Shown: in pieces, positions 1 to 64,000 of the stretch
Position numbering within the stretch: position 1 is the stretch's first letter
Layout: each line of letters begins with the position of its first letter
Assembly (NCBI RefSeq): GCF_003711205.1
Contig: NZ_CP031013.1
Location: 2,646,501 to 2,710,500 of the forward strand
DNA length: 64,000 nt
Reading direction: 5' to 3'
Source of the DNA: Polaromonas sp. SP1
GTDB taxonomy: Bacteria; Pseudomonadota; Gammaproteobacteria; Burkholderiales; Burkholderiaceae_C
Program-made: the position numbers and the translations under genes
Notes under the pieces: model-generated
What the model was told of the DNA's origin: nothing
What the model saw: only the letters and a program-made list of their open reading frames with translations
Databases searched by the model: none

Positions 1-1
1 G

Positions 2-355
2 CAAGGCGCCCACCAGCACGCCGTCGGCCGCGTGGCTTTATTGGGCGATGCCGCCCACCCGATGCGGCCCTACCTCGCACAAGGCGCCGGCATGGCGATC
101 GAAGACGCCGCCGAACTCGGCCACGCTTTAGCGCAAGCGCTGGACCCGGCCTTTGACGTGCCCACCATGCTGCAGCGCTACGCGCTCAACCGCTGGCAAC
201 GCAATGCACGCGTGCAGGCGCGCGCGCTGCGCAACGGGCAGATCTTTCATGCCGACGGCCTGCTGCGGTGGGGGCGTGATGCGTCCATGAAGCTGTTGGG
301 CGAGAGGCTGCTGGATATGCCCTGGCTCTATGGCGTCACGCCAAAAATATCCTGA
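2..355 (+). CDS. FAD-dependent monooxygenase, C-terminal part (5' end outside window)
   Basis: Only the last ~117 codons are present; the reading frame is open from base 2. The segment GDAAHPMRPYLAQGAGMAIED is the second FAD-binding motif (GD...P..GQG-type) of the salicylate hydroxylase / PHBH flavoprotein monooxygenase family, where it contacts the ribityl and pyrophosphate of FAD. It is followed by the usual helical C-terminus. Such enzymes hydroxylate aromatic rings using NAD(P)H and O2. The substrate cannot be told from this fragment. The stop TGA at 353-355 is followed closely by a REP-like hairpin that may end the transcript. Confidence 0.85.
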   Translation, partial: QGAHQHAVGRVALLGDAAHPMRPYLAQGAGMAIEDAAELGHALAQALDPAFDVPTMLQRYALNRWQRNARVQARALRNGQIFHADGLLRWGRDASMKLLGERLLDMPWLYGVTPKIS

Positions 356-363
356 CGTGGTCC

Positions 364-435
364 TCGATGTAGCTGCTTTGCTACAAAAATAATAGCTGTA
401 AGCCCATGTTCTATATGGGCTGTGGCTATTATTTT
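364..435. repeat. REP-like imperfect palindrome
   Basis: A long hairpin can form: AGCCCAT (401-407) pairs with ATGGGCT (415-421), and the outer arms AATAGC and GCTATT pair around it. The pattern TAGCTnnTTnGCTACAAAAATA...TAGC...GCCCA...TGGGCT is the type of short dispersed element common between genes in Comamonadaceae. It sits just after the monooxygenase stop codon and may act as a transcript end for both strands. Related copies lie near 20349, 21822 and, inside genes, near 10513, 26359 and 30132. Confidence 0.6.
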
Positions 436-554
436 CTTAAATTTCTTATGTTTCCGTCTCCGCCAAGACTACCGACTCTCTCCGCAAGGGGGGGGCGGTT
501 TTTCATACGAAACGCAGCAATAGGGGAAACGGTCTCGGTAGCAACAGCAGTCAT
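429..554 (-). CDS. Candidate small protein or leader peptide, 41 aa
   Basis: ATG at 554 is preceded by a GGAG Shine-Dalgarno 7 bases upstream, and 41 codons run to TAA at 431-429. The peptide begins MTAVATETVSPIAAFRMKN and ends in the basic stretch IRNLRK. It has no membrane segment and I recognise no family. Two strong hairpins with T-tracts lie upstream on the same strand, so any promoter should lie between about 555 and 665 or rely on readthrough. Its stop overlaps the REP-like hairpin. It could be a leader peptide, a small peptide precursor, or a chance ORF with a good ribosome site. Confidence 0.25.
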   Translation of the reverse strand: MTAVATETVSPIAAFRMKNRPPLAERVGSLGGDGNIRNLRK

Positions 555-666
555 ATGAATCTCCAAAGGAAGTTGATGAAGGAGGGAAGTTAAAAAACAT
601 CCTCTCGCTCGGGCTTCCTCGTTCCCCCGAGTAGGGGGCGGAGGGGGGTGCTGGTAGTTCAACAAG

Positions 667-691
667 AAAAAACCGGGATGACCCGGTTGCC
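667..691 (-). terminator. Hairpin terminator on - strand
   Basis: Read on the - strand, AACCGGG, loop TCAT, CCCGGTT is followed by TTTTTT. This is a compact 7-bp stem with a T-tract, typical of a rho-independent terminator. It lies just downstream of a second, larger hairpin with its own T-run, so the two act in tandem on transcripts coming from the cassette side. Confidence 0.6.
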
Positions 692-699
692 GCTGTATT

Positions 700-753
700 A
701 AAAATCCCCCCACAAGTGCCCCTCACACCGGGACGGGGTCTTGTGGGGGGATT
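700..753 (-). terminator. Long-stem hairpin terminator on - strand
   Basis: The 14-base arms AATCCCCCCACAAG and CTTGTGGGGGGATT are perfect reverse complements separated by about 23 bases. An inner CCCC/GGGG pairing sits in the loop, and on the - strand the structure is followed by a T-run (ATTTTTAA). It may block antisense transcription leaving the integron array, or be a structured RNA end. Confidence 0.5.
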
Positions 754-1056
754 CAGCTGCTAACGGGGCAGCCCGGTTTTTTCACAGCGGTAGGCCTGGC
801 GCCCGCAGCCGACGTGACACAAAGCGCAGCGACTGGCTCCAAAGGGTGCAGCCGGGCCGGGTTATAGGGAGCGATGGTCAAACGCAACGGAATCGGCTGT
901 TTGGGCTGCGCTCGTCCATATTGAGGCGGCGGTAACTACACTGTCCACCTAGAATCACTTGCGGGGTTTGGTCCCTTTTTTATCGACCTGAGTGAAACTC
1001 AAAATGAGCAATAAGTCTTTTAATAACAAGCACTTGGCTGGGTTTTCAGCGACCGC

Positions 1057-1113
1057 GTTATACCGCAGGCCCGATGTTATACCGCAGACCTTGCGGTATA
1101 CATTACGTTAGAC
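1057..1113. promoter_or_regulatory. Repeat-rich left boundary of the cassette array (attI-like position)
   Basis: GTTATACCGCAG occurs twice (1057-1068 and 1076-1087). GCGGTATAC at 1093-1101 is inverted relative to them, so TATACCGC/GCGGTATA can form a hairpin. The block ends in GTTAGAC (1107-1113), a perfect integron core site (GTTRRRY), four bases before the first cassette ATG. This is where an attI site or the end of an earlier attC would be. TATACC and TATACA hexamers could serve as -10 boxes, but no convincing -35 is seen. Confidence 0.4.
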
Positions 1114-1116
1114 CTC

Positions 1117-1509
1117 ATGAATACCGCTCTGCCAGATCAGGAGAAGGCGTTTCAGACAGCGCTCTCGCTGGACGAAGAGGGACGCTCGTCCGAGGCGTTG
1201 AAGGTTCTGGAGCCGCTCGCACTTCGCCGCGACAATCCGCGCTACCTCCTTGCCTACGCGCAGTGCCTAGTTCGCTCAGGCGCCGATTGGAAGGCCGCTG
1301 TAGATTGTTTGCGCGTGGCGCTCTCAATCGAACCCAAGTACCTTGAAGGCCCGTCGCGGCTTTTCCTTGCGGACCTTCTCGTTCAGAATGGGCGCAAGAA
1401 GGAGGCCCTTGAGCAATGGCGAATCGTCGCAAAGATGCCACCGGACGGGACTGGGTATGCGGCTGTACCCGACGAGGCGATCATTCGGTTGCGCGAACAT
1501 GAGGTCTAA
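1117..1509 (+). CDS. Cassette 1: TPR-repeat protein, 130 aa
   Basis: The protein is made of helix pairs resembling tetratricopeptide repeats, for example SLDEEGRSSEALKVLEPLA, YLLAYAQCLVRSGADWKAAVDCLRVAL and LADLLVQNGRKKEALEQWRIVA. TPR arrays are protein-binding scaffolds. No signal peptide or membrane segment is seen, so it should be cytoplasmic. The ATG lies 4 bases after the core site at 1107-1113, and the TAA stop (1507-1509) is part of R'' of attC1. As the first cassette it would be closest to any array promoter. Its partner is unknown. Confidence 0.7.
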   Translation: MNTALPDQEKAFQTALSLDEEGRSSEALKVLEPLALRRDNPRYLLAYAQCLVRSGADWKAAVDCLRVALSIEPKYLEGPSRLFLADLLVQNGRKKEALEQWRIVAKMPPDGTGYAAVPDEAIIRLREHEV

Positions 1510-1617
1510 CAGGTCGTTCGACTCGGACACGCACCGGCATTGCGCCGCGAAGCGTGCTGGTGAGCTTACGCCTCGCGGCGCAATGCCGGTGCGCGCCGGT
1601 CAACTCCGACGTTATGC
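1504..1617 (+). other. attC1 recombination site
   Basis: R'' GTCTAAC (1504-1510) and R' GTTATGC (1611-1617). The inner part holds a perfect 20-bp inverted repeat (1531-1550 with 1573-1592) around a 22-base loop, longer than in the other sites here. Its outer ends closely match those of attC13, suggesting both derive from one attC type with a different central arm. Confidence 0.85.
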
Positions 1618-1898
1618 AGCACCCTAAAGTGTCTCGGTTTCTGTACACCGCCTGGTTTCAGGACGCTCTCGTTGAACCAGACGACGAGGATTTCGAATGG
1701 CCGGCATGTTTTCTGGTGACGGCATCTTCGATGGAAGCCGCGCAACACTGGGGAGACCACCTGTCGGATTCGTTCAGTCGGCGCCGCGAAAGCGAGAGGT
1801 TCCTTCGGTCGAGCGTCGAGATTGCGACTGCGAGCACGCAAGATCTACCGGTAGTGGTCGATGGCTATGAGGCGACTGACGGAGAAATCGGGTGGTAG
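1614..1898 (+). CDS. Cassette 2: hypothetical acidic protein, 94 aa
   Basis: The start ATG (1614) lies inside the R' core of attC1 (GTTATGC), so the cassette junction supplies the start codon. The protein is soluble and acidic, with the segment WFQDALVEPDDEDFEWPACF and a helical SFSRRRESERFLRSS region. I do not recognise a family with certainty. About 43 untranslated bases follow before attC2. No Shine-Dalgarno is evident, so translation may depend on coupling with upstream transcription and translation. Confidence 0.6.
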   Translation: MQHPKVSRFLYTAWFQDALVEPDDEDFEWPACFLVTASSMEAAQHWGDHLSDSFSRRRESERFLRSSVEIATASTQDLPVVVDGYEATDGEIGW

Positions 1899-1941
1899 TC
1901 GCAGGTCCCAGCCACTCTCTGGCTGCGTTAGTGGCGGAATG

Positions 1942-2028
1942 GCATAACATGTCGCTCGACACGGAAACACACCCACAGAATGCGGCTTCGCCGCAATGTG
2001 TTGTGGCCCGGTCATCTTCACGTTAGAC
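1942..2028 (+). other. attC2 recombination site
   Basis: R'' GCATAAC (1942-1948), R' GTTAGAC (2022-2028), 87 bp. Arms CACA/TGTG and a central GCGGCTTCGCCGC hairpin. It belongs to the subtype shared with attC4, attC7 and attC8 (ATGTC..TCGACACGGA at the left, CCGGTCATCTTCACGTTA at the right). Confidence 0.85.
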
Positions 2029-2040
2029 CGCACAAGAGCC

Positions 2041-2298
2041 ATGTCCATTTCGCTCCTTCTTGCCATAGCCGGAACGCTCTGCGGGTTCTACTACTTCGGC
2101 CTGGGAATCGCCGCGGGAGGCCACTTACTCGATAAGGAGCGAAGTAAGTCGCCCGGCGAGCGGCTGCTCCTGACGACTTTCTTGTGGTCGATGACGCCTA
2201 GCGAGTTTTCGGATGAGGGTAAGAAAATATGCGTGCGCGCCAATTTCGTTCTCGTGGCGGCCTTGGCATGCTGGGTTGCGTGGGCGGTGTTCAAATGA
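2041..2298 (+). CDS. Cassette 3: small membrane protein, 85 aa
   Basis: The start is the ATG at 2041 (MSISLLLAIAGTLCGFYYFG); an earlier in-frame ATG would begin inside attC2 and is unlikely. Two hydrophobic segments (about residues 3-25 and 65-82) flank a charged middle part (LDKERSKSPGERLL), which suggests a helical-hairpin inner-membrane protein. No family is recognised. The stop TGA (2296-2298) lies 7 bases before R'' of attC3. Confidence 0.6.
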   Translation: MSISLLLAIAGTLCGFYYFGLGIAAGGHLLDKERSKSPGERLLLTTFLWSMTPSEFSDEGKKICVRANFVLVAALACWVAWAVFK

Positions 2299-2305
2299 GG
2301 AGCCG

Positions 2306-2392
2306 GCCTAACTGGTCGGTCAACGCGGACCCGCAGCTGAAGTTCGCGGCTTCGCCGCTTATGTTGCGGTCCGGTTACCTCCAACGTTAGAA
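2306..2392 (+). other. attC3 recombination site
   Basis: R'' GCCTAAC (2306-2312), R' GTTAGAA (2386-2392), 87 bp. It shares TCGGTCAACGCGGACCCGCA-like left and CCGGTTACCTCCAACGTTAG-like right halves with attC5, forming a second attC subtype in this array. The last R' base departs from the consensus pyrimidine. Confidence 0.8.
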
Positions 2393-2401
2393 GCATCGAG
2401 T

Positions 2402-2683
2402 ATGGTTGCTGAAATCGCAGTATTTCTTCAGTGCTTAGCGCGTGTCGCGATGGTATTTTTGGCGGCGTTCCTGGCTACTTCTTTATTAGGAGCGGATGTT
2501 GGAACAGTTTCTATAGTTATCGCATTAACCTTATCAGTCGCAGTTGTGTTCTTAACCATCAAAACCAAGCTGCCAATCTACCGTCAATTTGAACCTCATC
2601 GGGCGAGGCGCCTACTTATCTTTTGTACGGTTAGCGCTGTTGGTTGGGGGGTCTTTTTTGTGAAAGCCACGGGATGGTTCTAA
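2402..2683 (+). CDS. Cassette 4: small membrane protein, 93 aa
   Basis: Three hydrophobic segments (about residues 4-28, 33-52 and 70-90) are separated by the short basic loops KTKLPIYRQ and PHRARR. It is a likely inner-membrane protein without a signal peptide. The coding sequence is clearly richer in A/T than the core genes in the window, which supports foreign origin. The TAA stop lies inside R'' of attC4. Function unknown. Confidence 0.6.
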   Translation: MVAEIAVFLQCLARVAMVFLAAFLATSLLGADVGTVSIVIALTLSVAVVFLTIKTKLPIYRQFEPHRARRLLIFCTVSAVGWGVFFVKATGWF

Positions 2684-2764
2684 CATGCCAATCGACACGG
2701 ACCCACAACGCAATGAAGGCGGCTTCGCCGCGCATATTGTGGTCCGGTCATCTTCACGTTAGAT
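2678..2764 (+). other. attC4 recombination site
   Basis: R'' TTCTAAC (2678-2684) and R' GTTAGAT (2758-2764), 87 bp, with the central GGCGGCTTCGCCGC palindrome. Same subtype as attC2, attC7 and attC8. Confidence 0.85.
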
Positions 2765-2771
2765 TGCACGT

Positions 2772-3260
2772 ATGAGCATGGCGTTAGTCGTCCTTGGCTT
2801 GGTGGCGTGCGTTGCGGCCGTGGCTTTCGTTCGCCGTAGCAACCGGGCTAAGATTTTGCGGTACTTACGTGGGCGTGAGCCGTTGACGAATGAGCAGTTC
2901 GCTTCGATGTTTGCTTCCGCCCTCGAAGGCGAAGTGGGTGTCTCGCTACGTCGGCTCCTGGCGCCGTGGGTTAGCTTCGATGTTGCGCTGGTGCGGCCCT
3001 CGGATAGGTTTTGCGCCGACTTACTGCTTGCGGTGGAAGATGGAATGGACTCGAACGAGTATGTCGCATCCGTCGAGAAAGAATGGCGGATCGAACTGCC
3101 GGACGAAGAGGCCGCGAAGTTGCTCACCATTGAGCAACTTGCGAACGCAGTAGCTCGCCGCCTGAGTGGCCTGCAATCTAACTTGTCGCTCAACGCGGAC
3201 CCGCAATTGAAGAAGGCGGCTCCGCCGCTCCAGTTGCGGGCCGGTTATCTTCAACGTTAG
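2772..3260 (+). CDS. Cassette 5: membrane-anchored acyl-carrier-like protein, translated through its attC
   Basis: An N-terminal membrane anchor (about residues 4-20) is followed by a domain whose spacing resembles acyl carrier proteins: DLLLAVEDGMDSNEYVASVEK, then WRIELPDEEAAKLLTIEQLANAV. This matches the helix II/III pattern 'lg.DSl..velv..le.ef.IeipdE.a..l.Ti.dl...i'. Ser94 in MDSNEY is in the place of the phosphopantetheine serine, though the usual following Leu is Asn. No stop occurs before attC5; the frame continues across the whole site and ends at TAG in the R' core. About 27 C-terminal residues are therefore attC-encoded. Membrane tethering of such a domain is unusual. The ACP assignment is an inference from sequence pattern. 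Confidence 0.55.
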   Translation: MSMALVVLGLVACVAAVAFVRRSNRAKILRYLRGREPLTNEQFASMFASALEGEVGVSLRRLLAPWVSFDVALVRPSDRFCADLLLAVEDGMDSNEYVASVEKEWRIELPDEEAAKLLTIEQLANAVARRLSGLQSNLSLNADPQLKKAAPPLQLRAGYLQR

Positions 3261-3262
3261 GT
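3176..3262 (+). other. attC5 recombination site (coding)
   Basis: R'' ATCTAAC (3176-3182), R' GTTAGGT (3256-3262), 87 bp, same subtype as attC3. The R'' TAA is out of frame with the preceding gene, which reads through the site and stops at the TAG within R'. Confidence 0.85.
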
Positions 3263-3267
3263 CTCCT

Positions 3268-3633
3268 ATGTCAGCGATCTCTATGCGCCGTGTCCTGACC
3301 GTTACGGGCCCCATCGTGTTTGGGATGTGCATGGCCGGCCTTTCGTTCGTCGTCGCTACTTCGGAGTTGGAGGCGAGCACGGCGGATAAAGCAAAGCTCG
3401 TTCTGATTGGGAGCTCCTGCATCACTGTGTTTCTGCTGGCGTGTGTCATTGCCGTGTGGGCCTTTGCACGTATGTTCTCTGGGTTGGCGGCTGAAGACTG
3501 GACGCGGCTGCGTGAGGGAGGTGCCAGCTCACAGCCCAAAATCAGCGGGAGAATCCTTGCTGATGGAGCGCTCTTTGTCGCGGCCTGTCTCGCTGGGATA
3601 GTGGCCTTTGAGGTGCTTAAACGTGCAACGTAG
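3268..3633 (+). CDS. Cassette 6: membrane protein, 121 aa
   Basis: Three hydrophobic stretches (about residues 10-30, 44-68 and 98-117) and a polar loop (LAAEDWTRLREGGASSQPK) suggest a three-helix inner-membrane protein. The ATG lies 5 bases after R' of attC5, and the TAG stop just precedes R'' of attC6. No family is recognised. Confidence 0.6.
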   Translation: MSAISMRRVLTVTGPIVFGMCMAGLSFVVATSELEASTADKAKLVLIGSSCITVFLLACVIAVWAFARMFSGLAAEDWTRLREGGASSQPKISGRILADGALFVAACLAGIVAFEVLKRAT

Positions 3634-3691
3634 ACCTAACAGGCCGCTGCATCCGACCGCCTACGGCGTCGGCTGAGCGTCGGCGTTATAT
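3634..3691 (+). other. attC6 recombination site (short)
   Basis: R'' ACCTAAC (3634-3640) and R' GTTATAT (3685-3691), only 58 bp. The arms CCGACCGCC and GGCGTCGG form a short stem with almost no central loop. This is near the minimum length of known attC sites. Confidence 0.75.
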
Positions 3692-3694
3692 CTC

Positions 3695-4108
3695 ATGAAG
3701 ATCGCAGCGCACGGTTTGGGGCTTGAGCTCAGTCCGGTGAACGCCTTGGACGGAGAAGACTGGTGCTGCGTTCGTGTTCTCGCCGAGGTCGCCGGCTTTG
3801 AAGCAGACTTCGTGGCCTATCTGCAGGGAGCAGATCTAGTCAGATTCCGGGACAGCATCAATGCGGTGTACGAAGCGGTAGGGCAACCCGGTGAAGCAGT
3901 CCTTGGTAGTGCAGAGCCTGGGGTTTTGATCGTTCTTTCCATGGCGCGCCTCGGTGGTATCAGTGGCAAGTACAAGTTCGAGGGCGAATTCGTCGAAGGC
4001 GGCGCGCCGACCTTAATGGGTGGTTTTGAAATGGACCAAAGCTACTTGCCCGCTCTGTCGGATGGCATAGACCGCCTACTCGCGGAGTTGAAAGGCCATG
4101 AGACATAA
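3695..4108 (+). CDS. Cassette 7: WapI/DUF6228-type immunity-like protein, 137 aa
   Basis: The pattern W..V.V.AEV.GFEADF..YL...DL.RF.D.I...YEA, then LGSAEPGVLIVLSMARLG-type strands, then FEMDQSYLPALSDGIDRLL fits the WapI-type immunity family. The DQSYL near the C-terminus corresponds to the conserved D(Q)TYL of those proteins. Such proteins neutralise polymorphic toxins from the same or rival cells. No toxin gene is next to it, so here it would be an orphan, protective cassette. The protein is soluble and acidic. The TAA stop lies within R'' of attC7, and ATG follows R' of attC6 by 3 bases. The family call is from memory of the motif pattern. Confidence 0.5.
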   Translation: MKIAAHGLGLELSPVNALDGEDWCCVRVLAEVAGFEADFVAYLQGADLVRFRDSINAVYEAVGQPGEAVLGSAEPGVLIVLSMARLGGISGKYKFEGEFVEGGAPTLMGGFEMDQSYLPALSDGIDRLLAELKGHET

Positions 4109-4189
4109 CATGTCAATCGACACGGATCCACAGCAGCACAAGGCGGCTTCGCCGCAATGTGTTGTGGCCCGGTCATCTTCACGTTATCC
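4103..4189 (+). other. attC7 recombination site
   Basis: R'' ACATAAC (4103-4109), R' GTTATCC (4183-4189), 87 bp. Nearly identical to attC2 along its length, including the central GGCGGCTTCGCCGC. Confidence 0.85.
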
Positions 4190-4204
4190 AGCAAAGGATG
4201 CGCT

Positions 4205-4660
4205 GTGCTGAGTGGCTGGCTCCGTAATTTGCACGCGGCACTCCGAGGTGGCACCCCGGGATTCAGCGCTGCCGAGAGCAGAGTTCTTACCTTCGTCTTG
4301 GATCGTTTGGCCGAGCCAGATCGTTCCACCCTCGCGGCCCAAATTGGCGCGGTAGCTTTGGTTCAACGGCAGCACCCCGGTCGATTGGTTGTCGTGTACT
4401 ACCGTCGCTCCAACACTGTTCCCACGCTTCCTTATCCTGGGTATGAGTACTGCCTTGCGAAGGTGAAGTACATGTCACGCGGCCGATCGCGCATCACTTC
4501 GCTCGTCCTGCATGATGGAAGGTTCATGACCTTCGAGCGAAATGTTCCTGAACTAGAAAGCGACATCGAATCTCTTGTTGCAGTCGAAATACATCCTGGA
4601 ATCCAGCCCTCTGTGGCGGAGGAAATTGATCATGCGGAGCATGCGAGCACTGCCGGATAA
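4205..4660 (+). CDS. Cassette 8: hypothetical protein, 151 aa
   Basis: The most likely start is GTG at 4205, preceded by AAAGGA five bases upstream. The upstream in-frame ATG at 4157 lies inside attC7 and would encode attC sequence, and the ATG at 4198 is in another frame. The protein has a helical N-terminus followed by a beta-rich part (RLVVVYYRRSN, YCLAKVKYM, RITSLVLHDGRFMTFERN). It is soluble and unrecognised. The TAA stop is in R'' of attC8. Confidence 0.55.
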   Translation: MLSGWLRNLHAALRGGTPGFSAAESRVLTFVLDRLAEPDRSTLAAQIGAVALVQRQHPGRLVVVYYRRSNTVPTLPYPGYEYCLAKVKYMSRGRSRITSLVLHDGRFMTFERNVPELESDIESLVAVEIHPGIQPSVAEEIDHAEHASTAG

Positions 4661-4738
4661 CATGTCAATCGACACGGAGCCACAACAGAAGGCGGCTTCG
4701 CCGCAAGGTGTTGCGACCCGGTCATCTTTACGTTAAAG
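4655..4738 (+). other. attC8 recombination site
   Basis: R'' GGATAAC (4655-4661), R' GTTAAAG (4732-4738), 84 bp. Same subtype as attC2, attC4 and attC7 but 3 bases shorter in the loop region. Confidence 0.85.
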
Positions 4739-4741
4739 AGC

Positions 4742-5119
4742 ATGACAGACCCATTTCTCGTTAATCGACCGTTTCTTACTGACGTCTGCCCAGCCTTCGC
4801 GCGCGCGGTGGCGAATGGCTGCAGGGTGATCGGTCGATCGGACCTTGCGGAGGAAATAGTGCGCGTGGTCCTCCCACCTCAGCTGATTGCGGGAGCTCCA
4901 GATTCCTATTCTTTTCTGGCGTATCCTGTTCCTCGTCTTACGCTTGAGCAGCGCCAACTTCTCGAAGTCCGAGACTTCGAACGTATTCAAGTGCCGGTCG
5001 GAGCAGGCACAGTCAGCCTAGAGCTTGATGTTTTCGGAAAGATCGGATGGTTCTACGTAGACATGCTCTCAGAGCATTACGAGGCCGTTGCAAGTGGAGC
5101 GCAGCAGCATGCACTTTAA
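4742..5119 (+). CDS. Cassette 9: hypothetical protein, 125 aa
   Basis: A soluble acidic protein with the segments CPAFARAVANGCRVIGRSDLAEEIVRVVLP, YSFLAYPVPRLTLEQRQLLEVRDFERIQVP and DVFGKIGWFYVDMLSEHYEAV. Layout and length resemble small immunity-type proteins, but no family can be named. ATG follows R' of attC8 by 3 bases, and the TAA stop overlaps R'' of attC9. Confidence 0.55.
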   Translation: MTDPFLVNRPFLTDVCPAFARAVANGCRVIGRSDLAEEIVRVVLPPQLIAGAPDSYSFLAYPVPRLTLEQRQLLEVRDFERIQVPVGAGTVSLELDVFGKIGWFYVDMLSEHYEAVASGAQQHAL

Positions 5120-5200
5120 CCCGTCGGCCCACACGGACAAGCAACTTCAGGTTGCCACTTCGCGGCGGGTGTTGCTTGCCGTTGGCCTCCAACGTTAAAC
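5114..5200 (+). other. attC9 recombination site
   Basis: R'' CTTTAAC (5114-5120), R' GTTAAAC (5194-5200), 87 bp. The inner arms CAAGCAAC and GTTGCTTG are perfect reverse complements. The central sequence differs from the two common subtypes. Confidence 0.85.
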
Positions 5201-5204
5201 CGCG

Positions 5205-5579
5205 ATGAGAACGAGCACTGCACGCAAGCCAAGTACCGGGAGGTGGATCGCGGCGTTCGTTGCGCTAGTCGCCTTTGCGCTCGTGCCCTCGAAGGCGTGC
5301 GCCTGCCTTGAGACATACCAAATTTCACAGCTGCGCATCGTGCTTTCGGTCTTATTGCTTTTGATACTCGCGGTAGTTGCACTTTCCCCGCCTGGACGGA
5401 GCGCAGTCTGGGGTGCGGGAGCTGGCCTCGTAGCGTGTGTCTCAAGCGCTGTAGCCTTGGCCATTGGCTCCTATAGCCTGCCGATTGCAGCCGTAGTTCT
5501 TGTGTTGCCGCTTCTGGCTGTGGTCTTGTTCGCCGCGTGGCATCGGCTTCGAGCTGGGAGGAGTGCGAGGGTGGTTTAA
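5205..5579 (+). CDS. Cassette 10: multi-helix membrane protein, 124 aa
   Basis: After a basic N-terminus (MRTSTARKPSTGR) come about four hydrophobic helices (roughly residues 14-30, 44-61, 68-88 and 91-113). The short loop SKACACLETYQIS after the first helix holds three cysteines and could be periplasmic. Possibly a signal peptide plus three helices. Family unknown. The TAA stop lies in R'' of attC10. Confidence 0.6.
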   Translation: MRTSTARKPSTGRWIAAFVALVAFALVPSKACACLETYQISQLRIVLSVLLLLILAVVALSPPGRSAVWGAGAGLVACVSSAVALAIGSYSLPIAAVVLVLPLLAVVLFAAWHRLRAGRSARVV

Positions 5580-5630
5580 CATGTCATTCGAACGGACCAA
5601 CAACGGCGTTCGCCCACTTTCACATTAACC
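5574..5630 (+). other. attC10, short and with a defective R' core
   Basis: R'' GTTTAAC (5574-5580) is intact, but the right core reads ATTAACC (5624-5630) instead of GTTRRRY, so the invariant G at the recombination point is A. The site is 57 bp. Left and right remnants (ATGTCATTCGAACGGACC, CACTTTCACATTA) look like the common subtype after an internal deletion. Confidence 0.6.
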
Positions 5631-5633
5631 ATT

Positions 5634-5996
5634 ATGAAGCGCTGCCCCGAGGTCGATCAGCTCAATGGGTTCTTTGGAGGTACACACGTTCAGGTGTACC
5701 CAGATGCGCCGGAAGAGTACAACACCCACCGTTTTGAGCGCGTTGCAGGCAATGAGCGGATAGTCTGTGAGGTACTTCCGGCGGAATACGAACTTCGGTT
5801 CATGTGGTGGGTGTCTGGCCGCCTCACCCTTGACCTTAAACTTCAAGGCGTGCAGTCCTTAGACATTTCGCGTTCTGCTGGAGATGAGACACTTATTGGG
5901 AGCGTTGATGCTGATGGTTTGCGTCAACTATTCAAACTTCAGGTGAGTCCAACTGTATGCCTTCAATGGTCGTCCTCTTCCTACTTCGGCCAATGA
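5634..5996 (+). CDS. Cassette 11: hypothetical protein, 120 aa
   Basis: A soluble beta-rich protein (VCEVLPAEYELRFMWWVSGRLTLDLKLQGVQSLDIS...). Size and strand pattern are reminiscent of polymorphic-toxin immunity proteins, but this is only a resemblance. ATG lies 3 bases after the defective R' of attC10. The TGA stop is 1 base before R'' of attC11. If attC10 cannot recombine, cassettes 10 and 11 would move as one unit. Confidence 0.55.
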   Translation: MKRCPEVDQLNGFFGGTHVQVYPDAPEEYNTHRFERVAGNERIVCEVLPAEYELRFMWWVSGRLTLDLKLQGVQSLDISRSAGDETLIGSVDADGLRQLFKLQVSPTVCLQWSSSSYFGQ

Positions 5997-5997
5997 T

Positions 5998-6084
5998 GGT
6001 TAACAGGTTTCTCGTCACGGACAAGCAGCACCAAAATACCGCTTCGCTGCCAATGCTGCCTGCCGGACAGCGCCAACGTTAGAG
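5998..6084 (+). other. attC11 recombination site
   Basis: R'' GGTTAAC (5998-6004) and R' GTTAGAG (6078-6084), 87 bp. The arms GACAAGCAGCA and TGCTGCCTGCC pair around a central CCGCTTCGCTG. Confidence 0.8.
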
Positions 6085-6090
6085 ATCAGG

Positions 6091-6480
6091 ATGCAGCGCT
6101 ACACGAAAGCCGCGCTTGCCCTTCTGGGCCTCTTGGTTCTCGGCTGGGGCGCAGTAAAGCTTGTCTATGAGCCTTTCATGACCAGGCAGCTGATTGCCCT
6201 AATGGCGGAGGAATCGCGCAAGATCGAGGCCTTCAACGCGGTTGGAAGGCTTGAGACCTACGATTCATTAAGCACTCTTCTTCAAAAGGGGTGTTTACGC
6301 GAAGCGGCGCAGCTCATCGAGATTCAGCAGAGCCTCCTTTTGACGGGTATCGCGCACGACATGGAACAAAGCCCGGAGGTGTCCAAGGTTGTTTCCGGCC
6401 GAAATGCGCAAGTAGCCGAACGCGCGCGTGCTGAGGCTACCAACCGAAACCCACCCCGGGGGTACACGCCATGCCGCTGA
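6091..6480 (+). CDS. Cassette 12: single-pass membrane or exported helical protein, 129 aa
   Basis: The N-terminus MQRYTKAALALLGLLVLGWG is a signal anchor or signal peptide. The rest is helical and charged (IALMAEESRKIEAFNAVGRLETYDSLSTLLQ, EAAQLIEIQQSLLLTGIAHDMEQ), so it is probably periplasmic or membrane-tethered. It contains one Cys at the head of a helix (KGCLREAA) and one at the end. No family is recognised. Confidence 0.55.
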   Translation: MQRYTKAALALLGLLVLGWGAVKLVYEPFMTRQLIALMAEESRKIEAFNAVGRLETYDSLSTLLQKGCLREAAQLIEIQQSLLLTGIAHDMEQSPEVSKVVSGRNAQVAERARAEATNRNPPRGYTPCR

Positions 6481-6481
6481 T

Positions 6482-6562
6482 CTCTAGCTTGGCAGTCGAT
6501 GCGGACGTCCTCGCTGCGCGCTTTCGCGCGCCATCGGCCCGCCGGTCACTTCTACGTTTGAC
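6482..6562 (+). other. attC12, degenerate cores
   Basis: R'' reads CTCTAGC (6482-6488) instead of RYYYAAC, and R' reads GTTTGAC (6556-6562). GCGCGC/GCGCGC arms with a CTTTC loop form the inner stem; total 81 bp. Probably a weak or inactive site, although the GTT triplet is kept. Confidence 0.6.
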
Positions 6563-6565
6563 CTC

Positions 6566-6907
6566 ATGATCTTTGCCGTTGCCACCGATGAATGCACGCT
6601 AACCGCCTTCGAAAGCGAGGCCGCCGCGGTCGTCGCGTGCGAAGGCCTCGACGTTGAAGCTGCAGACTGGCTCTTTTGGGACGACTGTGGCAGGCCGCTT
6701 GAGCCACTGTTCTCCATCCCAAACAAACGAGGATTTTTCATGGTGCAGAACGGCGTCTACTCCCTTGTGCCGGCCACGCCAAATCACCACGCAGATCTCG
6801 ACGAAGCGCTAGACGAAGTGCGCAATTTCGAGTCACCCGCACCATTCAACAGTGCCGAAGGTGTGCGCGCATACCTCGCCCGCAAAGGAGGCAGCAATGA
6901 GGTCTAA
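6566..6907 (+). CDS. Cassette 13: hypothetical acidic protein, 113 aa
   Basis: A soluble acidic protein, starting MIFAVATDECTLTAFESEAA and containing DWLFWDDCGRPLEPLFSIPN. It resembles small conserved unknown proteins often met as integron cassettes; no function is known to me. The TAA stop overlaps R'' of attC13, and ATG follows attC12 by 3 bases. Confidence 0.55.
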   Translation: MIFAVATDECTLTAFESEAAAVVACEGLDVEAADWLFWDDCGRPLEPLFSIPNKRGFFMVQNGVYSLVPATPNHHADLDEALDEVRNFESPAPFNSAEGVRAYLARKGGSNEV

Positions 6908-6964
6908 CAGGTCGTTCGACGCGGACACGCAGCAGCATCGCGCCGGTCAACTCCAACGTTAGGC
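6902..6964 (+). other. attC13 recombination site
   Basis: R'' GTCTAAC (6902-6908), R' GTTAGGC (6958-6964), 63 bp. The outer ends AGGTCGTTCGACnCGGACACGC and GCGCCGGTCAACTCC almost repeat those of attC1, but the long 20-bp stem of attC1 is absent. Confidence 0.85.
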
Positions 6965-6979
6965 GCCAGGGCCTCGCTT

Positions 6980-7315
6980 ATGTTCGAAGTCATCGCGTAC
7001 ATAGCCATCCTTGTGGGGTTGGCGGCTGGCTTCCTGTGGGGCATTGAGCGCATTGCTAAGCGCATCGGCGGCCGCAATACATGGTTGCTGTTTCTTGTCG
7101 GCCTTCCTCTCGTTGCAGGTGTGATGGTCGCATGGCTCAACAGAACTGAGTTGGCCTGGTGGCAGTTAGTTCTGTACCCACTGGTGGCGCCATTCGTTGC
7201 CTCAGCTGTTCTGCTATTGGCATACGCTGCTGTCAATCCGTACGCGCTCATCGCCTTGGTCGGGGCGTTGTGCCGGCGCGCACGCGAACGAATCTTTCAC
7301 GCGGGTAAACGGTAG
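6980..7315 (+). CDS. Cassette 14: membrane protein, 111 aa
   Basis: Three hydrophobic helices (about residues 3-20, 34-52 and 61-90) are separated by basic loops (ERIAKRIGGRN) and followed by a basic tail (RRARERIFHAGKR), suggesting an inner-membrane protein with a cytoplasmic C-terminus. It is the last cassette in the array and unrecognised. Confidence 0.6.
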   Translation: MFEVIAYIAILVGLAAGFLWGIERIAKRIGGRNTWLLFLVGLPLVAGVMVAWLNRTELAWWQLVLYPLVAPFVASAVLLLAYAAVNPYALIALVGALCRRARERIFHAGKR

Positions 7316-7321
7316 CATGGC

Positions 7322-7399
7322 GCCTAGCATGTTGGTCAACCGAACACGCTCTGGTCGGCCTCGCCTCCTGGCGCGTGCCGATTACCGCCAACGTTAGTG
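7322..7399 (+). other. attC14, last site of the array
   Basis: R'' GCCTAGC (7322-7328) departs from the AAC consensus; R' GTTAGTG (7393-7399) keeps GTTAG only. The inner arms are imperfect. The TAA stop of the recombinase gene on the - strand is read from the TTA inside this R', so the gene and the end of the site overlap. Confidence 0.65.
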
Positions 7400-7993
7400 C
7401 TCTGAAAAGATCTCGCATTGTCCGTTGGCTCTATGCAAGGCACGTTTAATGCTGCTTATGTGAGTTCCAAAGCGCCGCGCGACTGCAGACTTCGTGGCTT
7501 GTCCGCTTAGAACCAAACGCACAGCCTCACTTTCTTCCGCTGGCGCCATAGCCCTAGGCCTGCCGGGCTTAGAGCCTCGTCGCATCGCCGCGTGGAGTCC
7601 GGCCCTTGTGCGTTCACGAATCATTTCCAGTTCGAACTCGGCGAAGGCGCCAACGATCTGCATCATCATCCGACCCGCTGCGGTGCTGGTATCGATGGTT
7701 TCGGTAAGACTGCGAAACTGGGCGCCTTGGGCATTTATCCGGTCGAGAATGATCAGTAGATGTTTTAGAGACCGTGCAAGGCGGTCCAACTTGTAGACAA
7801 CCAAGATATCTCCGGGTCGAAGTAGCGTTAGCAGTTTCTCTAACTCAGCGCACTTGGTGTCGCCCCCTGATCGTTTCTCTTCAAAAATATGTTGAACCCC
7901 CGCTTTTCGCAAAGCGTCATATTGGGTGTGGAGTTCTTGTTCTTGCGTGCTAACACGCGCATATCCGTAAATCAATCTCTCCCTCTCAGACAT
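7394..7993 (-). CDS. Serine recombinase (resolvase/DNA invertase family)
   Basis: The N-terminal catalytic domain carries YGYARVSTQEQ with Ser15 as the predicted nucleophile and Arg13, followed by YKLDRLARSLKHLL and IDTSTAAGRMMMQIVGAFAEFE. This is the complete active-site pattern of small serine recombinases. The E-helix (ERTRAGLHAAMRRG) leads into a C-terminal helix-turn-helix (about residues 155-190, KSAVARRFGTHISSIKRAL). At 199 aa it is full length. Such enzymes resolve cointegrates or invert segments at paired sites. The gene converges on the cassette array and its stop lies in the R' of attC14. The upstream region has small palindromes (8005-8017 and GCCTAGGC near 8026) that could be crossover sites. 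No transposase is adjacent. Confidence 0.9.
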   Translation of the reverse strand: MSERERLIYGYARVSTQEQELHTQYDALRKAGVQHIFEEKRSGGDTKCAELEKLLTLLRPGDILVVYKLDRLARSLKHLLIILDRINAQGAQFRSLTETIDTSTAAGRMMMQIVGAFAEFELEMIRERTRAGLHAAMRRGSKPGRPRAMAPAEESEAVRLVLSGQATKSAVARRFGTHISSIKRALHRANGQCEIFSEH

Positions 7994-8081
7994 TTTTTAT
8001 TTGCCTACAAACTGTAGAGAGATGCCGCCTAGGCAGGCTTTAACCCCTGTAAAACCTGACAGGGATGAAAAGCGTGTGGGC

Positions 8082-8108
8082 GAAAAAAAACCGGCATTTG
8101 CCGGCTGC
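8082..8108 (-). terminator. Terminator of the kyn operon
   Basis: On the - strand, CCGGCA..TGCCGG forms a tight hairpin followed by eight T residues, about 30 bases after the kynA stop. It separates the kyn operon from the recombinase gene transcribed in the same direction. Confidence 0.8.
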
Positions 8109-8139
8109 GATGGCATCTGAGGTCGGTCGGAAACGTCCG

Positions 8140-9000
8140 TTACAGATCCGTGCGCAGCTTCCATATCTCCGGAAACAGCACCACATCCAGCATCTTGCGC
8201 AAATAACTCACGCCACCAGTGCCGCCGGTGCCGCGCTTGAAGCCGATCACGCGTTCCACGGTCGTCACGTGACGAAAGCGCCAAAGCCGGAAGGCATCTT
8301 CCAGGTCGGTGAGTTCTTCGCCGAGCTGGTACAGGTCCCAGTACTTCTTGGGGTCGCGGTAGACCACCAGCCAGGCCTGCTCGACGGCGTCGCTTTCTTC
8401 ATAGCCTTGGGTCCAGTCGCGCTGCGTGTGGCTGGCGGGTACGGCCAGGCCGCGGCGGGCCAGCAGGCGCAGGGCTTCGTCATAGAGTGATGGCGCTTCG
8501 TATGCGGCTTGCACCTGCGCGAGCAGGTCGGGCCTGTGCGCGTGGGGTTTGAGCATGGAGGCGTTTTTGTTGCCGAGTGCAAATTCAATGCAGCGGTACT
8601 GTGCGCTTTGAAAGCCGCTGGAGTTGGCGAGGTAGGGGCGGATGGCGCTGTATTCGGGCGGCGTCATGGTGGCCAGCACGTCCCAGGCGTGCACCAGCTG
8701 CTCCATGATGCGGCTCACACGGGCCAGCATCTTGAAGGCGCCGCCGAGCTCGTCTTTCGCCACGTTGGCAATCGCGCCGCGCAACTCGTGCAGCATCAGC
8801 TTCATCCAGAGTTCACTGGTCTGGTGCTGGATGATGAAGAGCATCTCGTTGTGGTCGGGCGAGAGCGGCTTTTGGGCGCTGAGGATGGCGTCGAGCTGCA
8901 GGTAGTCGCCATAGCTCATGGACTTGCTGAAGTCGAGCTGCGCTTTTTCATCGCGCACGATGTCTGCGGGCGCTTGGGGTTTGTTGTTGTCGTTGTTCAT
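8140..9000 (-). CDS. kynA: Tryptophan 2,3-dioxygenase
   Basis: It opens the indole ring of L-tryptophan with O2 to give N-formylkynurenine, the first step of the kynurenine pathway, using heme. Family hallmarks: [19 protein letters not shown] (distal His about 59), RRGLAVP, and [21 protein letters not shown] with the axial heme His and the TGG substrate loop. Start chosen at ATG 9000 (MNNDNN), which overlaps the kynU stop as TGATG; an upstream in-frame start would extend far into kynU. Length 286 aa is normal. Third gene of the kynB-kynU-kynA operon. Confidence 0.95.
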
Positions 9001-10292
9001 CAGGTGACCGCGTGCTTCTGGTTGAATTCGGGTTTTTTCCATTCGGCGGTTTCAAGCACCTGCTTTAATTGTTCGACGGCGTTCCAGACGTCTTCAAAAC
9101 CGATGTAGAGCGGCGTGAAGCCGAAGCGCAGGATGTCGGGCATACCCGTTCGTCCTGAGCCTGTCGAAGGATCACCCGCGCGGAAGTCGCCGATCACGCC
9201 GCGTGCGATCAGCGCCTGCACGATGGCGTAGGCGCCTTCGGTTCTCGTTAAGCAGACCTGCGAGCCGCGTTGGGCGTGTTCGCGCGGTGTCGCCAGGCCC
9301 AGGCCGTGGCCCGCGCAGCGTTCTTCGACGAGCTGGATAAACAGGTCGGTGAGCGCCAGCGATTTTTTGCGCAGGGCCTGCATGCCGCCCAGCGGCTCTG
9401 CGGCCAGCACGGTGTCCAGCCCGCACTCCAGCGCCGTCATGCTCAGGATGGGCTGGGTGCCGCAGAGATAACGTGAGATGCCGGCTGCGGGCTTGTAGTC
9501 GGGCGTGAATTCAAATGGCGCGGCATGGCCCCACCAGCCGGCCAGCGGTTGCCAGAAGCGGTCGGCGTGTTTGGGGTTGACCCAGACAAAGGCCGGCGCG
9601 CCGGGGCCGCCGTTGAGGTATTTGTAGCCGCAGCCGATGGAGAAATCCGCCTTGGCGGCGTTCAGCGCCACCGGCACGGCGCCTGCGCTGTGGGCCAGGT
9701 CCCAGACGGTGAGTGCGCCGGCTGCGTGGGCTGCGGCGGTGACGGCGGCCATGTCGTGCATGGCGCCGGTGCGGTAGTTCACGTGGGTCAGCATCAGCAC
9801 GGCGACCTCGGCGGTGAGCGCCGCGGTAATCCCTTCGGGCTCGACGAGCTGCAGGCGATAACCGCGCTCGCGGCACAGCGCTTCGGCGATGTAGAGATCG
9901 GTCGGGAAGTTGCTGCGTTCGCTGACGATGATTTTGCGCGCGGGTGCGTCCTGCGCGGCGATGTGCAGTGCGGCGCTCAGCACCTTGTAGAGGTTGATGG
10001 AGGTGCTGTCGGTCGCCACCACTTCGCCGGGGGCTGCGCCTATCAGCTGCGCGATCTTGTTGCCCAGACGCTGCGGCAGCTCAAACCAGCCGGCGCTGTT
10101 CCACGAACGGATCAGGCCCTGGCCCCATTCGGCCGTGACCGCCTCGGCGACGCGGGCGGCGGCGGTGGTGGGCAGCACGCCCAGCGAGTTGCCGTCAAGG
10201 TAGATCACGCCTTCGGGCAGGGTGAATTGCTGGCGCAGCGCGCGCAGCGGGTCTTGCGCATCCAGGGCGCGGCAGTCTTGCAAAGTGGTCAT
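9000..10292 (-). CDS. kynU: Kynureninase
   Basis: A PLP enzyme that cleaves kynurenine to anthranilate and alanine. [14 protein letters not shown] holds the Schiff-base lysine; [11 protein letters not shown] and the [11 protein letters not shown] strand are typical of the family. At 430 aa it is slightly long because residues about 374-382 (DPSTGSGRT) interrupt the usual [14 protein letters not shown] segment. That peptide is the translation of a dispersed palindromic repeat (9147-9172). The insertion keeps the frame and the motif after it ([20 protein letters not shown]) is intact, so activity is likely kept. 12 bases separate it from kynB. Confidence 0.94.
9147..9172. repeat. Dispersed palindromic repeat inserted in kynU
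   Basis: CGTTCGTCCTGAGCCTGTCG followed by AAGGAT matches a short repeat widespread between genes of Burkholderiales and other Proteobacteria. Arms TTCGTCC/CCTGAG and CTGTCGAAGG allow partial pairing. Here it is within kynU, in frame, adding about a dozen residues. Confidence 0.7.
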
Positions 10293-10304
10293 GGGTTTTT
10301 GTCT

Positions 10305-10952
10305 TCAGGAAAGTTCGCGCAGGATGGCGCGCACGGGGGAGGCGTCTGCACGCATGAGCTTGAGCGGCAGGGCAATGAGTTCGTAGTCGCCTTCGGGTAC
10401 CTCGTCGAGCACCAGGTTTTCGAGCACGCGCAGGCCGTGCGCCAGCAACTGGTGGTGGCTGGGCAAGTCCTGGCTGGTGGCCGGGTCCACGCTGGGGGTG
10501 TCTATGCCGATCAATGCTATGTTTTTTGTAGCTAGAAGTGCAAGCGTATCCTGGGCTACAGCCGTAAATGACTCCCAACTCTGGCTGGCGGTATGGGAGG
10601 TGCGCAGCAGCACGCGCGGCGGCAGGTCGTCGAGCGCATGGGCAATGTGTTCGGGCAACACCAGCGGGCCGCAGTCCATGCAATGGATCACGCGGCAAGG
10701 CCCCAGGTAGGCGGGCAGATCCACCTCGCCGATGCTGGCCTCGCCATTGGCGTAGTGCAGCGGGGCGTCGGCATGCGCGCCGGTGTGCGGCGACAGCGTG
10801 ATGGCGTTGACGTTGACCGGGCAGCCCGGCTCCAGTGAGAAATGCAGTTGCTGCGAGTAGGCGGTGTCGCCGGGAAACACGGCGGCGTTTTCGTCGACCG
10901 GCGGCGAGATGTCCCAGAGCTTGCGCGGTGTTGAGGGGGTGGAGGCAGGCAT
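10305..10952 (-). CDS. kynB: Kynurenine formamidase (arylformamidase)
   Basis: Hydrolyses N-formylkynurenine to kynurenine and formate. The metal-binding motif HTGAHADAP (residues about 55-63) and WDISPPVDE at the N-terminus are diagnostic of the bacterial cyclase-type KynB. 215 aa is normal. First gene of kynBUA; start ATG at 10952. Residues about 130-146 (AVAQDTLALLATKNIA) are written in AT-rich codons that match a dispersed Comamonadaceae repeat, see the separate entry. Confidence 0.94.
   Translation of the reverse strand: MPASTPSTPRKLWDISPPVDENAAVFPGDTAYSQQLHFSLEPGCPVNVNAITLSPHTGAHADAPLHYANGEASIGEVDLPAYLGPCRVIHCMDCGPLVLPEHIAHALDDLPPRVLLRTSHTASQSWESFTAVAQDTLALLATKNIALIGIDTPSVDPATSQDLPSHHQLLAHGLRVLENLVLDEVPEGDYELIALPLKLMRADASPVRAILRELS
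10513..10560 (-). repeat. REP-like element overlapping kynB coding sequence
   Basis: On the - strand, GCTGTAGCCCAGGATACGCT then TGCACTTCTAGCTACAAAAA then CATAGCA follows the layout of the family's dispersed element (..TAGCCC..GC..GCAAGC..AGCTAnnAAAATAGCA). It stands out as AT-rich inside GC-rich kynB. The protein length is normal, so this is an overwrite or resemblance, not a simple insertion. Confidence 0.4.
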
Positions 10953-10996
10953 GGGTGCAAAGGTAGCACCGGCAAAAAAGCCGTGGTGTCGGTTAT

Positions 10997-11024
10997 TTCC
11001 AACAATCCGAAAAATTGTTGAAAC
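10997..11024. promoter_or_regulatory. Dyad operator candidate upstream of kynB
   Basis: TTTCCAACAAT and ATTGTTGAAA form an inverted repeat around a 7-base centre, about 48 bases upstream of the kynB start. It is the only strong dyad in the kynB/SDR intergenic region. Kyn operons are often controlled by the Lrp/AsnC-type regulator KynR, which could bind here; no kynR gene is in the window. Confidence 0.45.
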
Positions 11025-11174
11025 CTAAAGTACCTGATGAAAGCGCGAAGCAGGCGCGTCAGGATCTCCCTGTGCAAATCGCCAGCCTGGGGCACAATTC
11101 GCGCTTGTGGCGCTTATCGCTGCATCGATTTACCAACCCTCCAAAAAACCTTCCATCAGAGACAAAGGCACACC

Positions 11175-11939
11175 ATGAATTCCGAGAACAAGTCCAACGG
11201 CAAAGTCGCACTCGTCACCGGCGCGGGCACCGGCATCGGCAAGGCGGTGGCGCTGGCCCTGCTGCGTGAAGGCTATAGCGTCGCGCTGGTGGGCCGCCGT
11301 GCTGAGCCGCTGAATGACGTCGCCAAAGAGTCGGGCACCGACCGCGCGCTGGCCGTGCCGACCGACGTGAGCCAGCCCGAATCGGTGGCGGCGGCGTTCG
11401 CGAAAGTGAAGGAAAAGTTCGGCCGGCTCGATTTGCTGTTCAACAACGCCGGTGTGGGCGCGCCGCCGATCAACCTCGAAGACATCAGCTTTGAGCAGTG
11501 GACCAATGTGGTGAACATCAACCTGACCGGTTCTTTCCTCTGCGCGCAGGCGGCCATCCGGCTGATGAAAGACCAGACTCCACAGGGCGGCCGCATCATC
11601 AACAACGGCTCGATTTCGGCCCACGCGCCGCGGCCCAACTCGGCGCCTTACACCGCTACCAAACACGCCATCACGGGTTTGACGAAATCCATCTCGCTGG
11701 ATGGCCGCAAGTACAACATCGCCTGCGGCCAGATCGACATCGGCAACGCCATGACGGAGCTGGCCGCGCGCATGGCCAAGGGCGTGCCGCAAGCCAACGG
11801 CGAGATCGCCATTGAGCCGATGATGGACGCGAAGGAAGTGGCCGAGGCGGTGGTGCACATGGCTTCGCTGCCACTGTCGACCAATGTGCAGTTCATGACC
11901 ATCATGGCCACGAAGATGCCGTTTGTGGGGCGCGGTTAA
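11175..11939 (+). CDS. Short-chain dehydrogenase/reductase
   Basis: A Rossmann-fold NAD(P) oxidoreductase: TGAGTGIG cofactor loop, NNAG, and a catalytic Ser/Tyr/Lys set in [22 protein letters not shown]. 254 aa, classical SDR length. Start ATG 11175 with AAAGG upstream (the frame is open further upstream without a plausible start). Transcribed away from kynB from a shared 222-bp intergenic region. Substrate unknown. Just after its stop, CGGTTAAGC is repeated three times in tandem. Confidence 0.88.
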
Positions 11940-11960
11940 GCGGTTAAGCGGTTAAGCGCT
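11934..11960. repeat. Three tandem copies of a 9-bp unit
   Basis: The unit CGGTTAAGC is repeated about three times without spacers. The first copy contains the TAA stop codon of the SDR gene, so the array probably arose by slippage over the stop codon. Each unit again provides an in-frame TAA. Confidence 0.8.
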
Positions 11961-11979
11961 GCTGCGGCCCCGCACCGCG

Positions 11980-13422
11980 TCACACGGCCTTGCGGGGCCT
12001 CATCATCGCCAGCACGTAATACACACCGCCCCCGATCGCCACGCCGAAGAACCAGCCGTAAATGCCCCACCACGAGGGCAACAGGCTGGTGAAGTTGGGC
12101 AGGATGCTGGAGAAAAGGGCGCCGATGGCGGTGGCGATCAGCGCGTTGGCGTTCCAGCCGCCCTGGTAGCGGTATTCGCCGTCCTCGTGGTAGAGCGCCT
12201 CGACGTTCACTTCACCCTTGGCGATCAGGTAGTAGTCGACCAGGATGATGCCCAGCAGCGGCCCCATGGTGGCGCCTATGGCACCTACGAAAGTCGCCGC
12301 ATTGCCTTCCCACGGCGCGAAGGGATACAGCACCAGCGCGATGCCGGCGGCGATGTAGCCACCGGTCTTGAAGCTGACCTTGCGCGGGAACACGTTGGCA
12401 AAGTCAAAGGCGGGGGATACGAAGTTGGCCACCACGTTGATGCCCAGTGTGGCGACCGCGAAGGTGAGCGCGGCCAGCAAGGCGAGGAACCAGCTGTCGA
12501 ACTTGGCGGAGATCTGCTCGGGGTGCAGCAGCACCTCACCGTAGACCTTGAAGGCGGCGATGGTGGTGACGCCGGCCACCAGCGAGAACAGCACCAGGTT
12601 GATCGGCAGGCCCCAGAGGTTGCCTTTGCGCACGGTGGCCTTGTCTTTGGCGTAGCGCGAGAAGTCGCAGAAGTTGAGGTACAGCGCCGCGAAGTAGGTG
12701 ATCCACGTCGCGCCCACGGCCATCAACGCCCAGAACGAGCCGGGCTCGCCTGGCACACCCGCGTCTTTGGTCTTGGCCAGCAGCACGTCTTGCGGGATGC
12801 CGTGATCGAACGAAAAACCGCCGGCCTTCACGCACAGGCCCACGGCCAGCACCAGCATGGCGATCCAGACAGCGGGGCCGGCCCAGTCCTGGAATTTGCG
12901 CACCGTTTCCATGCCGTTCTGGATGATCAGCAGCTGCAGCGCCCACACCACGACAAAACAGATCACCTCCAGGCCCGAGTGGCCCAGCAGGTGCGTCGAT
13001 TTGTGGAAAGCCATGATGGCGTCGGAGCGCGTGAGCAGCGCCACGATGGCGCCCGAGGCGGCGGCCGTTTGTGCGCCATACCAGAAGCAGGCCACCACCG
13101 CGCGCACCAGCGCCGGCAGGTTGGCGCCCCAGATGCCGAAGGAGGCGCGCGCCAGCACGGGGTAGGGCACGCCGGTTTTCACGCCCGCGTAGCCAACCAG
13201 GTTCATCAGCAGAAAGATCACCATGGAGCTCAGCCCGATGGCGATGAGGAAGTTGGTGAAGCTGCCGCACAGCAAAAACAGGCTGGCCGCGAGGTAGTAG
13301 CCCCAGAGGCTGTGCACGTCGGAAGTCCAGACGTTGAAGATGCTGAAGGTGCCCCAGTTGCGCTCTTTGGCGGGCGCCAGGTCTTCGTTGTACAGATCGG
13401 GCGACGGGTTGCGAATGTCCAC
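11980..13422 (-). CDS. NCS1-family nucleobase/allantoin-type permease
   Basis: A 12-helix secondary transporter of the nucleobase:cation symporter-1 family. The N-terminus NPSPDLYNEDLAPAKERNWGTFSIFNVWTSDVHS is the typical NCS1 signature, followed by hydrophobic helices to the C-terminus. It imports purines, pyrimidines, allantoin or hydantoins; the substrate cannot be fixed from sequence. Start chosen at GTG 13422 because GGAG precedes it by about 8 bases; a longer ATG form would contain an operator-like repeat. 480 aa. It stands alone, with two operator-like elements just upstream, so it is probably regulated. Confidence 0.88.
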   Translation of the reverse strand: MDIRNPSPDLYNEDLAPAKERNWGTFSIFNVWTSDVHSLWGYYLAASLFLLCGSFTNFLIAIGLSSMVIFLLMNLVGYAGVKTGVPYPVLARASFGIWGANLPALVRAVVACFWYGAQTAAASGAIVALLTRSDAIMAFHKSTHLLGHSGLEVICFVVVWALQLLIIQNGMETVRKFQDWAGPAVWIAMLVLAVGLCVKAGGFSFDHGIPQDVLLAKTKDAGVPGEPGSFWALMAVGATWITYFAALYLNFCDFSRYAKDKATVRKGNLWGLPINLVLFSLVAGVTTIAAFKVYGEVLLHPEQISAKFDSWFLALLAALTFAVATLGINVVANFVSPAFDFANVFPRKVSFKTGGYIAAGIALVLYPFAPWEGNAATFVGAIGATMGPLLGIILVDYYLIAKGEVNVEALYHEDGEYRYQGGWNANALIATAIGALFSSILPNFTSLLPSWWGIYGWFFGVAIGGGVYYVLAMMRPRKAV

Positions 13423-13460
13423 GTGTGATCTCCGGTTGATGGGCGTTGCCCCTGGCCAGG

Positions 13461-13500
13461 ACTCCATCAGGATGGCTTCAATCGCATGGCCTGATGGAGT
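13461..13500. promoter_or_regulatory. 11-bp inverted repeat upstream of the NCS1 permease
   Basis: ACTCCATCAGG (13461-13471) and CCTGATGGAGT (13490-13500) are perfect reverse complements with an 18-base spacer, in the 5' region of the permease transcript or overlapping its promoter. It could be an operator or an RNA hairpin close to the ribosome site. Confidence 0.5.
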
Positions 13501-13508
13501 GTTCAGTT

Positions 13509-13518
13509 TTGTATACAG
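13509..13518. promoter_or_regulatory. GntR-type operator candidate TTGTATACAG
   Basis: TTGTATACAG fits the TTGTATACAA-like palindromes bound by FCD-type GntR regulators, which often control nucleobase and sugar-acid genes. It lies about 90 bases upstream of the permease start, a sensible promoter position. Confidence 0.35.
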
Positions 13519-13677
13519 GAACTGTACTCACCGACGCGGAATTCAATTTGCGGGTTTACCCTTGCCTCGCTGGCTTGGGTCGAACGGCTTTGAATCCTGT
13601 TGTTGTGAGCACCGTCGGGGTGCGGGTTGCAGGTTTCGTGCCATTGGCGGGGCCACGGCGCCGCTGTGGCTGCACGT

Positions 13678-14337
13678 TCAATAGAGCTGATTGCGCGACA
13701 GTGCGCCCAGCGCGGCCTGGAGGTTGCTCCGGGCGCCGGCCTCATAGCGCTCAAAAAACCAGGGCGTGCTGTAGATGCGGGGGCGGTCCAGAAACGACTG
13801 CAGCACCGCGCTGCGCCCCGCAACGTAGCGCGGCCAGCGCACCCAGCGGTATTCGCTGCGTACGTCGCGCTCAAACTGCCGGTAAACCGCCTCGCGCTGC
13901 CCGAGGATGGCCAGGTCGATGTCGACCACCCACTGTGCGTCGCCCGGCGAGGGCACCGCCTGGTGGCGGGTGTCCAGGATGTGGCGGCTGACGGTGGCGA
14001 CCAGCGTGGCGTTCAGGCCGGCCGTGCGCAGAAAGCGTTCGGCCCAGAGCGCACTCTTTTCTTCATTGAGCGGCCGCCAGGGCCAGTAAATGGCATCGTG
14101 AAACCACAGCGCAAGTTCAACCGCGACGGCATCCTCCAGCTGGCTGCGCACATCATCAAAGTGGCGCAGGCAGGCCAGCAGGTGCGGTGTGTTGTGATAG
14201 CGGCGCGGCCAGCGCCCCCAGCTGCGGATCAGGCGCTTGCCTTCACGGCGCCAGGCGGCGCCGCTTTGATGGAGTTGCGCGCCGAGGGCTTCCCAGCGCG
14301 CGAGCAGTTCGTCGTAGTGGGCCGGGGCGAACCACAT
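13678..14337 (-). CDS. HD-superfamily metal-dependent hydrolase (COG4339 type)
   Basis: WRRYHNTPHLLACLRHFD-like helices, then LALWFHDAIYWP with the metal-binding His-Asp pair, and VVDIDLAILG with a second Asp fit the small predicted HD phosphohydrolases of COG4339. 219 aa, soluble. Ten bases downstream of the argF stop on the same strand, so probably the last gene of an argD-argF unit. Substrate unknown. Confidence 0.82.
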   Translation of the reverse strand: MWFAPAHYDELLARWEALGAQLHQSGAAWRREGKRLIRSWGRWPRRYHNTPHLLACLRHFDDVRSQLEDAVAVELALWFHDAIYWPWRPLNEEKSALWAERFLRTAGLNATLVATVSRHILDTRHQAVPSPGDAQWVVDIDLAILGQREAVYRQFERDVRSEYRWVRWPRYVAGRSAVLQSFLDRPRIYSTPWFFERYEAGARSNLQAALGALSRNQLY

Positions 14338-14346
14338 CGGCGCAGG

Positions 14347-15294
14347 TCAGGCGCCGAGCTGGCCCAGCAGAAGAAACTCCATCAACGCCTTTTGCGCGTG
14401 CATCCGATTCTCTGCTTCATCCCAGACCACTGACTGCGGACCGTCAATCACATCGGCTTCAACCTCTTCACCGCGGTGCGCCGGCAGGCAGTGCATGAAA
14501 AGGGCGTCGGGCTTGGCCGCAGCCATCATCTCGGTGTCCACGCACCAGTCGGCAAAGGCTTTTTTGCGTGCTTCGTTTTCGGCTTCGTAGCCCATGCTGG
14601 TCCACACATCGGTGGTGACCAGGTCGGCGCCGGCGCAGGCCTGCATCGGGTCTTTGAAGACCTTGTAGCTTTCGGCCGAGCGGATGCCGGCGATGGACTG
14701 GTCGACTTCGTAGCCGCCCGGCGTGCTCAGGTGCACCTTGAAGCCGAGGATCTCGCTGGCCTGCAGCCAGGTGTTGGCCATGTTGTTGCCGTCGCCCACC
14801 CAGGCCACCGTCTTGCCCTTGATGGAACCGCGGTGCTCGATGTAAGTGAAGATGTCAGCCAGGATCTGGCAGGGGTGGAATTCGTTGGTCAGGCCGTTGA
14901 TGACGGGCACGCGCGAGTGCTCGGCGAAGCGGTCTATCTTGGTCTGCTCAAAGGTGCGGATCATCACCAGGTCGACCATGCGGCTGATGACCTTGGCGCT
15001 GTCTTCAATCGGCTCGGCGCGGCCCAGCTGGCTGTCGCCGGTGGTCAGGTGCACCACGCTGCCGCCCAGTTGGTACATGCCGGCTTCAAAGCTCACGCGC
15101 GTGCGCGTCGAGGCTTTCTCGAAAATCATCGCCAGCGTGCGATCGACCAGCGGCTGGTGTTTTTCGTAGGTCTTGAATTTTTTCTTGATGATGGCGGCGC
15201 GCTCGAACAGGTAGGCGTATTCGGCCGCGTTCAGGTCGCTGAATTGCAGGTAATGCCGCACCGGGGCGGGCGTGGAGGGGATCGCAGTGGTCAC
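14347..15294 (-). CDS. argF: Ornithine carbamoyltransferase
   Basis: Converts ornithine and carbamoyl phosphate to citrulline in arginine synthesis. The carbamoyl-phosphate motif FEKASTRTRVSFE and the ornithine-binding HCLPAHRGEEV are intact. Start is GTG 15294 (MTTAIPSTP), overlapping the argD stop as GTGA, so the pair is translationally coupled. 315 aa is typical; a longer frame would run into argD. Confidence 0.96.
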   Translation of the reverse strand: MTTAIPSTPAPVRHYLQFSDLNAAEYAYLFERAAIIKKKFKTYEKHQPLVDRTLAMIFEKASTRTRVSFEAGMYQLGGSVVHLTTGDSQLGRAEPIEDSAKVISRMVDLVMIRTFEQTKIDRFAEHSRVPVINGLTNEFHPCQILADIFTYIEHRGSIKGKTVAWVGDGNNMANTWLQASEILGFKVHLSTPGGYEVDQSIAGIRSAESYKVFKDPMQACAGADLVTTDVWTSMGYEAENEARKKAFADWCVDTEMMAAAKPDALFMHCLPAHRGEEVEADVIDGPQSVVWDEAENRMHAQKALMEFLLLGQLGA

Positions 15295-16508
15295 GCGTTT
15301 TTCTCTTTCAACAGCTGTTTGATCAGCGGCACCAGGATGGCCACCGCTTCGTCGGCCTCGGCCGTCGTCATGATGAGCGAGGGCACCATGCGGATCACGG
15401 TGTCGGCGGTCACGCTCAGCAGCAGGCCATTTTCGGCGGCGCGGCCCAGCAGCTCGCCGCAAGGCACCGTCAGCTCAATGCCCAGCATCAGGCCGCGGCC
15501 GCGGATTTCTTTCAGGCCCTTGACGCCTGCCAGTTCGCGCGTGAGCGCCGCGCGCAGATGGTCACCCACCTTCACCGCGTTGGCCAGCAGGCCTTCTTCT
15601 TCCATGATGCGCAGGGTTTCGACACCGGCGCGCATGGCCAGCGGGTTGCCGCCGAAGGTGGTGCCGTGGTTGCCGGGGCCAAAGATGTGCGCGGCCTTGG
15701 GGCCTGCAACCACGGCGCCGATCGGCACGCCCGAGCCCAGGCCCTTGGCCAGCGGCATCACGTCGGGCTTGATCCCGGCCCACTGGTGCGCAAACCATTT
15801 GCCGGTTCGGCCCATGCCGCATTGCACTTCGTCGATCATCAAGAGCCAGTCGCGCTCGTCGCACAGCGCGCGCACGTCGCGCAGGTAGTCGTCTTTCATG
15901 CTGTTGATGCCGCCTTCGCCCTGGATGGCTTCAAAAAACACTGCGACCACATTGGGGTTGTTGGCGGTGGCGGCTTTCAGCGCGTCGATGTTGTTCAGCG
16001 GCACGCGGATAAAACCTTCAACGAGCGGGCCGAAGCCGGCCTGCACCTTGGGGTTGCCGGTGGCGCTCAGCGTGGCGATGCTGCGGCCGTGGAAGGCTTT
16101 TTCGTAAACCACGATTTCCGGGCGCTCAATGCCTTTGTCATGGCCGAACTTGCGCGCCAGCTTGAGCGCGGCTTCGTTGGCTTCGAGGCCGGTGGAGCAG
16201 AAAAACACGTTTTCCAGGCCCGACAGCTCTACCAGCTTCGCGGCCAGGGTTTCCTGCAGCGGCACATGGTAGTAATTGGAGCTGTGGATGAGCTTGCCGA
16301 TCTGCTCTTGCAGGGCGGGCACCAGCTTGGGGTGGTTGTGGCCCAGGGTGTTGACGGCGATGCCGCCCAGCGCGTCGAGGTAAGACTTGCCGTTGACGTC
16401 CCAGACGCGGCAGCCCTGGCCGTGGTCCAGCGCGATGGGCAGGCGGCCATAGGTGTTCATCACGTGAGGGGAGGCGGCTTCGATGTGCTTGGGCAGGGCT
16501 GCGGTCAT
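15291..16508 (-). CDS. argD: Acetylornithine/succinyldiaminopimelate aminotransferase
   Basis: A class III PLP aminotransferase making N-acetylornithine. LLMIDEVQCGMGRTGKW and PLAKGLGSGVPIGA with the Schiff-base lysine are family motifs. Start ATG 16508 with GGAG 8 bases upstream; 405 aa. First gene of argD-argF. Its promoter lies in the 271-base region shared with the divergent DUF3579 gene. Confidence 0.95.
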   Translation of the reverse strand: MTAALPKHIEAASPHVMNTYGRLPIALDHGQGCRVWDVNGKSYLDALGGIAVNTLGHNHPKLVPALQEQIGKLIHSSNYYHVPLQETLAAKLVELSGLENVFFCSTGLEANEAALKLARKFGHDKGIERPEIVVYEKAFHGRSIATLSATGNPKVQAGFGPLVEGFIRVPLNNIDALKAATANNPNVVAVFFEAIQGEGGINSMKDDYLRDVRALCDERDWLLMIDEVQCGMGRTGKWFAHQWAGIKPDVMPLAKGLGSGVPIGAVVAGPKAAHIFGPGNHGTTFGGNPLAMRAGVETLRIMEEEGLLANAVKVGDHLRAALTRELAGVKGLKEIRGRGLMLGIELTVPCGELLGRAAENGLLLSVTADTVIRMVPSLIMTTAEADEAVAILVPLIKQLLKEKNA

Positions 16509-16779
16509 GGGGGAACTCCGGACAAGGGATGTAACAGGGCTGAAAATCGCAGGCCCGCAGCGGTTGATGCGGGCCTGAAGTGATTTTAGGCGCAGACTTT
16601 GCGGCCTTTTGTGACGATCCTGCATCACTGCAATGAGGGCGCCAGGGGCTCACCGTTGTTGAAAATCGGGCAGCAAGTCTTATATAAGAGTCACAAATAA
16701 GATAGAATTGTTGTGCGGTGCAGCATGGGGTGAATACGATCCCTTTCCCACGTCAGGCGCCGCAAAAACCCTCCATCCG

Positions 16780-17100
16780 ATGGTCTCCAACTCCGCCAAA
16801 GAAGTCTTTATTCAGGGTATTACCCGCGACGGCAAAACCTTCCGGCCCAGCGACTGGGCCGACAGGCTGTGCGGTGTGATGAGCCATTTCCGCCCCGGCG
16901 GCCCCCAGCCCGGCAGCCACCTGACGTACTCGCCGTGGTGCGTGCCCACCGTCATCAACGGCGTCAAATGCGTGGTCGTCAACGCCGAATTGCGCGAGGC
17001 CGAACCCATGGCCTGGGATTTCGCCATCAACTTCGCCAAGGACAACGATCTGCAGATGGCTGAAGCCTGCTTGATCCCCGACCCGCCCCGAAAAGACTGA
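16780..17100 (+). CDS. DUF3579 family protein
   Basis: KEVFIQGITRDGKTFRPSDWADRLCGVMSHFRPG, LTYSPWCVPTVINGVKCVVV and NFAKDNDLQMAEACLIPDP match the short betaproteobacterial DUF3579 family almost throughout. Function unknown. Start chosen at ATG 16780, which gives the normal length of 106 aa; an in-frame ATG at 16708 is possible but adds residues not seen in the family. In many Burkholderiales it lies between argD and rpsT, as here. Confidence 0.88.
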   Translation: MVSNSAKEVFIQGITRDGKTFRPSDWADRLCGVMSHFRPGGPQPGSHLTYSPWCVPTVINGVKCVVVNAELREAEPMAWDFAINFAKDNDLQMAEACLIPDPPRKD

Positions 17101-17127
17101 AGTCACCGACATTTTTGAAGCGCCAAC

Positions 17128-17155
17128 AAAAAAGCCGTCTTTCGACGGCTTTTTT
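17128..17155. terminator. Bidirectional terminator
   Basis: AAAAAAGCCGTC, loop TTTC, GACGGCTTTTTT. A 6-bp GC stem with A- and T-tracts on both sides ends DUF3579 on the + strand and could also act for rpsT on the - strand. Confidence 0.9.
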
Positions 17156-17181
17156 GCTTTGCTGCAGCGCACCCTACAAAA

Positions 17182-17212
17182 CGGCGGACGGTATTTTCAA
17201 AATGCCGTCCGG
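17182..17212 (-). terminator. Hairpin after rpsT
   Basis: On the - strand GGACGGCATTTTGAAAATACC with GTCC forms a long stem (one mismatch) followed by GTTTTG, about 18 bases after the rpsT stop. Confidence 0.65.
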
Positions 17213-17229
17213 GCGATTTGCCTAATTGC

Positions 17230-17544
17230 TTAGGCGGCGGCCTTTGCGGGGGCCAGTGCCAGGGCTTTCACCTTGGCGGACAGGCGGCTCTTGTCGCGCG
17301 CTGCCTTGTTCTTGTGGAAGATGCCCTTGTCGGCAACCGTGTCCACAATGCTTTGGGCCTTGGCGAACAGGTCCTTGGCTTTGTCTTTGTCACCGGCTGC
17401 AACGGCTTTTTCGACGTTCTTCACAGCGGTGCGGTATTTGGAGCGCAGCGAGGTGTTCGCAGCGTTGAGTTTGACGTCCTGGCGGACGCGTTTGCGGCCC
17501 GACGCGAGGCGGGGGTTCTTTTTCTTGGGTTTGGCGGTAGCCAT
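17230..17544 (-). CDS. rpsT: 30S ribosomal protein S20
   Basis: A small basic protein binding the 5' domain of 16S r[40 protein letters not shown] and [19 protein letters not shown] are characteristic. At 104 aa it is longer than the ~87-residue enterobacterial form through an Ala/Lys-rich end, as usual for this family of bacteria. A good AAAGGA site precedes the ATG. Followed by two terminators. Confidence 0.97.
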
Positions 17545-17609
17545 ATATAAATTCCTTTAATCCTGGGGAGGAGTCTGTGGATGTTGCAGCAAAGCCCATG
17601 ATTATATAC

Positions 17610-17695
17610 CCCCACGGTCGCTCACTGGGTGTAGCTCCCTGCCCCCCGAGGGGGCCGCCCGTCTGCGGCCCGGCAAAGCCGGTTCCGCGCCTCTA
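17610..17695. repeat. Dispersed GC-rich intergenic element, copy 1
   Basis: CCCCCACG..TCACTnnnTGTA.....CTGCCCCCnGAGGGGGCCGC recurs at about 50675-50755 in another intergenic space. CCCCC/GGGGG and CCGGC/GCCGG arms give strong hairpins. It lies between rpsT and murJ, which are divergent. Confidence 0.6.
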
Positions 17696-17785
17696 ATTTG
17701 GTTTTTAGGGCTCGCTTCGCATCGCGGGGTCTAACTGGCTGCAACTTTACGAGGGGCGTCCTCTTTACCCGAATAAACTCCGAGG

Positions 17786-19351
17786 GTGTCACTTTTCAAA
17801 GCCGCCTCCACCGTTTCCCTTTTGACGCTTGTCTCCCGAATCACCGGTTTGGTGCGGGAACTGCTGATTGCCTCGACTTTTGGCGCCAGCGCCATGACGG
17901 ATGCCTTCAATGTGGCGTTTCGCATTCCCAACCTGTTCCGGCGGCTGTTTGCGGAAGGCGCTTTCAGCCAGGCTTTTGTGCCGGTTTTGGCGGCCAGCAA
18001 GGCGCAACACGGGGAGGAGCAGACCAAACTCCTGATTGACCGCGTGGCCACGCTGCTGGCCTGGGCGCTGCTGTTGACCTGTGTGGCCGGTGTGGCGGCG
18101 GCGCCGGTGCTGGTGTGGGCGATGGCCAGCGGGCTGAAGCAGGATCCGCGCGGCTTTGAGGCCGCGGTCTTCATGACGCGCTGGATGTTTCCGTACATCG
18201 GCTTCATGTCGCTGGTGGCGTTGTCGTCGGGCGTGCTCAACACCTGGCGGCGTTTTGCCGTGCCGGCTGCCACGCCGGTGCTGCTCAACCTTTCCATGAT
18301 CCTGGCGGCCTGGCTGGGCGCGCCCTGGTTCAAGACGCAAGGAATTGAGCCGGTCTATGCGTTGGGCGGGGGTGTCATGCTGGGAGGCATTTTGCAGCTG
18401 GCGGTGCAGGTGCCGGCGCTGTGGCGGCTGGGCCTGTTGCCGCGCATCGGCCTGGGCTGGGGCTCGATCAAGGCCGCCTGGGCCGACCCGGCCACCCAGA
18501 ACATCGCCAGGCTGATGGTGCCGGCCCTGCTGGGCGTCAGCGTGGCGCAGATATCGCTGCTGATCAACACCCAGATCGCCTCGCACCTCACACCCGGCAG
18601 CGTCAGCTGGTTGACGTATGCCGACCGGCTGATGGAGTTCCCGACCGCCATGCTGGGCGTGGCCATCGGCGTGGTGCTGATGCCGCAACTCTCCGCGGCC
18701 AAGGCCGCCGGCGATTCCGCCAAATACTCGGCCATGCTGGACTGGGGCCTGCGCCTGGTCGTGCTGCTGGCCGTGCCTTGCGGCGTGGCGCTGCTCACCT
18801 TTGCCCAGCCGCTGGTGGCCACGCTCTACCACTACGGCGCCTTTACCGACCGCGACGTGCAGCAGACCACCACGGCGCTCATGGGCTACGGCGCGGGCCT
18901 GCTCGGGCTGGTGGCCATCAAGGTGCTGGCCCCGGGTTTTTACGCCAGCCAGGACATCAAGACCCCGGTGCGCATCGCGATCGTGGTGCTGGTCGTTACG
19001 CAGTTGCTTAACCTGGCTTTCGTGCCCTTTCTGCAGCATGCCGGGCTGGCGCTGGCCATCGGCATCGGCGCGCTGATCAATGCGCTGTGGCTGTTGATCG
19101 GCCTCAAGCGCCGCGGCAGCTACACGCCCGCACCCGGCTGGGGCGTGTTTGCGCTGCAGGTGGTGGCGGCCAGCGCCTTGCTGGCGGTGTTTTTGCTGTG
19201 GGCTGCCGGGGCTGTGAACTGGATCGCCCTCAAAGGCCACTCTCTTGAACGAATTGGGCTGCTGGCCCTTGTCCTGCTTGCATCGGCTGCTCTTTATTTT
19301 GTAGCGCTATGGGTGTCGGGTTTAAAGGTCAGAAAACTTCTGAAACATTGA
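17786..19351 (+). CDS. murJ: Lipid II flippase MurJ (MviN)
   Basis: An integral membrane protein with about 14 helices of the MOP superfamily that moves lipid II across the inner membrane for peptidoglycan synthesis. SLLTLVSRITGLVRELLIASTFG, DAFNVAFRIPNLFRRLFAEGAFSQAFVPV and the MAQ..N/NTQIASHL part are MurJ signatures. GTG start at 17786 with a weak GAGG site; 521 aa, normal. The last 20 codons (ALYFVALWVSGLK) are AT-rich and loosely match the dispersed repeat seen elsewhere. Followed by a clear terminator. Confidence 0.95.
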   Translation: MSLFKAASTVSLLTLVSRITGLVRELLIASTFGASAMTDAFNVAFRIPNLFRRLFAEGAFSQAFVPVLAASKAQHGEEQTKLLIDRVATLLAWALLLTCVAGVAAAPVLVWAMASGLKQDPRGFEAAVFMTRWMFPYIGFMSLVALSSGVLNTWRRFAVPAATPVLLNLSMILAAWLGAPWFKTQGIEPVYALGGGVMLGGILQLAVQVPALWRLGLLPRIGLGWGSIKAAWADPATQNIARLMVPALLGVSVAQISLLINTQIASHLTPGSVSWLTYADRLMEFPTAMLGVAIGVVLMPQLSAAKAAGDSAKYSAMLDWGLRLVVLLAVPCGVALLTFAQPLVATLYHYGAFTDRDVQQTTTALMGYGAGLLGLVAIKVLAPGFYASQDIKTPVRIAIVVLVVTQLLNLAFVPFLQHAGLALAIGIGALINALWLLIGLKRRGSYTPAPGWGVFALQVVAASALLAVFLLWAAGAVNWIALKGHSLERIGLLALVLLASAALYFVALWVSGLKVRKLLKH

Positions 19352-19363
19352 GTTGCCAGGATC

Positions 19364-19388
19364 AGCCACGTTGGGTTGTGGCTTTTTT
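19364..19388 (+). terminator. Terminator of murJ
   Basis: AGCCAC, loop, GTGGCT then T6, 13 bases after the murJ stop. Immediately downstream CAGACTCAT is repeated three times (19389-19417) with single-base spacers. Confidence 0.85.
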
Positions 19389-19469
19389 CAGACTCATGCA
19401 GACTCATTCAGACTCATCAAGGGCAATCCTTGATTCCCTTTTTTCGGCGGTTTATGAGAAAGTAGCGTC

Positions 19470-20324
19470 ATGCAATTAAATCTGACCGTGCCGTCACCGT
19501 TGCAGTACTTTTCCAGCCTGGTGGAAAGCGACGAACACTTTCCCCTCCTGGAAGCTGCGATCAGCCTGGCGCAGGACGAATACCCCGACCTGGATGTGCA
19601 GCAGGTGCTGGGCGATGTCGACCAGTTGCTCGCCCGCCTCAAGCGTCGCCTGCCGGCCGATGCCCCCGCGCTGCAGCGCCTGCGGGCGCTCAACCAGTTC
19701 TTCTTCCATGACCTGAACTTCGGCGGCAACGTCAACGACTACTACGACCCCGACAACAGCTACCTGAACGCCGTACTGCGCACGCGCCGCGGCATCCCGA
19801 TCACGCTGGCCGTGCTGTGGCTGGAGCTGGCCCTGGGCCTTGGGCTGAATGCGCGCGGTGTGGCGTTTCCGGGCCACTTCATGGTCAAGGTCAACCTGCC
19901 CAAGGGCCAGGTGGTGATCGATCCTTTCAGCGGCCAGTCGCTGAGCCGTGAAGAGCTTTCGGAGCGGCTGGAGCCTTTCCGCCAACGCGGCGGTAGTGTG
20001 GGCGATGAGTTTGAGGTGCCCATGGGCCTGTACCTGCAGTCGGCGGCGCCGCGCGAGATCATCAACCGCATGCTGCGCAACCTGAAAGAAATCCACAAGA
20101 CCCAGGAAGACTGGCAGCGCCTGATCCCGGTGCAAGACCGCCTGATCGTGCTGCAGCCCGAAGCCTGGACGGAGTACCGCGACCGCGGCCTGGCCTGGGC
20201 CGCCCATGGCGAGCCAGAGCGTGCGGTGGCCGACCTCGAGATTTACCTGGCCAACGCCGAAGACGCGCTTGACATCGACGCGATGGCTGAGCGCTTGGCC
20301 CAGCTGCGCCAGAGCCGCCATTGA
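19470..20324 (+). CDS. SirB1 family transglutaminase-like/TPR protein
   Basis: The N-terminal part has the transglutaminase-like core of the SirB1 family: LNQFFFHDLNFGGNVNDYYDPDNSYLNAVLRTRRGIPITLAVLWLELA, with GVAFPGHFMVKV further on. The C-terminal half (about residues 190-280) holds TPR-like helix pairs (RLIVLQPEAWTEYRDRGLAWAAHGEPERAVADLEIYL). The biochemical role is not established. 284 aa, soluble. Own start 80 bases after the murJ terminator. Confidence 0.85.
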   Translation: MQLNLTVPSPLQYFSSLVESDEHFPLLEAAISLAQDEYPDLDVQQVLGDVDQLLARLKRRLPADAPALQRLRALNQFFFHDLNFGGNVNDYYDPDNSYLNAVLRTRRGIPITLAVLWLELALGLGLNARGVAFPGHFMVKVNLPKGQVVIDPFSGQSLSREELSERLEPFRQRGGSVGDEFEVPMGLYLQSAAPREIINRMLRNLKEIHKTQEDWQRLIPVQDRLIVLQPEAWTEYRDRGLAWAAHGEPERAVADLEIYLANAEDALDIDAMAERLAQLRQSRH

Positions 20325-20348
20325 TCTTTCGGGGCTGGGCGACCTTCT

Positions 20349-20400
20349 GCTATCAATTCAATAGCTATCAGCCCAGGTAGGTCATGGGCTGGAGGCCTGT
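20349..20400. repeat. REP-like element between the SirB1-type gene and metR
   Basis: GCTATCAATTCAATAGC is a near-perfect small hairpin, followed by AGCCCAggtaggtcaTGGGCT and GGAGGCC. The 11-mer GCTATCAATTC also occurs inside the HAD phosphatase gene (26359) and the MobA-like gene (30132). It lies between two convergent genes and may end both transcripts. Confidence 0.65.
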
Positions 20401-20405
20401 TTTGC

Positions 20406-21329
20406 TTATAAAAGCTCAATCTCGCTGAGTGTTAAAAAGCAGCTCTCGCGCGTGATCGCCACAAAGTCCGCCAGCCAGGGCCGGGCTGATGTGGCCTCGG
20501 TGCAGGCCACATACAGGCGGCCCGTCAAACCCTTTTTGCCCACCGGCCGCGCCGTGACGTAACCCCGGTCCAGGTAGCTTTGCACCGCCCACTTGGGCAG
20601 TGTGGCGACGCCGCGTCCGCTGGCCACCAGTTGCAGCATCGCAATCGTCAGCTCGGTGGTGCGGCGCGCGGGCCGCACGCCGGCCGGCTCCAGCACCTGG
20701 CGCACCACATCCAGCATCTCGTCGGGCACCGGGTAGGTGATGAGGGTTTCGTTGGCGAAATCCCTGGCGGTGAGGTGCGTCCTGGCCGTCAGCGCATGGT
20801 CGTTGGCCAGCAGCGCCATGATTTCAAAACGGAACAGCGGATGGAAGTCGACCGCTTCTTCGGCATCGGCCTCCGACACCACCGCGATGTCGGCGCGGTC
20901 TTGCAGCACCAGCGCGATCGGGTCCGGGTGAAAGCCCGAGACGATGTCGAGTTCCACCTCGGGCCAGCGTGTGCGAAAAGAGTCCATCGCCGGCATCAGC
21001 CAGTCAAAGCAGGTGTGGCACTCGACCGCGATGCGCAACTGGCCGGTTTTCCCGGTGGCCAGGCGCGCCACGTCGCGCTCGGCTTCTTCCACCTGCGGCA
21101 GCACCGCATCGGCCAGCGCCAGCAGCCGCAGGCCCGTGGTGCTGAACTGCGGCGGCACGGATTTGCGTTCAAACAGCGGCGTGGCGTAGCGCTCTTCCAG
21201 CAGCTTGACCTGGTGCGACAGCGCCGACTGCGTGAGGTTGAGCAATTGCGCCGCGCGCACCAGGCTCCCGCTGTCGCGCAGGGCCGTCAGCGTGCGCAGG
21301 TGGCGCAGTTCAAGGATGGAGGGGTTCAT
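20406..21329 (-). CDS. metR: LysR-type regulator MetR
   Basis: N-terminal winged helix ([39 protein letters not shown]) and a LysR effector domain with [16 protein letters not shown] and LITYPV, matching MetR, which senses homocysteine and activates methionine genes such as metE. 307 aa, normal. In relatives it is divergent to metE; here only a metE remnant lies across the shared promoter (21405-21765), so its main local target is lost. Confidence 0.88.
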
Positions 21330-21344
21330 GGCGTGATAAAGGAT

Positions 21345-21404
21345 CTTGTGTGTGAATCAATTATTTTCATGTTAGAAGAAAATATCTTTCGTTTGAATAA
21401 TAGT
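21345..21404. promoter_or_regulatory. metR/metE divergent control region
   Basis: AT-rich DNA with TGAATCAATTATTTTCA (TGAA...TTCA, spacer 9 instead of the MetR consensus 5) and TTAGAAGAAAATATC. It is probably the former MetR-controlled promoter, now facing a broken gene. Confidence 0.4.
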
Positions 21405-21765
21405 CCTTGCCAGGAATGGGCGACGCGCGCCTTTCGCATCAGCGCCAGCGGCGTGGCCGACGAAACGCAGATCCACACCCACATGTGCTATTCGGAGTTC
21501 AACGACATCCTGCCGGAGATCGCCGCCATGGATGCCGATGTGATCGCCATCGAAACCAGCCGCTCCGGCATGGCGCTGCTGCGCGGCTTTGGCGACTTCA
21601 AGTACCCGAACGAGATGGGCCCCGGTGTGTACGACATCCATTCGCCGCGCGCGCCCTCGGTGGACGAGAGGGTGCGGCTGCTGCGCAGGGCGGCTGCGGC
21701 TGGGCAATATGGCGCAGGCCGCGCGGGAAGTGCGTGGGGGAACTGGCGGCCTGAAGACGGCCTGA
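21405..21765 (+). pseudogene. metE: metE remnant (cobalamin-independent methionine synthase, C-terminal fragment)
   Basis: [31 protein letters not shown].., then [54 protein letters not shown] is the unmistakable C-terminal catalytic part of MetE, with zinc ligands in HMCYSEFND. The first ~600 residues are missing. After LLRRAA, about 25 residues, which would include the last zinc Cys (VNPDCGLKTRG in the family), are deleted. The true tail [21 protein letters not shown] continues in the +1 frame to TGA 21765. The enzyme cannot work. Confidence 0.93.
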
Positions 21766-21821
21766 ATGAGGTCCAAGGCCGGCGGCCCTGGCTTTCGGCG
21801 GTCGGCAACCGCCACTGGTTT

Positions 21822-21882
21822 GCTATTGTGTTAGGAGCTGCTGGCGTATGACTCGCCTGGGCTGGAGCCCATTTTGGTCATC
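21822..21882. repeat. REP-like element between metE remnant and parA-like gene
   Basis: TGCTATTGTGTTAGGAGCTG, then GGGCTGGAGCCCATTTTGGT matches the arrangement of the dispersed Comamonadaceae element (hairpin, then GGGCTnGAGCCC palindrome, then TTTTGGTC). Confidence 0.6.
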
Positions 21883-21904
21883 AACCCTCGGGCGGCGGCG
21901 CGTT

Positions 21905-22879
21905 TCAGGTCGCGCGTTTGAGGAACTGCGGTATCCGCAGGTCGTCGGTTCGCGCCAGTGTGGGGGCGCTGCTGGCCGGTGCGGGCCGGGCCGTTGCGCG
22001 TGCCGCGCTGTGGGCGGTCAGGCGCGAGCCGTGCACCATCGATTCCTGCGCAGGCATCAGGCTGCTGGACAGCGAGCTGCCCACCCGCGGCGTGGCGCTG
22101 GCCGGAGCCGGGTTGAGCGGGCGGGCGCCCAGCGTTGCGGCGGTGGAGGGCAGGGGCGCGATCGCCCTTGCAGGCGTCTTGGCCAGTGTTTTAGCCGCCG
22201 CCGGCGCTTGCCCTTTCTCAGCGGGGGCGTCATTGGCCGCTTGCGGCGGGTACAGCGTGGGCCTGAGCCAGTCGAGGATGGGTTGCCACTGCTGCAGGTC
22301 TTGGGCGGCGGTGCTGGCCGGCAAATCAAACATGGTCATGCCGCGCTCCAGGCTGCGCACGTAAAGCTGGGTTTCGCGCAGGGCGCCCAAAAAAGGCATG
22401 CCCAGGCCTTCAGACCATTCCGCCAGGGTTTTGGCGGCGCTGGTGCGCCCATCGATGCGCATGCCCACCGTTGCCAGGCGGCAGCGGCCGCTGGCCACGC
22501 GCGGCAGCGCCATCAGCTCGACCTGGCATTGCGCGGCCGATTCGCGGTCAAACATCGAATTGCACACGGGCATGATGATGGCGTCGGCAAACATCACGAC
22601 GCGGGCCAGTTCAAAGCCGTGCATGCCGCCGGGGGTGTCAAGCACCACATGGGTGATGCCGGTGGGCACGCGCAGCATGTTTTTCTGGTCGACGGCCCAG
22701 GGGGCTATCGCGGGGAGTTCAGCGGCGCGGCGCTTGAGCCAGCTGCGCGCCGATTGCTGCCGGTCCACGTCGCCCAGCATGACGGAGCTGCCATTGCGGG
22801 CACACCAGGCGGCGATGTGCGCGGCCAGCGTGCTCTTGCCACTGCCTCCCTTGCGGTTGACGACTGCGATAACCGGCAT
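21905..22879 (-). CDS. Orphan ParA-family ATPase with Ala/Pro-rich tail
   Basis: A deviant Walker A (KGGSGKST, residues 10-17) at the N-terminus, GDVDRQQSARSW, and HVVLDTPGG (Walker B) place it in the ParA/MinD/MipZ class of partitioning or positioning ATPases. The ATPase core ends near residue 215; the last ~110 residues are low-complexity Ala/Pro/Ser. No parB partner or parS-like site is adjacent, so it is not a standard segregation pair and may position another cell component. ATG 22879. Confidence 0.82.
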   Translation of the reverse strand: MPVIAVVNRKGGSGKSTLAAHIAAWCARNGSSVMLGDVDRQQSARSWLKRRAAELPAIAPWAVDQKNMLRVPTGITHVVLDTPGGMHGFELARVVMFADAIIMPVCNSMFDRESAAQCQVELMALPRVASGRCRLATVGMRIDGRTSAAKTLAEWSEGLGMPFLGALRETQLYVRSLERGMTMFDLPASTAAQDLQQWQPILDWLRPTLYPPQAANDAPAEKGQAPAAAKTLAKTPARAIAPLPSTAATLGARPLNPAPASATPRVGSSLSSSLMPAQESMVHGSRLTAHSAARATARPAPASSAPTLARTDDLRIPQFLKRAT

Positions 22880-23093
22880 GACTGCTCCAAAGACGGGTCG
22901 ATGGAACAGTTTGATACATAAATAAGCAAAAGTCCAGTCGCCCCAAGCGCCATGGGCGCAGGCAGCTAGGGTTTTTGTAGCAAAACCACTTCAACAGGGT
23001 AGAAGCAGTCGCCTTGGCAATCGGTTATCAATCGGTTGCCGGCAATGGCTTAGGAGCGGCGTGAGTGTTTGGCTTGCCGCACCTGCCGGACGC

Positions 23094-24134
23094 TTAGCTG
23101 ACGGTGACGGCCGCGCCGTCGCCTTTGGAGGCGATCATGCCGATCTCGTAGACCTGCTCACCTGCGTCGCGCAGGGTTTTGGCCGTGGCCTGGGCGTTGG
23201 CGGCGTCTACCACCACCACCATGCCGATGCCGTTGTTGAAGGTGCGGTTCATCTCGAAGTCGTCGATGCCGGCGGTTTCTTGCAGCCAGGCGAACAGCTC
23301 GGTTTGCGGCCAGCTGCCCTTTTTGAGGTGGGCGGCCGTGCCTTCGGGCAGTACGCGGGGGATGTTTTCGAGCAGGCCGCCGCCGGTGATGTGGGCCAGC
23401 GCCTTGATCGGGTGGGCAGCCAGCGCGGCCAGCACGTTCTTGACGTACAGGCGGGTGGGCTCCATCAGGGCTTGTTTGAAGGGTTTGCCGTCCAGCGTGG
23501 CGGGGGCGTTGCCGGCCGCGCGTTCGATGCATTTGCGCACCAGGCTGAAACCGTTGGAATGCACGCCGCTGCTGGCCAGGCCCAGCACCACGTCGCCGGG
23601 TTTCACGTCCTTGCCGGTCAGGATCTTGGATTTTTCAACGGCGCCGACGGCAAAGCCCGCCAGGTCGTATTCGCCGGCCGGGTACATGCCGGGCATCTCA
23701 GCGGTTTCGCCGCCGATCAGCGCGCAGCCGCTGAGCTCGCAACCCCTGGCGATGCCGCCGACCACGGCCGCTGCCGTGTCCACGTCCAGCTTGCCGCAGG
23801 CGAAATAGTCAAGGAAGAAAAGCGGCTCGGCGCCCTGCACCAGCACGTCGTTAACGCTCATGGCCACCAGGTCGATGCCGACGGTGTCGTGCATCTGCCA
23901 TTCAAACGCCAGCTTGAGCTTGGTGCCCACGCCGTCGGTGCCGCTGACCAGCACGGGCTCTTTGTAGCGCTTGGGCACTTCAAACAGGGCGCCAAAGCCG
24001 CCGATGCCCGCCAGCACGCCCTCGCGCATGGTTTTTTTGGCCAGCGGCTTGATGCGTTCGACCAGCGCGTCGCCCGCGTCGATGTCGACGCCCGCGTCTT
24101 TGTAGCTCAGGGGGGAGGGGGAAGAGGTGGTCAT
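23094..24134 (-). CDS. purM: Phosphoribosylformylglycinamidine cyclo-ligase
   Basis: Fifth step of purine synthesis: ATP-dependent ring closure to aminoimidazole ribotide. [50 protein letters not shown] and [17 protein letters not shown] are PurM motifs. Start ATG 24134 gives the usual 346 aa; the longer frame lacks family similarity. It is divergent from the AI-2E-type permease. Confidence 0.96.
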
Positions 24135-24247
24135 GTGGTGTCGGCTTTGCTGCGGGTAGGGCGGATGAAGGTCTGGGAAGCGGGTTTGTAGCCCGGAAGG
24201 GGCCTGCAAGCCCGATAGAATTCAGCCTGAGATTCTAAAGGGTACCC

Positions 24248-24300
24248 ATTCGGGCCCTGTTCGGCCCTCTTCAGGCCTTCTGCAGGCCCTGAGGGGGCTT
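24248..24300. repeat. Degenerate tandem GGCCCT repeat
   Basis: Four imperfect units ending in GGCCCT/GGCCTT (ATTCGGGCCCT, GTTCGGCCCT, CTTCAGGCCTT, CTGCAGGCCCT) lie between purM and the AI-2E-type permease, in its leader region. They may be slippage products; no function can be assigned. Confidence 0.5.
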
Positions 24301-24327
24301 CTTCCGGCAAGCTCAACCCAAGGCTTT

Positions 24328-25401
24328 ATGCAATTCACCACCACCCAAAAACGCGCCGCCGCCTGGTGCCTGATTGCTGCGTTGATCGTTCTGGCGCTGT
24401 GGCTGCTGGGGCCGGTGCTGGCGCCCTTTGTCATCGCCGCCGTGCTGGCCTATGCGCTGACGCCGCTGGTCAACCGGCTCGACCGCATGGGCAAGGGCCG
24501 CCTGCCGCGCGTGGTGGCGGTGGTGCTGGTGGAATTTCTCTTCATCGTGGTGCTGCTCAGCCTCTTTTTGCTGATCGTGCCCATCATGGCCAAGGAACTG
24601 CCGGTGCTGCGCGAGCAGGTGCCGCTGCTGGCCGACAGGCTTAACACCAGCCTGGCGCCGTGGCTGGCGCAATTCGGCATCCATGTCGCTCTGGACGTGG
24701 CCAGCATCAAGGCCTTTGTCCTCAAGTACCTCAACGCCAATTTTGAAGACCTGTTCGGCTCCCTGATGTCCTCGCTCAAGCTGGGCGGCAGCGTGGCGCT
24801 GGCCGTCATCGGCAATGCGGTGCTGATCCCGGTCGCGCTGTTTTACCTGCTGATGGACTGGGACAAGTTTGTCGCCCGTGTGCTCGAGCTGGTGCCGCCG
24901 CACCTGCGCGCCGGTTTTGACAGCTTCACTGAAGAGGCCGACTCCGTGCTGGGCCAGTACCTGCGCGGCCAGTTGCTGGTCATGCTGATCATGGCGGTGT
25001 TTTATGCGGTGGGCCTGGCGCTGTTTGGGCTGGACCTGGCCTTGCCCATCGGTGTCTTCACCGGCCTGGCGATGTTCATCCCCTATCTTGGTTTTGGCCT
25101 GGGCCTGATGCTGGCCGTGCTGGCCGGCCTGCTCGAATTTGCCTCGCTCAAGGCCCTTGTCATGGTGGCCGTGGTCTACGGCGTGGGGCAACTGGTGGAA
25201 AGCCTGTACCTCACGCCGCGCCTGGTCGGCGAGCGCATCGGCCTGCACCCGCTGGCGGTGATTTTTGCCTTGCTGGCTTTCGGCCAGATGTTCGGTTTTG
25301 TCGGCGTGCTGGTGGCGCTGCCGGCCAGCGCGGTGCTGCTGGTGGGCATACGCCGCATCAAGGCCAGCTACATGGCCAGCCGGCTGTACAAGGCCGGATA
25401 A
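24328..25401 (+). CDS. AI-2E family transporter (PerM/YdiK type)
   Basis: A membrane protein with about seven to eight helices: GPVLAPFVIAAVLAYALTPLVNRL near the start, then FYLLMDWDKFVARVLELVPPHLR, GQYLRGQLLVMLIMAVFYAVGL and PYLGFGLGLMLAVLAGLLEF, all typical of the AI-2E exporter family. The substrate is uncertain in most members. 357 aa. Followed closely by hda, the same arrangement as in related genomes, so likely co-transcribed. Confidence 0.88.
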   Translation: MQFTTTQKRAAAWCLIAALIVLALWLLGPVLAPFVIAAVLAYALTPLVNRLDRMGKGRLPRVVAVVLVEFLFIVVLLSLFLLIVPIMAKELPVLREQVPLLADRLNTSLAPWLAQFGIHVALDVASIKAFVLKYLNANFEDLFGSLMSSLKLGGSVALAVIGNAVLIPVALFYLLMDWDKFVARVLELVPPHLRAGFDSFTEEADSVLGQYLRGQLLVMLIMAVFYAVGLALFGLDLALPIGVFTGLAMFIPYLGFGLGLMLAVLAGLLEFASLKALVMVAVVYGVGQLVESLYLTPRLVGERIGLHPLAVIFALLAFGQMFGFVGVLVALPASAVLLVGIRRIKASYMASRLYKAG

Positions 25402-25426
25402 GACTGAGCAAGGCCGGAACAGACAT

Positions 25427-26122
25427 ATGGCGGGCATGAAACAGATTGCGCTGGACATCGGGCTGGCTTCCGCCCCGTCGTTCGCCAATTTTTTTGGCGG
25501 GCCCAACGAAGCCGCGCTCAAACACCTGGAGCTGTGGGCCGGCAACACGCTGCGCTCGCCCGTGCCCACTTACCTCTGGGGAGAAGCCGCCAGCGGCAAA
25601 ACCCATTTGCTCAAGGCGGTACGCGAAACGCTGCGCGAGCAGGGCGCTGCGAGCGGCTGGATGGACGCCTCCTTGCTCGAGCCGCCCGAGTTCAACGAAT
25701 CCTGGGCCGCCGTCATCCTGGACGACTGCCATCTCTACACCGCGGTGCAGCAGCAGGCGGCCTTCAACTGGTTTGTGAACGCCCTCAGCGCACCGGACGG
25801 CCGCCCGCGCTGGGTGCTGGCCGCCGGCCAGATGCCGCCGGCCGACCTGGCGCTGCGTGAAGACCTGCGCACCCGCCTGGGCTGGGGACATGTGTTTGCC
25901 CTGCAGGCCCTGACCGAACCCGAGCGCCGCGCTGTGCTGCGGCGCGAGGCCGATGCCCGCGGCGTGTTTTTGAGCGATGAGGCCATGGACTTCATGCTGA
26001 CCCGCTTTTCGCGCGACCTGGGCAGCCTCATGCAACTGCTGGACCAATTGGACGCCTATGCCTTGCAAACCAAACGCGCCATCACGATTCCCCTGATCAA
26101 GTCGATGATGGAGAGCGAATAA
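25427..26122 (+). CDS. hda: DnaA regulatory inactivator Hda
   Basis: An AAA+ protein homologous to the DnaA ATPase domain; with the DNA clamp it promotes hydrolysis of DnaA-ATP after initiation. N-terminal MKQIALDIG (clamp-binding-type leader), FANFFGGPNEAALKHLELW, Walker A GEAASGKTHLL, Walker B VILDDCHLY and the C-terminal sensor-2 region are present. Start ATG 25427 has GGA 8 bases upstream; ATG 25436 would give the more usual MKQIALD start and cannot be excluded. 231 aa. Confidence 0.88.
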   Translation: MAGMKQIALDIGLASAPSFANFFGGPNEAALKHLELWAGNTLRSPVPTYLWGEAASGKTHLLKAVRETLREQGAASGWMDASLLEPPEFNESWAAVILDDCHLYTAVQQQAAFNWFVNALSAPDGRPRWVLAAGQMPPADLALREDLRTRLGWGHVFALQALTEPERRAVLRREADARGVFLSDEAMDFMLTRFSRDLGSLMQLLDQLDAYALQTKRAITIPLIKSMMESE

Positions 26123-26139
26123 GTGACTGCGACTGCGAA

Positions 26140-26817
26140 ATGACTGTCCCCCAAAAGATTGCGCTTTTTGACCTGGATCACACGCTGATCCCCATCGATT
26201 CCGACTACGAATGGGGCGAATTCACCATCGCGCTGGGGTGGTGCGACAGCACCGAGTTCAAGCGCCGCAATGCCGAGTTTTTTGAGCATTACCGCGCCGG
26301 CACGCTCGACATCCACGAATATGTGCGCTTTGCCACCGAAGCCATCCGCAAGCAGGGCGCTATCAATTCAGGAGCGGGTCATGCACGTTTCATGCGGGAC
26401 GTGGTGCAAAAGGCTATTACAAAGCAGGCGCTGGCGCTGGTCGACGGCCACCGTGCCGCGGGCGATGAGCTGGTCATCGTCACCGCCACCAACGAGTTCG
26501 TGACGCGGCCGATTGCCGAGGCATTCGGCGTCAAAGAGCTGATCGCCGTCGAGCTGGAGCGCGACGCCCAGGGTTGGCTGACCGGCGAAATCCAGGGCAC
26601 GCCCTCGGCCCGCGAGGGCAAGGTCACCCGCGTGGAACAATGGCTGGCGGCCCGAAACCTCGGCTGGAGCGACGTGGAAACCACGTTCTACACCGACTCC
26701 ATGAACGATATTGCCTTGCTGGAGAAGGCCACCCACCCCGTTGCGACCAACCCGGACGCGCGCCTGCGCGCCCTGGCGGCAGAGCGCGGATGGCGCATAC
26801 TTGACCTGTTTATCTAG
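26140..26817 (+). CDS. HAD-IB family phosphatase (SerB-like)
   Basis: FDLDHTLIPIDSDYEWG carries the HAD nucleophile DxDxT-type motif; IVTATNEF and TFYTDSMNDIALLEKA are motifs II and IV. Related to phosphoserine phosphatase and usually annotated as HAD-IB hydrolase. Residues about 72-92 (GAINSGAGHARFMRDVVQKAITK) include the 11-mer GCTATCAATTC of the dispersed repeat. Starts 17 bases after hda. Confidence 0.86.
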   Translation: MTVPQKIALFDLDHTLIPIDSDYEWGEFTIALGWCDSTEFKRRNAEFFEHYRAGTLDIHEYVRFATEAIRKQGAINSGAGHARFMRDVVQKAITKQALALVDGHRAAGDELVIVTATNEFVTRPIAEAFGVKELIAVELERDAQGWLTGEIQGTPSAREGKVTRVEQWLAARNLGWSDVETTFYTDSMNDIALLEKATHPVATNPDARLRALAAERGWRILDLFI

Positions 26818-26837
26818 GGCAGCAGACCCAACTTTTC

Positions 26838-28463
26838 ATGATCAAAAAATTTATCGACAAGCTGTTCGGCAAATCAGACAGCACGGAGCCCGGCGCCAAG
26901 CGGGTCAAAAAATCACCTTTCGGCCAGCGCCAGGATGTCACCGTCAAGGAACACGGCATTGACGTCTCATTGGTGGACGACCGCGCCATGGACGTGGTGC
27001 GCACCCTGAAAGACGCCGGCTACGAGGCTTATATCGTCGGCGGCGCGGTGCGCGACCTGCTGGTCGGCCTGCGCCCCAAGGATTTTGACGTCGCCACCGA
27101 CGCCACGCCCGAGCAGGTCAAGTCGCTGTTCCGCCGCGCCTTCATCATCGGCCGGCGCTTTCGCATCGTGCACGTCATCTACGGCCGCGGCCGCGAACAT
27201 GAAGTGATCGAAGTTTCGACCTTCCGCGCCCACCTCGACAGCAGCCTGGCCGAGCAGGTCGGCGGCAACGAGCGCACCAGCAAGAGCGAACTGGCCGGCA
27301 TGAAGCATGCGGTCGATGCCTCCGGCCGTGTGCTGCGCGACAACGTCTGGGGCCCGATCGAGCAGGACGCCGCGCGCCGCGACTTCACTATCAACGCGAT
27401 GTACTACGACCCCGAGACGCAGGTCGTGGTCGACTATCACAACGGCATCAAGGACGCCAAGAAAAAGATCATCCGCATGATCGGCGACCCGGCCGTGCGC
27501 TACCGCGAAGACCCGGTGCGCATCATCCGCGCCGTGCGTTTTGCCGCCAAGCTCAGCGCGCTCGGCTTCAAGTTTGAAGACAAGACCGTGGCGCCGCTGC
27601 GCGAGATGAAGGGCCTGTTGGCCGACGTGCCGCAGTCGCGCCTCTTTGACGAAATGCTCAAGCTGCTGCAGACCGGCCATGCGCTGGCCAGCATCGCGCA
27701 GCTCAAGTTCCTCGGCCTGGGCACCGGCATCTATCCGCTTCTGGATGTGGTGGTGGAAAACGCCGACGAGCCCTTCCTGAAGCTGGCCTTGCAAGACACC
27801 GACCGACGCGTCGGCGAAGGCAAGCCGGTGGCGCCCAGCTTTTTGCTGTCGTGCGTGCTGTGGTTTGACGTGCGCGAAGGCTGGGAGCGACGCAAGAAGC
27901 GTGGCGAGCACCTCATGCCCGCGCTGCAGGACGCGATCGACGACGCCTTCAACGCCAAGATCGGCGACGTGTCGGGCCGCGGCAAGCTCGGCACCGACAT
28001 GCGGGAGATCTGGACCATGCAGCCGCGCTTTGAAAAACGCGTGGGTAGCGCGCCGTATTCCCTGCTCGACCAGCCCCGCTTTCGCGCGGGCTTTGACTTC
28101 CTGCGCCTGCGCGCGCAGACCGGCGAGATCGAGATGGAACTCGCCGAGTGGTGGGAAAAGTTCAGCACGGCCTATGACGACGAGCGCCACGCCATGATTG
28201 AAGAGGCGCGCCAGGCCCAGCAGAACAAACCGCAGGCGCCGCGGGTTCGCGTCAAGCGCCCGGATGCCGAGCCAGGTTCAGCGAATGCCGAACGCACCAC
28301 GCCCGATGCGGCGGATGCGTCCGGCGAGCAGGGCGATGCCGCCCCCGCCAAAAAACGCCGTCGCCGCCGCAAGCCGGCCAATCGCGGTGGCGCAGGTGGT
28401 GCCGAAGGCGCGGGTGGCGAGGCTGCAGCTTCGCCTTCATCGGACAGCACTCACAACTCCTGA
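26838..28463 (+). CDS. pcnB: Poly(A) polymerase I
   Basis: Adds 3' poly(A) tails to RNA, marking it for decay. YIVGGAVRDLLVGLRPKDFDVATDATPEQVKSLFRR holds the nucleotidyltransferase G-G-x-V-R-D and D-x-D metal site. GRRFRIVHVIYGRGREHEVIEVSTFRA is the class II signature. The C-terminal ~100 residues are Ala/Lys/Arg-rich (KKRRRRRKPAN), probably RNA-binding. 541 aa. Six bases before folK, a common pcnB-folK pair. Confidence 0.94.
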   Translation: MIKKFIDKLFGKSDSTEPGAKRVKKSPFGQRQDVTVKEHGIDVSLVDDRAMDVVRTLKDAGYEAYIVGGAVRDLLVGLRPKDFDVATDATPEQVKSLFRRAFIIGRRFRIVHVIYGRGREHEVIEVSTFRAHLDSSLAEQVGGNERTSKSELAGMKHAVDASGRVLRDNVWGPIEQDAARRDFTINAMYYDPETQVVVDYHNGIKDAKKKIIRMIGDPAVRYREDPVRIIRAVRFAAKLSALGFKFEDKTVAPLREMKGLLADVPQSRLFDEMLKLLQTGHALASIAQLKFLGLGTGIYPLLDVVVENADEPFLKLALQDTDRRVGEGKPVAPSFLLSCVLWFDVREGWERRKKRGEHLMPALQDAIDDAFNAKIGDVSGRGKLGTDMREIWTMQPRFEKRVGSAPYSLLDQPRFRAGFDFLRLRAQTGEIEMELAEWWEKFSTAYDDERHAMIEEARQAQQNKPQAPRVRVKRPDAEPGSANAERTTPDAADASGEQGDAAPAKKRRRRRKPANRGGAGGAEGAGGEAAASPSSDSTHNS

Positions 28464-28469
28464 GGGCGT

Positions 28470-28964
28470 ATGGTTTGCGCCTACGTTGCCCTGGGCGCCA
28501 ACCTCGGCGATGCCGCGGCAGCATTGCGGCAGGCCGTTCAGGCGATAGGCCAGTTGCCGCTCACGCAGGTCCGCCACTCTTCCAGCCTCTATCAAACAGC
28601 ACCGCTGGACACCGATGCCGGCCAGGAATCTGCGGCCCCCGGCAACGACTACCTCAACGCCGTCATCGAACTCGAAACCGGTTTGACCGCCCCGGGCTTG
28701 CTGGATTATTTGCAACAGATCGAGCAACAGGCCGGCCGCGAAAGACCCTACCGCAACGCCCCGCGCACCCTGGACCTGGACTTGCTGCTCTACGGCAGCG
28801 CCCGCATCGAATCAGAACGCCTCACAGTGCCGCATCCTCGCATGATGCAGCGGGCGTTTGTGCTGGTGCCGCTGGCGGAGATTGCGCCGAACTTCGTCAG
28901 CGCAAAGCAGCTTGAGGCCGTCGCGCACCAGCCGATTGAGCGGCTGGCCAAGCTGGTTGGCTAG
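28470..28964 (+). CDS. folK: 2-amino-4-hydroxy-6-hydroxymethyldihydropteridine diphosphokinase
   Basis: Transfers pyrophosphate from ATP to 6-hydroxymethyl-dihydropterin in folate synthesis. AYVALGANLGD, the Y..AP..T..GNDYLNAV region and the signature RNAPRTLDLDLLLYG are all present. 164 aa. Directly follows pcnB. Confidence 0.95.
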   Translation: MVCAYVALGANLGDAAAALRQAVQAIGQLPLTQVRHSSSLYQTAPLDTDAGQESAAPGNDYLNAVIELETGLTAPGLLDYLQQIEQQAGRERPYRNAPRTLDLDLLLYGSARIESERLTVPHPRMMQRAFVLVPLAEIAPNFVSAKQLEAVAHQPIERLAKLVG

Positions 28965-28970
28965 CGGTTT

Positions 28971-29630
28971 CTAGGGCGCAAGCCGCTCACGCAACCACTC
29001 ACTATCCCCCTGCAGCGTATACCGCAGCCGGTCGTGCAGCCGGCTCTTGCGCCCCTGCCAGAACTGCCAGTTGTCGGGCTTGAGGCGGTAGCCGCCCCAG
29101 TGCGGCGGGCGGGGCGGTTGCAGCAAAAACTTGGCGCCGTATTTGGCGGCGTTGGCCACCAGCACGCTGCGCCCTGAAATCACTTCGCTTTGCGGGCTGG
29201 CCCAGGCGCCAATGCGTGAATCGAGGGGGCGGCTGTTGAAGTAGGCGTCGCTTTCTTCGGCTGAGACTTTTTCCACCACGCCTTCGATGCGCACCACGCG
29301 CTCCAGCTCGACCCAATGGAACTGCAGCGCCGCGTACGGGTTGCCGGCCAGCTCTTGCCCCTTGCGGCTGTCGTAGTTGGTGAACCAGGTGATGCCGCGT
29401 TCGTCATATCCCTTGATCAGCACGATGCGGGTGGAGGGGCGCAGGTTGCTGGCGACGGTGGCCAGGGTCATCGCATTGGGCTCGGGCACTTCGGCGGCGA
29501 TGGCTTCTTTGAGCCACTGGTCGAACTGTTTCAGCGGGTCGGCTTGGGACGCGTCTTCGTTGAGTTCGGCGCGTTCGTAGCTTTTGCGCAGGTCGGCGAT
29601 GGACAGTTTGGAGGGGGTGGGCTCTGACAT
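28971..29630 (-). CDS. pdxH: Pyridoxamine 5'-phosphate oxidase
   Basis: FMN enzyme forming pyridoxal phosphate from pyridoxine/pyridoxamine phosphate. [41 protein letters not shown] binds [21 protein letters not shown] and the C-terminal [17 protein letters not shown] are family signatures. 219 aa. Convergent with folK, six bases apart. Confidence 0.96.
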
Positions 29631-29669
29631 ACTGCCAGTATAAAGAGCACGCCGTTTTCAAGCCCCTGG

Positions 29670-30239
29670 ATGCCATATCGCATGTCCCTGTCCGGTCTTC
29701 CTGTTGTGATTGTCCTGGCCGCCGGCCGGGGAGAGCGCTTTGCGGCGTCGGGCGGGCAAGTGCACAAGCTTCAGGCCCTGCTGGCCGGCAAGCCGGTGCT
29801 GGACCATGTGCTGCACGCCGTTCAAGCCAGCGGCCTGCCGCATCACGTGGTGCGGGCGGATGCGTCCCGCCCAGGCATGGGCGACTCCATCGCGGCGGGC
29901 GTGCGGGCCATGCCCGAGGCTGCGGGCTGGCTGGTCCTGCCGGGCGATTTGCCGCTGGTGCAGCCCGCCACGCTGCGCGCGGTGGCCCATGCGCTGGCGC
30001 AGCATGCGGTGGTGGTGCCGATGTTCAAGGGCGCGCGCGGGCATCCGGTGGGTTTTTCGGCCGGGTGCCGTGACGCCTTGCTGGATTTAAAGGGAAATCA
30101 GGGCGCAGCCCAGGTGGTGCATGCACATGTTGCTATCAATTCTGCAGCGTACCTGGATGTGACTGATGAAGGCATCGTCACCGACATCGACGCGCTGGAC
30201 GATCTGCGCCGCGCTGAAGAATTGTTCAGGCGGCGCTGA
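29670..30239 (+). CDS. MobA-like nucleotidyltransferase
   Basis: VVIVLAAGRGERFAASGGQVHKLQALLAGKPVL carries the LAAGxGxRF nucleotide-binding loop of MobA/MocA-type cytidylyl- or guanylyltransferases; WLVLPGDLPLVQPATL holds the metal Asp. Such proteins make molybdenum-cofactor dinucleotides, but it could serve another sugar or cofactor. 189 aa; ATG 29670 has a weak GGA site, ATG 29682 is an alternative. Codons for HVAINSAAYLDV include the 11-mer GCTATCAATTC of the dispersed repeat. Confidence 0.8.
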   Translation: MPYRMSLSGLPVVIVLAAGRGERFAASGGQVHKLQALLAGKPVLDHVLHAVQASGLPHHVVRADASRPGMGDSIAAGVRAMPEAAGWLVLPGDLPLVQPATLRAVAHALAQHAVVVPMFKGARGHPVGFSAGCRDALLDLKGNQGAAQVVHAHVAINSAAYLDVTDEGIVTDIDALDDLRRAEELFRRR

Positions 30240-30259
30240 ATTTCGCTGAGCGCTTTCTC

Positions 30260-30775
30260 TCAAGCCCGCGCGATCACTGCGCAGGCCAGCCGCGGCCCGG
30301 CGTTGCCGGTCGGCTGGGTTTTGTAGTCGTCCGGGTCGCGGTGAACGATCAGCCCCTTGCCCACAATGTCGGTCGCGCCGCTGCCGACCGTGATGGTTGT
30401 TGATTCAAAGCTGAACTTCGCATTGCCGCTGGCGTCGGCCTTCAGGCTGGGCAGGTCGCCGGTGTGGTGCGTCATGTCGGCGTGGTTGCCGTGCGGCTGG
30501 CCGGTGGGGTTGAAATGGCCGCCGGCGCTCATGCCGTCGCCGCTGGAGCAGTCGCCTTTTTCATGCACATGAAAGCCGTGCTCGGCGCCGGGCTTGAGGC
30601 CGCGTATCTCGCCCGAGACGAGTACCTTGCCTGCGCCCTGCACAAAGCTGACGGTGCCGCTGGCGGTATTGCCGGTGGTGCTTTGCAGCTGGGCGACGGC
30701 GCGCGGGCCGCTGGGCGTGGATGCGCAAGCCGCCAGGACAAGTGTTGCGGCAAGCGGGGCCAGAAAGTGGTTCAT
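30260..30775 (-). CDS. sodC: Cu/Zn superoxide dismutase, lipoprotein
   Basis: An envelope enzyme that removes superoxide. Lipoprotein signal MNHFLAPLAATLVLAACAS with the lipobox LAAC; mature part has GFHVHEKGDCSS, HFNPTGQPHGNHADMTHHTGDLP and GKGLIVHRDPDDYKTQPTGNAG, which contain the Cu/Zn histidines, the disulfide cysteines and the catalytic Arg region. Start ATG 30775 has GGAG upstream; 171 aa. Confidence 0.94.
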   Translation of the reverse strand: MNHFLAPLAATLVLAACASTPSGPRAVAQLQSTTGNTASGTVSFVQGAGKVLVSGEIRGLKPGAEHGFHVHEKGDCSSGDGMSAGGHFNPTGQPHGNHADMTHHTGDLPSLKADASGNAKFSFESTTITVGSGATDIVGKGLIVHRDPDDYKTQPTGNAGPRLACAVIARA

Positions 30776-30878
30776 GGTGCGGTCTCCGGATGTGTTGGTT
30801 GGGATGAAAGGGAAGGCCCACTGTAGGCCGCACGGCGCCTGCTGGCAAGGCCGGCAGGGGAAGATATGTAAGCGTCTC

Positions 30879-31490
30879 TTATCGGCTGACCAACGCCAGC
30901 AGCTTGCCCAGCGCCCGGTCATGAATGCCCAGCGTGCGCAGCTTGTCGTAAGTCAGTTGTGCGTACTCGCGCGTCGTGCCGTAGCGCCCGCACGAATCTG
31001 AAAATATCTGCCGGTAAACGTCTTCACTCAGCACGCCGGTGTGGCTGGGGCTGCGTTTGGAGAGCGTGAAGGCCAGCGCCCGCACTTCTCCTTTGTCGGT
31101 CTGGCATTGCAGCCACTTGGGGTCGTACACGCCGTTGGGCATTTCACGCTCCCACAGCGCGGGCAGCGCGCTGGCGACCTGCGCGCGCGGGATGCGAAAG
31201 ACCATGCCCTTGCAGCTGCCGCCATGCAGCAGGCCGAACACCAGGCCCGGGCAGTCCGGCGTGCCGCGGTTCAGGCGGCTCCACATCTTCAATGCGCGGT
31301 GGTAACCGTGGATGGTGGCAAAACGTTCCTCGGCGTGCTCAAACTCCGGCCGCCAGATGAGGGAGGCGTAGGCAAAGACCCAGAGGTCACTTTTGCCGCC
31401 CCATTCGCGGATGACGGTTTCCAGCATGTGCGCCGGATTGCGCGAAACGATGACGCCGGAGCCGGCGAGTTGTTTGGCTGAATTTTCCAC
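30879..31490 (-). CDS. chaC: Glutathione-specific gamma-glutamylcyclotransferase (ChaC-like)
   Basis: Degrades glutathione to 5-oxoproline and Cys-Gly. DLWVFAYASLIWRPEF matches the glycine/YGSL substrate loop (here YASL). HGYHRALKMWS, FGLLHGGSCKGMVFRI, WEREMPNGVYDP with the catalytic Glu, and the C-terminal YGTTREYAQLTYDKLRTLGI fit the family. 203 aa, cytoplasmic. Confidence 0.88.
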   Translation of the reverse strand: MENSAKQLAGSGVIVSRNPAHMLETVIREWGGKSDLWVFAYASLIWRPEFEHAEERFATIHGYHRALKMWSRLNRGTPDCPGLVFGLLHGGSCKGMVFRIPRAQVASALPALWEREMPNGVYDPKWLQCQTDKGEVRALAFTLSKRSPSHTGVLSEDVYRQIFSDSCGRYGTTREYAQLTYDKLRTLGIHDRALGKLLALVSR

Positions 31491-31548
31491 AGCCGCACTT
31501 TACAATGGGCCGAGGTTTTGTGACGGCTTATGTGATGGGAGTGGGGCA

Positions 31549-32148
31549 ATGTTTTCTCAGGACGATGAGGGCCAGCAGGGCCTGGTGTTGGCGGTCGTTC
31601 TTGGTCTGATCGCTTTTGTCGTGACCTTGGTCATCGGCATCAGCTTGCACCGGCTTCACCGCGGCCAGCCACCTGCGCCGCCGGCCCCTCTTGCCACTGC
31701 CACCGGTACCGCCGTTGCGGCTCCGGCGCCTGCGCCTGCGCCCATCGATTCTGCGCCGCTGCCTGCCGCTGCGGAACCCCCGGCCAACCTTCTGAGCACC
31801 CGCCAAGCCGCGACCGATGCCGCAACCGTGACGGTCGAGCAGGGTGTGGTCCGGTTTTATTTCGCGTCCGGCAAAGCCGACCTGGCGGCCGGCGCCGGTG
31901 ACGCGCTGGGCGATGTGGTGAAGGCCGCCAAGGCGGGCCGTACGCTGGTGATCTCGGGCTTTCATGATGCCACCGGCGATGCGGCAAAAAACGCGGCGCT
32001 GGCCAAGCAGCGCGCCGTCGCCGTGAAAGACGCGTTGAAGGCCGCAGGTGTTCCCGAGCGGCAGATCGAGCTGAAAAAGCCCGAGCAGCTGGCCGCCGGC
32101 GCGGGCAGCGACGCCGAGGCGCGGCGCGTCGAAATCACGCTGCAGTAA
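31549..32148 (+). CDS. OmpA-domain membrane-anchored protein
   Basis: An N-terminal membrane helix (about residues 11-32), an Ala/Pro-rich linker (residues 38-80), then an OmpA/MotB-like C-terminal domain (VVRFYFASGKADLAAGAGDALGDVV, LVISGFHDATGDAAKNAALAKQRAVAVKDALKAAGVPERQIEL) that would bind peptidoglycan. Divergent from chaC. Start ATG 31549 follows a GGAGTGGGG site. 199 aa. No single function can be assigned. Confidence 0.82.
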   Translation: MFSQDDEGQQGLVLAVVLGLIAFVVTLVIGISLHRLHRGQPPAPPAPLATATGTAVAAPAPAPAPIDSAPLPAAAEPPANLLSTRQAATDAATVTVEQGVVRFYFASGKADLAAGAGDALGDVVKAAKAGRTLVISGFHDATGDAAKNAALAKQRAVAVKDALKAAGVPERQIELKKPEQLAAGAGSDAEARRVEITLQ

Positions 32149-32281
32149 AAAGCGCCGCGCTGACAGCGGCAGGGGCGCTGCGCCGACGCCGGCCGAACTG
32201 CGCTTCTTGGAGACTCGTTCCCTGGATTGCGCCGGGCAAGTTTGGTAACCAGCCCGTAACCACAATGGCGTGAAATGTGCC

Positions 32282-32295
32282 GGTAACCCGTTACC
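32282..32295. promoter_or_regulatory. Operator candidate for edd-eda
   Basis: GGTAACCCGTTACC is a perfect palindrome in the 284-base region before edd, with an additional GGTAACC...GTAACC pair 30 bases earlier. It resembles LacI-family gluconate operators (GTTACC/GGTAAC halves in E. coli GntR). AT-rich DNA that could hold a promoter follows. Confidence 0.45.
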
Positions 32296-32432
32296 ATAGA
32301 GTCAGTAATAAAGTTACATTACGCGCATGGCGTGAGTAGCAAATAGCGAACGCCGGACAGCCTGAAATCCAGCCACGCAATCCCCCGCCAATCTGTACCC
32401 AGATTCAAAGCCACCCGACCTAAAGCTCCACC

Positions 32433-34240
<1,808 letters not shown>

Positions 34241-34250
<10 letters not shown>

Positions 34251-34894
34251 ACTTGAATGTCAGCGGCAAGCTGACGGCACTGCAGGTCATGCAGGATGCG
34301 CCGGTGATTCCCGTCATCGTTTTGAGCGACGTGAAGCAGGCTGTGTTGCTGGCGCGCGCGCTGGTGGCCGGCGGCATCCGCATGCTGGAAGTGACGCTGC
34401 GCACGCCGCAGGCGCTGGCCTGCATCGAGGCGATCGCACGCGACGTGCCCGAGGCCGTTACCGGCGCAGGCACCGTGCGCAGCGCCGCCGACGCCCAGGC
34501 CTGCGCCATGGCCGGCGCGCGTTTTGCCGTGAGCCCGGGCTACACCCACGCCGTCGGACAAGCTTGCCGCGATGCCGGCTTGCCGCTGTTGCCCGGCGTG
34601 GCCACCGGCAGCGAAATCATGATGGCGCAGGAAGACGGCCTGACCGAACTCAAATTTTTCCCCGCGATGCAGGCGGGCGGCCCGGCCATGCTCAAGGCCT
34701 GGAGCGGCCCGTTTGGCGATGTGCGGTTTTGCCCCACGGGTGGAGTCTCCACCGCCAACGCCGCGGAGTTTCTAAGTTTGCCCAACGTGGTGTGTGTGGG
34801 CGGCTCGTGGCTCACGCCCGCTGATGCCGTGGCGCGCGGCGATTGGGCGCAGATCACGGCGCTGGCGCAGCAGGCTTGCCAGCTGGCGCGTTGA
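34241..34894 (+). CDS. eda: KDPG aldolase
   Basis: Cleaves 2-keto-3-deoxy-6-phosphogluconate to pyruvate and glyceraldehyde-3-phosphate. [37 protein letters not shown] with the catalytic Glu, AVTGAGTV, and [11 protein letters not shown] with the Schiff-base Lys are typical. GTG start at 34241 has a strong AAGGAG inside the edd end and overlaps its stop by 10 bases, so translation is coupled. 217 aa. Confidence 0.94.
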
Positions 34895-35002
34895 GCTGCC
34901 TGGGCAGGCCGGCGCAATTTTTTAAGCGAAATCGGCCTCCAGCCCAATCACTGCCTTGGCAGTGTGCTCCTGAAAAGATAGCAGGCCGAAGGCTCGGCCG
35001 GG

Positions 35003-35413
35003 TTATCGCAAGCCCGCGCCGCCGCCGCTTTCATCACGCTGGATCAGCTCGATCTTGTAGCCGTCCGGGTCCGTCACAAAAGCGATCACGGTGGTGCCGC
35101 CCTTGACCGGGCCGGCCTCGCGCGTGACATTGCCGCCAGCCGCCTTGATCTTGTCGCAGGCTGCGTAGGCATCAGGCACGCCCAACGCGATGTGGCCGAA
35201 GGCGGTGCCCATGTCGTAGCTCTCGGTACCCCAGTTGTAGGTCAACTCAATCTCGGCCTGCGCCGGGTTGCCTTCATAGCCGACAAAGGCCAGGCTGTAT
35301 TTGTACTCAGGGTTTTCCGACGTGCGCAGCAACTTCATGCCGAGCACCTGGGTGTAAAAATCAATGGAGCGCTGGAGATTGCCAACGCGCAGCATGGTGT
35401 GTAGGAGTCGCAT
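35003..35413 (-). CDS. gloA: Lactoylglutathione lyase (glyoxalase I)
   Basis: Detoxifies methylglyoxal by isomerising its glutathione adduct. [30 protein letters not shown], with the first metal His, [28 protein letters not shown] and [15 protein letters not shown] are GloA signatures. Start ATG 35413; 136 aa. Confidence 0.94.
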
Positions 35414-35462
35414 GGGCGGATTATCGTGCGGGTGGGGAAAGTTTGCAGGCCAGCGGTGCTCC

Positions 35463-36218
35463 CTAGACCTGGTGTGCATGGACTAAGTTGCCTAAGAGGG
35501 CGGGGTGGAGATAGGTAGTCTCATTTACTGGGATGGAAATTGGAGAAATTGTGGGCGCTAGCTTGATACCTACGTTCATACGCCAGTGTGTGAGGCCTTC
35601 GACGAAATCTTTCCATTTGTGCGGTGGCTCCGCCTTGTGAGGAAATACAAGGAAAAACCAATAGCAGTTAATCGCAACCATGCGAACCACAAAGCGGCGC
35701 GACAGCGGACCATCGTATGGAATTTCAGCGCATCGTAGGTGTTTTGGCTCTAAAAGCTTCTCTGTTTTTTCGTCCAGATTGATTGCCCTCGACGCTGTTA
35801 CTACTTGGAGACGAAGTTGAATCGGTGGGCAATAGCCGCCGTGAAGAATGAAATTGATAGAACTTTCATGCGCTTTCACAACCTTTTCGGGAGCGTCTAC
35901 TCTGGCCGAGTTGTAGGAGATTTTCAGAAGCGCCCTAAGTAGTATCTGGTAGTCATATGCGATGCTTGTTTGCTCTCCAGGAAGCAGGATTCTCTCGAGG
36001 TGCGCGTCGTAAAGAGAAGAAAGATAGGAGTCGAGTTTGCTTAGAAGAACGTTGTTGCAGGGGCCACAAACGTCTTTGATCGTCGGGTCCCCCTTATAGA
36101 GCTTGGCTGCTCTCTTCGAGTACGTGAGCAAGCTCTCATACTTTTCAATTAAGCAGTTGGGCCAAATATGTTCTCGCGTAAGCGGAGCACTTTTGCGGCA
36201 GTATGAACAGGTGTTCAT
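35463..36218 (-). CDS. HNH-endonuclease-like protein, foreign-looking
   Basis: The N-terminus [20 protein letters not shown] gives CxxC then a (T)REH.WP histidine; CGPCNN (Cys51/Cys54/Asn55) gives the second CxxC and Asn of an HNH/zinc-ribbon nuclease core. The rest is alpha/beta without recognised family. It is distinctly more A/T-rich than the genes around it and sits 7 bases behind the PaaI-type gene, which suggests recent arrival. It could be a defence or mobile-element nuclease, or a McrA-like protein. Start ATG 36218; the in-frame upstream extension lies in the neighbouring gene. 251 aa. Confidence 0.65.
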
Positions 36219-36225
36219 TTGCAGG

Positions 36226-36783
36226 CTACTTCTGCGCAGGCACCTCAAACACCAGACAAGTCGTTGTCGCATGCGCATACAGCTTCCCATCAGGCCCCAC
36301 GATGCGGCCTTCAGCGGTGGCCAGCTGGCGGCCGCAGTGGATGACGGTGCCGATGGCGCGCAAGGGCCCGGTCTTGTGTGAGGCGGCACGCACGATGTTG
36401 ATGCTGAGTTCAGCCGTGGTGTAGGCCCGGCCCACCGGCATCATGGTGTGCACGGCGCAGCCCACGGCCGAGTCGAGCAGCGTGGCGTACCAGCCGCCGT
36501 GCACGGTGCCCAGCGGGTTGTAGTGCTTGAGCTGGGGTGTGCCCTGGAAGATGGCCTTGCCGGGCTCGACTTCAACCAGGGCGAAGTCCAATGTTTCTGC
36601 AATGTGGGGGTAGGGCAGCTCGCCCGCCAGCATGGCCTGCATCACTTCCAGGCCGGTTTTGTTGGCCACGTCCTCGGGCCGTGCCAGCCCGGGTTTGCCG
36701 CCGCCGTCCGTCATGCGGGCGCGCACCGCGGCGCTTTGTTCCATCCATTGCGTCAATGTGTCTTGTGGGGTCATGGCATCCAT
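36226..36783 (-). CDS. PaaI-family acyl-CoA thioesterase
   Basis: A hotdog-fold protein: NPLGTVHGGWYATLLDSAVGCAVHTMMP carries the HGG.......D catalytic region, followed by YTTAELSINIVRA. It hydrolyses acyl- or aryl-CoA esters. 185 aa, with an unusual ~50-residue N-terminal helical extension. Divergent from the marR gene, probably under its control. Confidence 0.86.
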   Translation of the reverse strand: MDAMTPQDTLTQWMEQSAAVRARMTDGGGKPGLARPEDVANKTGLEVMQAMLAGELPYPHIAETLDFALVEVEPGKAIFQGTPQLKHYNPLGTVHGGWYATLLDSAVGCAVHTMMPVGRAYTTAELSINIVRAASHKTGPLRAIGTVIHCGRQLATAEGRIVGPDGKLYAHATTTCLVFEVPAQK

Positions 36784-36786
36784 AAA

Positions 36787-36815
36787 TGTTGCATATACAA
36801 TAGTTGTAGGTACAA
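36787..36815. promoter_or_regulatory. Tandem MarR-type operators
   Basis: TTGCATATACAA (36787-36798) and TTGTAGGTACAA (36804-36815) are palindromes spaced 17 bases centre to centre between the divergent PaaI-type and marR genes. This fits autoregulation and joint control of both transcripts by the adjacent MarR protein. Confidence 0.55.
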
Positions 36816-36822
36816 TTAAATT

Positions 36823-37302
36823 ATGAACGAGAAAACCCGCCTGTCAACCCAGGCTGAACTCAAAGTGCAGGGCTGCACCAACCTCAAGCTGCGCCAGCTG
36901 ATGCGCCGCGTTGCCCATCACTACGACCTGGAGATGGCGAAGGTGGGGCTGAAGACCACGCAATACTCCTTGCTGACCTATGTGCTCAAGATGGGTCCCA
37001 TGCGCCCTGGCGAGCTGGCGCGCGGCATGAAGGTCAGCGCATCGACCCTCACACGCAACCTCAAGCCCTTGATCGATGCCGGCTGGATTGAGCTCACCGC
37101 AGGCAGCGACGCGCGCAGCCGCACCGTGGTGTTGACCGACGCGGGCCGCGCCAAGCGCGAAGAGGCCCGCTCGCGCTGGAGGGCGGCACAAGAGCAGCTC
37201 AACGCGTTGCTGGGTAACGGGCGTGTGCTGGCCCTGCACAACCTGATCAATGAGTCCTTGGCGCTTTTGTCCCCCATCGAATCCGGAGTTGATGATGAGT
37301 AA
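36823..37302 (+). CDS. MarR-family transcriptional regulator
   Basis: Winged-helix core: LTYVLKMGPMRPGELARGMKVSASTLTRNLKPLIDAGWIEL, then the wing GSDARSRTVVLTDAGRAKREEARSRWRAAQ. Dimeric repressors of this family usually respond to phenolic or CoA-type ligands. 159 aa. Its last codons overlap the start of the MFS gene, so the two are one operon. Confidence 0.92.
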   Translation: MNEKTRLSTQAELKVQGCTNLKLRQLMRRVAHHYDLEMAKVGLKTTQYSLLTYVLKMGPMRPGELARGMKVSASTLTRNLKPLIDAGWIELTAGSDARSRTVVLTDAGRAKREEARSRWRAAQEQLNALLGNGRVLALHNLINESLALLSPIESGVDDE

Positions 37303-38581
37303 TCCCGAGCCTTCCCCATCCCCTTCCAGTGCTGCGTCTTCCGCCGCGTTGCCTGTGCACCGCATCGCGATGTGGCTGGTGCTGCTGGCCGCCGGCGGCA
37401 CCTTTGCCCTCACCATGGGCGTGCGCCAGACCATGGGCCTGTTCCTGTCGGCGCTCAATACGTCCACCGCACTGGGCATCGGCAGCATCAGCCTGGCGTT
37501 TGCGTTTGGCCAGCTCTGGTGGGGGCTGACGCAGCCTTTTGCCGGCGCGGTGGCCGACCGCATCGGCACCGGCCGTGTGATCTTTCTGGGAGTGGTGCTG
37601 GTGGCGATCGGCACCATCATCACGCCGCTCATGACCAGCACGGCCGGCCTGATCTTTGCCATCGGTGTGCTGGCCGCGGGCGGCGCCGGCATGGCCGGGC
37701 CTTCGGTGCTGATGGCCGCCAGCACGCGCCTGGTGCCGCCGGAAAAGCGCGGCCTGGCCACCGGCATCGTCAATGCCGGCGGCTCTTTCGGCCAGTTCGC
37801 GATGGCGCCGATTGCCATCGGCCTGACGGCCGCTGTCGGCTGGGCCAGCGCCATGCAGTGGCTGGGCGCGCTGGTGTTGCTGGCCGTGCCGGCGGTGCTG
37901 GTGCTCAAGGGCAACTCCAAGGCGCTGGCGGCGCAGGCGGCCGCCGCGTCGGGCACCAAAGCGCTCAGCGCGCGCCAGGCGATCAGCCAGGCCATCGCAA
38001 CGCCGAGCTACCGTTACCTCGCTGCGGGCTTCCTGGTGTGCGGTTTTCACGTGGCGTTTTTGGCGACTCATCTTCCGGGCGTGGTGGCGGCCTGCGGTTT
38101 GCCGCCTGAGATCGGCGGCTGGGCGCTGGCGATGATCGGCCTCTTCAACATCGTCGGCAGCCTGGCCATGGGCTGGGCGGTGGGCCGCTGGCGCATGAAG
38201 TCCTTGCTGGCCTTGCTGTATGCGACGCGCGGCTTGGCGGTGCTGATCTTTCTGCTGGCGCCCAAGACACCGGCGGTAATGCTGATCTTCGCCGCCGTCA
38301 TGGGCGTGACCTTCCTGTCGACCGTTCCGCCCACGGTGGGGCTGGTCGCCAAGATGTTCGGCACGGCCAATATGGCCATGTTGTTCGGCGTGGTGATGTT
38401 GTCGCACCAGGTGGGCGGCTTCCTCGGCGCCTACCTGGGGGGTTATGTTTTCCAGGCCACCGGCAGCTACGACTGGGTCTGGTACATCGACATTGTGCTG
38501 GCGGTCGGCGCTGCGCTGGTGAACCTGCCCATCCGCGAGGCGCTGCTGCCGCGGCAGGTGGCCGCCAAGGCCGCGGCCTGA
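37292..38581 (+). CDS. MFS transporter
   Basis: Twelve hydrophobic helices with MGVRQTMGLFLSAL, ADRIGTGRVIFLG (loop 2-3 MFS motif) and LVPPEKRGLATGIVNAGGSFGQ. It resembles the oxalate/formate-antiporter or CynX-like group of MFS. Substrate unknown; possibly an exporter for the ligand sensed by MarR. Start ATG 37292 (or 37295), with GGAG, overlapping the marR stop. 429 aa. Confidence 0.88.
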   Translation: MMSNPEPSPSPSSAASSAALPVHRIAMWLVLLAAGGTFALTMGVRQTMGLFLSALNTSTALGIGSISLAFAFGQLWWGLTQPFAGAVADRIGTGRVIFLGVVLVAIGTIITPLMTSTAGLIFAIGVLAAGGAGMAGPSVLMAASTRLVPPEKRGLATGIVNAGGSFGQFAMAPIAIGLTAAVGWASAMQWLGALVLLAVPAVLVLKGNSKALAAQAAAASGTKALSARQAISQAIATPSYRYLAAGFLVCGFHVAFLATHLPGVVAACGLPPEIGGWALAMIGLFNIVGSLAMGWAVGRWRMKSLLALLYATRGLAVLIFLLAPKTPAVMLIFAAVMGVTFLSTVPPTVGLVAKMFGTANMAMLFGVVMLSHQVGGFLGAYLGGYVFQATGSYDWVWYIDIVLAVGAALVNLPIREALLPRQVAAKAAA

Positions 38582-38672
38582 GTGCTCACCAGGCGAGGGA
38601 AATCCGCGCCGTACTCCCTGAGGGCTGCTGTGCCAGAATCCCTGCAAGCAGCCAACTTGCGGGATACATCAG

Positions 38673-39647
38673 ATGCTTATCAATTGTGTGGTCTACCAAA
38701 ACGGCACCAAGCTTGCCGACATCCCGGTCACCGAGATCAGCGACTACATTTGCCGGCCTGACGCGTTTGTCTGGGTGGCGCTGCAAGACGCCACAGCGGA
38801 AGAGCTTGAGGAAATGCGGCATGAGTTCGGCCTGCATGAGCTGGCGGTCGAAGATGCCCGGCACGGCCACCAGCGGCCCAAGATCGAGGAGTACGGTGCC
38901 TCGCTGTTCTCCGTGCTGCACCTGATCGAGCCCTCTACCGACAAGCCGGGCGAACTCAATGTCGGCGAGGTGGATGTGTTCACCGGCAAGAACTATGTGC
39001 TCTCGGTGCGCAACCGCAGCCAGAAAGGTTTTCTGGGCGTGCGTGACCGCTGTGAGCAGGAGCCCGAGTTGCTGCGCCACGGTTCGGGGTTTGTGCTGTA
39101 CGCCCTGATGGACGCGGTGGTCGACCGTTACTTTCCCATCCTTGACGATCTTGAGACCGAGCTGGAGCTGATCGAGAAAGAAATCTTCACACCCGGCGCC
39201 GCGCGCAAAAACATCGAGCGTCTGTATGAGCTCAAGGGCAGCGTCATGGTGCTCAAGCATGCGGTGGCGCCGCTGCTGGAAGGCGCCAGCAAACTGTATG
39301 GCGGCCGGGTCCCGCAGATCTGCAACGGCGTTCAGGACTATTTCCGCGACGTGGTCGACCATTTGTCGCGCATCAACGCCTTGATCGAGAACATGCGCGA
39401 CACGATCGGTACGGCCATCCAGGTGAACCTGGCGATGGTGACGATCGAGGAGAGCGAGGTGACCAAAAAGCTCGCGGCCTGGGCCAGTATCTTTGCGGTC
39501 TGCACCGCCTTTGCCGGCATCTGGGGCATGAACTTTGAAGCCATGCCCGAACTGAAATGGCGCTACGGCTACCTGATGGCCATCAGCATGATTGTGGTGG
39601 CGTGCTCGCTGCTGTACTGGCGCTTCAGGCGCGCCAAATGGGTCTGA
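38673..39647 (+). CDS. corA: CorA magnesium/cobalt transporter
   Basis: A long cytoplasmic N-terminal domain, then two C-terminal membrane helices with the selectivity motif GMN in IWGMNFEAMPELKW. VALQDATAEELEEMRHEFGLHELAVEDARHGHQRPKIEEY is a CorA signature. 324 aa; pentameric Mg2+ channel. Confidence 0.95.
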   Translation: MLINCVVYQNGTKLADIPVTEISDYICRPDAFVWVALQDATAEELEEMRHEFGLHELAVEDARHGHQRPKIEEYGASLFSVLHLIEPSTDKPGELNVGEVDVFTGKNYVLSVRNRSQKGFLGVRDRCEQEPELLRHGSGFVLYALMDAVVDRYFPILDDLETELELIEKEIFTPGAARKNIERLYELKGSVMVLKHAVAPLLEGASKLYGGRVPQICNGVQDYFRDVVDHLSRINALIENMRDTIGTAIQVNLAMVTIEESEVTKKLAAWASIFAVCTAFAGIWGMNFEAMPELKWRYGYLMAISMIVVACSLLYWRFRRAKWV

Positions 39648-39650
39648 CGC

Positions 39651-40328
39651 TCAGGGGCGCGGCGGGGTAAACGCCTTGCGCGCTGCCAGCGCCTTCTTGC
39701 GGCTGGCGCAACCCTCAATGTGGTCGTTCACCAGGCCCATGGCCTGCATAAAGGCGTACATCGTCGTCGGGCCCACAAACGTCCAGCCGCGTTTCTTGAG
39801 GTCTTTGGACAGGGCAATGGAGGCAGGCGAAGTCGGCATGGCCTTGACGGCCTCGTGCGTGATGCGCGCCGGCCGGCTCTTGGCGTCGGGCTCCAGCCGC
39901 CAGACAAAGGCCCCGAGTGAACCGAATTCCTTGCGCAGCTCGATCACCCGCTGTGCGTTGTTGATGGTCGAGGCGATCTTGCCCGCGTGCCGCACGATGC
40001 CTGCGTCGGCCACAAGGCGCTTGACATCACGCGCGCCAAAGCGGGCTACCTGCTCGGCGTCGAAGTTGGCAAAAGCGCTGCGAAAGGATTCGCGCTTGTT
40101 CAGGATGGTCAGCCAGCTCAGGCCTGCCTGAAAGCCTTCGAGACAGATCTTTTCGAACAGGCGGCGTTCGTCGTCCACCGGAAAACCCCATTCCGTGTCG
40201 TGGTAGTGGCGGTAGAACGGCGTGGCCTGGCACCAGGCGCAGCGCGTGGTGTGGGTGTCGTCAATGAAAAGGCCGGCAGCGGGCGATGCCGCAGCGGTGG
40301 GTGGTTGGCGTGGGGTGGCGGAAGGCAT
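39651..40328 (-). CDS. tag: DNA-3-methyladenine glycosylase I
   Basis: Removes 3-methyladenine from alkylated DNA. RCAWCQATPFYRHYHDTEWGFPVDDERRLFEKICLEGFQAGLSWLTILNKRESF is the Tag signature with zinc-snap Cys/His; the C-terminal MQAMGLVNDHIEGC completes the zinc site. ATG 40328; 225 aa including a ~30-residue Pro/Ala-rich leader. Convergent with corA. Confidence 0.95.
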   Translation of the reverse strand: MPSATPRQPPTAAASPAAGLFIDDTHTTRCAWCQATPFYRHYHDTEWGFPVDDERRLFEKICLEGFQAGLSWLTILNKRESFRSAFANFDAEQVARFGARDVKRLVADAGIVRHAGKIASTINNAQRVIELRKEFGSLGAFVWRLEPDAKSRPARITHEAVKAMPTSPASIALSKDLKKRGWTFVGPTTMYAFMQAMGLVNDHIEGCASRKKALAARKAFTPPRP

Positions 40329-40412
40329 GGGCGATTTTAGGCAGAGGAGGGCAGGCGACGCTATCATGAAGCACGACGTTCTCACCGGCCCACCACTTCG
40401 GAAACACGCACC

Positions 40413-41039
40413 ATGTCCATCCAGCTTTGGCTCGCTTTTGTCGCCGCAACCGCCGTCTTGCTCATCATTCCCGGCCCCACCATCCTCACTGTCATCAGCT
40501 ACTCGATGGCGCATGGCAAGCGTGCCAACGTTCCGCTGGTGGCGGCCGTGGCGTTGGGGGATTCCACGGCACTGGTCGTGTCGCTCTTCGGCCTGGGCGC
40601 GCTGTTGGCAACTTCGGCTTTCTGGTTCACGGTGGTCAAATGGGCGGGCGGCCTGTACTTGCTGTACCTGGGCATCAAGCTGTTGCGCGCCGGCATTTCA
40701 CCCCTGCAGGCGGCTGCGCCCGATGCGCCCGGCTCCTTGTGGAAATTGTTCGGCAATACCTACCTGGTCACCGCCCTCAACCCCAAGGGCATCGTGTTTT
40801 TTGTGGCCTTCCTGCCTCAATTTATCAACCCGAGCGCCGACGTGACGCGCCAGCTCTGGGTGCTGGCGGTGACCTTTGTGGTGATGGCCAGCCTGAACGC
40901 CACGCTGTACGCGGTGTTTGCCGCATCGGCCCGCACGTTGCTGGCCTCGCCGCGTGCGCAGCGGCGCTTTAATTTTGCGGGCGGGTCGCTGCTGTCGGCG
41001 GCCGGTGTGTGGGCGCTGCTGGCCAAGCGCCCTGCTTAG
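40413..41039 (+). CDS. LysE-family amino-acid exporter
   Basis: About six helices; LAFVAATAVLLIIPGPTILTVISYSMAHGKRANVPLVAAVALGD is the conserved N-terminal LysE/RhtB signature. Exports amino acids or related compounds; substrate unknown. 208 aa. Its stop overlaps the stop of a decayed gene on the opposite strand. Confidence 0.9.
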   Translation: MSIQLWLAFVAATAVLLIIPGPTILTVISYSMAHGKRANVPLVAAVALGDSTALVVSLFGLGALLATSAFWFTVVKWAGGLYLLYLGIKLLRAGISPLQAAAPDAPGSLWKLFGNTYLVTALNPKGIVFFVAFLPQFINPSADVTRQLWVLAVTFVVMASLNATLYAVFAASARTLLASPRAQRRFNFAGGSLLSAAGVWALLAKRPA

Positions 41040-41127
41040 GCCAAAATTTCGTCGATGAGGGCCTGGTCCACGTCATGAATCCAGCATTCTGAAAGCTGGC
41101 CGTCCCTCACGATGCAGCGCAGCAGTG
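41036..41127 (-). pseudogene. C-terminal fragment of a SnoaL/NTF2-like protein
   Basis: Read on the - strand this 92-base gap encodes LLRIVRDGQLSECWIHDVDQ followed by ALIDEILA and a stop. This is the typical end of SnoaL-like (NTF2 fold) proteins ('..dGki.e.W...D'). No start and no upstream part exist; the fragment abuts the stop codon of the SDR gene. Probably the remnant of a gene removed when the sugar-acid locus was joined to lysE. Confidence 0.55.
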
Positions 41128-41916
41128 TTAAACCGGAACCGTGTAATTCAGCGTCATGCGCCCGCCATCGACCACCACGATTTCACCGGTGATGTAGCTG
41201 GCCGCATCGCTGGCCAGGTAGGCCACCGTGTCGGCGATCTCGGAAGGCTCGCCCAGGCGCTTCATGGGCGTGCGGCTCATGATTTTGGCTTTGGCTTCGT
41301 CGCTGGTGAGCACGGCCTTGGCCGCCAGCTCGGTGGCGATGGTGCCGGGCGCAACCGCATTGACGCGCACGCCCTGGCCGGCGAGCGACAGGGCCATCAC
41401 GCGCGTGAGCTGGTTGATGCCGCCTTTGCTGACGTTGTAGCTGGCGATGGTGGGAATGGCGAGCACGCCGTTGACCGAGCTCATGTTGACGATGCTGCCC
41501 TTGCCGGCGGCGGCCATCACGCGTGCCACGGCCTGGCCGGCCAGGAAGGAGCCTTTGAGGTTGATGCGCAGCACGGCGTCAAAGTCGGCTTCCGTCACCT
41601 CCAGGAATTCGGCGGCCTTGAAGATGCCGGCGTTGTTGACCAGCACGTCGATGCGGCCATGCGCAGCCATGACCTGGGCGACCAGCGCATCGACCTGGGC
41701 CTTGTTGCCGACGTCGCAATGCACGTAGAGGCCGCCCAGCTCGGCGGCGAGCGCGCCGCCGCGCGCGTCGTCAATGTCGGCGATCACCACTTTGGCGCCT
41801 TCACGCGCAAAGCGGCGCACGCAAGCCTCACCGATGCCCTGGGCGCCGCCCGTGACGATGCAGACGCGGCCGGCGAGGCCAAATGAAACCGTCGAGGAGT
41901 TTGAGGATGAAATCAT
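41128..41916 (-). CDS. SDR oxidoreductase, sugar/aldonate dehydrogenase-like
   Basis: TGGAQGIGEA, CDV, NNAG and the catalytic set in SSVNGVLAIPTIASYNVSKGG define a classical NAD(P) SDR. The C-terminal PMKRLGEPSEIADTVAYLASDAASYITGEIVVVDGG is typical. Last gene of the dehydratase-kdgK-dgoK-dgoA-SDR unit, two bases after dgoA, so it probably oxidises the sugar or a sugar acid used by this pathway, for example galactose or an aldonate. 262 aa. Confidence 0.85.
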   Translation of the reverse strand: MISSSNSSTVSFGLAGRVCIVTGGAQGIGEACVRRFAREGAKVVIADIDDARGGALAAELGGLYVHCDVGNKAQVDALVAQVMAAHGRIDVLVNNAGIFKAAEFLEVTEADFDAVLRINLKGSFLAGQAVARVMAAAGKGSIVNMSSVNGVLAIPTIASYNVSKGGINQLTRVMALSLAGQGVRVNAVAPGTIATELAAKAVLTSDEAKAKIMSRTPMKRLGEPSEIADTVAYLASDAASYITGEIVVVDGGRMTLNYTVPV

Positions 41917-41918
41917 GC

Positions 41919-42557
41919 TTAAGTCCTTATGGTTCCTTGGTATGCAGCTATAAATTTCATAGCGCTTTCGGCAACGTTGGCTGCCGTCATGCCGGGCTTG
42001 TACAGCGCCGAGCCGATGCCAAAACCGCTGGCGCCGGCTGCCAGGTACGCGCCCATGTTGTCCGGCGTGACACCGCCCACCGGCATCACCACGGTGGAGG
42101 CGGGCAGCACGGCGCGCAAGGCTTTCACCACGGCGGGTGTGATCATCTCAGCCGGGAAAATCTTCAGGCCGGTGGCGCCTGCGTCCAGTGCGCCGAAGGC
42201 TTCGCTGGCGGTCATCACGCCGGGCAGGCAGATCAGGCCGAGGCGCGCGGCTTCGCGCACCACCGCAGGGTTGAAGTTGGGCGACACGATCAGCTGGCCG
42301 CCGGCGGCCTGCACATTGCGCACATCTTCGGGAGTCAGCACGGTGCCTGCGCCTATCAGGGCTTGCGGGTAGGCGCCGGCCATGGCGGCGATGCTGTCCA
42401 GCGGCTGCGGGGAGTTCAGCGGAATTTCAATCAGCGTCCAGCCGGTGGAAACGAGCGCCTGACCGACAGGCAGCGCCTCGGCGGGCGACAGCCCGCGCAA
42501 GATGGCCACCAGCGGAAGGGTGGTGAGGGCGTTGGAGAATTTTTGGTGTGCGTTCAT
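41919..42557 (-). CDS. dgoA: 2-dehydro-3-deoxy-6-phosphogalactonate aldolase
   Basis: A class I aldolase of the KDPG/KDPGal family: PLVAILRGLSPAEALPVGQALVSTGWTLIEIPLNSP with catalytic Glu, AGTVLTPEDVRNV, and ATGLKIFPAEMITP with the Schiff-base lysine, closer to DgoA than to Eda. Forms pyruvate and glyceraldehyde-3-phosphate. Start ATG 42557 (212 aa), with a poor ribosome site. The last codons (SAMKFIAAYQ) fall in an AT-rich stretch resembling the dispersed repeat. Confidence 0.88.
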   Translation of the reverse strand: MNAHQKFSNALTTLPLVAILRGLSPAEALPVGQALVSTGWTLIEIPLNSPQPLDSIAAMAGAYPQALIGAGTVLTPEDVRNVQAAGGQLIVSPNFNPAVVREAARLGLICLPGVMTASEAFGALDAGATGLKIFPAEMITPAVVKALRAVLPASTVVMPVGGVTPDNMGAYLAAGASGFGIGSALYKPGMTAANVAESAMKFIAAYQGTIRT

Positions 42558-42605
42558 GGTGTGGGGTTCATGGGAGTGCGCGGCGGTGCGCACGGTTAGC
42601 CCAGG

Positions 42606-43487
42606 TCAATTGAGGGTATCGGCAATGGCGCGCAAACCGCGCCAGGTGGCGCCCGCGCCTACGCGCTGCACGGGCACCCCGAGCTGCGCAAGCGCCTGTT
42701 CGTAGCGGGCGGTGAGCGCTTCGGCGCCCATCACCACCACGGCTTCGCCGCGCGGAAGTTGTTGGGACTTGAGCTCTTCGCCGATGACCAGGCCCGACAG
42801 GTAGCTGGGCAGGGCTTCGGCGGCCATGCGCTTGAACAGCGAAAGTGTGCGGGTGCTGAAGGCGGTGTTGAGCAGGCCCGGGCCCGCCAGCGCATGGGCC
42901 ACGCCCTGGTCAAAGGCGGCTGCGTCGTGTGCCGGGTCGGCTTCGGGCATCATGCGCGCCAGCAGGGAGTGCCGGCGCAGCAGGGCATAAAATTCGCCGG
43001 TCATCCAGGTCGAGAAATCGGTGACCCTGGCGTCCGTCACGGTGACCCATTTGCTGTGCGTGCCGGGCAGCACCAGGCGGGCGCTGTCCAGGCCCAGCAA
43101 CTGCAGGGCGCCAAAGATCTGGGTTTCCTCGCCGCGCATCACGTCGGGCACGCCGCCGCGCTCAATGCTGAGGCCGGGCACGATGGCAATGCGGCCCGCT
43201 TCCACCCATTCCAGCTGGGCCGCAATGGCGTCAAAGCCCGCCGGGCAGGCGCAGTAGGGAGCCTCGCGCCAGCCTTGCTTGCTGCCGGCCATCCCCGAAA
43301 TCAGGCACAGCGTGCCGGGCGTCATCCAGTCGCCAAAGCACGCCTGGAAAGCTTCGGGAAACCCACCTGCGGGCACCGTGAGAATGCCGCGCGCAAAAGA
43401 GCGCTCTTCCAGCACCGCACCATCGCTGCCCAGCAGCGCACCTCGCAGGGAAGACGTTCCCCAGTCAACCGCAACGATGCGGCTCAC
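42606..43487 (-). CDS. dgoK: 2-dehydro-3-deoxygalactonokinase
   Basis: Phosphorylates 2-keto-3-deoxygalactonate. AVDWGTSSLRGALL is the ATP-binding phosphate loop of the DgoK family; CLISGMAGSKQGWREAPY, LVLPGTHSKWV and FSTWMTGEFYALLRRHSLLARMM are signatures. 293 aa. ATGA overlap with the preceding kdgK, so the two kinases are coupled. Confidence 0.92.
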   Translation of the reverse strand: MSRIVAVDWGTSSLRGALLGSDGAVLEERSFARGILTVPAGGFPEAFQACFGDWMTPGTLCLISGMAGSKQGWREAPYCACPAGFDAIAAQLEWVEAGRIAIVPGLSIERGGVPDVMRGEETQIFGALQLLGLDSARLVLPGTHSKWVTVTDARVTDFSTWMTGEFYALLRRHSLLARMMPEADPAHDAAAFDQGVAHALAGPGLLNTAFSTRTLSLFKRMAAEALPSYLSGLVIGEELKSQQLPRGEAVVVMGAEALTARYEQALAQLGVPVQRVGAGATWRGLRAIADTLN

Positions 43488-44416
43488 AGCAAGGCCCTGA
43501 CCTGCTCGGGACGCGGCAGCGGCGCCACGGCGCCGTAGCCCTGCACGGTGAGGGCGGCCGCCGCATTGGCATAGCGCGTGGCGTCAAACACCGTGTCGCC
43601 TTTGGCGATGCGGGCCAGCAGGTTGCCGCAAAAGCAGTCGCCGGCGCCGGTGGCGTCAACCAATTTGACGCGGTGCACCGGCACGCGTTCGCGCCGGGTG
43701 CCGTCACTGACCAGCGCGCCGTCGCCGCCGAGCTTGAGCACGACGGTTTTGGCGCCCAGGGCATGGCCCCAGTCCACCACTTCGTCAGGGTCCGTCATGC
43801 CGTTGAGGGCGGTGATGTCCTCCAGGCTGGGCAGGAAAATGTCGCACAGTGAAATTGCATGGCGGGTGCAGGCCAGGGCCCGGTCCAGCGGCCAGAGCTT
43901 GAGCCGCAGGTTGGAATCAAAAGACACCAGGGTGCCGGCTTCTTTGGCCAGCTTCATCGCGGCAAAAGCGGTGTCGCAGGCGCCGGCGGAAATGGCCAGT
44001 GAAATACCCGATACGTGCAGGACCTTGGCCTGGCGCACGGCATCTGCCGCACCGGCTTGTTGCAGCCAGGCGGGGGTCATGCGGCTGGCCGCGGAGCCTG
44101 CGCGCAGGTAGCTGAACTCGTGCCCTTTGGGGCCGTGCGTGACGAAGTAAAGGCCGGTGCTGGCTTCCGGGTCTTGTTGCACGGCTGCCGTAGAGACGTC
44201 TTCGGCGGCCCACAAGGCCATCAGCGCCTGGCCGAAGGTGTCGCCGCCCAGGCGTGTCAGGTAGGCGGTGCTGGCGCCGGCGCGCGCGGCGGCGATCACG
44301 GCATTGCTGGTGTCGCCGCCGAAGCCTTGCAGGTAGTTGGGTTGGCCGGCGGCGGTCTGGTTGAACTCCACCATGGCTTCGCCAAGTGCGACGACATCGA
44401 ATTTTCTGGCTTGCAT
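43484..44416 (-). CDS. kdgK: 2-dehydro-3-deoxygluconokinase (PfkB family)
   Basis: A ribokinase-fold sugar kinase: GGDTSNAVIAAARAGASTAYLTRLGGDTFG at the N-terminus and VDATGAGDCFCGNLLA with the catalytic Asp at the C-terminus. LGEAMVEFNQ and SFDSNLRLKLWP fit KDG kinase. It turns KDG into KDPG. Having both kdgK and dgoK in one operon suggests the pathway handles both gluconate- and galactonate-type epimers. 310 aa. Confidence 0.88.
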   Translation of the reverse strand: MQARKFDVVALGEAMVEFNQTAAGQPNYLQGFGGDTSNAVIAAARAGASTAYLTRLGGDTFGQALMALWAAEDVSTAAVQQDPEASTGLYFVTHGPKGHEFSYLRAGSAASRMTPAWLQQAGAADAVRQAKVLHVSGISLAISAGACDTAFAAMKLAKEAGTLVSFDSNLRLKLWPLDRALACTRHAISLCDIFLPSLEDITALNGMTDPDEVVDWGHALGAKTVVLKLGGDGALVSDGTRRERVPVHRVKLVDATGAGDCFCGNLLARIAKGDTVFDATRYANAAAALTVQGYGAVAPLPRPEQVRALL

Positions 44417-44561
44417 TGGATTTCCTGGCTGCTTCGGGCGTCCCGGCGTGGGCCTTTCCGAAAGAGGAAAACCAGGGAAAACACGCCGCGCCTCAAGCCC
44501 TCAATGGTACCCCCCGCCGGGGCGGGGCTTCGTACCCGGGCTGTACCCCGGCATATCCGGC

Positions 44562-46301
44562 TCAGTGGTTGTCGCGCGGCACAAAAGAGCCGCGTTTGCC
44601 CACCAGAAAATCCAGGTCCGCACCTTCGTCGGCCTGCAGCACGTGGTCGATGTAAAGCTTCCAGTAGCCCGACGACAACGGCGGCTGCGGCGCCGTCCAG
44701 CCGGCCATGCGTTTGGCCAGCTCCTCGTCGCTCACATGCAGGTGCAGGCGGCGATTAGGCACATCGAGTTCAATGATGTCGCCGTTTTGCACCAGCGCCA
44801 GGGGGCCGCCAGCCGCCGCTTCAGGTGCGGTGTGCAGCACCACGGTGCCGTAAGCGGTGCCGCTCATGCGCGCGTCGCTGATGCGCACCATGTCGGTGAT
44901 GCCTTTTCGCAGCACCTTGGGCGGCAGCGGCATGTTGCCGACTTCGGCCATGCCGGGGTAGCCTTTGGGCCCGCAATTCTTCAGCACCATCACGCAGTTT
45001 TCGTCGATGTCCAGGTTTTCGTCGTCGATGCGCGCGTGGAAGTCTTCAATGGTTTCAAACACCACGGCCCGGCCCTTGTGCACCATGAGTGCGGGCGTGG
45101 CAGCGCTGGGCTTGATGACGGCGCCGCGCGGCGAGAGGTTTCCGCGCAGCACGGCGATGCCGGCCTTGTCCTTGAACGGCGCGCTGAGCGGCTTGATCAC
45201 ATCGGTGTTGTAGTTCTCCGCATCGGCGATGTTCTCGCCAATGGTTTTGCCGTTGGCGGTGATGGCGCCGGTATGCAGGTGCTGCGCAATTTCTTTCATG
45301 ACCACCGGCAAGCCGCCGGCGTAGCAGAAGTCTTCCATCAGGTATTTGCCTGAGGGTTGCAGGTTGACGAGGCAGGGTAGTTCGCTCGCCAGCCGATCAA
45401 AGTCGTCCACGTTCAGCTTAACGCCGATGCGCCCGGCGATGGCAATCAGGTGAATGACGGCGTTGGTGGAGCCGCCGATTGCGGCCAGTGTCTTGATGGC
45501 GTTCTCGAAGGCTTCGCGTGTGAGGATTTTTGACAGCGTGAGGTCTTCATGCACCATCTCGACGGCGCGGCGGCCGGCCATGCGAGCCAACACATTGCGC
45601 CGCCCGTCCACCGCAGGATAAGCCGCGTTGCCGGGCAGGCCTATACCCAGCGCTTCGACCATGCTGGCCATCGTTGAAGCCGTGCCCATGGTCATGCAGT
45701 GGCCGTGGCTGCGGTGCATGCAGCTTTCGGCTTCAAAAAAGTCCTGCAGTTTTAACGTGCCCGCGCGCACCTGCTCACTCATGCTCCACACGCCGGTGCC
45801 CGAGCCCAGCTCCTGGCCGCGCCATTTGCCGCTCAGCATGGGTCCGCCGCTGACGCCCACCGTGGGCAGGTCGACGCTCGATGCGCCCATCACCAGGGCC
45901 GGTGTGGTTTTGTCGCAGCCCATCAGCAGCACTACGCCGTCGATAGGGTTGCCGCGAATGCTTTCTTCTACATCCATGCTGGCGAGGTTGCGGTAGAGCA
46001 TGGCTGTCGGGCGCAACAGGGTTTCGCCCAGCGACATCACCGGGAACTCGAGCGGGAAGCCGCCCGCTTCGTAAACGCCTATCTTGACCTGCTCGGCAAT
46101 CGTGCGGAAATGCGAGTTGCAGGGCGTCAGTTCGCTGAAGGTGTTGCAGATGCCGATGACCGGCCGGCCGTCGAACTGGTCGTGCGGAACGCCCTTGCCC
46201 TTGACCCAGCTGCGGTAGGCAAAGCCGTCACGGTCCTGGCGGCCGAACCATTGCTGGCTGCGGAGCTCATGGGCGGGTTTCTTCTTGGGAGGTGTGCTCA
46301 T
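44562..46301 (-). CDS. IlvD/Edd-family aldonate dehydratase
   Basis: An Fe-S enzyme removing water from a sugar acid. GICNTFSELTPCNSHFRTIAEQVK, LLMGCDKTTPALVMGASSVDLPT, ESCMHRSHGHCMTMGTASTM and VRISDARMSGTAYGTVVLHTAPEAA carry the conserved Cys and Asp. The subgroup (RSQQWFGRQDRDGFAYRSWVKGKG) resembles L-arabinonate / D-xylonate / gluconate dehydratases more than IlvD. With KDG and KDGal kinases downstream it most likely forms a 2-keto-3-deoxy sugar acid from gluconate or galactonate. First gene of the - strand operon; 579 aa. Confidence 0.88.
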   Translation of the reverse strand: MSTPPKKKPAHELRSQQWFGRQDRDGFAYRSWVKGKGVPHDQFDGRPVIGICNTFSELTPCNSHFRTIAEQVKIGVYEAGGFPLEFPVMSLGETLLRPTAMLYRNLASMDVEESIRGNPIDGVVLLMGCDKTTPALVMGASSVDLPTVGVSGGPMLSGKWRGQELGSGTGVWSMSEQVRAGTLKLQDFFEAESCMHRSHGHCMTMGTASTMASMVEALGIGLPGNAAYPAVDGRRNVLARMAGRRAVEMVHEDLTLSKILTREAFENAIKTLAAIGGSTNAVIHLIAIAGRIGVKLNVDDFDRLASELPCLVNLQPSGKYLMEDFCYAGGLPVVMKEIAQHLHTGAITANGKTIGENIADAENYNTDVIKPLSAPFKDKAGIAVLRGNLSPRGAVIKPSAATPALMVHKGRAVVFETIEDFHARIDDENLDIDENCVMVLKNCGPKGYPGMAEVGNMPLPPKVLRKGITDMVRISDARMSGTAYGTVVLHTAPEAAAGGPLALVQNGDIIELDVPNRRLHLHVSDEELAKRMAGWTAPQPPLSSGYWKLYIDHVLQADEGADLDFLVGKRGSFVPRDNH

Positions 46302-46389
46302 GCGGGAAAGTCCTTAATTCTTCAAACATATTATCGTCATACCATTGGAATCAATATCTCAGTGAAAACCATGACCCCAGGAGTTGCCC
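46302..46389. promoter_or_regulatory. Divergent promoter of the sugar-acid locus
   Basis: 88 bases between the dehydratase and the 2-hydroxyacid dehydrogenase. TTATCGTCATACCATTGG near 46331 is a candidate operator for the GntR regulator at the end of the locus; a related palindrome ATCATCATATGATAAC lies near 47411, before the ABC importer genes. Confidence 0.4.
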
Positions 46390-47352
46390 TTGTCCAGCCA
46401 GCCGCCGCGCCCCCACATCCTTGCCGTTGCCAGGCTCCCGCCGTTTTTGATGGAGCCGCTCCAGGCCACTTTTGAAGTCCATGACCGGCTCCATGAAAGC
46501 GACCCGGCGGCGTTTGCCAAAGTGGCTCCGCTGATTCGCGGCATCGCCGGGGGCGGGGAGTCCAAAGTGCCGCGCGCGCTGATGGACCAGTTGCCGGCGC
46601 TGGAGGTCGTTTCCATCATGGGTGTGGGCTATGACGGCGTGGATGTGGCCGCGGCACTGGAGCGGCGAATCCCCGTGACGCACACGCCCGGTGTTCTGAA
46701 TGACGAGGTGGCGGACCTGGCCATCGGGCTCATGCTGTCTGTGGCCCGCCGCATCCCGCTGGCTGACCGCTATGTGCGCGCCGGGCGTTGGGCCAAGGAG
46801 GGCCCCATGCCGCTGGCGCGCAAAGTTTCCGGCGCGCGCCTGGGCATCGTCGGGCTGGGCCGTATCGGCCAGGCCATTGCCGACCGGGCCGAAGCCTTCG
46901 GCATGTCGGTCGCCTATACCGCCCGCAACGCCAAGGCGGAGCTTGCTTACACCTTTTACCCCTCGGCACAGGCGCTGGCCGCGCAGGTGGATTTCCTGGT
47001 CGTGATCACGCCCGGCGGCGCCGGCACACGCCATTTGATCAATGCCGATGTCTTCAAGGCCCTGGGCTCTTCGGGCTACCTCATCAACGTCGCGCGAGGC
47101 TCGGTGGTGGATGAAGCGGCGCTGGTTGATGCGTTGCAGCAAGGGGTGATCGCCGGTGCGGCGCTGGATGTGTTTGAGCAGGAGCCGCATCCGGCCGAGG
47201 CCTTGTGGTCCATGGACAACGTCGTGCTGACGCCGCATATGGCCAGCGCCACCGTGCAAACGCGCCATGCCATGGCCAACCTGGCGGTGAACAATTTGCG
47301 GGCCCATTTCGCCGGTCAGCCCCTCTTTACGCCGGTGCCGGAATGGCATTGA
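46390..47352 (+). CDS. D-isomer-specific 2-hydroxyacid dehydrogenase
   Basis: NAD(P)-dependent reductase of the hydroxypyruvate / 2-ketogluconate reductase type: LGIVGLGRIGQAIADRAEAFGMSV, YLINVARGSVVDEAALVDAL, GAALDVFEQEP and VVLTPHMASAT with the catalytic Arg/Glu/His positions. The start is TTG at 46390, placed 7 bases after AGGAG; there is no ATG in a sensible place. In this locus it may reduce a keto-acid intermediate. 320 aa. Confidence 0.86.
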   Translation: MSSQPPRPHILAVARLPPFLMEPLQATFEVHDRLHESDPAAFAKVAPLIRGIAGGGESKVPRALMDQLPALEVVSIMGVGYDGVDVAAALERRIPVTHTPGVLNDEVADLAIGLMLSVARRIPLADRYVRAGRWAKEGPMPLARKVSGARLGIVGLGRIGQAIADRAEAFGMSVAYTARNAKAELAYTFYPSAQALAAQVDFLVVITPGGAGTRHLINADVFKALGSSGYLINVARGSVVDEAALVDALQQGVIAGAALDVFEQEPHPAEALWSMDNVVLTPHMASATVQTRHAMANLAVNNLRAHFAGQPLFTPVPEWH

Positions 47353-47408
47353 ATCGGGGCGGATTCAGGCCTTTGCGCTTCGGGTTTTCCATAGAAAGCC
47401 TGAAATTT

Positions 47409-47424
47409 AATCATCATATGATAA
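47409..47424. promoter_or_regulatory. Operator candidate before the ABC importer
   Basis: ATCATCATATGATAAC contains the palindrome ATCATATGAT about 75 bases upstream of the binding-protein gene. It shares a TTATC core (read on the other strand) with the element near 46331. Confidence 0.35.
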
Positions 47425-47495
47425 CAACGCGTTAAGGAACGCGGACTCCGAGTTTGTGCCAGTTCAACAATCAACCCGTAGAGGAGACAAGCCAA

Positions 47496-48872
47496 ATGAG
47501 ACTCAAGACAATCCTGGCCGCCGCGATGGTCGCGGCAGGCCTCATAGCGACCGGGCAGGCCGCCGCGCAGGAAAAACTCACCGTCTGGTGGGTCAAGGGC
47601 TTTTACAAAGCCGAAGACGACGCGCTGTTTGCCGCGATCAAAAAGTACGAGGAAAAACACAAGGGCGTGAAGATCGACCTGTCGCAGTATCCCGTGCAGG
47701 ACATGATTCCGAAAACCGTTGCGGCGCTCGACTCCGGCAATCCGCCCGACGTGGCCTATGCGGACGTCTATGACTTCCAGGTAACCGGCAAGTGGGCTTT
47801 CGACGGCAAGCTTGAAGACCTGAGCAGCGTCATCAATCCGATGCGCGCCCGCTTTGCGCCGAACACGGTGGAAACCGCTTTCCTGTACAACGACGCGGCC
47901 AAGACGCGTGCCTATTACGCGTTTCCGATCAAGCAGCAGACCATGCACATCCAGTACTGGGTGGACATGCTGAACGAGGCCGGTTTCAAGGAGTCCGACA
48001 TCCCGACCGGCTGGAAAGACTACTGGTCCTTCTGGTGCGACAAGGTGCAGCCGGCCCATCGGCAGAAAACCGGCAACCGCACTTTCGGCATCGGCCAGCC
48101 TTTGGGCGTGGATTCCAGCGACGCGTTCTATTCCTTCCTGACCTTCATGGACGCCTACAACGTCAAACTGGTGAACGACAGCGGCAAGCTGCTGGTCGAT
48201 GATCCGCAGGTGCGTGCGGGCCTCATCGGCGCGCTGACGGACTACACCCAGCCGTATGTGAAGGGTTGCTCGCCACCGTCTTCCACCAGCTGGAAAGACC
48301 CGGACAACAACGTCGCCTTTCACAACAAGACGACCGTCCTGACCCACAACGCGACGATTTCGCTTCCCGCCAAATGGCTGGACGACATGAACAATCAGGC
48401 CCTGAAGCCGGAAGAGCGCGAAACGGCCAGGAAGAACTACACCGAGCGCATTCGCACGGCCGGTTTCCCGAACAAACCCGACGGCGGCAAGATGGTTTAC
48501 CGCGCAGCGGTTAAAACCGGCGTGGTGTTCAGCCAGGCCAAGAACAAGGCGCGCGCCAAGGAGTTCGTCGCCTTCCTGCTGCAGGAGGAAAACCTCACGC
48601 CTTATGTGGAAGGCTCGCTGGGCCGCTGGTTCCCGGTCACCAAGGCCGGGCAGCAACGTCCGTTCTGGAAAGCCGATGCGCACAGGCAGTCGGTCTACAA
48701 CCAGTTCACCGCCGGAACCGTCAACTTCGAGTTCACCAAGAACTACAAGTTCACCATCCTGAACAACGAGAACGTCTGGGCCAAGGCGGCTAACCGCGTG
48801 ATCAATGAAAAGATCCCGGTGGACAAGGCGGTTGACGAAATGATCGCCCGTATCAAGACCGTGGCGAATTGA
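47496..48872 (+). CDS. ABC sugar importer, periplasmic binding protein (CUT1)
   Basis: Signal peptide MRLKTILAAAMVAAGLIATGQAAAQ, then a family-1 extracellular solute-binding domain (KLTVWWVKGFYKAEDDALFAAIKKYEEKHKGVKIDL.., NPPDVAYADVYD, YWVDMLNEAGF). The substrate is probably a sugar or sugar acid or a short oligosaccharide linked to the dehydrogenases downstream. Start ATG 47496 with GAGGAG; 458 aa. Confidence 0.9.
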   Translation: MRLKTILAAAMVAAGLIATGQAAAQEKLTVWWVKGFYKAEDDALFAAIKKYEEKHKGVKIDLSQYPVQDMIPKTVAALDSGNPPDVAYADVYDFQVTGKWAFDGKLEDLSSVINPMRARFAPNTVETAFLYNDAAKTRAYYAFPIKQQTMHIQYWVDMLNEAGFKESDIPTGWKDYWSFWCDKVQPAHRQKTGNRTFGIGQPLGVDSSDAFYSFLTFMDAYNVKLVNDSGKLLVDDPQVRAGLIGALTDYTQPYVKGCSPPSSTSWKDPDNNVAFHNKTTVLTHNATISLPAKWLDDMNNQALKPEERETARKNYTERIRTAGFPNKPDGGKMVYRAAVKTGVVFSQAKNKARAKEFVAFLLQEENLTPYVEGSLGRWFPVTKAGQQRPFWKADAHRQSVYNQFTAGTVNFEFTKNYKFTILNNENVWAKAANRVINEKIPVDKAVDEMIARIKTVAN

Positions 48873-48946
48873 GCGAGTACTGACTGAAGAAAGCCGCGCC
48901 GCCAGTCGCAATCCCGGACGGGCGGCGCGCGTCAACAAAGCAAAGC

Positions 48947-49819
48947 ATGAGCACTGCAACCATTGACCAACCCGGTCCTTCCGTGCGTGCCGAGCGCGCC
49001 GCCATGACTTCGTGGGAGAAGTGGGGGCTCGCGCTGGTCGTTCCCTATTTGCTGATTTTTGTGGTGTTCGTCATCTACCCCGTGGGCTACGGCCTGTGGC
49101 TGGCGCGGCACCCGGAAAGTTACGTCAGGCTGTTTGCCGACCCGATTTTTTTCCGCACGCTGATCAACACGGTGGTGTTCATCGTCGTGGCGGTCAACGT
49201 CAAGATGGTGATCGCGCTGTTTCTGTCGGGCTTTTTCCTGAACACGCGCTGGTGGATCAAGGCGCTGTCGGTGGTTTTTATCCTCCCATGGGCGGTGCCT
49301 TCCATTCCGACCATTTTGTCGATGCGCTTCATGCTCAATCCCGAGTGGGGCGTCATCAACACCCTGATTTTCAAGATGACAGGCGTTGATGGGCCCAACT
49401 GGCTCAATGACCCGACACTCGCCCTGTCTTTCTCCATGCTGGCCCATATCTGGAAGTCGCTGCCGTTCTGGACGCTGATCCTGCTGGCCGGGCGCATGGC
49501 AATCCCCGCCGAGCAATACGAGGCCGCATCCGTGGACGGCGCGACCATCTGGCAGAAGTTCCGCTTCATCACCTGGCCGTCGATGCGCTCGCTCTATCTA
49601 ACCTCAACCATCCTGTCGATGATCTGGACCCTGGGCGACTTCAACAGTGTCTACCTGCTAACGGGCGGCGGGCCTGCCGACCTGACACATGTGCTGGCCA
49701 CGCTGGGGATCCGCTATTTGCGGCTGGACCAGGTGGACCTGTCGCTGGCGTCCATCGTCGTGGCCTTGCCGCTGGTATTGCCGCTGGTGTATTTCATGAT
49801 GAAAAGGTTGTCCAAATGA
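48947..49819 (+). CDS. ABC sugar importer, permease 1
   Basis: Six helices of the MalF/UgpA type; EQYEAASVDGATIWQKFRFITWPSM is the EAA loop that contacts the ATPase. 290 aa; its stop overlaps the start of the second permease (ATGA), so the pair is coupled. Confidence 0.92.
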   Translation: MSTATIDQPGPSVRAERAAMTSWEKWGLALVVPYLLIFVVFVIYPVGYGLWLARHPESYVRLFADPIFFRTLINTVVFIVVAVNVKMVIALFLSGFFLNTRWWIKALSVVFILPWAVPSIPTILSMRFMLNPEWGVINTLIFKMTGVDGPNWLNDPTLALSFSMLAHIWKSLPFWTLILLAGRMAIPAEQYEAASVDGATIWQKFRFITWPSMRSLYLTSTILSMIWTLGDFNSVYLLTGGGPADLTHVLATLGIRYLRLDQVDLSLASIVVALPLVLPLVYFMMKRLSK

Positions 49820-50667
49820 GCCGGATCACACTGCGCACGGTGAGCCGCGAAGCCCGGCTGCTGTTGATCGGCATCCCGGTCCTGCTGTGGACATTGATCC
49901 CGATTTACCACATGGTGCTGTTCGCGATTTCACCGCGGAACGAAGCGACTACCGGCCGGCTGTGGCCCAAAAAGCCCACGCTCGACAACTTCGAGACGGT
50001 GTTCTGGCAAAAGCATTTCTACCTCGACCACTTCTGGGTGCAATTGGGCAATTCGCTGGTGATCGCGCTGTCGGTAGGCGTGCTGACGCTGGTGGTGTCC
50101 ACCACGGCCGCATTTGCCATCAGCCGCCTCAAGGTACGCGGCGGCCGCACGGTGATGAACCTGGCGCTCTTTACCTATTTCATTCCGGCCGCTTTCCTGG
50201 CCGTTCCCATGTACAAGACCATGGGTAACTACGGCATGCTGAACCACCAGTGGTCCTTAATCCTGGCCATGGTGACCATCGCTTCGCCTTACTGCATCTG
50301 GGTGCTCAAGCAGGCTTCCGACAAGCTGCCTTATGAGCTGGACGAAGCGGCCCGCATGGACGGCGCGACAGCCATGCAACTGTTCAGGCTGGTCTACCTG
50401 CCGCTGATGGTGCCTTCGCTGGTGGCGGTCGGCACGTATGCCTTGCTGCTGGCCTGGAACGAGTACCTCTATGCCTTCCTGCTGCTCTCCAAGGACACCA
50501 GCGTGACCCTGGCCGTGGCGCTGGGCAACTTCCTGGCGGCTGACGATTCACCGTGGGAACTGCTGATGACCACCGGCCTGATTTACGCGCTGCCTCCGGC
50601 GGCAATCTATTACGCATTCAAGCGCTACATGGTGTCGGGCCTGACGGCCGGCGCCGTCAAGAGCTAA
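49816..50667 (+). CDS. ABC sugar importer, permease 2
   Basis: MalG/UgpE-type permease with six helices and EAA loop [29 protein letters not shown]. 283 aa. A dispersed GC-rich element separates it from the ATPase gene. Confidence 0.92.
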
Positions 50668-50674
50668 AAATATG

Positions 50675-50755
50675 GCCCCCACGCTTGTCACTTCGTGTAA
50701 TGCGCTGCCCCCTGAGGGGGCCGCAGCCGGCTTGGGGCGGCCCGGCGCCGGCTGG
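50675..50755. repeat. Dispersed GC-rich intergenic element, copy 2
   Basis: CCCCCACG...GTCACTTCGTGTA....CTGCCCCCTGAGGGGGCCGC repeats the layout of the element at 17610, followed by CCGGC/GCCGG hairpin arms. It lies inside the ABC operon, between permease 2 and the ATPase, where it could lower or stabilise downstream mRNA. Confidence 0.6.
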
Positions 50756-50789
50756 GGTTCGGTCTTTATCAGGAAATAACGGGAATCTC

Positions 50790-51860
50790 ATGGCTTCTGT
50801 ATCGTTTCGCAATATTGAGAAGGCCTTCGGCAAGGTCAAGATCATTCACGGCATCAGTTTTGACATCTCGGACGGCGAGTTCGTCGTGCTGGTGGGGCCT
50901 TCAGGCTGCGGCAAGTCCACCTTGCTGCGCATGCTCGCCGGGCTCGAGGAAATCAGCGGCGGCGAAATGTCGATCGACGGCAAGGTCATCAACGACCTGG
51001 ATTCCAAGGACCGAGACATTGCGATGGTGTTCCAGAGCTATGCGCTTTATCCGCACATGACGGTGCGCGACAACATGGCCTTCAGCCTGAAGCTGCGCAA
51101 GGCGCCCGCCGAGCTCACCGACAAGCGCGTGGGCGACGCCGCCCGCATCCTGAACCTGGACCCGCTGCTGGACCGCTTCCCGCGTGAACTTTCGGGCGGG
51201 CAGCGCCAGCGCGTGGCCATGGGGCGGGCCATTGTGCGTGACCCCAAAGTCTTCCTGTTCGACGAGCCTCTGTCCAACCTGGACGCCAAGCTGCGCGTGG
51301 CCATGCGCGCCGAAATCAAGGCCCTGCATCAGCGCCTGAAAACCACCACGGTCTACGTCACGCACGACCAGATCGAGGCCATGACCATGGCCGACCGCAT
51401 TGTGGTGATGCACGACGGCATCATCGAACAGATCGGCACACCGCTGGAACTGTTTGACCGGCCCGGCAACCTGTTTGTGGCGCAGTTCATCGGCTCGCCG
51501 GCCATGAATGTTTTCAAGGGCACCTTGCGGCAGGACGGTGGCAAGGCCTGGGTTGAAGCACAGGGGCACCAGTGGCCGATCGGTGCGATTGCGCAGGCGA
51601 AGGACGGCCAGCCGGTGCACTACGGCGTGCGCCCCGGCGACTTGTCCTTGTCGGCGACGGGGCAGGGCATTCCGGCCAAGGTCATTGTGGTGGAGCCCAC
51701 CGGGGCCGAGACCGAACTGCTGCTCGACGTGGGCGGTGCAAAGGTGATCGTGGTGATGCACGGCCGCACGGCGGTGCGCCCCGACGACATCGTCCACCTG
51801 GAAATCGCGGCCGGAAAAACCCATGTGTTTGACGATGCCAGCGGCGCACGGCTGGATTGA
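50790..51860 (+). CDS. ABC sugar importer, ATP-binding protein (UgpC/MsmK type)
   Basis: Walker [11 protein letters not shown]-loop [19 protein letters not shown], signature [19 protein letters not shown], Walker [17 protein letters not shown] and H-loop [20 protein letters not shown]-terminal OB-type regulatory domain follows (about residues 240-356). 356 aa; energises import with the binding protein and permeases upstream. Confidence 0.94.
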
Positions 51861-51868
51861 GGCCGCCC

Positions 51869-52636
51869 ATGGTTGTGGATACTTTCAGGCTCGACGGGCG
51901 TCTGGCGCTGGTGACGGGCTCTTCGGGCGGCATTGGTTTTGCACTGGCGCGCGGCCTGGGGCAAGCGGGCGCCGCCCTGGTGCTCAACGGCCGTGAAAAG
52001 GTGCGGCTTGAGCAGGCGGCCGGTGTATTGCGGGCAGAAGGTCTCACAGTCCACACCCGCTGCTTTGACGTCACCGACGCAACTGCAGTGCAGGCAGCTG
52101 TCGAGGACATTGAGTCAACACTCGGCAGCATCGACATCCTCGTCAACAACGCCGGCATGCAGCGCCGCATGGCCTTGCAGGATTTTCCCGCGCAAGACTG
52201 GCACGAGCTCATGCGCACCAATGTCGACAGCGTTTTTTTCACCGGGCAGGCCGTCGCGCGGAAAATGATTGAACGCCGCAGGGGAAAGATCATCAACATC
52301 TGCTCGGTGCAGAGTGAGCTGGGGCGCCCCAACATTGCCCCCTATATGGCCAGCAAAGGCGCGGTGAAGATGCTCACCAAGGGAATGGCGATTGACTGGG
52401 GGCCTTACGGCATCCAGGTCAACGGCCTGGGCCCGGGTTACTTCAAGACCGAATTGACCGAAAAACTGGTGGCGGACGAGCAGTTCAGCGCCTGGTTGAC
52501 GGGACGCACGCCGAGCAGGCGCTGGGGCGATGTAGCCGAGCTGGCCGGCGCGGCCGTGTTCCTGGCCAGCGATGCCTCCAGTTTTGTCAATGGCCATGTT
52601 TTATATGTCGATGGCGGGGTGACGGCGACTCTGTGA
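51869..52636 (+). CDS. idnO: Gluconate 5-dehydrogenase-like SDR
   Basis: An SDR with TGSSGGIGFALARGLGQAGA, NNAG, and SVQSELGRPNIAPYMASKGAVKMLTKGMAIDWGPYGIQVNGLGPGYFKTELTE, the last stretch being typical of 5-keto-D-gluconate reductases. It would turn 5-ketogluconate into gluconate after IdnD. Start ATG 51869, 8 bases after the ATPase stop. 255 aa. Confidence 0.78.
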   Translation: MVVDTFRLDGRLALVTGSSGGIGFALARGLGQAGAALVLNGREKVRLEQAAGVLRAEGLTVHTRCFDVTDATAVQAAVEDIESTLGSIDILVNNAGMQRRMALQDFPAQDWHELMRTNVDSVFFTGQAVARKMIERRRGKIINICSVQSELGRPNIAPYMASKGAVKMLTKGMAIDWGPYGIQVNGLGPGYFKTELTEKLVADEQFSAWLTGRTPSRRWGDVAELAGAAVFLASDASSFVNGHVLYVDGGVTATL

Positions 52637-52671
52637 AGCCGCCGCTGGACCTGCGCAACAAGGAGAACATC

Positions 52672-53718
52672 ATGCGTGGACTGGTTTGTCATGCGCCACT
52701 CGATTTGCGCCTTGACGCCCTGGATGTCGAACGCCTGGGCCCGCAGCAGTTGCGGGTGCGGGTGGCCTTCGGGGGTATTTGCGGCTCAGACCTGCACTAC
52801 TTTCAGCACGGCGGCTTCGGCACGGTGCGCATCAAGGAGCCCATGGTGCTGGGCCATGAGGTGTCGGGCGTGGTGGAGGCCGTGGGCAGCGAGGTCAACG
52901 GTATTCGCGCTGGCCAGCGCATCGCGATTTCGCCGTCTCGGCCTTGCGGTGTTTGCCGCTTTTGCCAGCAAGGCCTGCAGAACCACTGCATGGACATGCG
53001 GTTTTACGGCAGTGCGATGCGCTTTCCGCACATACAGGGCGCTTTTCGCGAGACCCTGGTCATCGATGCGGCGCAGGCGCATCCCGTGGCTGATGGCCTG
53101 CCGCTGTCCGAGGCCGCGCTGGCCGAACCCTTGTCGGTGGGCCTGCACGCCATCGCGCGCGCCGGCTCGGTGTTCGGCAAACAGGTGCTGGTCACCGGCT
53201 GCGGCCCCATTGGCGCCTTGCTGATCGCCGGCCTGCGCCGGGCGGGTGCGGCCCGCATCGTCGCCGCCGATATTGCCGATTTGCCGCTGGCCTGCGCCAA
53301 ACAAATGGGAGCAGACCAGACCATCAACCTGGCGCAGGAGCCCGACGGCCTGGCGGCGTTTGCCGCGGGCAAGGGGCAGTTCGACGTAATGTTCGAAGCA
53401 TCGGGCAACGAAAAAGCCCTGGTCGCCGGCCTGGACGTGGTGGCGCCGCGCGGCATTATCGTGACGGTGGGCCTGGGCGGCAATGTTGCGCTGCCGCTCA
53501 ACACCCTGGTCGCCAAGGAGCTTGAGCTGCGCGGCACCTTCCGTTTTCATTCCGAGTTTTCGGTGGCGGTGGTATTCCTGAACCAGCGGCTGATCGATGG
53601 CCGGCCTGTCATCACCGACATCGTCGCCTTCGACCAGGCTGCGCATGCCTTTACACTCGCCGGCGACAAACGCCAATCCATGAAGGTGCAAATTGCCTTT
53701 GGCGGCGAAGCCTCATGA
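52672..53718 (+). CDS. idnD: L-idonate 5-dehydrogenase-like zinc dehydrogenase
   Basis: Medium-chain zinc dehydrogenase: GGICGSDLHYFQHGGFG and VLGHEVSGVVE hold catalytic zinc ligands; the structural zinc Cys set is CGVCRFCQQGLQNHC; the NAD fold is VLVTGCGPIGALLIAGLRRAGA. The HYFQHG.FG stretch fits L-idonate 5-dehydrogenase, oxidising idonate to 5-ketogluconate. ATG 52672 with AGGAG. 348 aa. Confidence 0.82.
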   Translation: MRGLVCHAPLDLRLDALDVERLGPQQLRVRVAFGGICGSDLHYFQHGGFGTVRIKEPMVLGHEVSGVVEAVGSEVNGIRAGQRIAISPSRPCGVCRFCQQGLQNHCMDMRFYGSAMRFPHIQGAFRETLVIDAAQAHPVADGLPLSEAALAEPLSVGLHAIARAGSVFGKQVLVTGCGPIGALLIAGLRRAGAARIVAADIADLPLACAKQMGADQTINLAQEPDGLAAFAAGKGQFDVMFEASGNEKALVAGLDVVAPRGIIVTVGLGGNVALPLNTLVAKELELRGTFRFHSEFSVAVVFLNQRLIDGRPVITDIVAFDQAAHAFTLAGDKRQSMKVQIAFGGEAS

Positions 53719-53755
53719 TGCAGCTGATTCTCCCTTTCAATAACCGGAGTCCCTT

Positions 53756-54139
53756 GTGACCGTTTTTTCCAAAGTCATTCTTTACACCGATACCGACGGC
53801 CGCGCGAAATTCCGGGAGGAAGAGATCGCGCTGGGTGAGGGCTCGCCGCAGAGCATGCTGTCGGAGTTGTTCGCCTCGGGCGGCTACCAGCTGCGGCACA
53901 GCCCGGTGGGCTTTCGCAGCCAGTTCCATTGCACGCCGAATCCGCAGTGGGTGTTCATCCTGGGCGGTGAAATGGAAATTGGCCTGCAGGGCGGCGTCTC
54001 CCGTGTTTTCAAGCCGGGCCAGCATTTTTATTCGGCCGACGTGCTGCCGGCCGGCGCCACTTTTGATCCGGCCTTGCACGGCCACTGGAGCCGCCAGGTG
54101 GGGCCGGATCCGCTGGTCACGCTGTTTGTGCGAGGCTGA
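53756..54139 (+). CDS. Cupin-like small protein
   Basis: A beta-rich 127-residue protein with FHCTPNPQWVFILGGEMEIGLQGG and FKPGQHFYSADVLPAG, the two strand-turn blocks of a cupin barrel. A conserved single-domain cupin often follows sugar-acid genes, but its reaction is unknown. GTG start with GGAG upstream. Between idnD and the regulator, same operon. Confidence 0.7.
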   Translation: MTVFSKVILYTDTDGRAKFREEEIALGEGSPQSMLSELFASGGYQLRHSPVGFRSQFHCTPNPQWVFILGGEMEIGLQGGVSRVFKPGQHFYSADVLPAGATFDPALHGHWSRQVGPDPLVTLFVRG

Positions 54140-54148
54140 AAGCGCGCC

Positions 54149-54898
54149 ATGGCCACCATGAAAAACGTCCACGGCAACACGGTTGACCATATTGGGGAAG
54201 CCATCGTCGCTGGCCGTTATGCCGCCGGCATGTCCATGCCGCCGGAACCGGTGCTCTGCGAGGAATTGGGCGTGAGCCGCACCGTGGTGCGCGAAGCGGT
54301 CAAGTCGCTGATCGCCAAAGGCCTGGTCACCACCGGCCCCAAGGTGGGCACGCGCGTGTTGACAGAGGAGCACTGGAACTGGTTTGATCCCGACGTCATC
54401 GCCTGGAAGGCCAAGGCCGGCATCACGCCCGAATTTTTGCGCGACCTGCTGGAGTTGCGGCGCCTGGTAGAGCCCGCTGCCGTGCGCATGGCGGCCGAAC
54501 GGGCTACGGCCGAAGAGATCGCTGAAATCGAGGATGCTTATGCGGGCATGAAGCGGGCAGTGGAAGGCGGCGGCGATTACGTCACCTACGACCTGCGCTT
54601 TCACCAGGGACTGCTGCGCGCGGCGCACAACCGCATGCTGATCCAGATGAACAAGGCGTTGAGCGCCTTGCTGCGTACCAGTTTTGAAATCTCCACCAGC
54701 CGCAAGGACGGCCCCAAGCGCTCGTTGCCGCTGCACCGGGCGGTGCTTGACGCGGTGATTGCCCGCAATCCGGTCAAGGCCGAAAAAGCGATTCTGGTCT
54801 TGATTGACGGCGCGCGCGAGGATATCGAACTGGTGCTCGGCTCGCGGCGGCGGTTGCCGAAACTGAGCGAGCCGGCCAAGCAGCTCAAGGCTGCCTGA
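54149..54898 (+). CDS. GntR-family regulator, FadR/FCD type (DgoR-like)
   Basis: N-terminal winged helix (MPPEPVLCEELGVSRTVVREAVKSLIAKGLVTTGPKVGTRV), then an FCD ligand domain with metal-site residues (LRFHQGLLRAAHN, LHRAVLDAVI). The order and the WNWFDPDVIAW segment resemble DgoR, the galactonate-responsive repressor. It most likely controls this locus. 249 aa. Confidence 0.87.
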   Translation: MATMKNVHGNTVDHIGEAIVAGRYAAGMSMPPEPVLCEELGVSRTVVREAVKSLIAKGLVTTGPKVGTRVLTEEHWNWFDPDVIAWKAKAGITPEFLRDLLELRRLVEPAAVRMAAERATAEEIAEIEDAYAGMKRAVEGGGDYVTYDLRFHQGLLRAAHNRMLIQMNKALSALLRTSFEISTSRKDGPKRSLPLHRAVLDAVIARNPVKAEKAILVLIDGAREDIELVLGSRRRLPKLSEPAKQLKAA

Positions 54899-54908
54899 TC
54901 GCGATTGC

Positions 54909-55673
54909 TTAAAGCGCCTCCCGGCGCTGCATCTCGCCGGACAGGATCACGTGATGGCCGTGGCGGACCGCCATTTCTTCCACCAGCGTTTGCGCGACGC
55001 GTTCTGCCGAAATCGACTGGTAGTTGGCCGGTATCAGGCCGCCGAGCAGCCTGCTGACGCCCAGCGCCAGTTTTTCCCCGGCGCGCGGCGGCTGGCCCAG
55101 GGATTCCCGTTCGCCTGAAAGGAATGAAGGGCGCACCACCACCAGCGTGGAAAACCCCAGGTGAGAAAGCGCCTCTTCGGCTTCGCCTTTGACCCGGGTG
55201 TAGAAGAGGGCGGAATGGGCGTCCGCGCCCATGGCGCTGACCAGGCCAAGGCGCGTGGCGCCGGCGATGCGGGCGCTGCGGGCGACGGCCAGCACGGCAT
55301 CAAAATCCACCGCCCTGAATGCCTCACGGCTGCCCGCGGTCTTGATGGTTGTGCCAAGGGCGATAAAGACATCGTCCACGGGCGGCGCCTTGAAGTCGGC
55401 GAAGGAGCCGGCCAGGTGCACGGTCAGCCGGGCATCCCGCTGGGCCGGTGTGCGGCGGCCCACGCAGTGGACCGCCGAATAGCTTTTATCGGCCAGTAAA
55501 CGGGCCAGGACCGCCCGGCCGACGAGGCCCGTTGCCCCGGCCACCAGCGCCACCCGAGCCGCCGCCACCGGAGCGGTTGCCGCGGTAGTTGCCCCGGTTG
55601 CCGCCTGTGGGCTGGCCGGAGGAGGGGAAGCCTGAGGAGGCATGGCTGGCGGGTTGCTGGTTGTCGAAGTCAT
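54909..55673 (-). CDS. NAD(P)-binding epimerase-like protein overlapping rhlE
   Basis: An atypical short-chain dehydrogenase fold: [23 protein letters not shown] (nucleotide loop), [50 protein letters not shown] with Tyr/Lys, and a C-terminal [17 protein letters not shown]. It resembles HTATIP2/YbjT-like proteins. Start chosen at ATG 55673 with AGGGAG 7 bases upstream; this gives a 40-residue Pro/Ala-rich leader. The Rossmann motif begins at 55553, upstream of the rhlE stop (55486), so at least 67 bases are coding in two frames. Confidence 0.75.
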
Positions 55674-57225
55674 TGCGTGGCTCCCTGGACTCGTTGCGGG
55701 GTGCGCGGGGCTGCTGGTCGTCGCGGTGGCGCGGCGCCTGGGCTTGCCGTGGCGGCTGGCCGTTCTGCGAATAACCGGAATTCTGGCGTGGCTGGCCTGG
55801 GTTGGGCGTACGGGGACCGCGTCCGCTGCCGCCGCCATTGCCGCCACCGCCACCGTTGCCGCCACCGGCCGGGCCGCGCCCGCGGGCGCCGCCATTGCCA
55901 CCGCCGTTACCGCCACCTGCGCCACGCGCGGGCTGTGCGCCCTTGGTGTCGCGGATGCGCTGCATCATCTCGGTGCGGGCGGCCTTGGCCGCTGCCTGCA
56001 TCACGTCGCGGCTCGGGGGCTTGCCCAGGCCGCCCCAGATGGTCTGGCGGCCCATGGCAAGGGGCTCGGCGCGCTCACCGGGTTCGGCTTCAAAACCGGG
56101 GACGGTAACTTTTTCGATGTTCTGCTTGGTGAAGCGTTCGATGTCCTGCATGAAGCCTTCTTCATCCAGGCAAACCAGGCTGACGGCTTCGCCGCTGTTG
56201 CCCGCGCGGCCGGTGCGGCCGATGCGGTGCACATAGTCTTCGCTGACATTCGGGATTTCGTAATTCACCACGTGCGGCAGTTCGTCGATGTCGATGCCGC
56301 GGGCAGCGATGTCGGTGGCCACCAGCGCGCGGATGGTGCCGCTTTTGAAGTCGGCCAGTGCCTGGGTGCGTGCAGTCTGGCTCTTGTTGCCGTGCAGCGC
56401 CATCGCGGGGATGCCGTTTTTGGTCAGGTGCTCGGCCACGTTGTTGGCGCCGAACTTGGTGCGGGTGAACACCAGCACCTGGCTCCAGTTGTGTTCGTTG
56501 ATGATGTGGGTCAGCAGCGCTTTCTTTTTGCTGCGGCCCACGGGGTGGATGGTCTGCGTGATGCGCTGCACCGTGGTGTTGCGCGGTGTGACCTGGATCG
56601 ATTCGGGGTTCTTCAGCAGGCCGTTGGCCAGTTCGCGGATTTCGTCGCTGAAAGTCGCGCTGAACAGCAGCGATTGCTTCTGCTTTGGCACCAGGGCCAG
56701 CACCTTCTTGATGTCGTGGATGAAGCCCATGTCCAGCATGCGGTCGGCTTCGTCCAGCACCAGTATCTGGACCTGGCTCAGGTCCAGCGTGCCCTGGCTC
56801 GCGTGGTCCAGCAGGCGGCCGGGGGTGGCGACCAGGATGTCCACGCCGCGGCGCAGTTTTTCAATCTGGGAGCCCATGCCGACGCCGCCGAACATCACCA
56901 TGGAAGTGAGGTCGGTGTATTTGCCGTAGGTGCGGACGCTTTCTTCGACCTGCGCCGCGAGTTCGCGGGTGGGGGTCATGATGAGGGCGCGCACGGCGTT
57001 GACGCCGCGGCGGTTTGTCAGGCGCGCTTCAGTGGAAAGACGCTGCAGCAGGGGCAGCGTGAAGGCTGCGGTCTTGCCGGTGCCGGTCTGGGCGCCGCCC
57101 AGCAGGTCAATGCCCTTGAGTACGGCGGGGATGGCCTGGGCCTGGATGGGGGTGGGAGTGTCGTAGCCCTGCTCAAGCACGGCCTTAAGAATGGCCGGAG
57201 CCAAATTCAATTCTTCAAATGTCAT
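55486..57225 (-). CDS. rhlE: DEAD-box RNA helicase RhlE
   Basis: Core motifs in order: Q motif [26 protein letters not shown], Walker [42 protein letters not shown], and [15 protein letters not shown] with [10 protein letters not shown]. The C-terminal ~190 residues are Gly/Asn/Pro/Arg-rich, typical of RhlE tails that bind RNA. Helicases of this class act in ribosome assembly and RNA decay. 579 aa. Divergent from ettA. Confidence 0.93.
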
Positions 57226-57594
57226 GATGGTGCGCCGCTTGGGCGCTTTAGATCGGCCTGTTGGGCGCCTTGATTGAAGGCAACCCGCCAGTCAAAGGCA
57301 GATGGGATCAGAAAGTGGGCCGAAAACATCGTAAGCAGCCGCTTGTTGCGGTACCTGGATGTGCCCAAATGTTGAAGGCAACTGGAGCCAGCAACCCCTG
57401 TATTGTCGCACAGCAACGATAATGGGGCATTCACGCAGAAAAGCACGCTTTGTCAAAAAGCGTTTGCGCCCCGGGCGCGGCGTGTCGTTCCAGCCCGCAA
57501 GAAAGCCTGCAGATAGCCTGTAAAAATAGCATTTACAGGCGGCAAGCAGCCCGTTTTCCTGCATTGTTTTTTCATTTTTACCAAAGTAATCCTG
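57226..57594. promoter_or_regulatory. Divergent rhlE/ettA control region
   Basis: 369 bases without a gene. CCTGTAAA (57517-57524) and TTTACAGG (57532-57539) form an 8-bp hairpin about 60 bases upstream of ettA, followed by GGCAAGCAGC; it could be a transcript end, an operator or a leader structure. No convincing -35/-10 pair can be fixed by eye. I see no small gene in this stretch. Confidence 0.5.
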
Positions 57595-59256
<1,662 letters not shown>

Positions 59257-59270
59257 GCTTGGGCACTGTC

Positions 59271-59807
59271 ATGACAGACCAGGAGGTTCTGGACAAAACC
59301 CGCTTGTGGCTCGAAAAAGCCGTGATCGGGCTCAACCTGTGCCCGTTTGCCAAGGCGGTCTACGTCAAGAACCAGGTGCGCCTGGTGGTCAGCCAGGCCA
59401 AACATGCGGATGGCCTGCTCGAGGAGCTTGACCGGGAACTGGATTTGCTGGCGGCGACGCCGGCCGATGAGATCGACACCACGCTGCTGATCCATCCCAC
59501 GCTGTTCGACGACTTCCTGGACTTCAATGATTTCCTCGAAATCGCTGAAGGCGTGGTGGATGAGCATGGGCTCGAGGGCGTGATCCAGCTGGCCAGCTTT
59601 CACCCGCAGTTCCAGTTTGACGGCACCGGGCCGGACGACATCGGCAATTACACCAACCGCGCGCCGTTTTCCATCCTGCATTTGCTGCGCGAAGAAAGCG
59701 TGGAGCGGGCCGTTGAAGCCTTCCCGGAGGCCGAGGCGATCTTCGAGCAGAACATTCAGACGCTCGAAAAACTCGGCCACGCGGGCTGGAAGGCGCTGGG
59801 CCTGTAA
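59271..59807 (+). CDS. DUF1415 family protein
   Basis: LWLEKAVIGLNLCPFAKAVYVKNQVRLVVSQA, then IDTTLLIHPTLFDDFLDFNDFLEIAEGVVDEHGLEGVIQLASFHPQFQF is the DUF1415 core; function unknown. Start ATG 59271, 15 bases after ettA; an in-frame TTG at 59259 is less likely. 178 aa. Confidence 0.88.
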   Translation: MTDQEVLDKTRLWLEKAVIGLNLCPFAKAVYVKNQVRLVVSQAKHADGLLEELDRELDLLAATPADEIDTTLLIHPTLFDDFLDFNDFLEIAEGVVDEHGLEGVIQLASFHPQFQFDGTGPDDIGNYTNRAPFSILHLLREESVERAVEAFPEAEAIFEQNIQTLEKLGHAGWKALGL

Positions 59808-59825
59808 CGTTGCGGCGCAGCGGCC

Positions 59826-60191
59826 TTATTTGGGCAGGTGCTGCTTGAGCACCGCCTGCAACTGCGCGAAATTAAAAGGCTTGGTCACATAGCCGCTGGC
59901 GCCCAGGCGCAGCGCCTCCTCGAGCCGCTCGGACTCCGCGCTGGCAGACAGGAAAACCAGCGGGACATGCTTGAGGGCGGGCTCGGCCTGCAGTGCCGCC
60001 AGCACTTCCATGCCGTTCATCTGCGGCATCATCACGTCGCAAAAAATCAGGTCCGGTTGCTGTTCGCGGGCCACTTGCAGGCCGGCGTTGCCGTCAGACG
60101 CTGACAGGCCCTCGTGGCCCTCCAGCCGGACAAAGCGCAGCAGGTTGTCCCGGATATGGGTCTCGTCTTCAATCACCAGAATGCGCGCCAT
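59826..60191 (-). CDS. Single-domain response regulator (CheY-like)
   Basis: VIEDETHI (acidic pair), CDVMMPQMNG with the phosphorylated Asp, VFLSAS and GYVTKPFN with the conserved Lys make a complete receiver domain and nothing else; no DNA-binding part. It should act by protein contact. Encoded downstream of the sensor kinase with 167 bases between, so the two likely form a pair. ATG 60191; 121 aa. Confidence 0.9.
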   Translation of the reverse strand: MARILVIEDETHIRDNLLRFVRLEGHEGLSASDGNAGLQVAREQQPDLIFCDVMMPQMNGMEVLAALQAEPALKHVPLVFLSASAESERLEEALRLGASGYVTKPFNFAQLQAVLKQHLPK

Positions 60192-60358
60192 TTTTCTTTC
60201 GCAGTGAGCCCCTGTTTTCATGTTGGCGGGGCGGACATCCCTGAACCCCCGGCAGCGGACTGCGCCGCTGTTCCGGCCTGGTGGCCCATCTTATAGCCTT
60301 GCCCCGTTTTCCCCAACCCGCTGCCGTGCCGCGCCGGCGTAAAGCAGGTTTTCGGGGC

Positions 60359-62122
60359 TCAGATTCTGACGGTAAAGCGGGTGCCCTGGCCCACGGTGCT
60401 GGCGACTTCGATGTGGCCGCCGTGCAGGTCGATGGAGTTTTTGACGATCGCCAGTCCCAGGCCCGTTCCCTGGATCTCGCCGACGTTGCTGGCCCGGTGG
60501 AACCATTCGAACAGGTGAGGGAGTTCTTCGGCCGGGATACCAATGCCCTGGTCGGCCACTTCAAAGGCCACCCGCCCGTCCAGCGAAGAGACGCGAAACA
60601 GGACTTTTCCGCCCTGTGGCGAATACTTGATGGCATTGGACAGCAGGTTGCCGAAAATGTGCCGCAGCAGCTTTTCGTCGAAGAGCCCCACCGCCGGCCG
60701 GGCCTCGAACTCCAGGGCCAGCTCGCACCCTGTCTGCGAATGCTGGATGCGGGCGTCTTCCACCAGGTTCTGGCAAAGCGTTTGCAGGTTGATCTGCTCC
60801 GGCTTGAACTCCAGCATCTGCGCTTCGACCTTGCCCAGCAGAAGGACGCGGTCCAGCATCTGGGTCATGCGCTGCACGCCGGTTTCTATGGTGTTGATCA
60901 CCTCGGCTTTTTCGGGCTCCGGCAGGCGGTCCCCGTAATGCTTGAGCAACTCCGCCGAAGACAGGATAAAGGCCAGCGGCGTGCGGAATTCGTGGGAGGC
61001 CACCGAGATGAAGCGAGATTTCATGTCGTTGAGTTCGGTCTGCCGCTGCAGGGTCTGGCGCTGTGTCAGCTCGGCCTGCAGCCGTGCCGTGGCATCGACC
61101 ACGAAGATCAGCGTTGCTTCCCGCTTGCTCCATTCGATCTGGACGGCGGAAAGCTCCAGCGAACGCACTTCGCCGGCCTGGGTCACGACGCGAAAGCCGT
61201 ACATCGATTCCACCTCGTCACCACGCTGCCGGCGCTCATGGCGCTCGCGCATGACCGGCAGGTCGTCCGGGTGGACCGTCGCGGTGTAGGGTTGTGACAG
61301 CAGGTACTCCCGCGGGTGGCCCACGATGCGCTCCAGGCTGGGATTGACGAACACCATGCGCCCGTCCTGCACTACCACCACGCCGACACCGACGTTTTCA
61401 ATCACCGTGCGGTAACGCTCTTCCGATTTGCGCAGCTCGTCGAGCGCCTGGTAACGTTCGATGGCGCTGCTGACATGGTTGGCCACAAACGAAAGGATGT
61501 CGGCATCCGCCGCGCTGTATTGCACGCCAGGCTCATACCCCTGCACCGCCAGCACGCCGCCTATGTCGCCACGGATGTGCATGGGTACGCCCAGCCAGGA
61601 ACTGAAGGTCATGTCACCGCTACCCTCCGTCACCAGGCCTGCCGTTTCCAGGTCCTTGAGGCGCGCGGCATCGATGATCTGCGGCCGGCCCGTGTTCAGC
61701 ACAAACTCCGTGAGGCCCCGCCGGTAGGGAACGTTGCTGCGCTGCAGCGCGTTGCCGTCGCGCTCGTCCACGTAATAGGGGAAGTCCTTGCGCTGCTTTT
61801 GCGCGTCGTAAAGGCACACATAGCAGTTCTTCGCATACAGCAGTTCGCCCAGCAGGCCGTGCACCGACTGCAGGAAATCGTAGAAAGAAAGATCTGCCGC
61901 TGCACGTTCGGCGATGCGGTAGAAAACCCGCTGCAGGGTCTCGGCCTTTTTCTGCTCCCGCGCCTCGGCCTGGAGTTCGCGGGTGCGTTGCTCCAGCCAC
62001 AGGTTGGCGGATGTCTCCTGCTTTTGTTTTTCAAGCTGCAGGTCCCGGTAGTCGGCCTGCAGCGCCTGGTGCTGTTGTTGCAGCTGCTTGAGCTGGGCAT
62101 GCAGGTCGGCGTCAGAAGGCAT
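60359..62122 (-). CDS. Sensor histidine kinase with GAF and PAS domains
   Basis: Order: N-terminal coiled coil (about residues 5-60, Gln-rich), GAF domain (about 65-235), PAS domain (about 240-345, RTVIENVGVGVVVVQDGRMVFVNPSLERIVGHPREY), HisKA box SVASHEFRTPLAFILSSAELL with the phosphorylated His, and HATPase core (NLLSNAIKYSPQGGK, DQGIGIP, GTGLGLAIVKNSIDLHGG). No membrane helices, so a cytoplasmic sensor. 587 aa. Confidence 0.92.
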   Translation of the reverse strand: MPSDADLHAQLKQLQQQHQALQADYRDLQLEKQKQETSANLWLEQRTRELQAEAREQKKAETLQRVFYRIAERAAADLSFYDFLQSVHGLLGELLYAKNCYVCLYDAQKQRKDFPYYVDERDGNALQRSNVPYRRGLTEFVLNTGRPQIIDAARLKDLETAGLVTEGSGDMTFSSWLGVPMHIRGDIGGVLAVQGYEPGVQYSAADADILSFVANHVSSAIERYQALDELRKSEERYRTVIENVGVGVVVVQDGRMVFVNPSLERIVGHPREYLLSQPYTATVHPDDLPVMRERHERRQRGDEVESMYGFRVVTQAGEVRSLELSAVQIEWSKREATLIFVVDATARLQAELTQRQTLQRQTELNDMKSRFISVASHEFRTPLAFILSSAELLKHYGDRLPEPEKAEVINTIETGVQRMTQMLDRVLLLGKVEAQMLEFKPEQINLQTLCQNLVEDARIQHSQTGCELALEFEARPAVGLFDEKLLRHIFGNLLSNAIKYSPQGGKVLFRVSSLDGRVAFEVADQGIGIPAEELPHLFEWFHRASNVGEIQGTGLGLAIVKNSIDLHGGHIEVASTVGQGTRFTVRI

Positions 62123-62238
62123 GGCGCGGCTTTCGTGCTCGGGAGTTTGGGAAAGGGCTGCCGAAACGGCGCCCTCAAGCCATTATGCGGCCTTGGGCTG
62201 CCCGCCTGAACGCCGATAAGGTGGCGGTTTCCCTTGGT

Positions 62239-62990
62239 TCAGGGGGTGTTCAGCCCGTCCGCCGTCTGGAACATGGCCTCGCGCGCCTGCGCCACGACCT
62301 GCGTGCGTCACTCGTCGGTGTCGACGTAAAACGCGTCCATCATCTGGCGCCTGACCATCGCCCGCTGCTCAGCCGGCACCCCGGGGTGCTTGTGCTGCCA
62401 GTGGTCGGCGCGCAGCCGCCAAAGAACATGCCGTCGGCGTACTCATGCTGCCCTTGCGACACGGCCGCCTGGTAGCGTGCCACGCCATGAGTGTCTATGT
62501 AGGCCGCGATAGCCGCTTCGTTTGCGGCCGTGGGGGGCCACTGCGCCGGCAACAGCAGGTCGTGAATCTCCCGGTAGACCTCATTGACGGGCAGGGGCTG
62601 GCTGAAGTCATGAAAATTGCGGTTCAGGTCCACATTCTCGTGCGTGGTGCGCCTTGCGTGGGAGAACCCGTAGGGATTGAGCGCATGAATGTAGAGCACC
62701 GCGACGCCGCTCGCGCGGGCCTTGGCGCGCCATTCGGCGTCGTGTGCGGCATGCACCTGCACACCCGAGCCGCAATAGCCCTCCACGCCGTGGCAGGCGC
62801 TGCTGACGATGAAAAGCTTTTCAGCGTCGGGCGGGCCGTCCAGCGCCGCGTCCATGGCCAGCGTCTCGCCGTCGCGGCCCTTGAGCGGATGCTCGTAGCA
62901 GCGCAGGGTCATGCCGGCGGCGACGGCCGCTTCAAGAAATTTCGCGCGCGCAACCGCATAGCTGGCCGAAAAAGCCGCGTGTGTATTCAT
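62239..62990 (-). pseudogene. DUF2817 (M14-like) peptidase, internally deleted
   Basis: The N-terminal half (FIVSSACHGVEGYCGSGVQ, VLYIHALNPYGFSHARRTTHENVDLNRNF) is a good DUF2817 metallopeptidase start with the H...E and N-R-N motifs. After GMFFGGCAPT the central ~130 residues are missing and the frame jumps. The true C-terminus continues in another frame as HWQHKHPGVPAEQRAMVRRQ then MMDAFYVDTDE, then a TGA where the family has Trp, then RTQVVAQAREAMFQTADGL. Both ends of the deletion contain GCGCCGACC, so it probably arose by recombination between 9-bp repeats. Not functional. Confidence 0.85.
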
Positions 62991-63014
62991 GGTGTTTTTT
63001 TGATACGTTGACGC

Positions 63015-64000
63015 TCAGGCCTTGGCCTTGGTTCCCAGCCAGCGTGTGGCCAGCTGCACCCAGTAGGTGCCGCCCAGGGGAATCAGGTCGTCGTTGAAGT
63101 CGTAACTCGGGTTGTGCAGCGTGCAAGGCCCCCCGCCGTGGCCCATCTCACGGTGCGCACCGTCCCCGTTGGAGATAAAGCAGTAGGCGCCCGGCTTGGC
63201 CTGCAACATGTAGGCGAAGTCTTCAGCGCCCATGGTGGGCTCCTGCGCCAGCACGTTGCCCTCACCCACGATGTCGCTCATCACCTGCCGCGCAAACTCG
63301 GCCTCGGCGGCGCTGTTGACGGTAGGCGGGTAGTTGCGCGTGAACTCGAACTCGCAGCGTGCTTCAAAAGCCGCGCAGGTGTGTTCGGCCACTTCTTTCA
63401 TGCGCTTTTCAATCATGTCCAGCACTTCAATGCTGAAGGTGCGCACCGTGCCCTGCAACTCGCAGAAGTCGGGCACCACATTGGTCGCCTCTCCGGCGTG
63501 GATCATGGTCACCGAGATCACGCCCGCATCGACCGGTTTTTTGTTGCGGCTGATAATGTTTTGAAACGCCTGCACCATCTGGCAGGCAATGGGCACCGGG
63601 TCGATGCCGTTGTGCGGCATGGCGGCGTGGCTGCCCTTGCCGCGTATTGTGATTTTGAATTCGTTGCTCGAAGCCATCACAGGGCCCGCACTGACGGCGA
63701 AGGTGCCGACGGGCGCACCGGGCCAGTTGTGCATGCCGAAGACGGCCTCCACCGGGAATTTCTCAAAGAGCCCGTCCTTGATCATCTCGCGCGCACCGCC
63801 GCCGCCTTCTTCGGCCGGCTGGAAGATCAGGTAGACGGTGCCGTCAAAGTCGCGGTTCTTTGCAAGGTGGTGCGCCGCCGCCAGCAGCATCGCGGTGTGG
63901 CCATCGTGGCCGCAGGCGTGCATCTTGCCGGGGTGGGTGCTGGCATGCGCAAATTGGTTGAACTCCTGCATCGGCAGGGCGTCCATGTCGGCGCGCAGGC
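63015..64000 (-). CDS. M20-family amidohydrolase (hippurate hydrolase-like), 5' end outside window
   Basis: Zinc-dependent amidase: MHACGHDGHTAMLL and FQPAEEGGGGAREMI hold metal ligands and the catalytic Glu; GMHNWPG, GKGSHAAMPHNGIDP and PTMGAEDFAYML are signatures. Such enzymes hydrolyse N-acyl amino acids such as hippurate. At least 328 residues are visible; the frame is open to the window edge (LRADMDALP..). It lies 25 bases before the deleted DUF2817 gene, in the same direction. Confidence 0.9.
   Translation of the reverse strand, partial: LRADMDALPMQEFNQFAHASTHPGKMHACGHDGHTAMLLAAAHHLAKNRDFDGTVYLIFQPAEEGGGGAREMIKDGLFEKFPVEAVFGMHNWPGAPVGTFAVSAGPVMASSNEFKITIRGKGSHAAMPHNGIDPVPIACQMVQAFQNIISRNKKPVDAGVISVTMIHAGEATNVVPDFCELQGTVRTFSIEVLDMIEKRMKEVAEHTCAAFEARCEFEFTRNYPPTVNSAAEAEFARQVMSDIVGEGNVLAQEPTMGAEDFAYMLQAKPGAYCFISNGDGAHREMGHGGGPCTLHNPSYDFNDDLIPLGGTYWVQLATRWLGTKAKA

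Follow-up and report, generated by a model that had tools for sequence, protein, structure and literature searches.

A fourteen-cassette integron array in Polaromonas sp. SP1 with an attI site and a leader ORF but no recognisable integrase gene

Introduction

Integrase-less cassette arrays (CALINs) are detected by their attC sites, so it is hard to tell whether a given array goes back to a lost integrase, a translocation or an off-target insertion. In Xanthomonas, according to the accessible text of one study, the integron platform has been progressively inactivated and CALINs occupy conserved chromosomal positions (PMC12444791). The available part of another report describes, in the Shewanella prophage M16-3, a CALIN with its own attI, the complete integron lying elsewhere in the prophage (PMC9892861). 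In class 1 integrons, the short ORF-11 runs across attI1, takes its stop from the first cassette and aids the translation of that cassette, as the sections available to us state (PMC8876359). A recognisable attI makes the origin of an integrase-less array testable, and the array described here, from a 64,000-nucleotide stretch of the Polaromonas sp. SP1 genome (the window), begins at a site that resembles one.

Results

The window carries fourteen cassettes in tandem at 1108-7393, each with one ORF. A crossover G at 1107 marks the start of the series and the final R' box its end, at 7393; all 14 attC sites have the same orientation. Cassette length is 364-549 nt, the products have 85-162 aa and the 5' UTRs measure 2-21 nt (n = 14).

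Cassette 1, 1108..1611, plus strand: ORF 1117-1509, TPR protein; attC S1
Cassette 2, 1612..2022, plus strand: ORF 1614-1898; attC S2
Cassette 3, 2023..2386, plus strand: ORF 2041-2298, homologue in locus L155 (57% over 84 aa); attC S3
Cassette 4, 2387..2758, plus strand: ORF 2402-2683; attC S4
Cassette 5, 2759..3256, plus strand: ORF 2772-3260, reading through its own attC; attC S5
Cassette 6, 3257..3685, plus strand: ORF 3268-3633; attC S6
Cassette 7, 3686..4183, plus strand: ORF 3695-4108, WapI-like immunity domain; attC S7
Cassette 8, 4184..4732, plus strand: ORF 4205-4660; attC S8
Cassette 9, 4733..5194, plus strand: ORF 4742-5119; attC S9
Cassette 10, 5195..5624, plus strand: ORF 5205-5579; attC S10, crossover mutated (ATTAACC instead of GTTRRRY)
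Cassette 11, 5625..6078, plus strand: ORF 5634-5996; attC S11
Cassette 12, 6079..6556, plus strand: ORF 6091-6480; attC S12 (R'' AGC instead of AAC)
Cassette 13, 6557..6958, plus strand: ORF 6566-6907; attC S13
Cassette 14, 6959..7393, plus strand: ORF 6980-7315; attC S14 (R'' AGC instead of AAC)

An attC model trained on the window's own sites (R1) scored them at 29.9-93.1 bits, with 11.6 bits for the best other match within the window. A second model (R3), built without the window sites from 123 matches in other loci, which were gathered using R1 and of which at least two are one site in overlapping loci, recovered 14/14 sites at 32.5-83.5 bits, the next match being 20.9 bits at 23980-24062. 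The whole-genome searches scored the best 150 of 5430 and the best 150 of 9849 candidates, so weaker sites could be missed; among the matches listed, each model had 13 of the 14 window sites (S6 was missed) and one site outside the window, at genome positions 2,923,899-2,923,984. Single-strand DNA folding gave z values from -0.26 to -8.13, with ten sites at or below -1.76 and S10-S13 above -1. An ungapped search for R/L box complementarity found one of the 14 sites (S13) plus chance pairs at the threshold shown, because the L boxes contain extrahelical bases, and Rfam at its gathering threshold had no match anywhere in the window.

That the products are mostly unknown, as the first-pass annotation had put it, is borne out by Pfam, which above its gathering score recognises only the TPR repeats of cassette 1 and the immunity domain of cassette 7. 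PADLOC had no match for the ten proteins given to it, nine of them from the 14 cassettes and one the resolvase described below; the NCBIfam search covered 10 of the 14 cassette products. The cassette 5 protein shows similarity to acyl carrier proteins, below the cut-off. In the fetched loci of other genomes (1.6 Mb), homologues at E <= 1e-4 were found only for cassettes 3, 5 and 10, and the cassette 5 match spans 29 aa, in the part of its ORF that runs on through attC.

The array is part of an insertion that separates two genes lying side by side in relatives; the insertion also contains a resolvase gene, a parB-like gene in truncated form and the 3' fragment of a tRNA-Ser gene.

1..355, plus strand: 3' end of an FAD monooxygenase gene (Pfam FAD_binding_3), left chromosomal flank
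453..503, plus strand: final 13 nt of a tRNA-Ser gene plus the terminator that follows, at the insertion's left edge
504..554, minus strand: parB-like gene reduced to about 16 codons, its start shared with a 362-aa ORF of locus L141
555..866, no strand assigned: region upstream of parB ('leader'), 80-97% identical in loci L141-L145 and repeated elsewhere in the genus
7394..7993, minus strand: serine resolvase gene abutting the last attC (Pfam Resolvase, 1.1e-42)
8140..9042, minus strand: kynA, tryptophan 2,3-dioxygenase (Pfam Trp_dioxygenase), right chromosomal flank

Relatives without the array keep the FAD monooxygenase gene close to kynA, for example in loci L127 and L128, where 260 and 106 nt separate the two matches. 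The fragment at 453..503 has 92% identity to positions 4258476-4258526 of the same genome, the 3' end of tRNA-Ser(gct) and the stretch downstream of it, and the 362-aa ORF of L141 belongs to the ParB family (TIGR00180 and PF02195 over cut-off). Relatives of the resolvase, at 84-93% identity, occur in three Polaromonas records, one match covering residues 109-199 only. In locus L145, from a second Polaromonas genome, the leader, attI, a cassette, attC and a resolvase remnant follow one another in the window's order beside tRNA-Ser, suggesting that the unit's present location is probably due to the resolvase-bearing insertion rather than to IntI. Transposons of the Tn402 type also have the order attI, cassettes, resolvase, and a Tn402-like remnant was considered on that account; the locus has no tniA, tniB or tniQ, and kynA comes next after the resolvase gene. 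A parB/resolvase island fits better.

Three elements mark the left end of the array.

905..980, plus strand: conserved 5' part of an integrase-less attI unit, with a small hairpin, a CCTAGAATC box and a GCGGGGTTTGG box near the lost intI start
1004..1111, plus strand: leader mini-ORF of 35 codons, frame open, overlapping attI, its stop completed by cassette 1
1057..1113, plus strand: putative attI, crossover G at 1107, with 75-79% identity to the attI sites that adjoin an intact intI in loci L028 and L033

Homology is what identifies the site at 1107 as a likely attI. Positions 1057-1117 match the attI of genome G001 at 79% over 61 nt, and the window attI matches that of genome G024, where the IntI match starts 177 nt upstream, at 75% over 69 nt. 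The elements at 905..980 were read by eye from alignments. These also show a conserved -10-like box at the attI unit's 5' boundary, and the window has a weak version of the hairpin. A search for sigma-70 promoters had no match at 400-1200, and a terminator-like stem at 963-975 (6 such sites found vs 1.2 expected) separates the -10-like box from the leader ORF, which speaks against strong transcription from upstream of attI. No start preceded by a Shine-Dalgarno (SD) sequence was found for the leader ORF of the window, and positions 900-1114 had no match among 72,556 plasmid records.

The first-pass annotation had proposed a fourteen-cassette array in a single direction without an integrase, and had named as outcomes against it an attC model finding fewer than half of the sites or an intI overlooked directly upstream. 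The recovery of all 14 sites, each with a single-ORF cassette, upholds the first part, and the second agrees with the search for integron integrases (TIGR02249, cut-off 265 bits), which gave none over cut-off upstream of the array or elsewhere in the complete 4.5-Mb genome. The best match, 81.9 bits as a stretch and 114.7 bits for the whole protein, is a XerD over the XerD cut-off. Three recombinases account for the weak matches: this XerD, a XerC-like protein (325.2 bits vs a cut-off of 335.15) and a phage-type integrase carrying an arm-type DNA-binding domain. The same genome also holds two further decayed attI loci.

Searching the genus with an attI model gave 82 sites at E <= 1e-9, a threshold computed for one genome, among the matches listed. 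Seven of these have a TIGR02249 match in reverse orientation 74-79 nt upstream, four full-length and three fragments, again among the matches listed. Beside the strong attI matches no integrase was listed in 75/82 cases for the genus and 92/103 for the family, both being upper bounds among the matches listed. In 27 of the 40 fetched attI-like loci attC lies downstream; 63 of the 64 attC matches in these loci are downstream, none of the 63 in the wrong orientation. Many attI units of the genus have probably either survived their integrases or come apart from them. An exact LexA-type box (CTGT-N8-ACAG) stands at -120 or -121 in 5/7 intI-bearing sites, the best one in the window has three mismatches, and in 36/43 intI-less sites the box is at least two mismatches off; its decay suggests an order of events.

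Discussion

The locus is very probably an integron without an integrase gene in which attI, the leader ORF and the array were kept. We read it as having lost its integrase because the left end is homologous to attI, the leader is open and no intI exceeds the cut-off. The earlier alternative of a CALIN or a broken chromosomal integron is supported, and of the two we prefer the broken integron, since a recognisable attI still stands at the head of the array. The first-pass inventory was right about the array and missed attI, the resolvase at 7394-7993, the parB-like and tRNA-Ser remnants and the two decayed attI loci. In what appears to be the order of events, IntI would first have captured cassettes at attI, at 1107; a later break near the start codon of intI would then have removed that gene and left attI, the leader ORF and the array in place. 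The leading cassettes may owe their expression to a promoter upstream of attI, with the leader ORF aiding translation, and the array would now be frozen as long as no outside source supplies an IntI. One observation stands against this reading: none of the 14 cassette ORFs is interrupted and the crossover is mutated in one attC only, so the loss may be recent or an outside IntI may still be acting, since more decay would be expected in an old dead relic.

It is possible, though we would not favour it, that attI spread as the tail of attI-type cassettes, formed by recombination at attI instead of attC and then inserted elsewhere. Full or partial attI tails are described for mobile integrons in the accessible part of PMC12901181, and tandem attI occurs inside arrays in L198 (the second unit at a cassette end, with an intI N-terminal remnant, by eye), L206 (three in 4 kb), L208 (two) and L145 (two), and in L202 attC flanks attI on both sides. 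In the window, however, a single attI was found, and the left boundary is the parB/tRNA remnant, not a cassette end. Such spread is compatible with integrase loss and does not exclude it.

We consider it unlikely that the dispersed attI units are working satellites filled by one IntI, encoded elsewhere in the genome or transferred in. An intact intI coexists with at least one further attI locus without intI in genomes G001, G024, G052 and G057, the core of the intI-less site L173 in G057 being nearly identical to the intI-borne attI of that genome, and a leader start with an SD sequence falls in the crossover frame in 22/43 intI-less sites vs 3 and 4 in the other frames. Yet the Polaromonas sp. 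SP1 genome gave no intI over cut-off, 57 of the 103 attI-positive genomes of the family sample have no TIGR02249 match at E <= 1e-40, with no positive association between attI and intI (odds ratio 0.74, p 0.23), and the decayed LexA-type boxes of the intI-less sites also speak against it. It is similarly doubtful that attI and the leader ORF form, across genus and family, an independent dispersed cassette platform, present in several copies per genome with no integrase of its own, kept for expressing captured cassettes and refilled only if IntI is provided in trans. Insertion of the cassettes at a chance secondary site, so that they never were a separate integron (a CALIN in the narrow sense), is highly improbable. 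Insertion at attG sites is mentioned in the available text of PMC12444791 and PMC12901181, but homology here extends over about 150 nt of attI and upstream sequence (74% over 163 nt with locus L107), which is unexpected at a secondary site.

Read as an integron that lost its integrase, the locus can be set beside the described systems, as far as their accessible text goes. Like a CALIN, it has at least two attC sites (14/14 by R3, in one direction) and lacks an integrase nearby, the whole genome having none over cut-off; attC is the sole criterion for a CALIN, whereas this array has its own attI and leader ORF. Measured against a complete integron, it has a putative attI, recognised by homology to attI beside intI, and no intI gene with the integrase-specific profile. 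The CALIN of M16-3 likewise starts at an attI without intI (PMC9892861), but it is a single case, whereas here dozens of attI loci are spread over genus and family and the genome has no integrase over cut-off. Xanthomonas shares the inactivated platform and the CALINs at conserved positions, which the available text defines by attC, with no retained attI or leader ORF described there (PMC12444791). As in ORF-11 (PMC8876359), the leader of the window spans attI and takes its stop from the first cassette; leaders here are longer (20 to 37 codons among the examples listed), also occur at intI-less sites and have a putative function. The attI-type cassettes of PMC12901181, in class 1 and 2 integrons, resemble the attI units at cassette tails in L198, L206 and L145, whereas those lie in genomes of chromosomal type with no intact intI beside them. 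If the leader ORF has been selected after the loss of intI, the expression part of an integron outlives its recombination part. Integrase-less arrays, one of them with its own attI, are known from the parts of the literature available to us, and against these the scale of the phenomenon and the retained leader ORF look new.

Integron array and attC sites

The array starts at the crossover G (1107) and closes with the final R′ box (7393); all fourteen cassettes claimed in the first-pass annotation are found there, each with a single ORF of 85-162 amino acids (coding share 82%). Because the attC model R1 was trained on the window's own sites, its matches to them arise by construction, and we therefore built a second model, R3, from 123 matches obtained in a search of 70 other loci. 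R3 recovered 14 of 14 window sites, scoring 32.5-83.5 bits against 20.9 bits for the next best match; it is not fully independent, as its members were gathered with R1 and at least two of them are one site in the overlapping loci L142 and L160. In the whole-genome R3 listing, for which 150 of 9849 candidates were scored, 13 of the 14 sites and one other appeared, S6 (the site of cassette 6) being missed. Bottom-strand folding gave z ≤ -1.76 in 10 of the 14 attC sites, and z > -1 in S10-S13. A weak attC-like match at window 23980-24062 (R3, 20.9 bits) lies far from the array and is probably due to chance.

Probable loss of the integrase

The absence of intI, claimed from the window, extends to the complete genome (one contig of 4,507,493 bases, completeness 100), in which no match to the integron integrase profile TIGR02249 reached the 265-bit cut-off and the best stretch scored 81.9 bits. 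The weak matches were rejected as IntI, as the proteins are XerD (over its own cut-off), an integrase that carries an arm DNA-binding domain, and a XerC-like protein whose score falls just short of its cut-off. Across the genus, a TIGR02249 match over the cut-off occurs in 13 of 87 genomes.

Window 1057-1117 matches the stretch just upstream of an intact intI in the relative G001 (79% over 61 nt), and in G024 the match just upstream of an intact intI is 75% over 69 nt; at L107, a locus of G010, the match extends 163 nt. The attI alignment shares the pattern GTTAnACCGCAG, TTGCGG, ATTACGTTARRC, and at intI-bearing sites the IntI match starts 176-177 nt upstream. Homology of the window stops near the intI start codon, at the box GCGGGGTTTGG, where relatives have GCCGGGTTTCAT (read by eye). 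Ending so close to that codon, it indicates that the window's intI was lost, with a putative breakpoint near its start. A small hairpin is present at window 905-960 and in several integrase-less attI units, with the CCTAGAATC box following about 25 nt downstream; its stems differ between several of the units yet remain complementary, a putative covariation.

Dispersed attI units in the genus and family

Searching window 935-1114 against 87 genus genomes returned 52 matches besides its own, in 34 genomes including its own; 40 were examined as loci, two more lie within loci already in the set, and ten were left out. In none of the 40 is attI directly preceded by an intact, reverse-oriented intI, and four (L158, L165, L168 and L188) have intI fragments there; at L159, L172, L175 and L176 the contig ends less than 1 kb upstream, and an intI may lie beyond it. 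At least one attC follows attI in 27 of the 40 loci, and 63 of their 64 attC matches are downstream of attI, none of these 63 in the wrong orientation.

An attI model built from 41 sites, on sequence only, gave matches at E ≤ 0.01 in 56/87 genus genomes and in 103/300 genomes (58/115 genera) of the family sample; matches with E above 1e-9 are weak and may be chance. It added 18 loci (L195-L212), 12 of which have a correctly oriented downstream attC by our own reading. The window's own genome has three matches. One, L193 (3,243,048), has a crossover that reads CTT, not GTT, and carries one or two decayed cassettes; L194 (~2,923,500), a weak match of 17.1 bits followed by a cassette with the genome's one extra attC, is, we infer, the third.

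Among the 82 genus attI matches listed at E ≤ 1e-9, at least seven have a reverse TIGR02249 match 74-79 nt away (four full-length, three fragments), a nearly constant spacing, and the four further intI fragments (L158, L165, L168, L188) bring those with any integrase sequence to at least 11 of 82. Outside the genus, at least 11 of the 103 family matches listed at about the same E limit have a TIGR02249 partner, at 76-205 nt; in G162, G191, G200, G246, G270 and G344 (7 of the 103 attI rows) TIGR02249 matches were counted without position, and some of these rows may have a partner too. No TIGR02249 match at E ≤ 1e-40 was found in 57 of the 103 attI-positive family genomes, and attI and intI presence showed no positive association in the family sample (odds ratio 0.74, p 0.23).

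In five genomes (L146, L153, L159, L177, L183) an integrase-less attI occupies apparently one chromosomal locus, judging by eye from the upstream flank; the divergent gene at L146 tentatively reads as a desuccinylase-like protein. Directly behind attI on the cassette side, L163 and L171 encode a tyrosine recombinase that shares about 30% identity with IntI. The motif GTTGAACTAAACCGC...CGCGGTGG, directly behind attI or a truncated intI in L038, L040, L159, L163 and L171 and an inverted repeat pair in L038, is possibly an insertion element targeting integron sites.

The insertion carrying the array

Matches to the FAD monooxygenase gene and kynA are 260 nt apart in L127 and 106 nt in L128, and 7.8 kb apart in the window. 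To its left the window attI has a tRNA-Ser 3′ fragment with a terminator, followed by what is left of a parB-like gene (its first codons) and the region upstream of that gene; a serine resolvase borders the array on the right. The parB-like gene, its upstream region and the resolvase recur jointly, with other cargo, at L141, L142 and L143. L145 has the parB-like upstream region, two attI units, one attC and a resolvase remnant adjoining tRNA-Ser, and L148 has the same upstream region near tRNA-Ser. This recurrence and the position of L145 and L148 beside tRNA-Ser together suggest a tRNA-Ser-targeting island as the carrier of the array. Of the loci examined, only the window and L145 combine such an island with attI. 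The module, with variable cargo, is recurrent in Polaromonas (L141-L145, L148), parB itself being seen in L141-L143. Several relatives (L105, L106, L116-L119) have 3-15 kb between the FAD monooxygenase gene and kynA, so the interval is apparently a hot spot for insertions; L105 and L106, the two of these loci searched, gave no attC model hit.

Leader ORF and LexA-type box

An exact CTGT-N8-ACAG LexA-type box lies at -120 or -121 in five of seven intI-bearing sites. Three of the 43 intI-less sites have the exact box, at -120 (L158 and L165, both retaining intI fragments, and L169), and four are one mismatch off (L161, L162 and L178 at -120, L191 at -101); the best box is two to three mismatches off in the remaining 36, the window included. 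An SD-preceded start in the frame ending at the cassette crossover is present in 22 of the 43; the corresponding counts for the other frames are 3 and 4. By these comparisons, the attI core and leader ORF appear better preserved than the LexA-type box at intI-less sites.

In the window the leader frame is open (1004-1111), with no SD-preceded start in the motif set used here. The short 5′ UTRs of its cassettes (2-21 nt) would fit dependence on a leader ORF, but the failure to find a sigma-70 promoter at window 400-1200 and a terminator-like stem at 963-975 both count against leader-dependent cassette expression.

Comparison with known systems

CALINs, attC arrays without a nearby integrase, are well known as such; one with its own attI has already been published from a Shewanella prophage (PMC9892861), and CALINs at conserved positions from Xanthomonas (PMC12444791). 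In literature on integrons, CALINs and attI in Polaromonas, Comamonadaceae and Burkholderiales, with few subscription journals covered, dispersed integrase-less attI was not found as a title or abstract topic. The stop codon of ORF-11 of attI1 is supplied by the first cassette (PMC8876359), and the attI leader ORFs described here follow the same logic.

Several loci have attI in tandem: L206 has three units in 4 kb (2341-6086), and L198 (3015-5982), L208 (2055-2875) and L145 have two each. The second unit of L198 contains, by eye, an intI N-terminal remnant and closes a cassette, and in L202 attI is flanked by attC on both sides (2679-2767). Cassettes tailed by attI could offer a way for attI to spread without intI; they have been described in mobile integrons and are reported to insert as ordinary cassettes (PMC12901181), and it is this attI-tailed architecture that the tandem units share.
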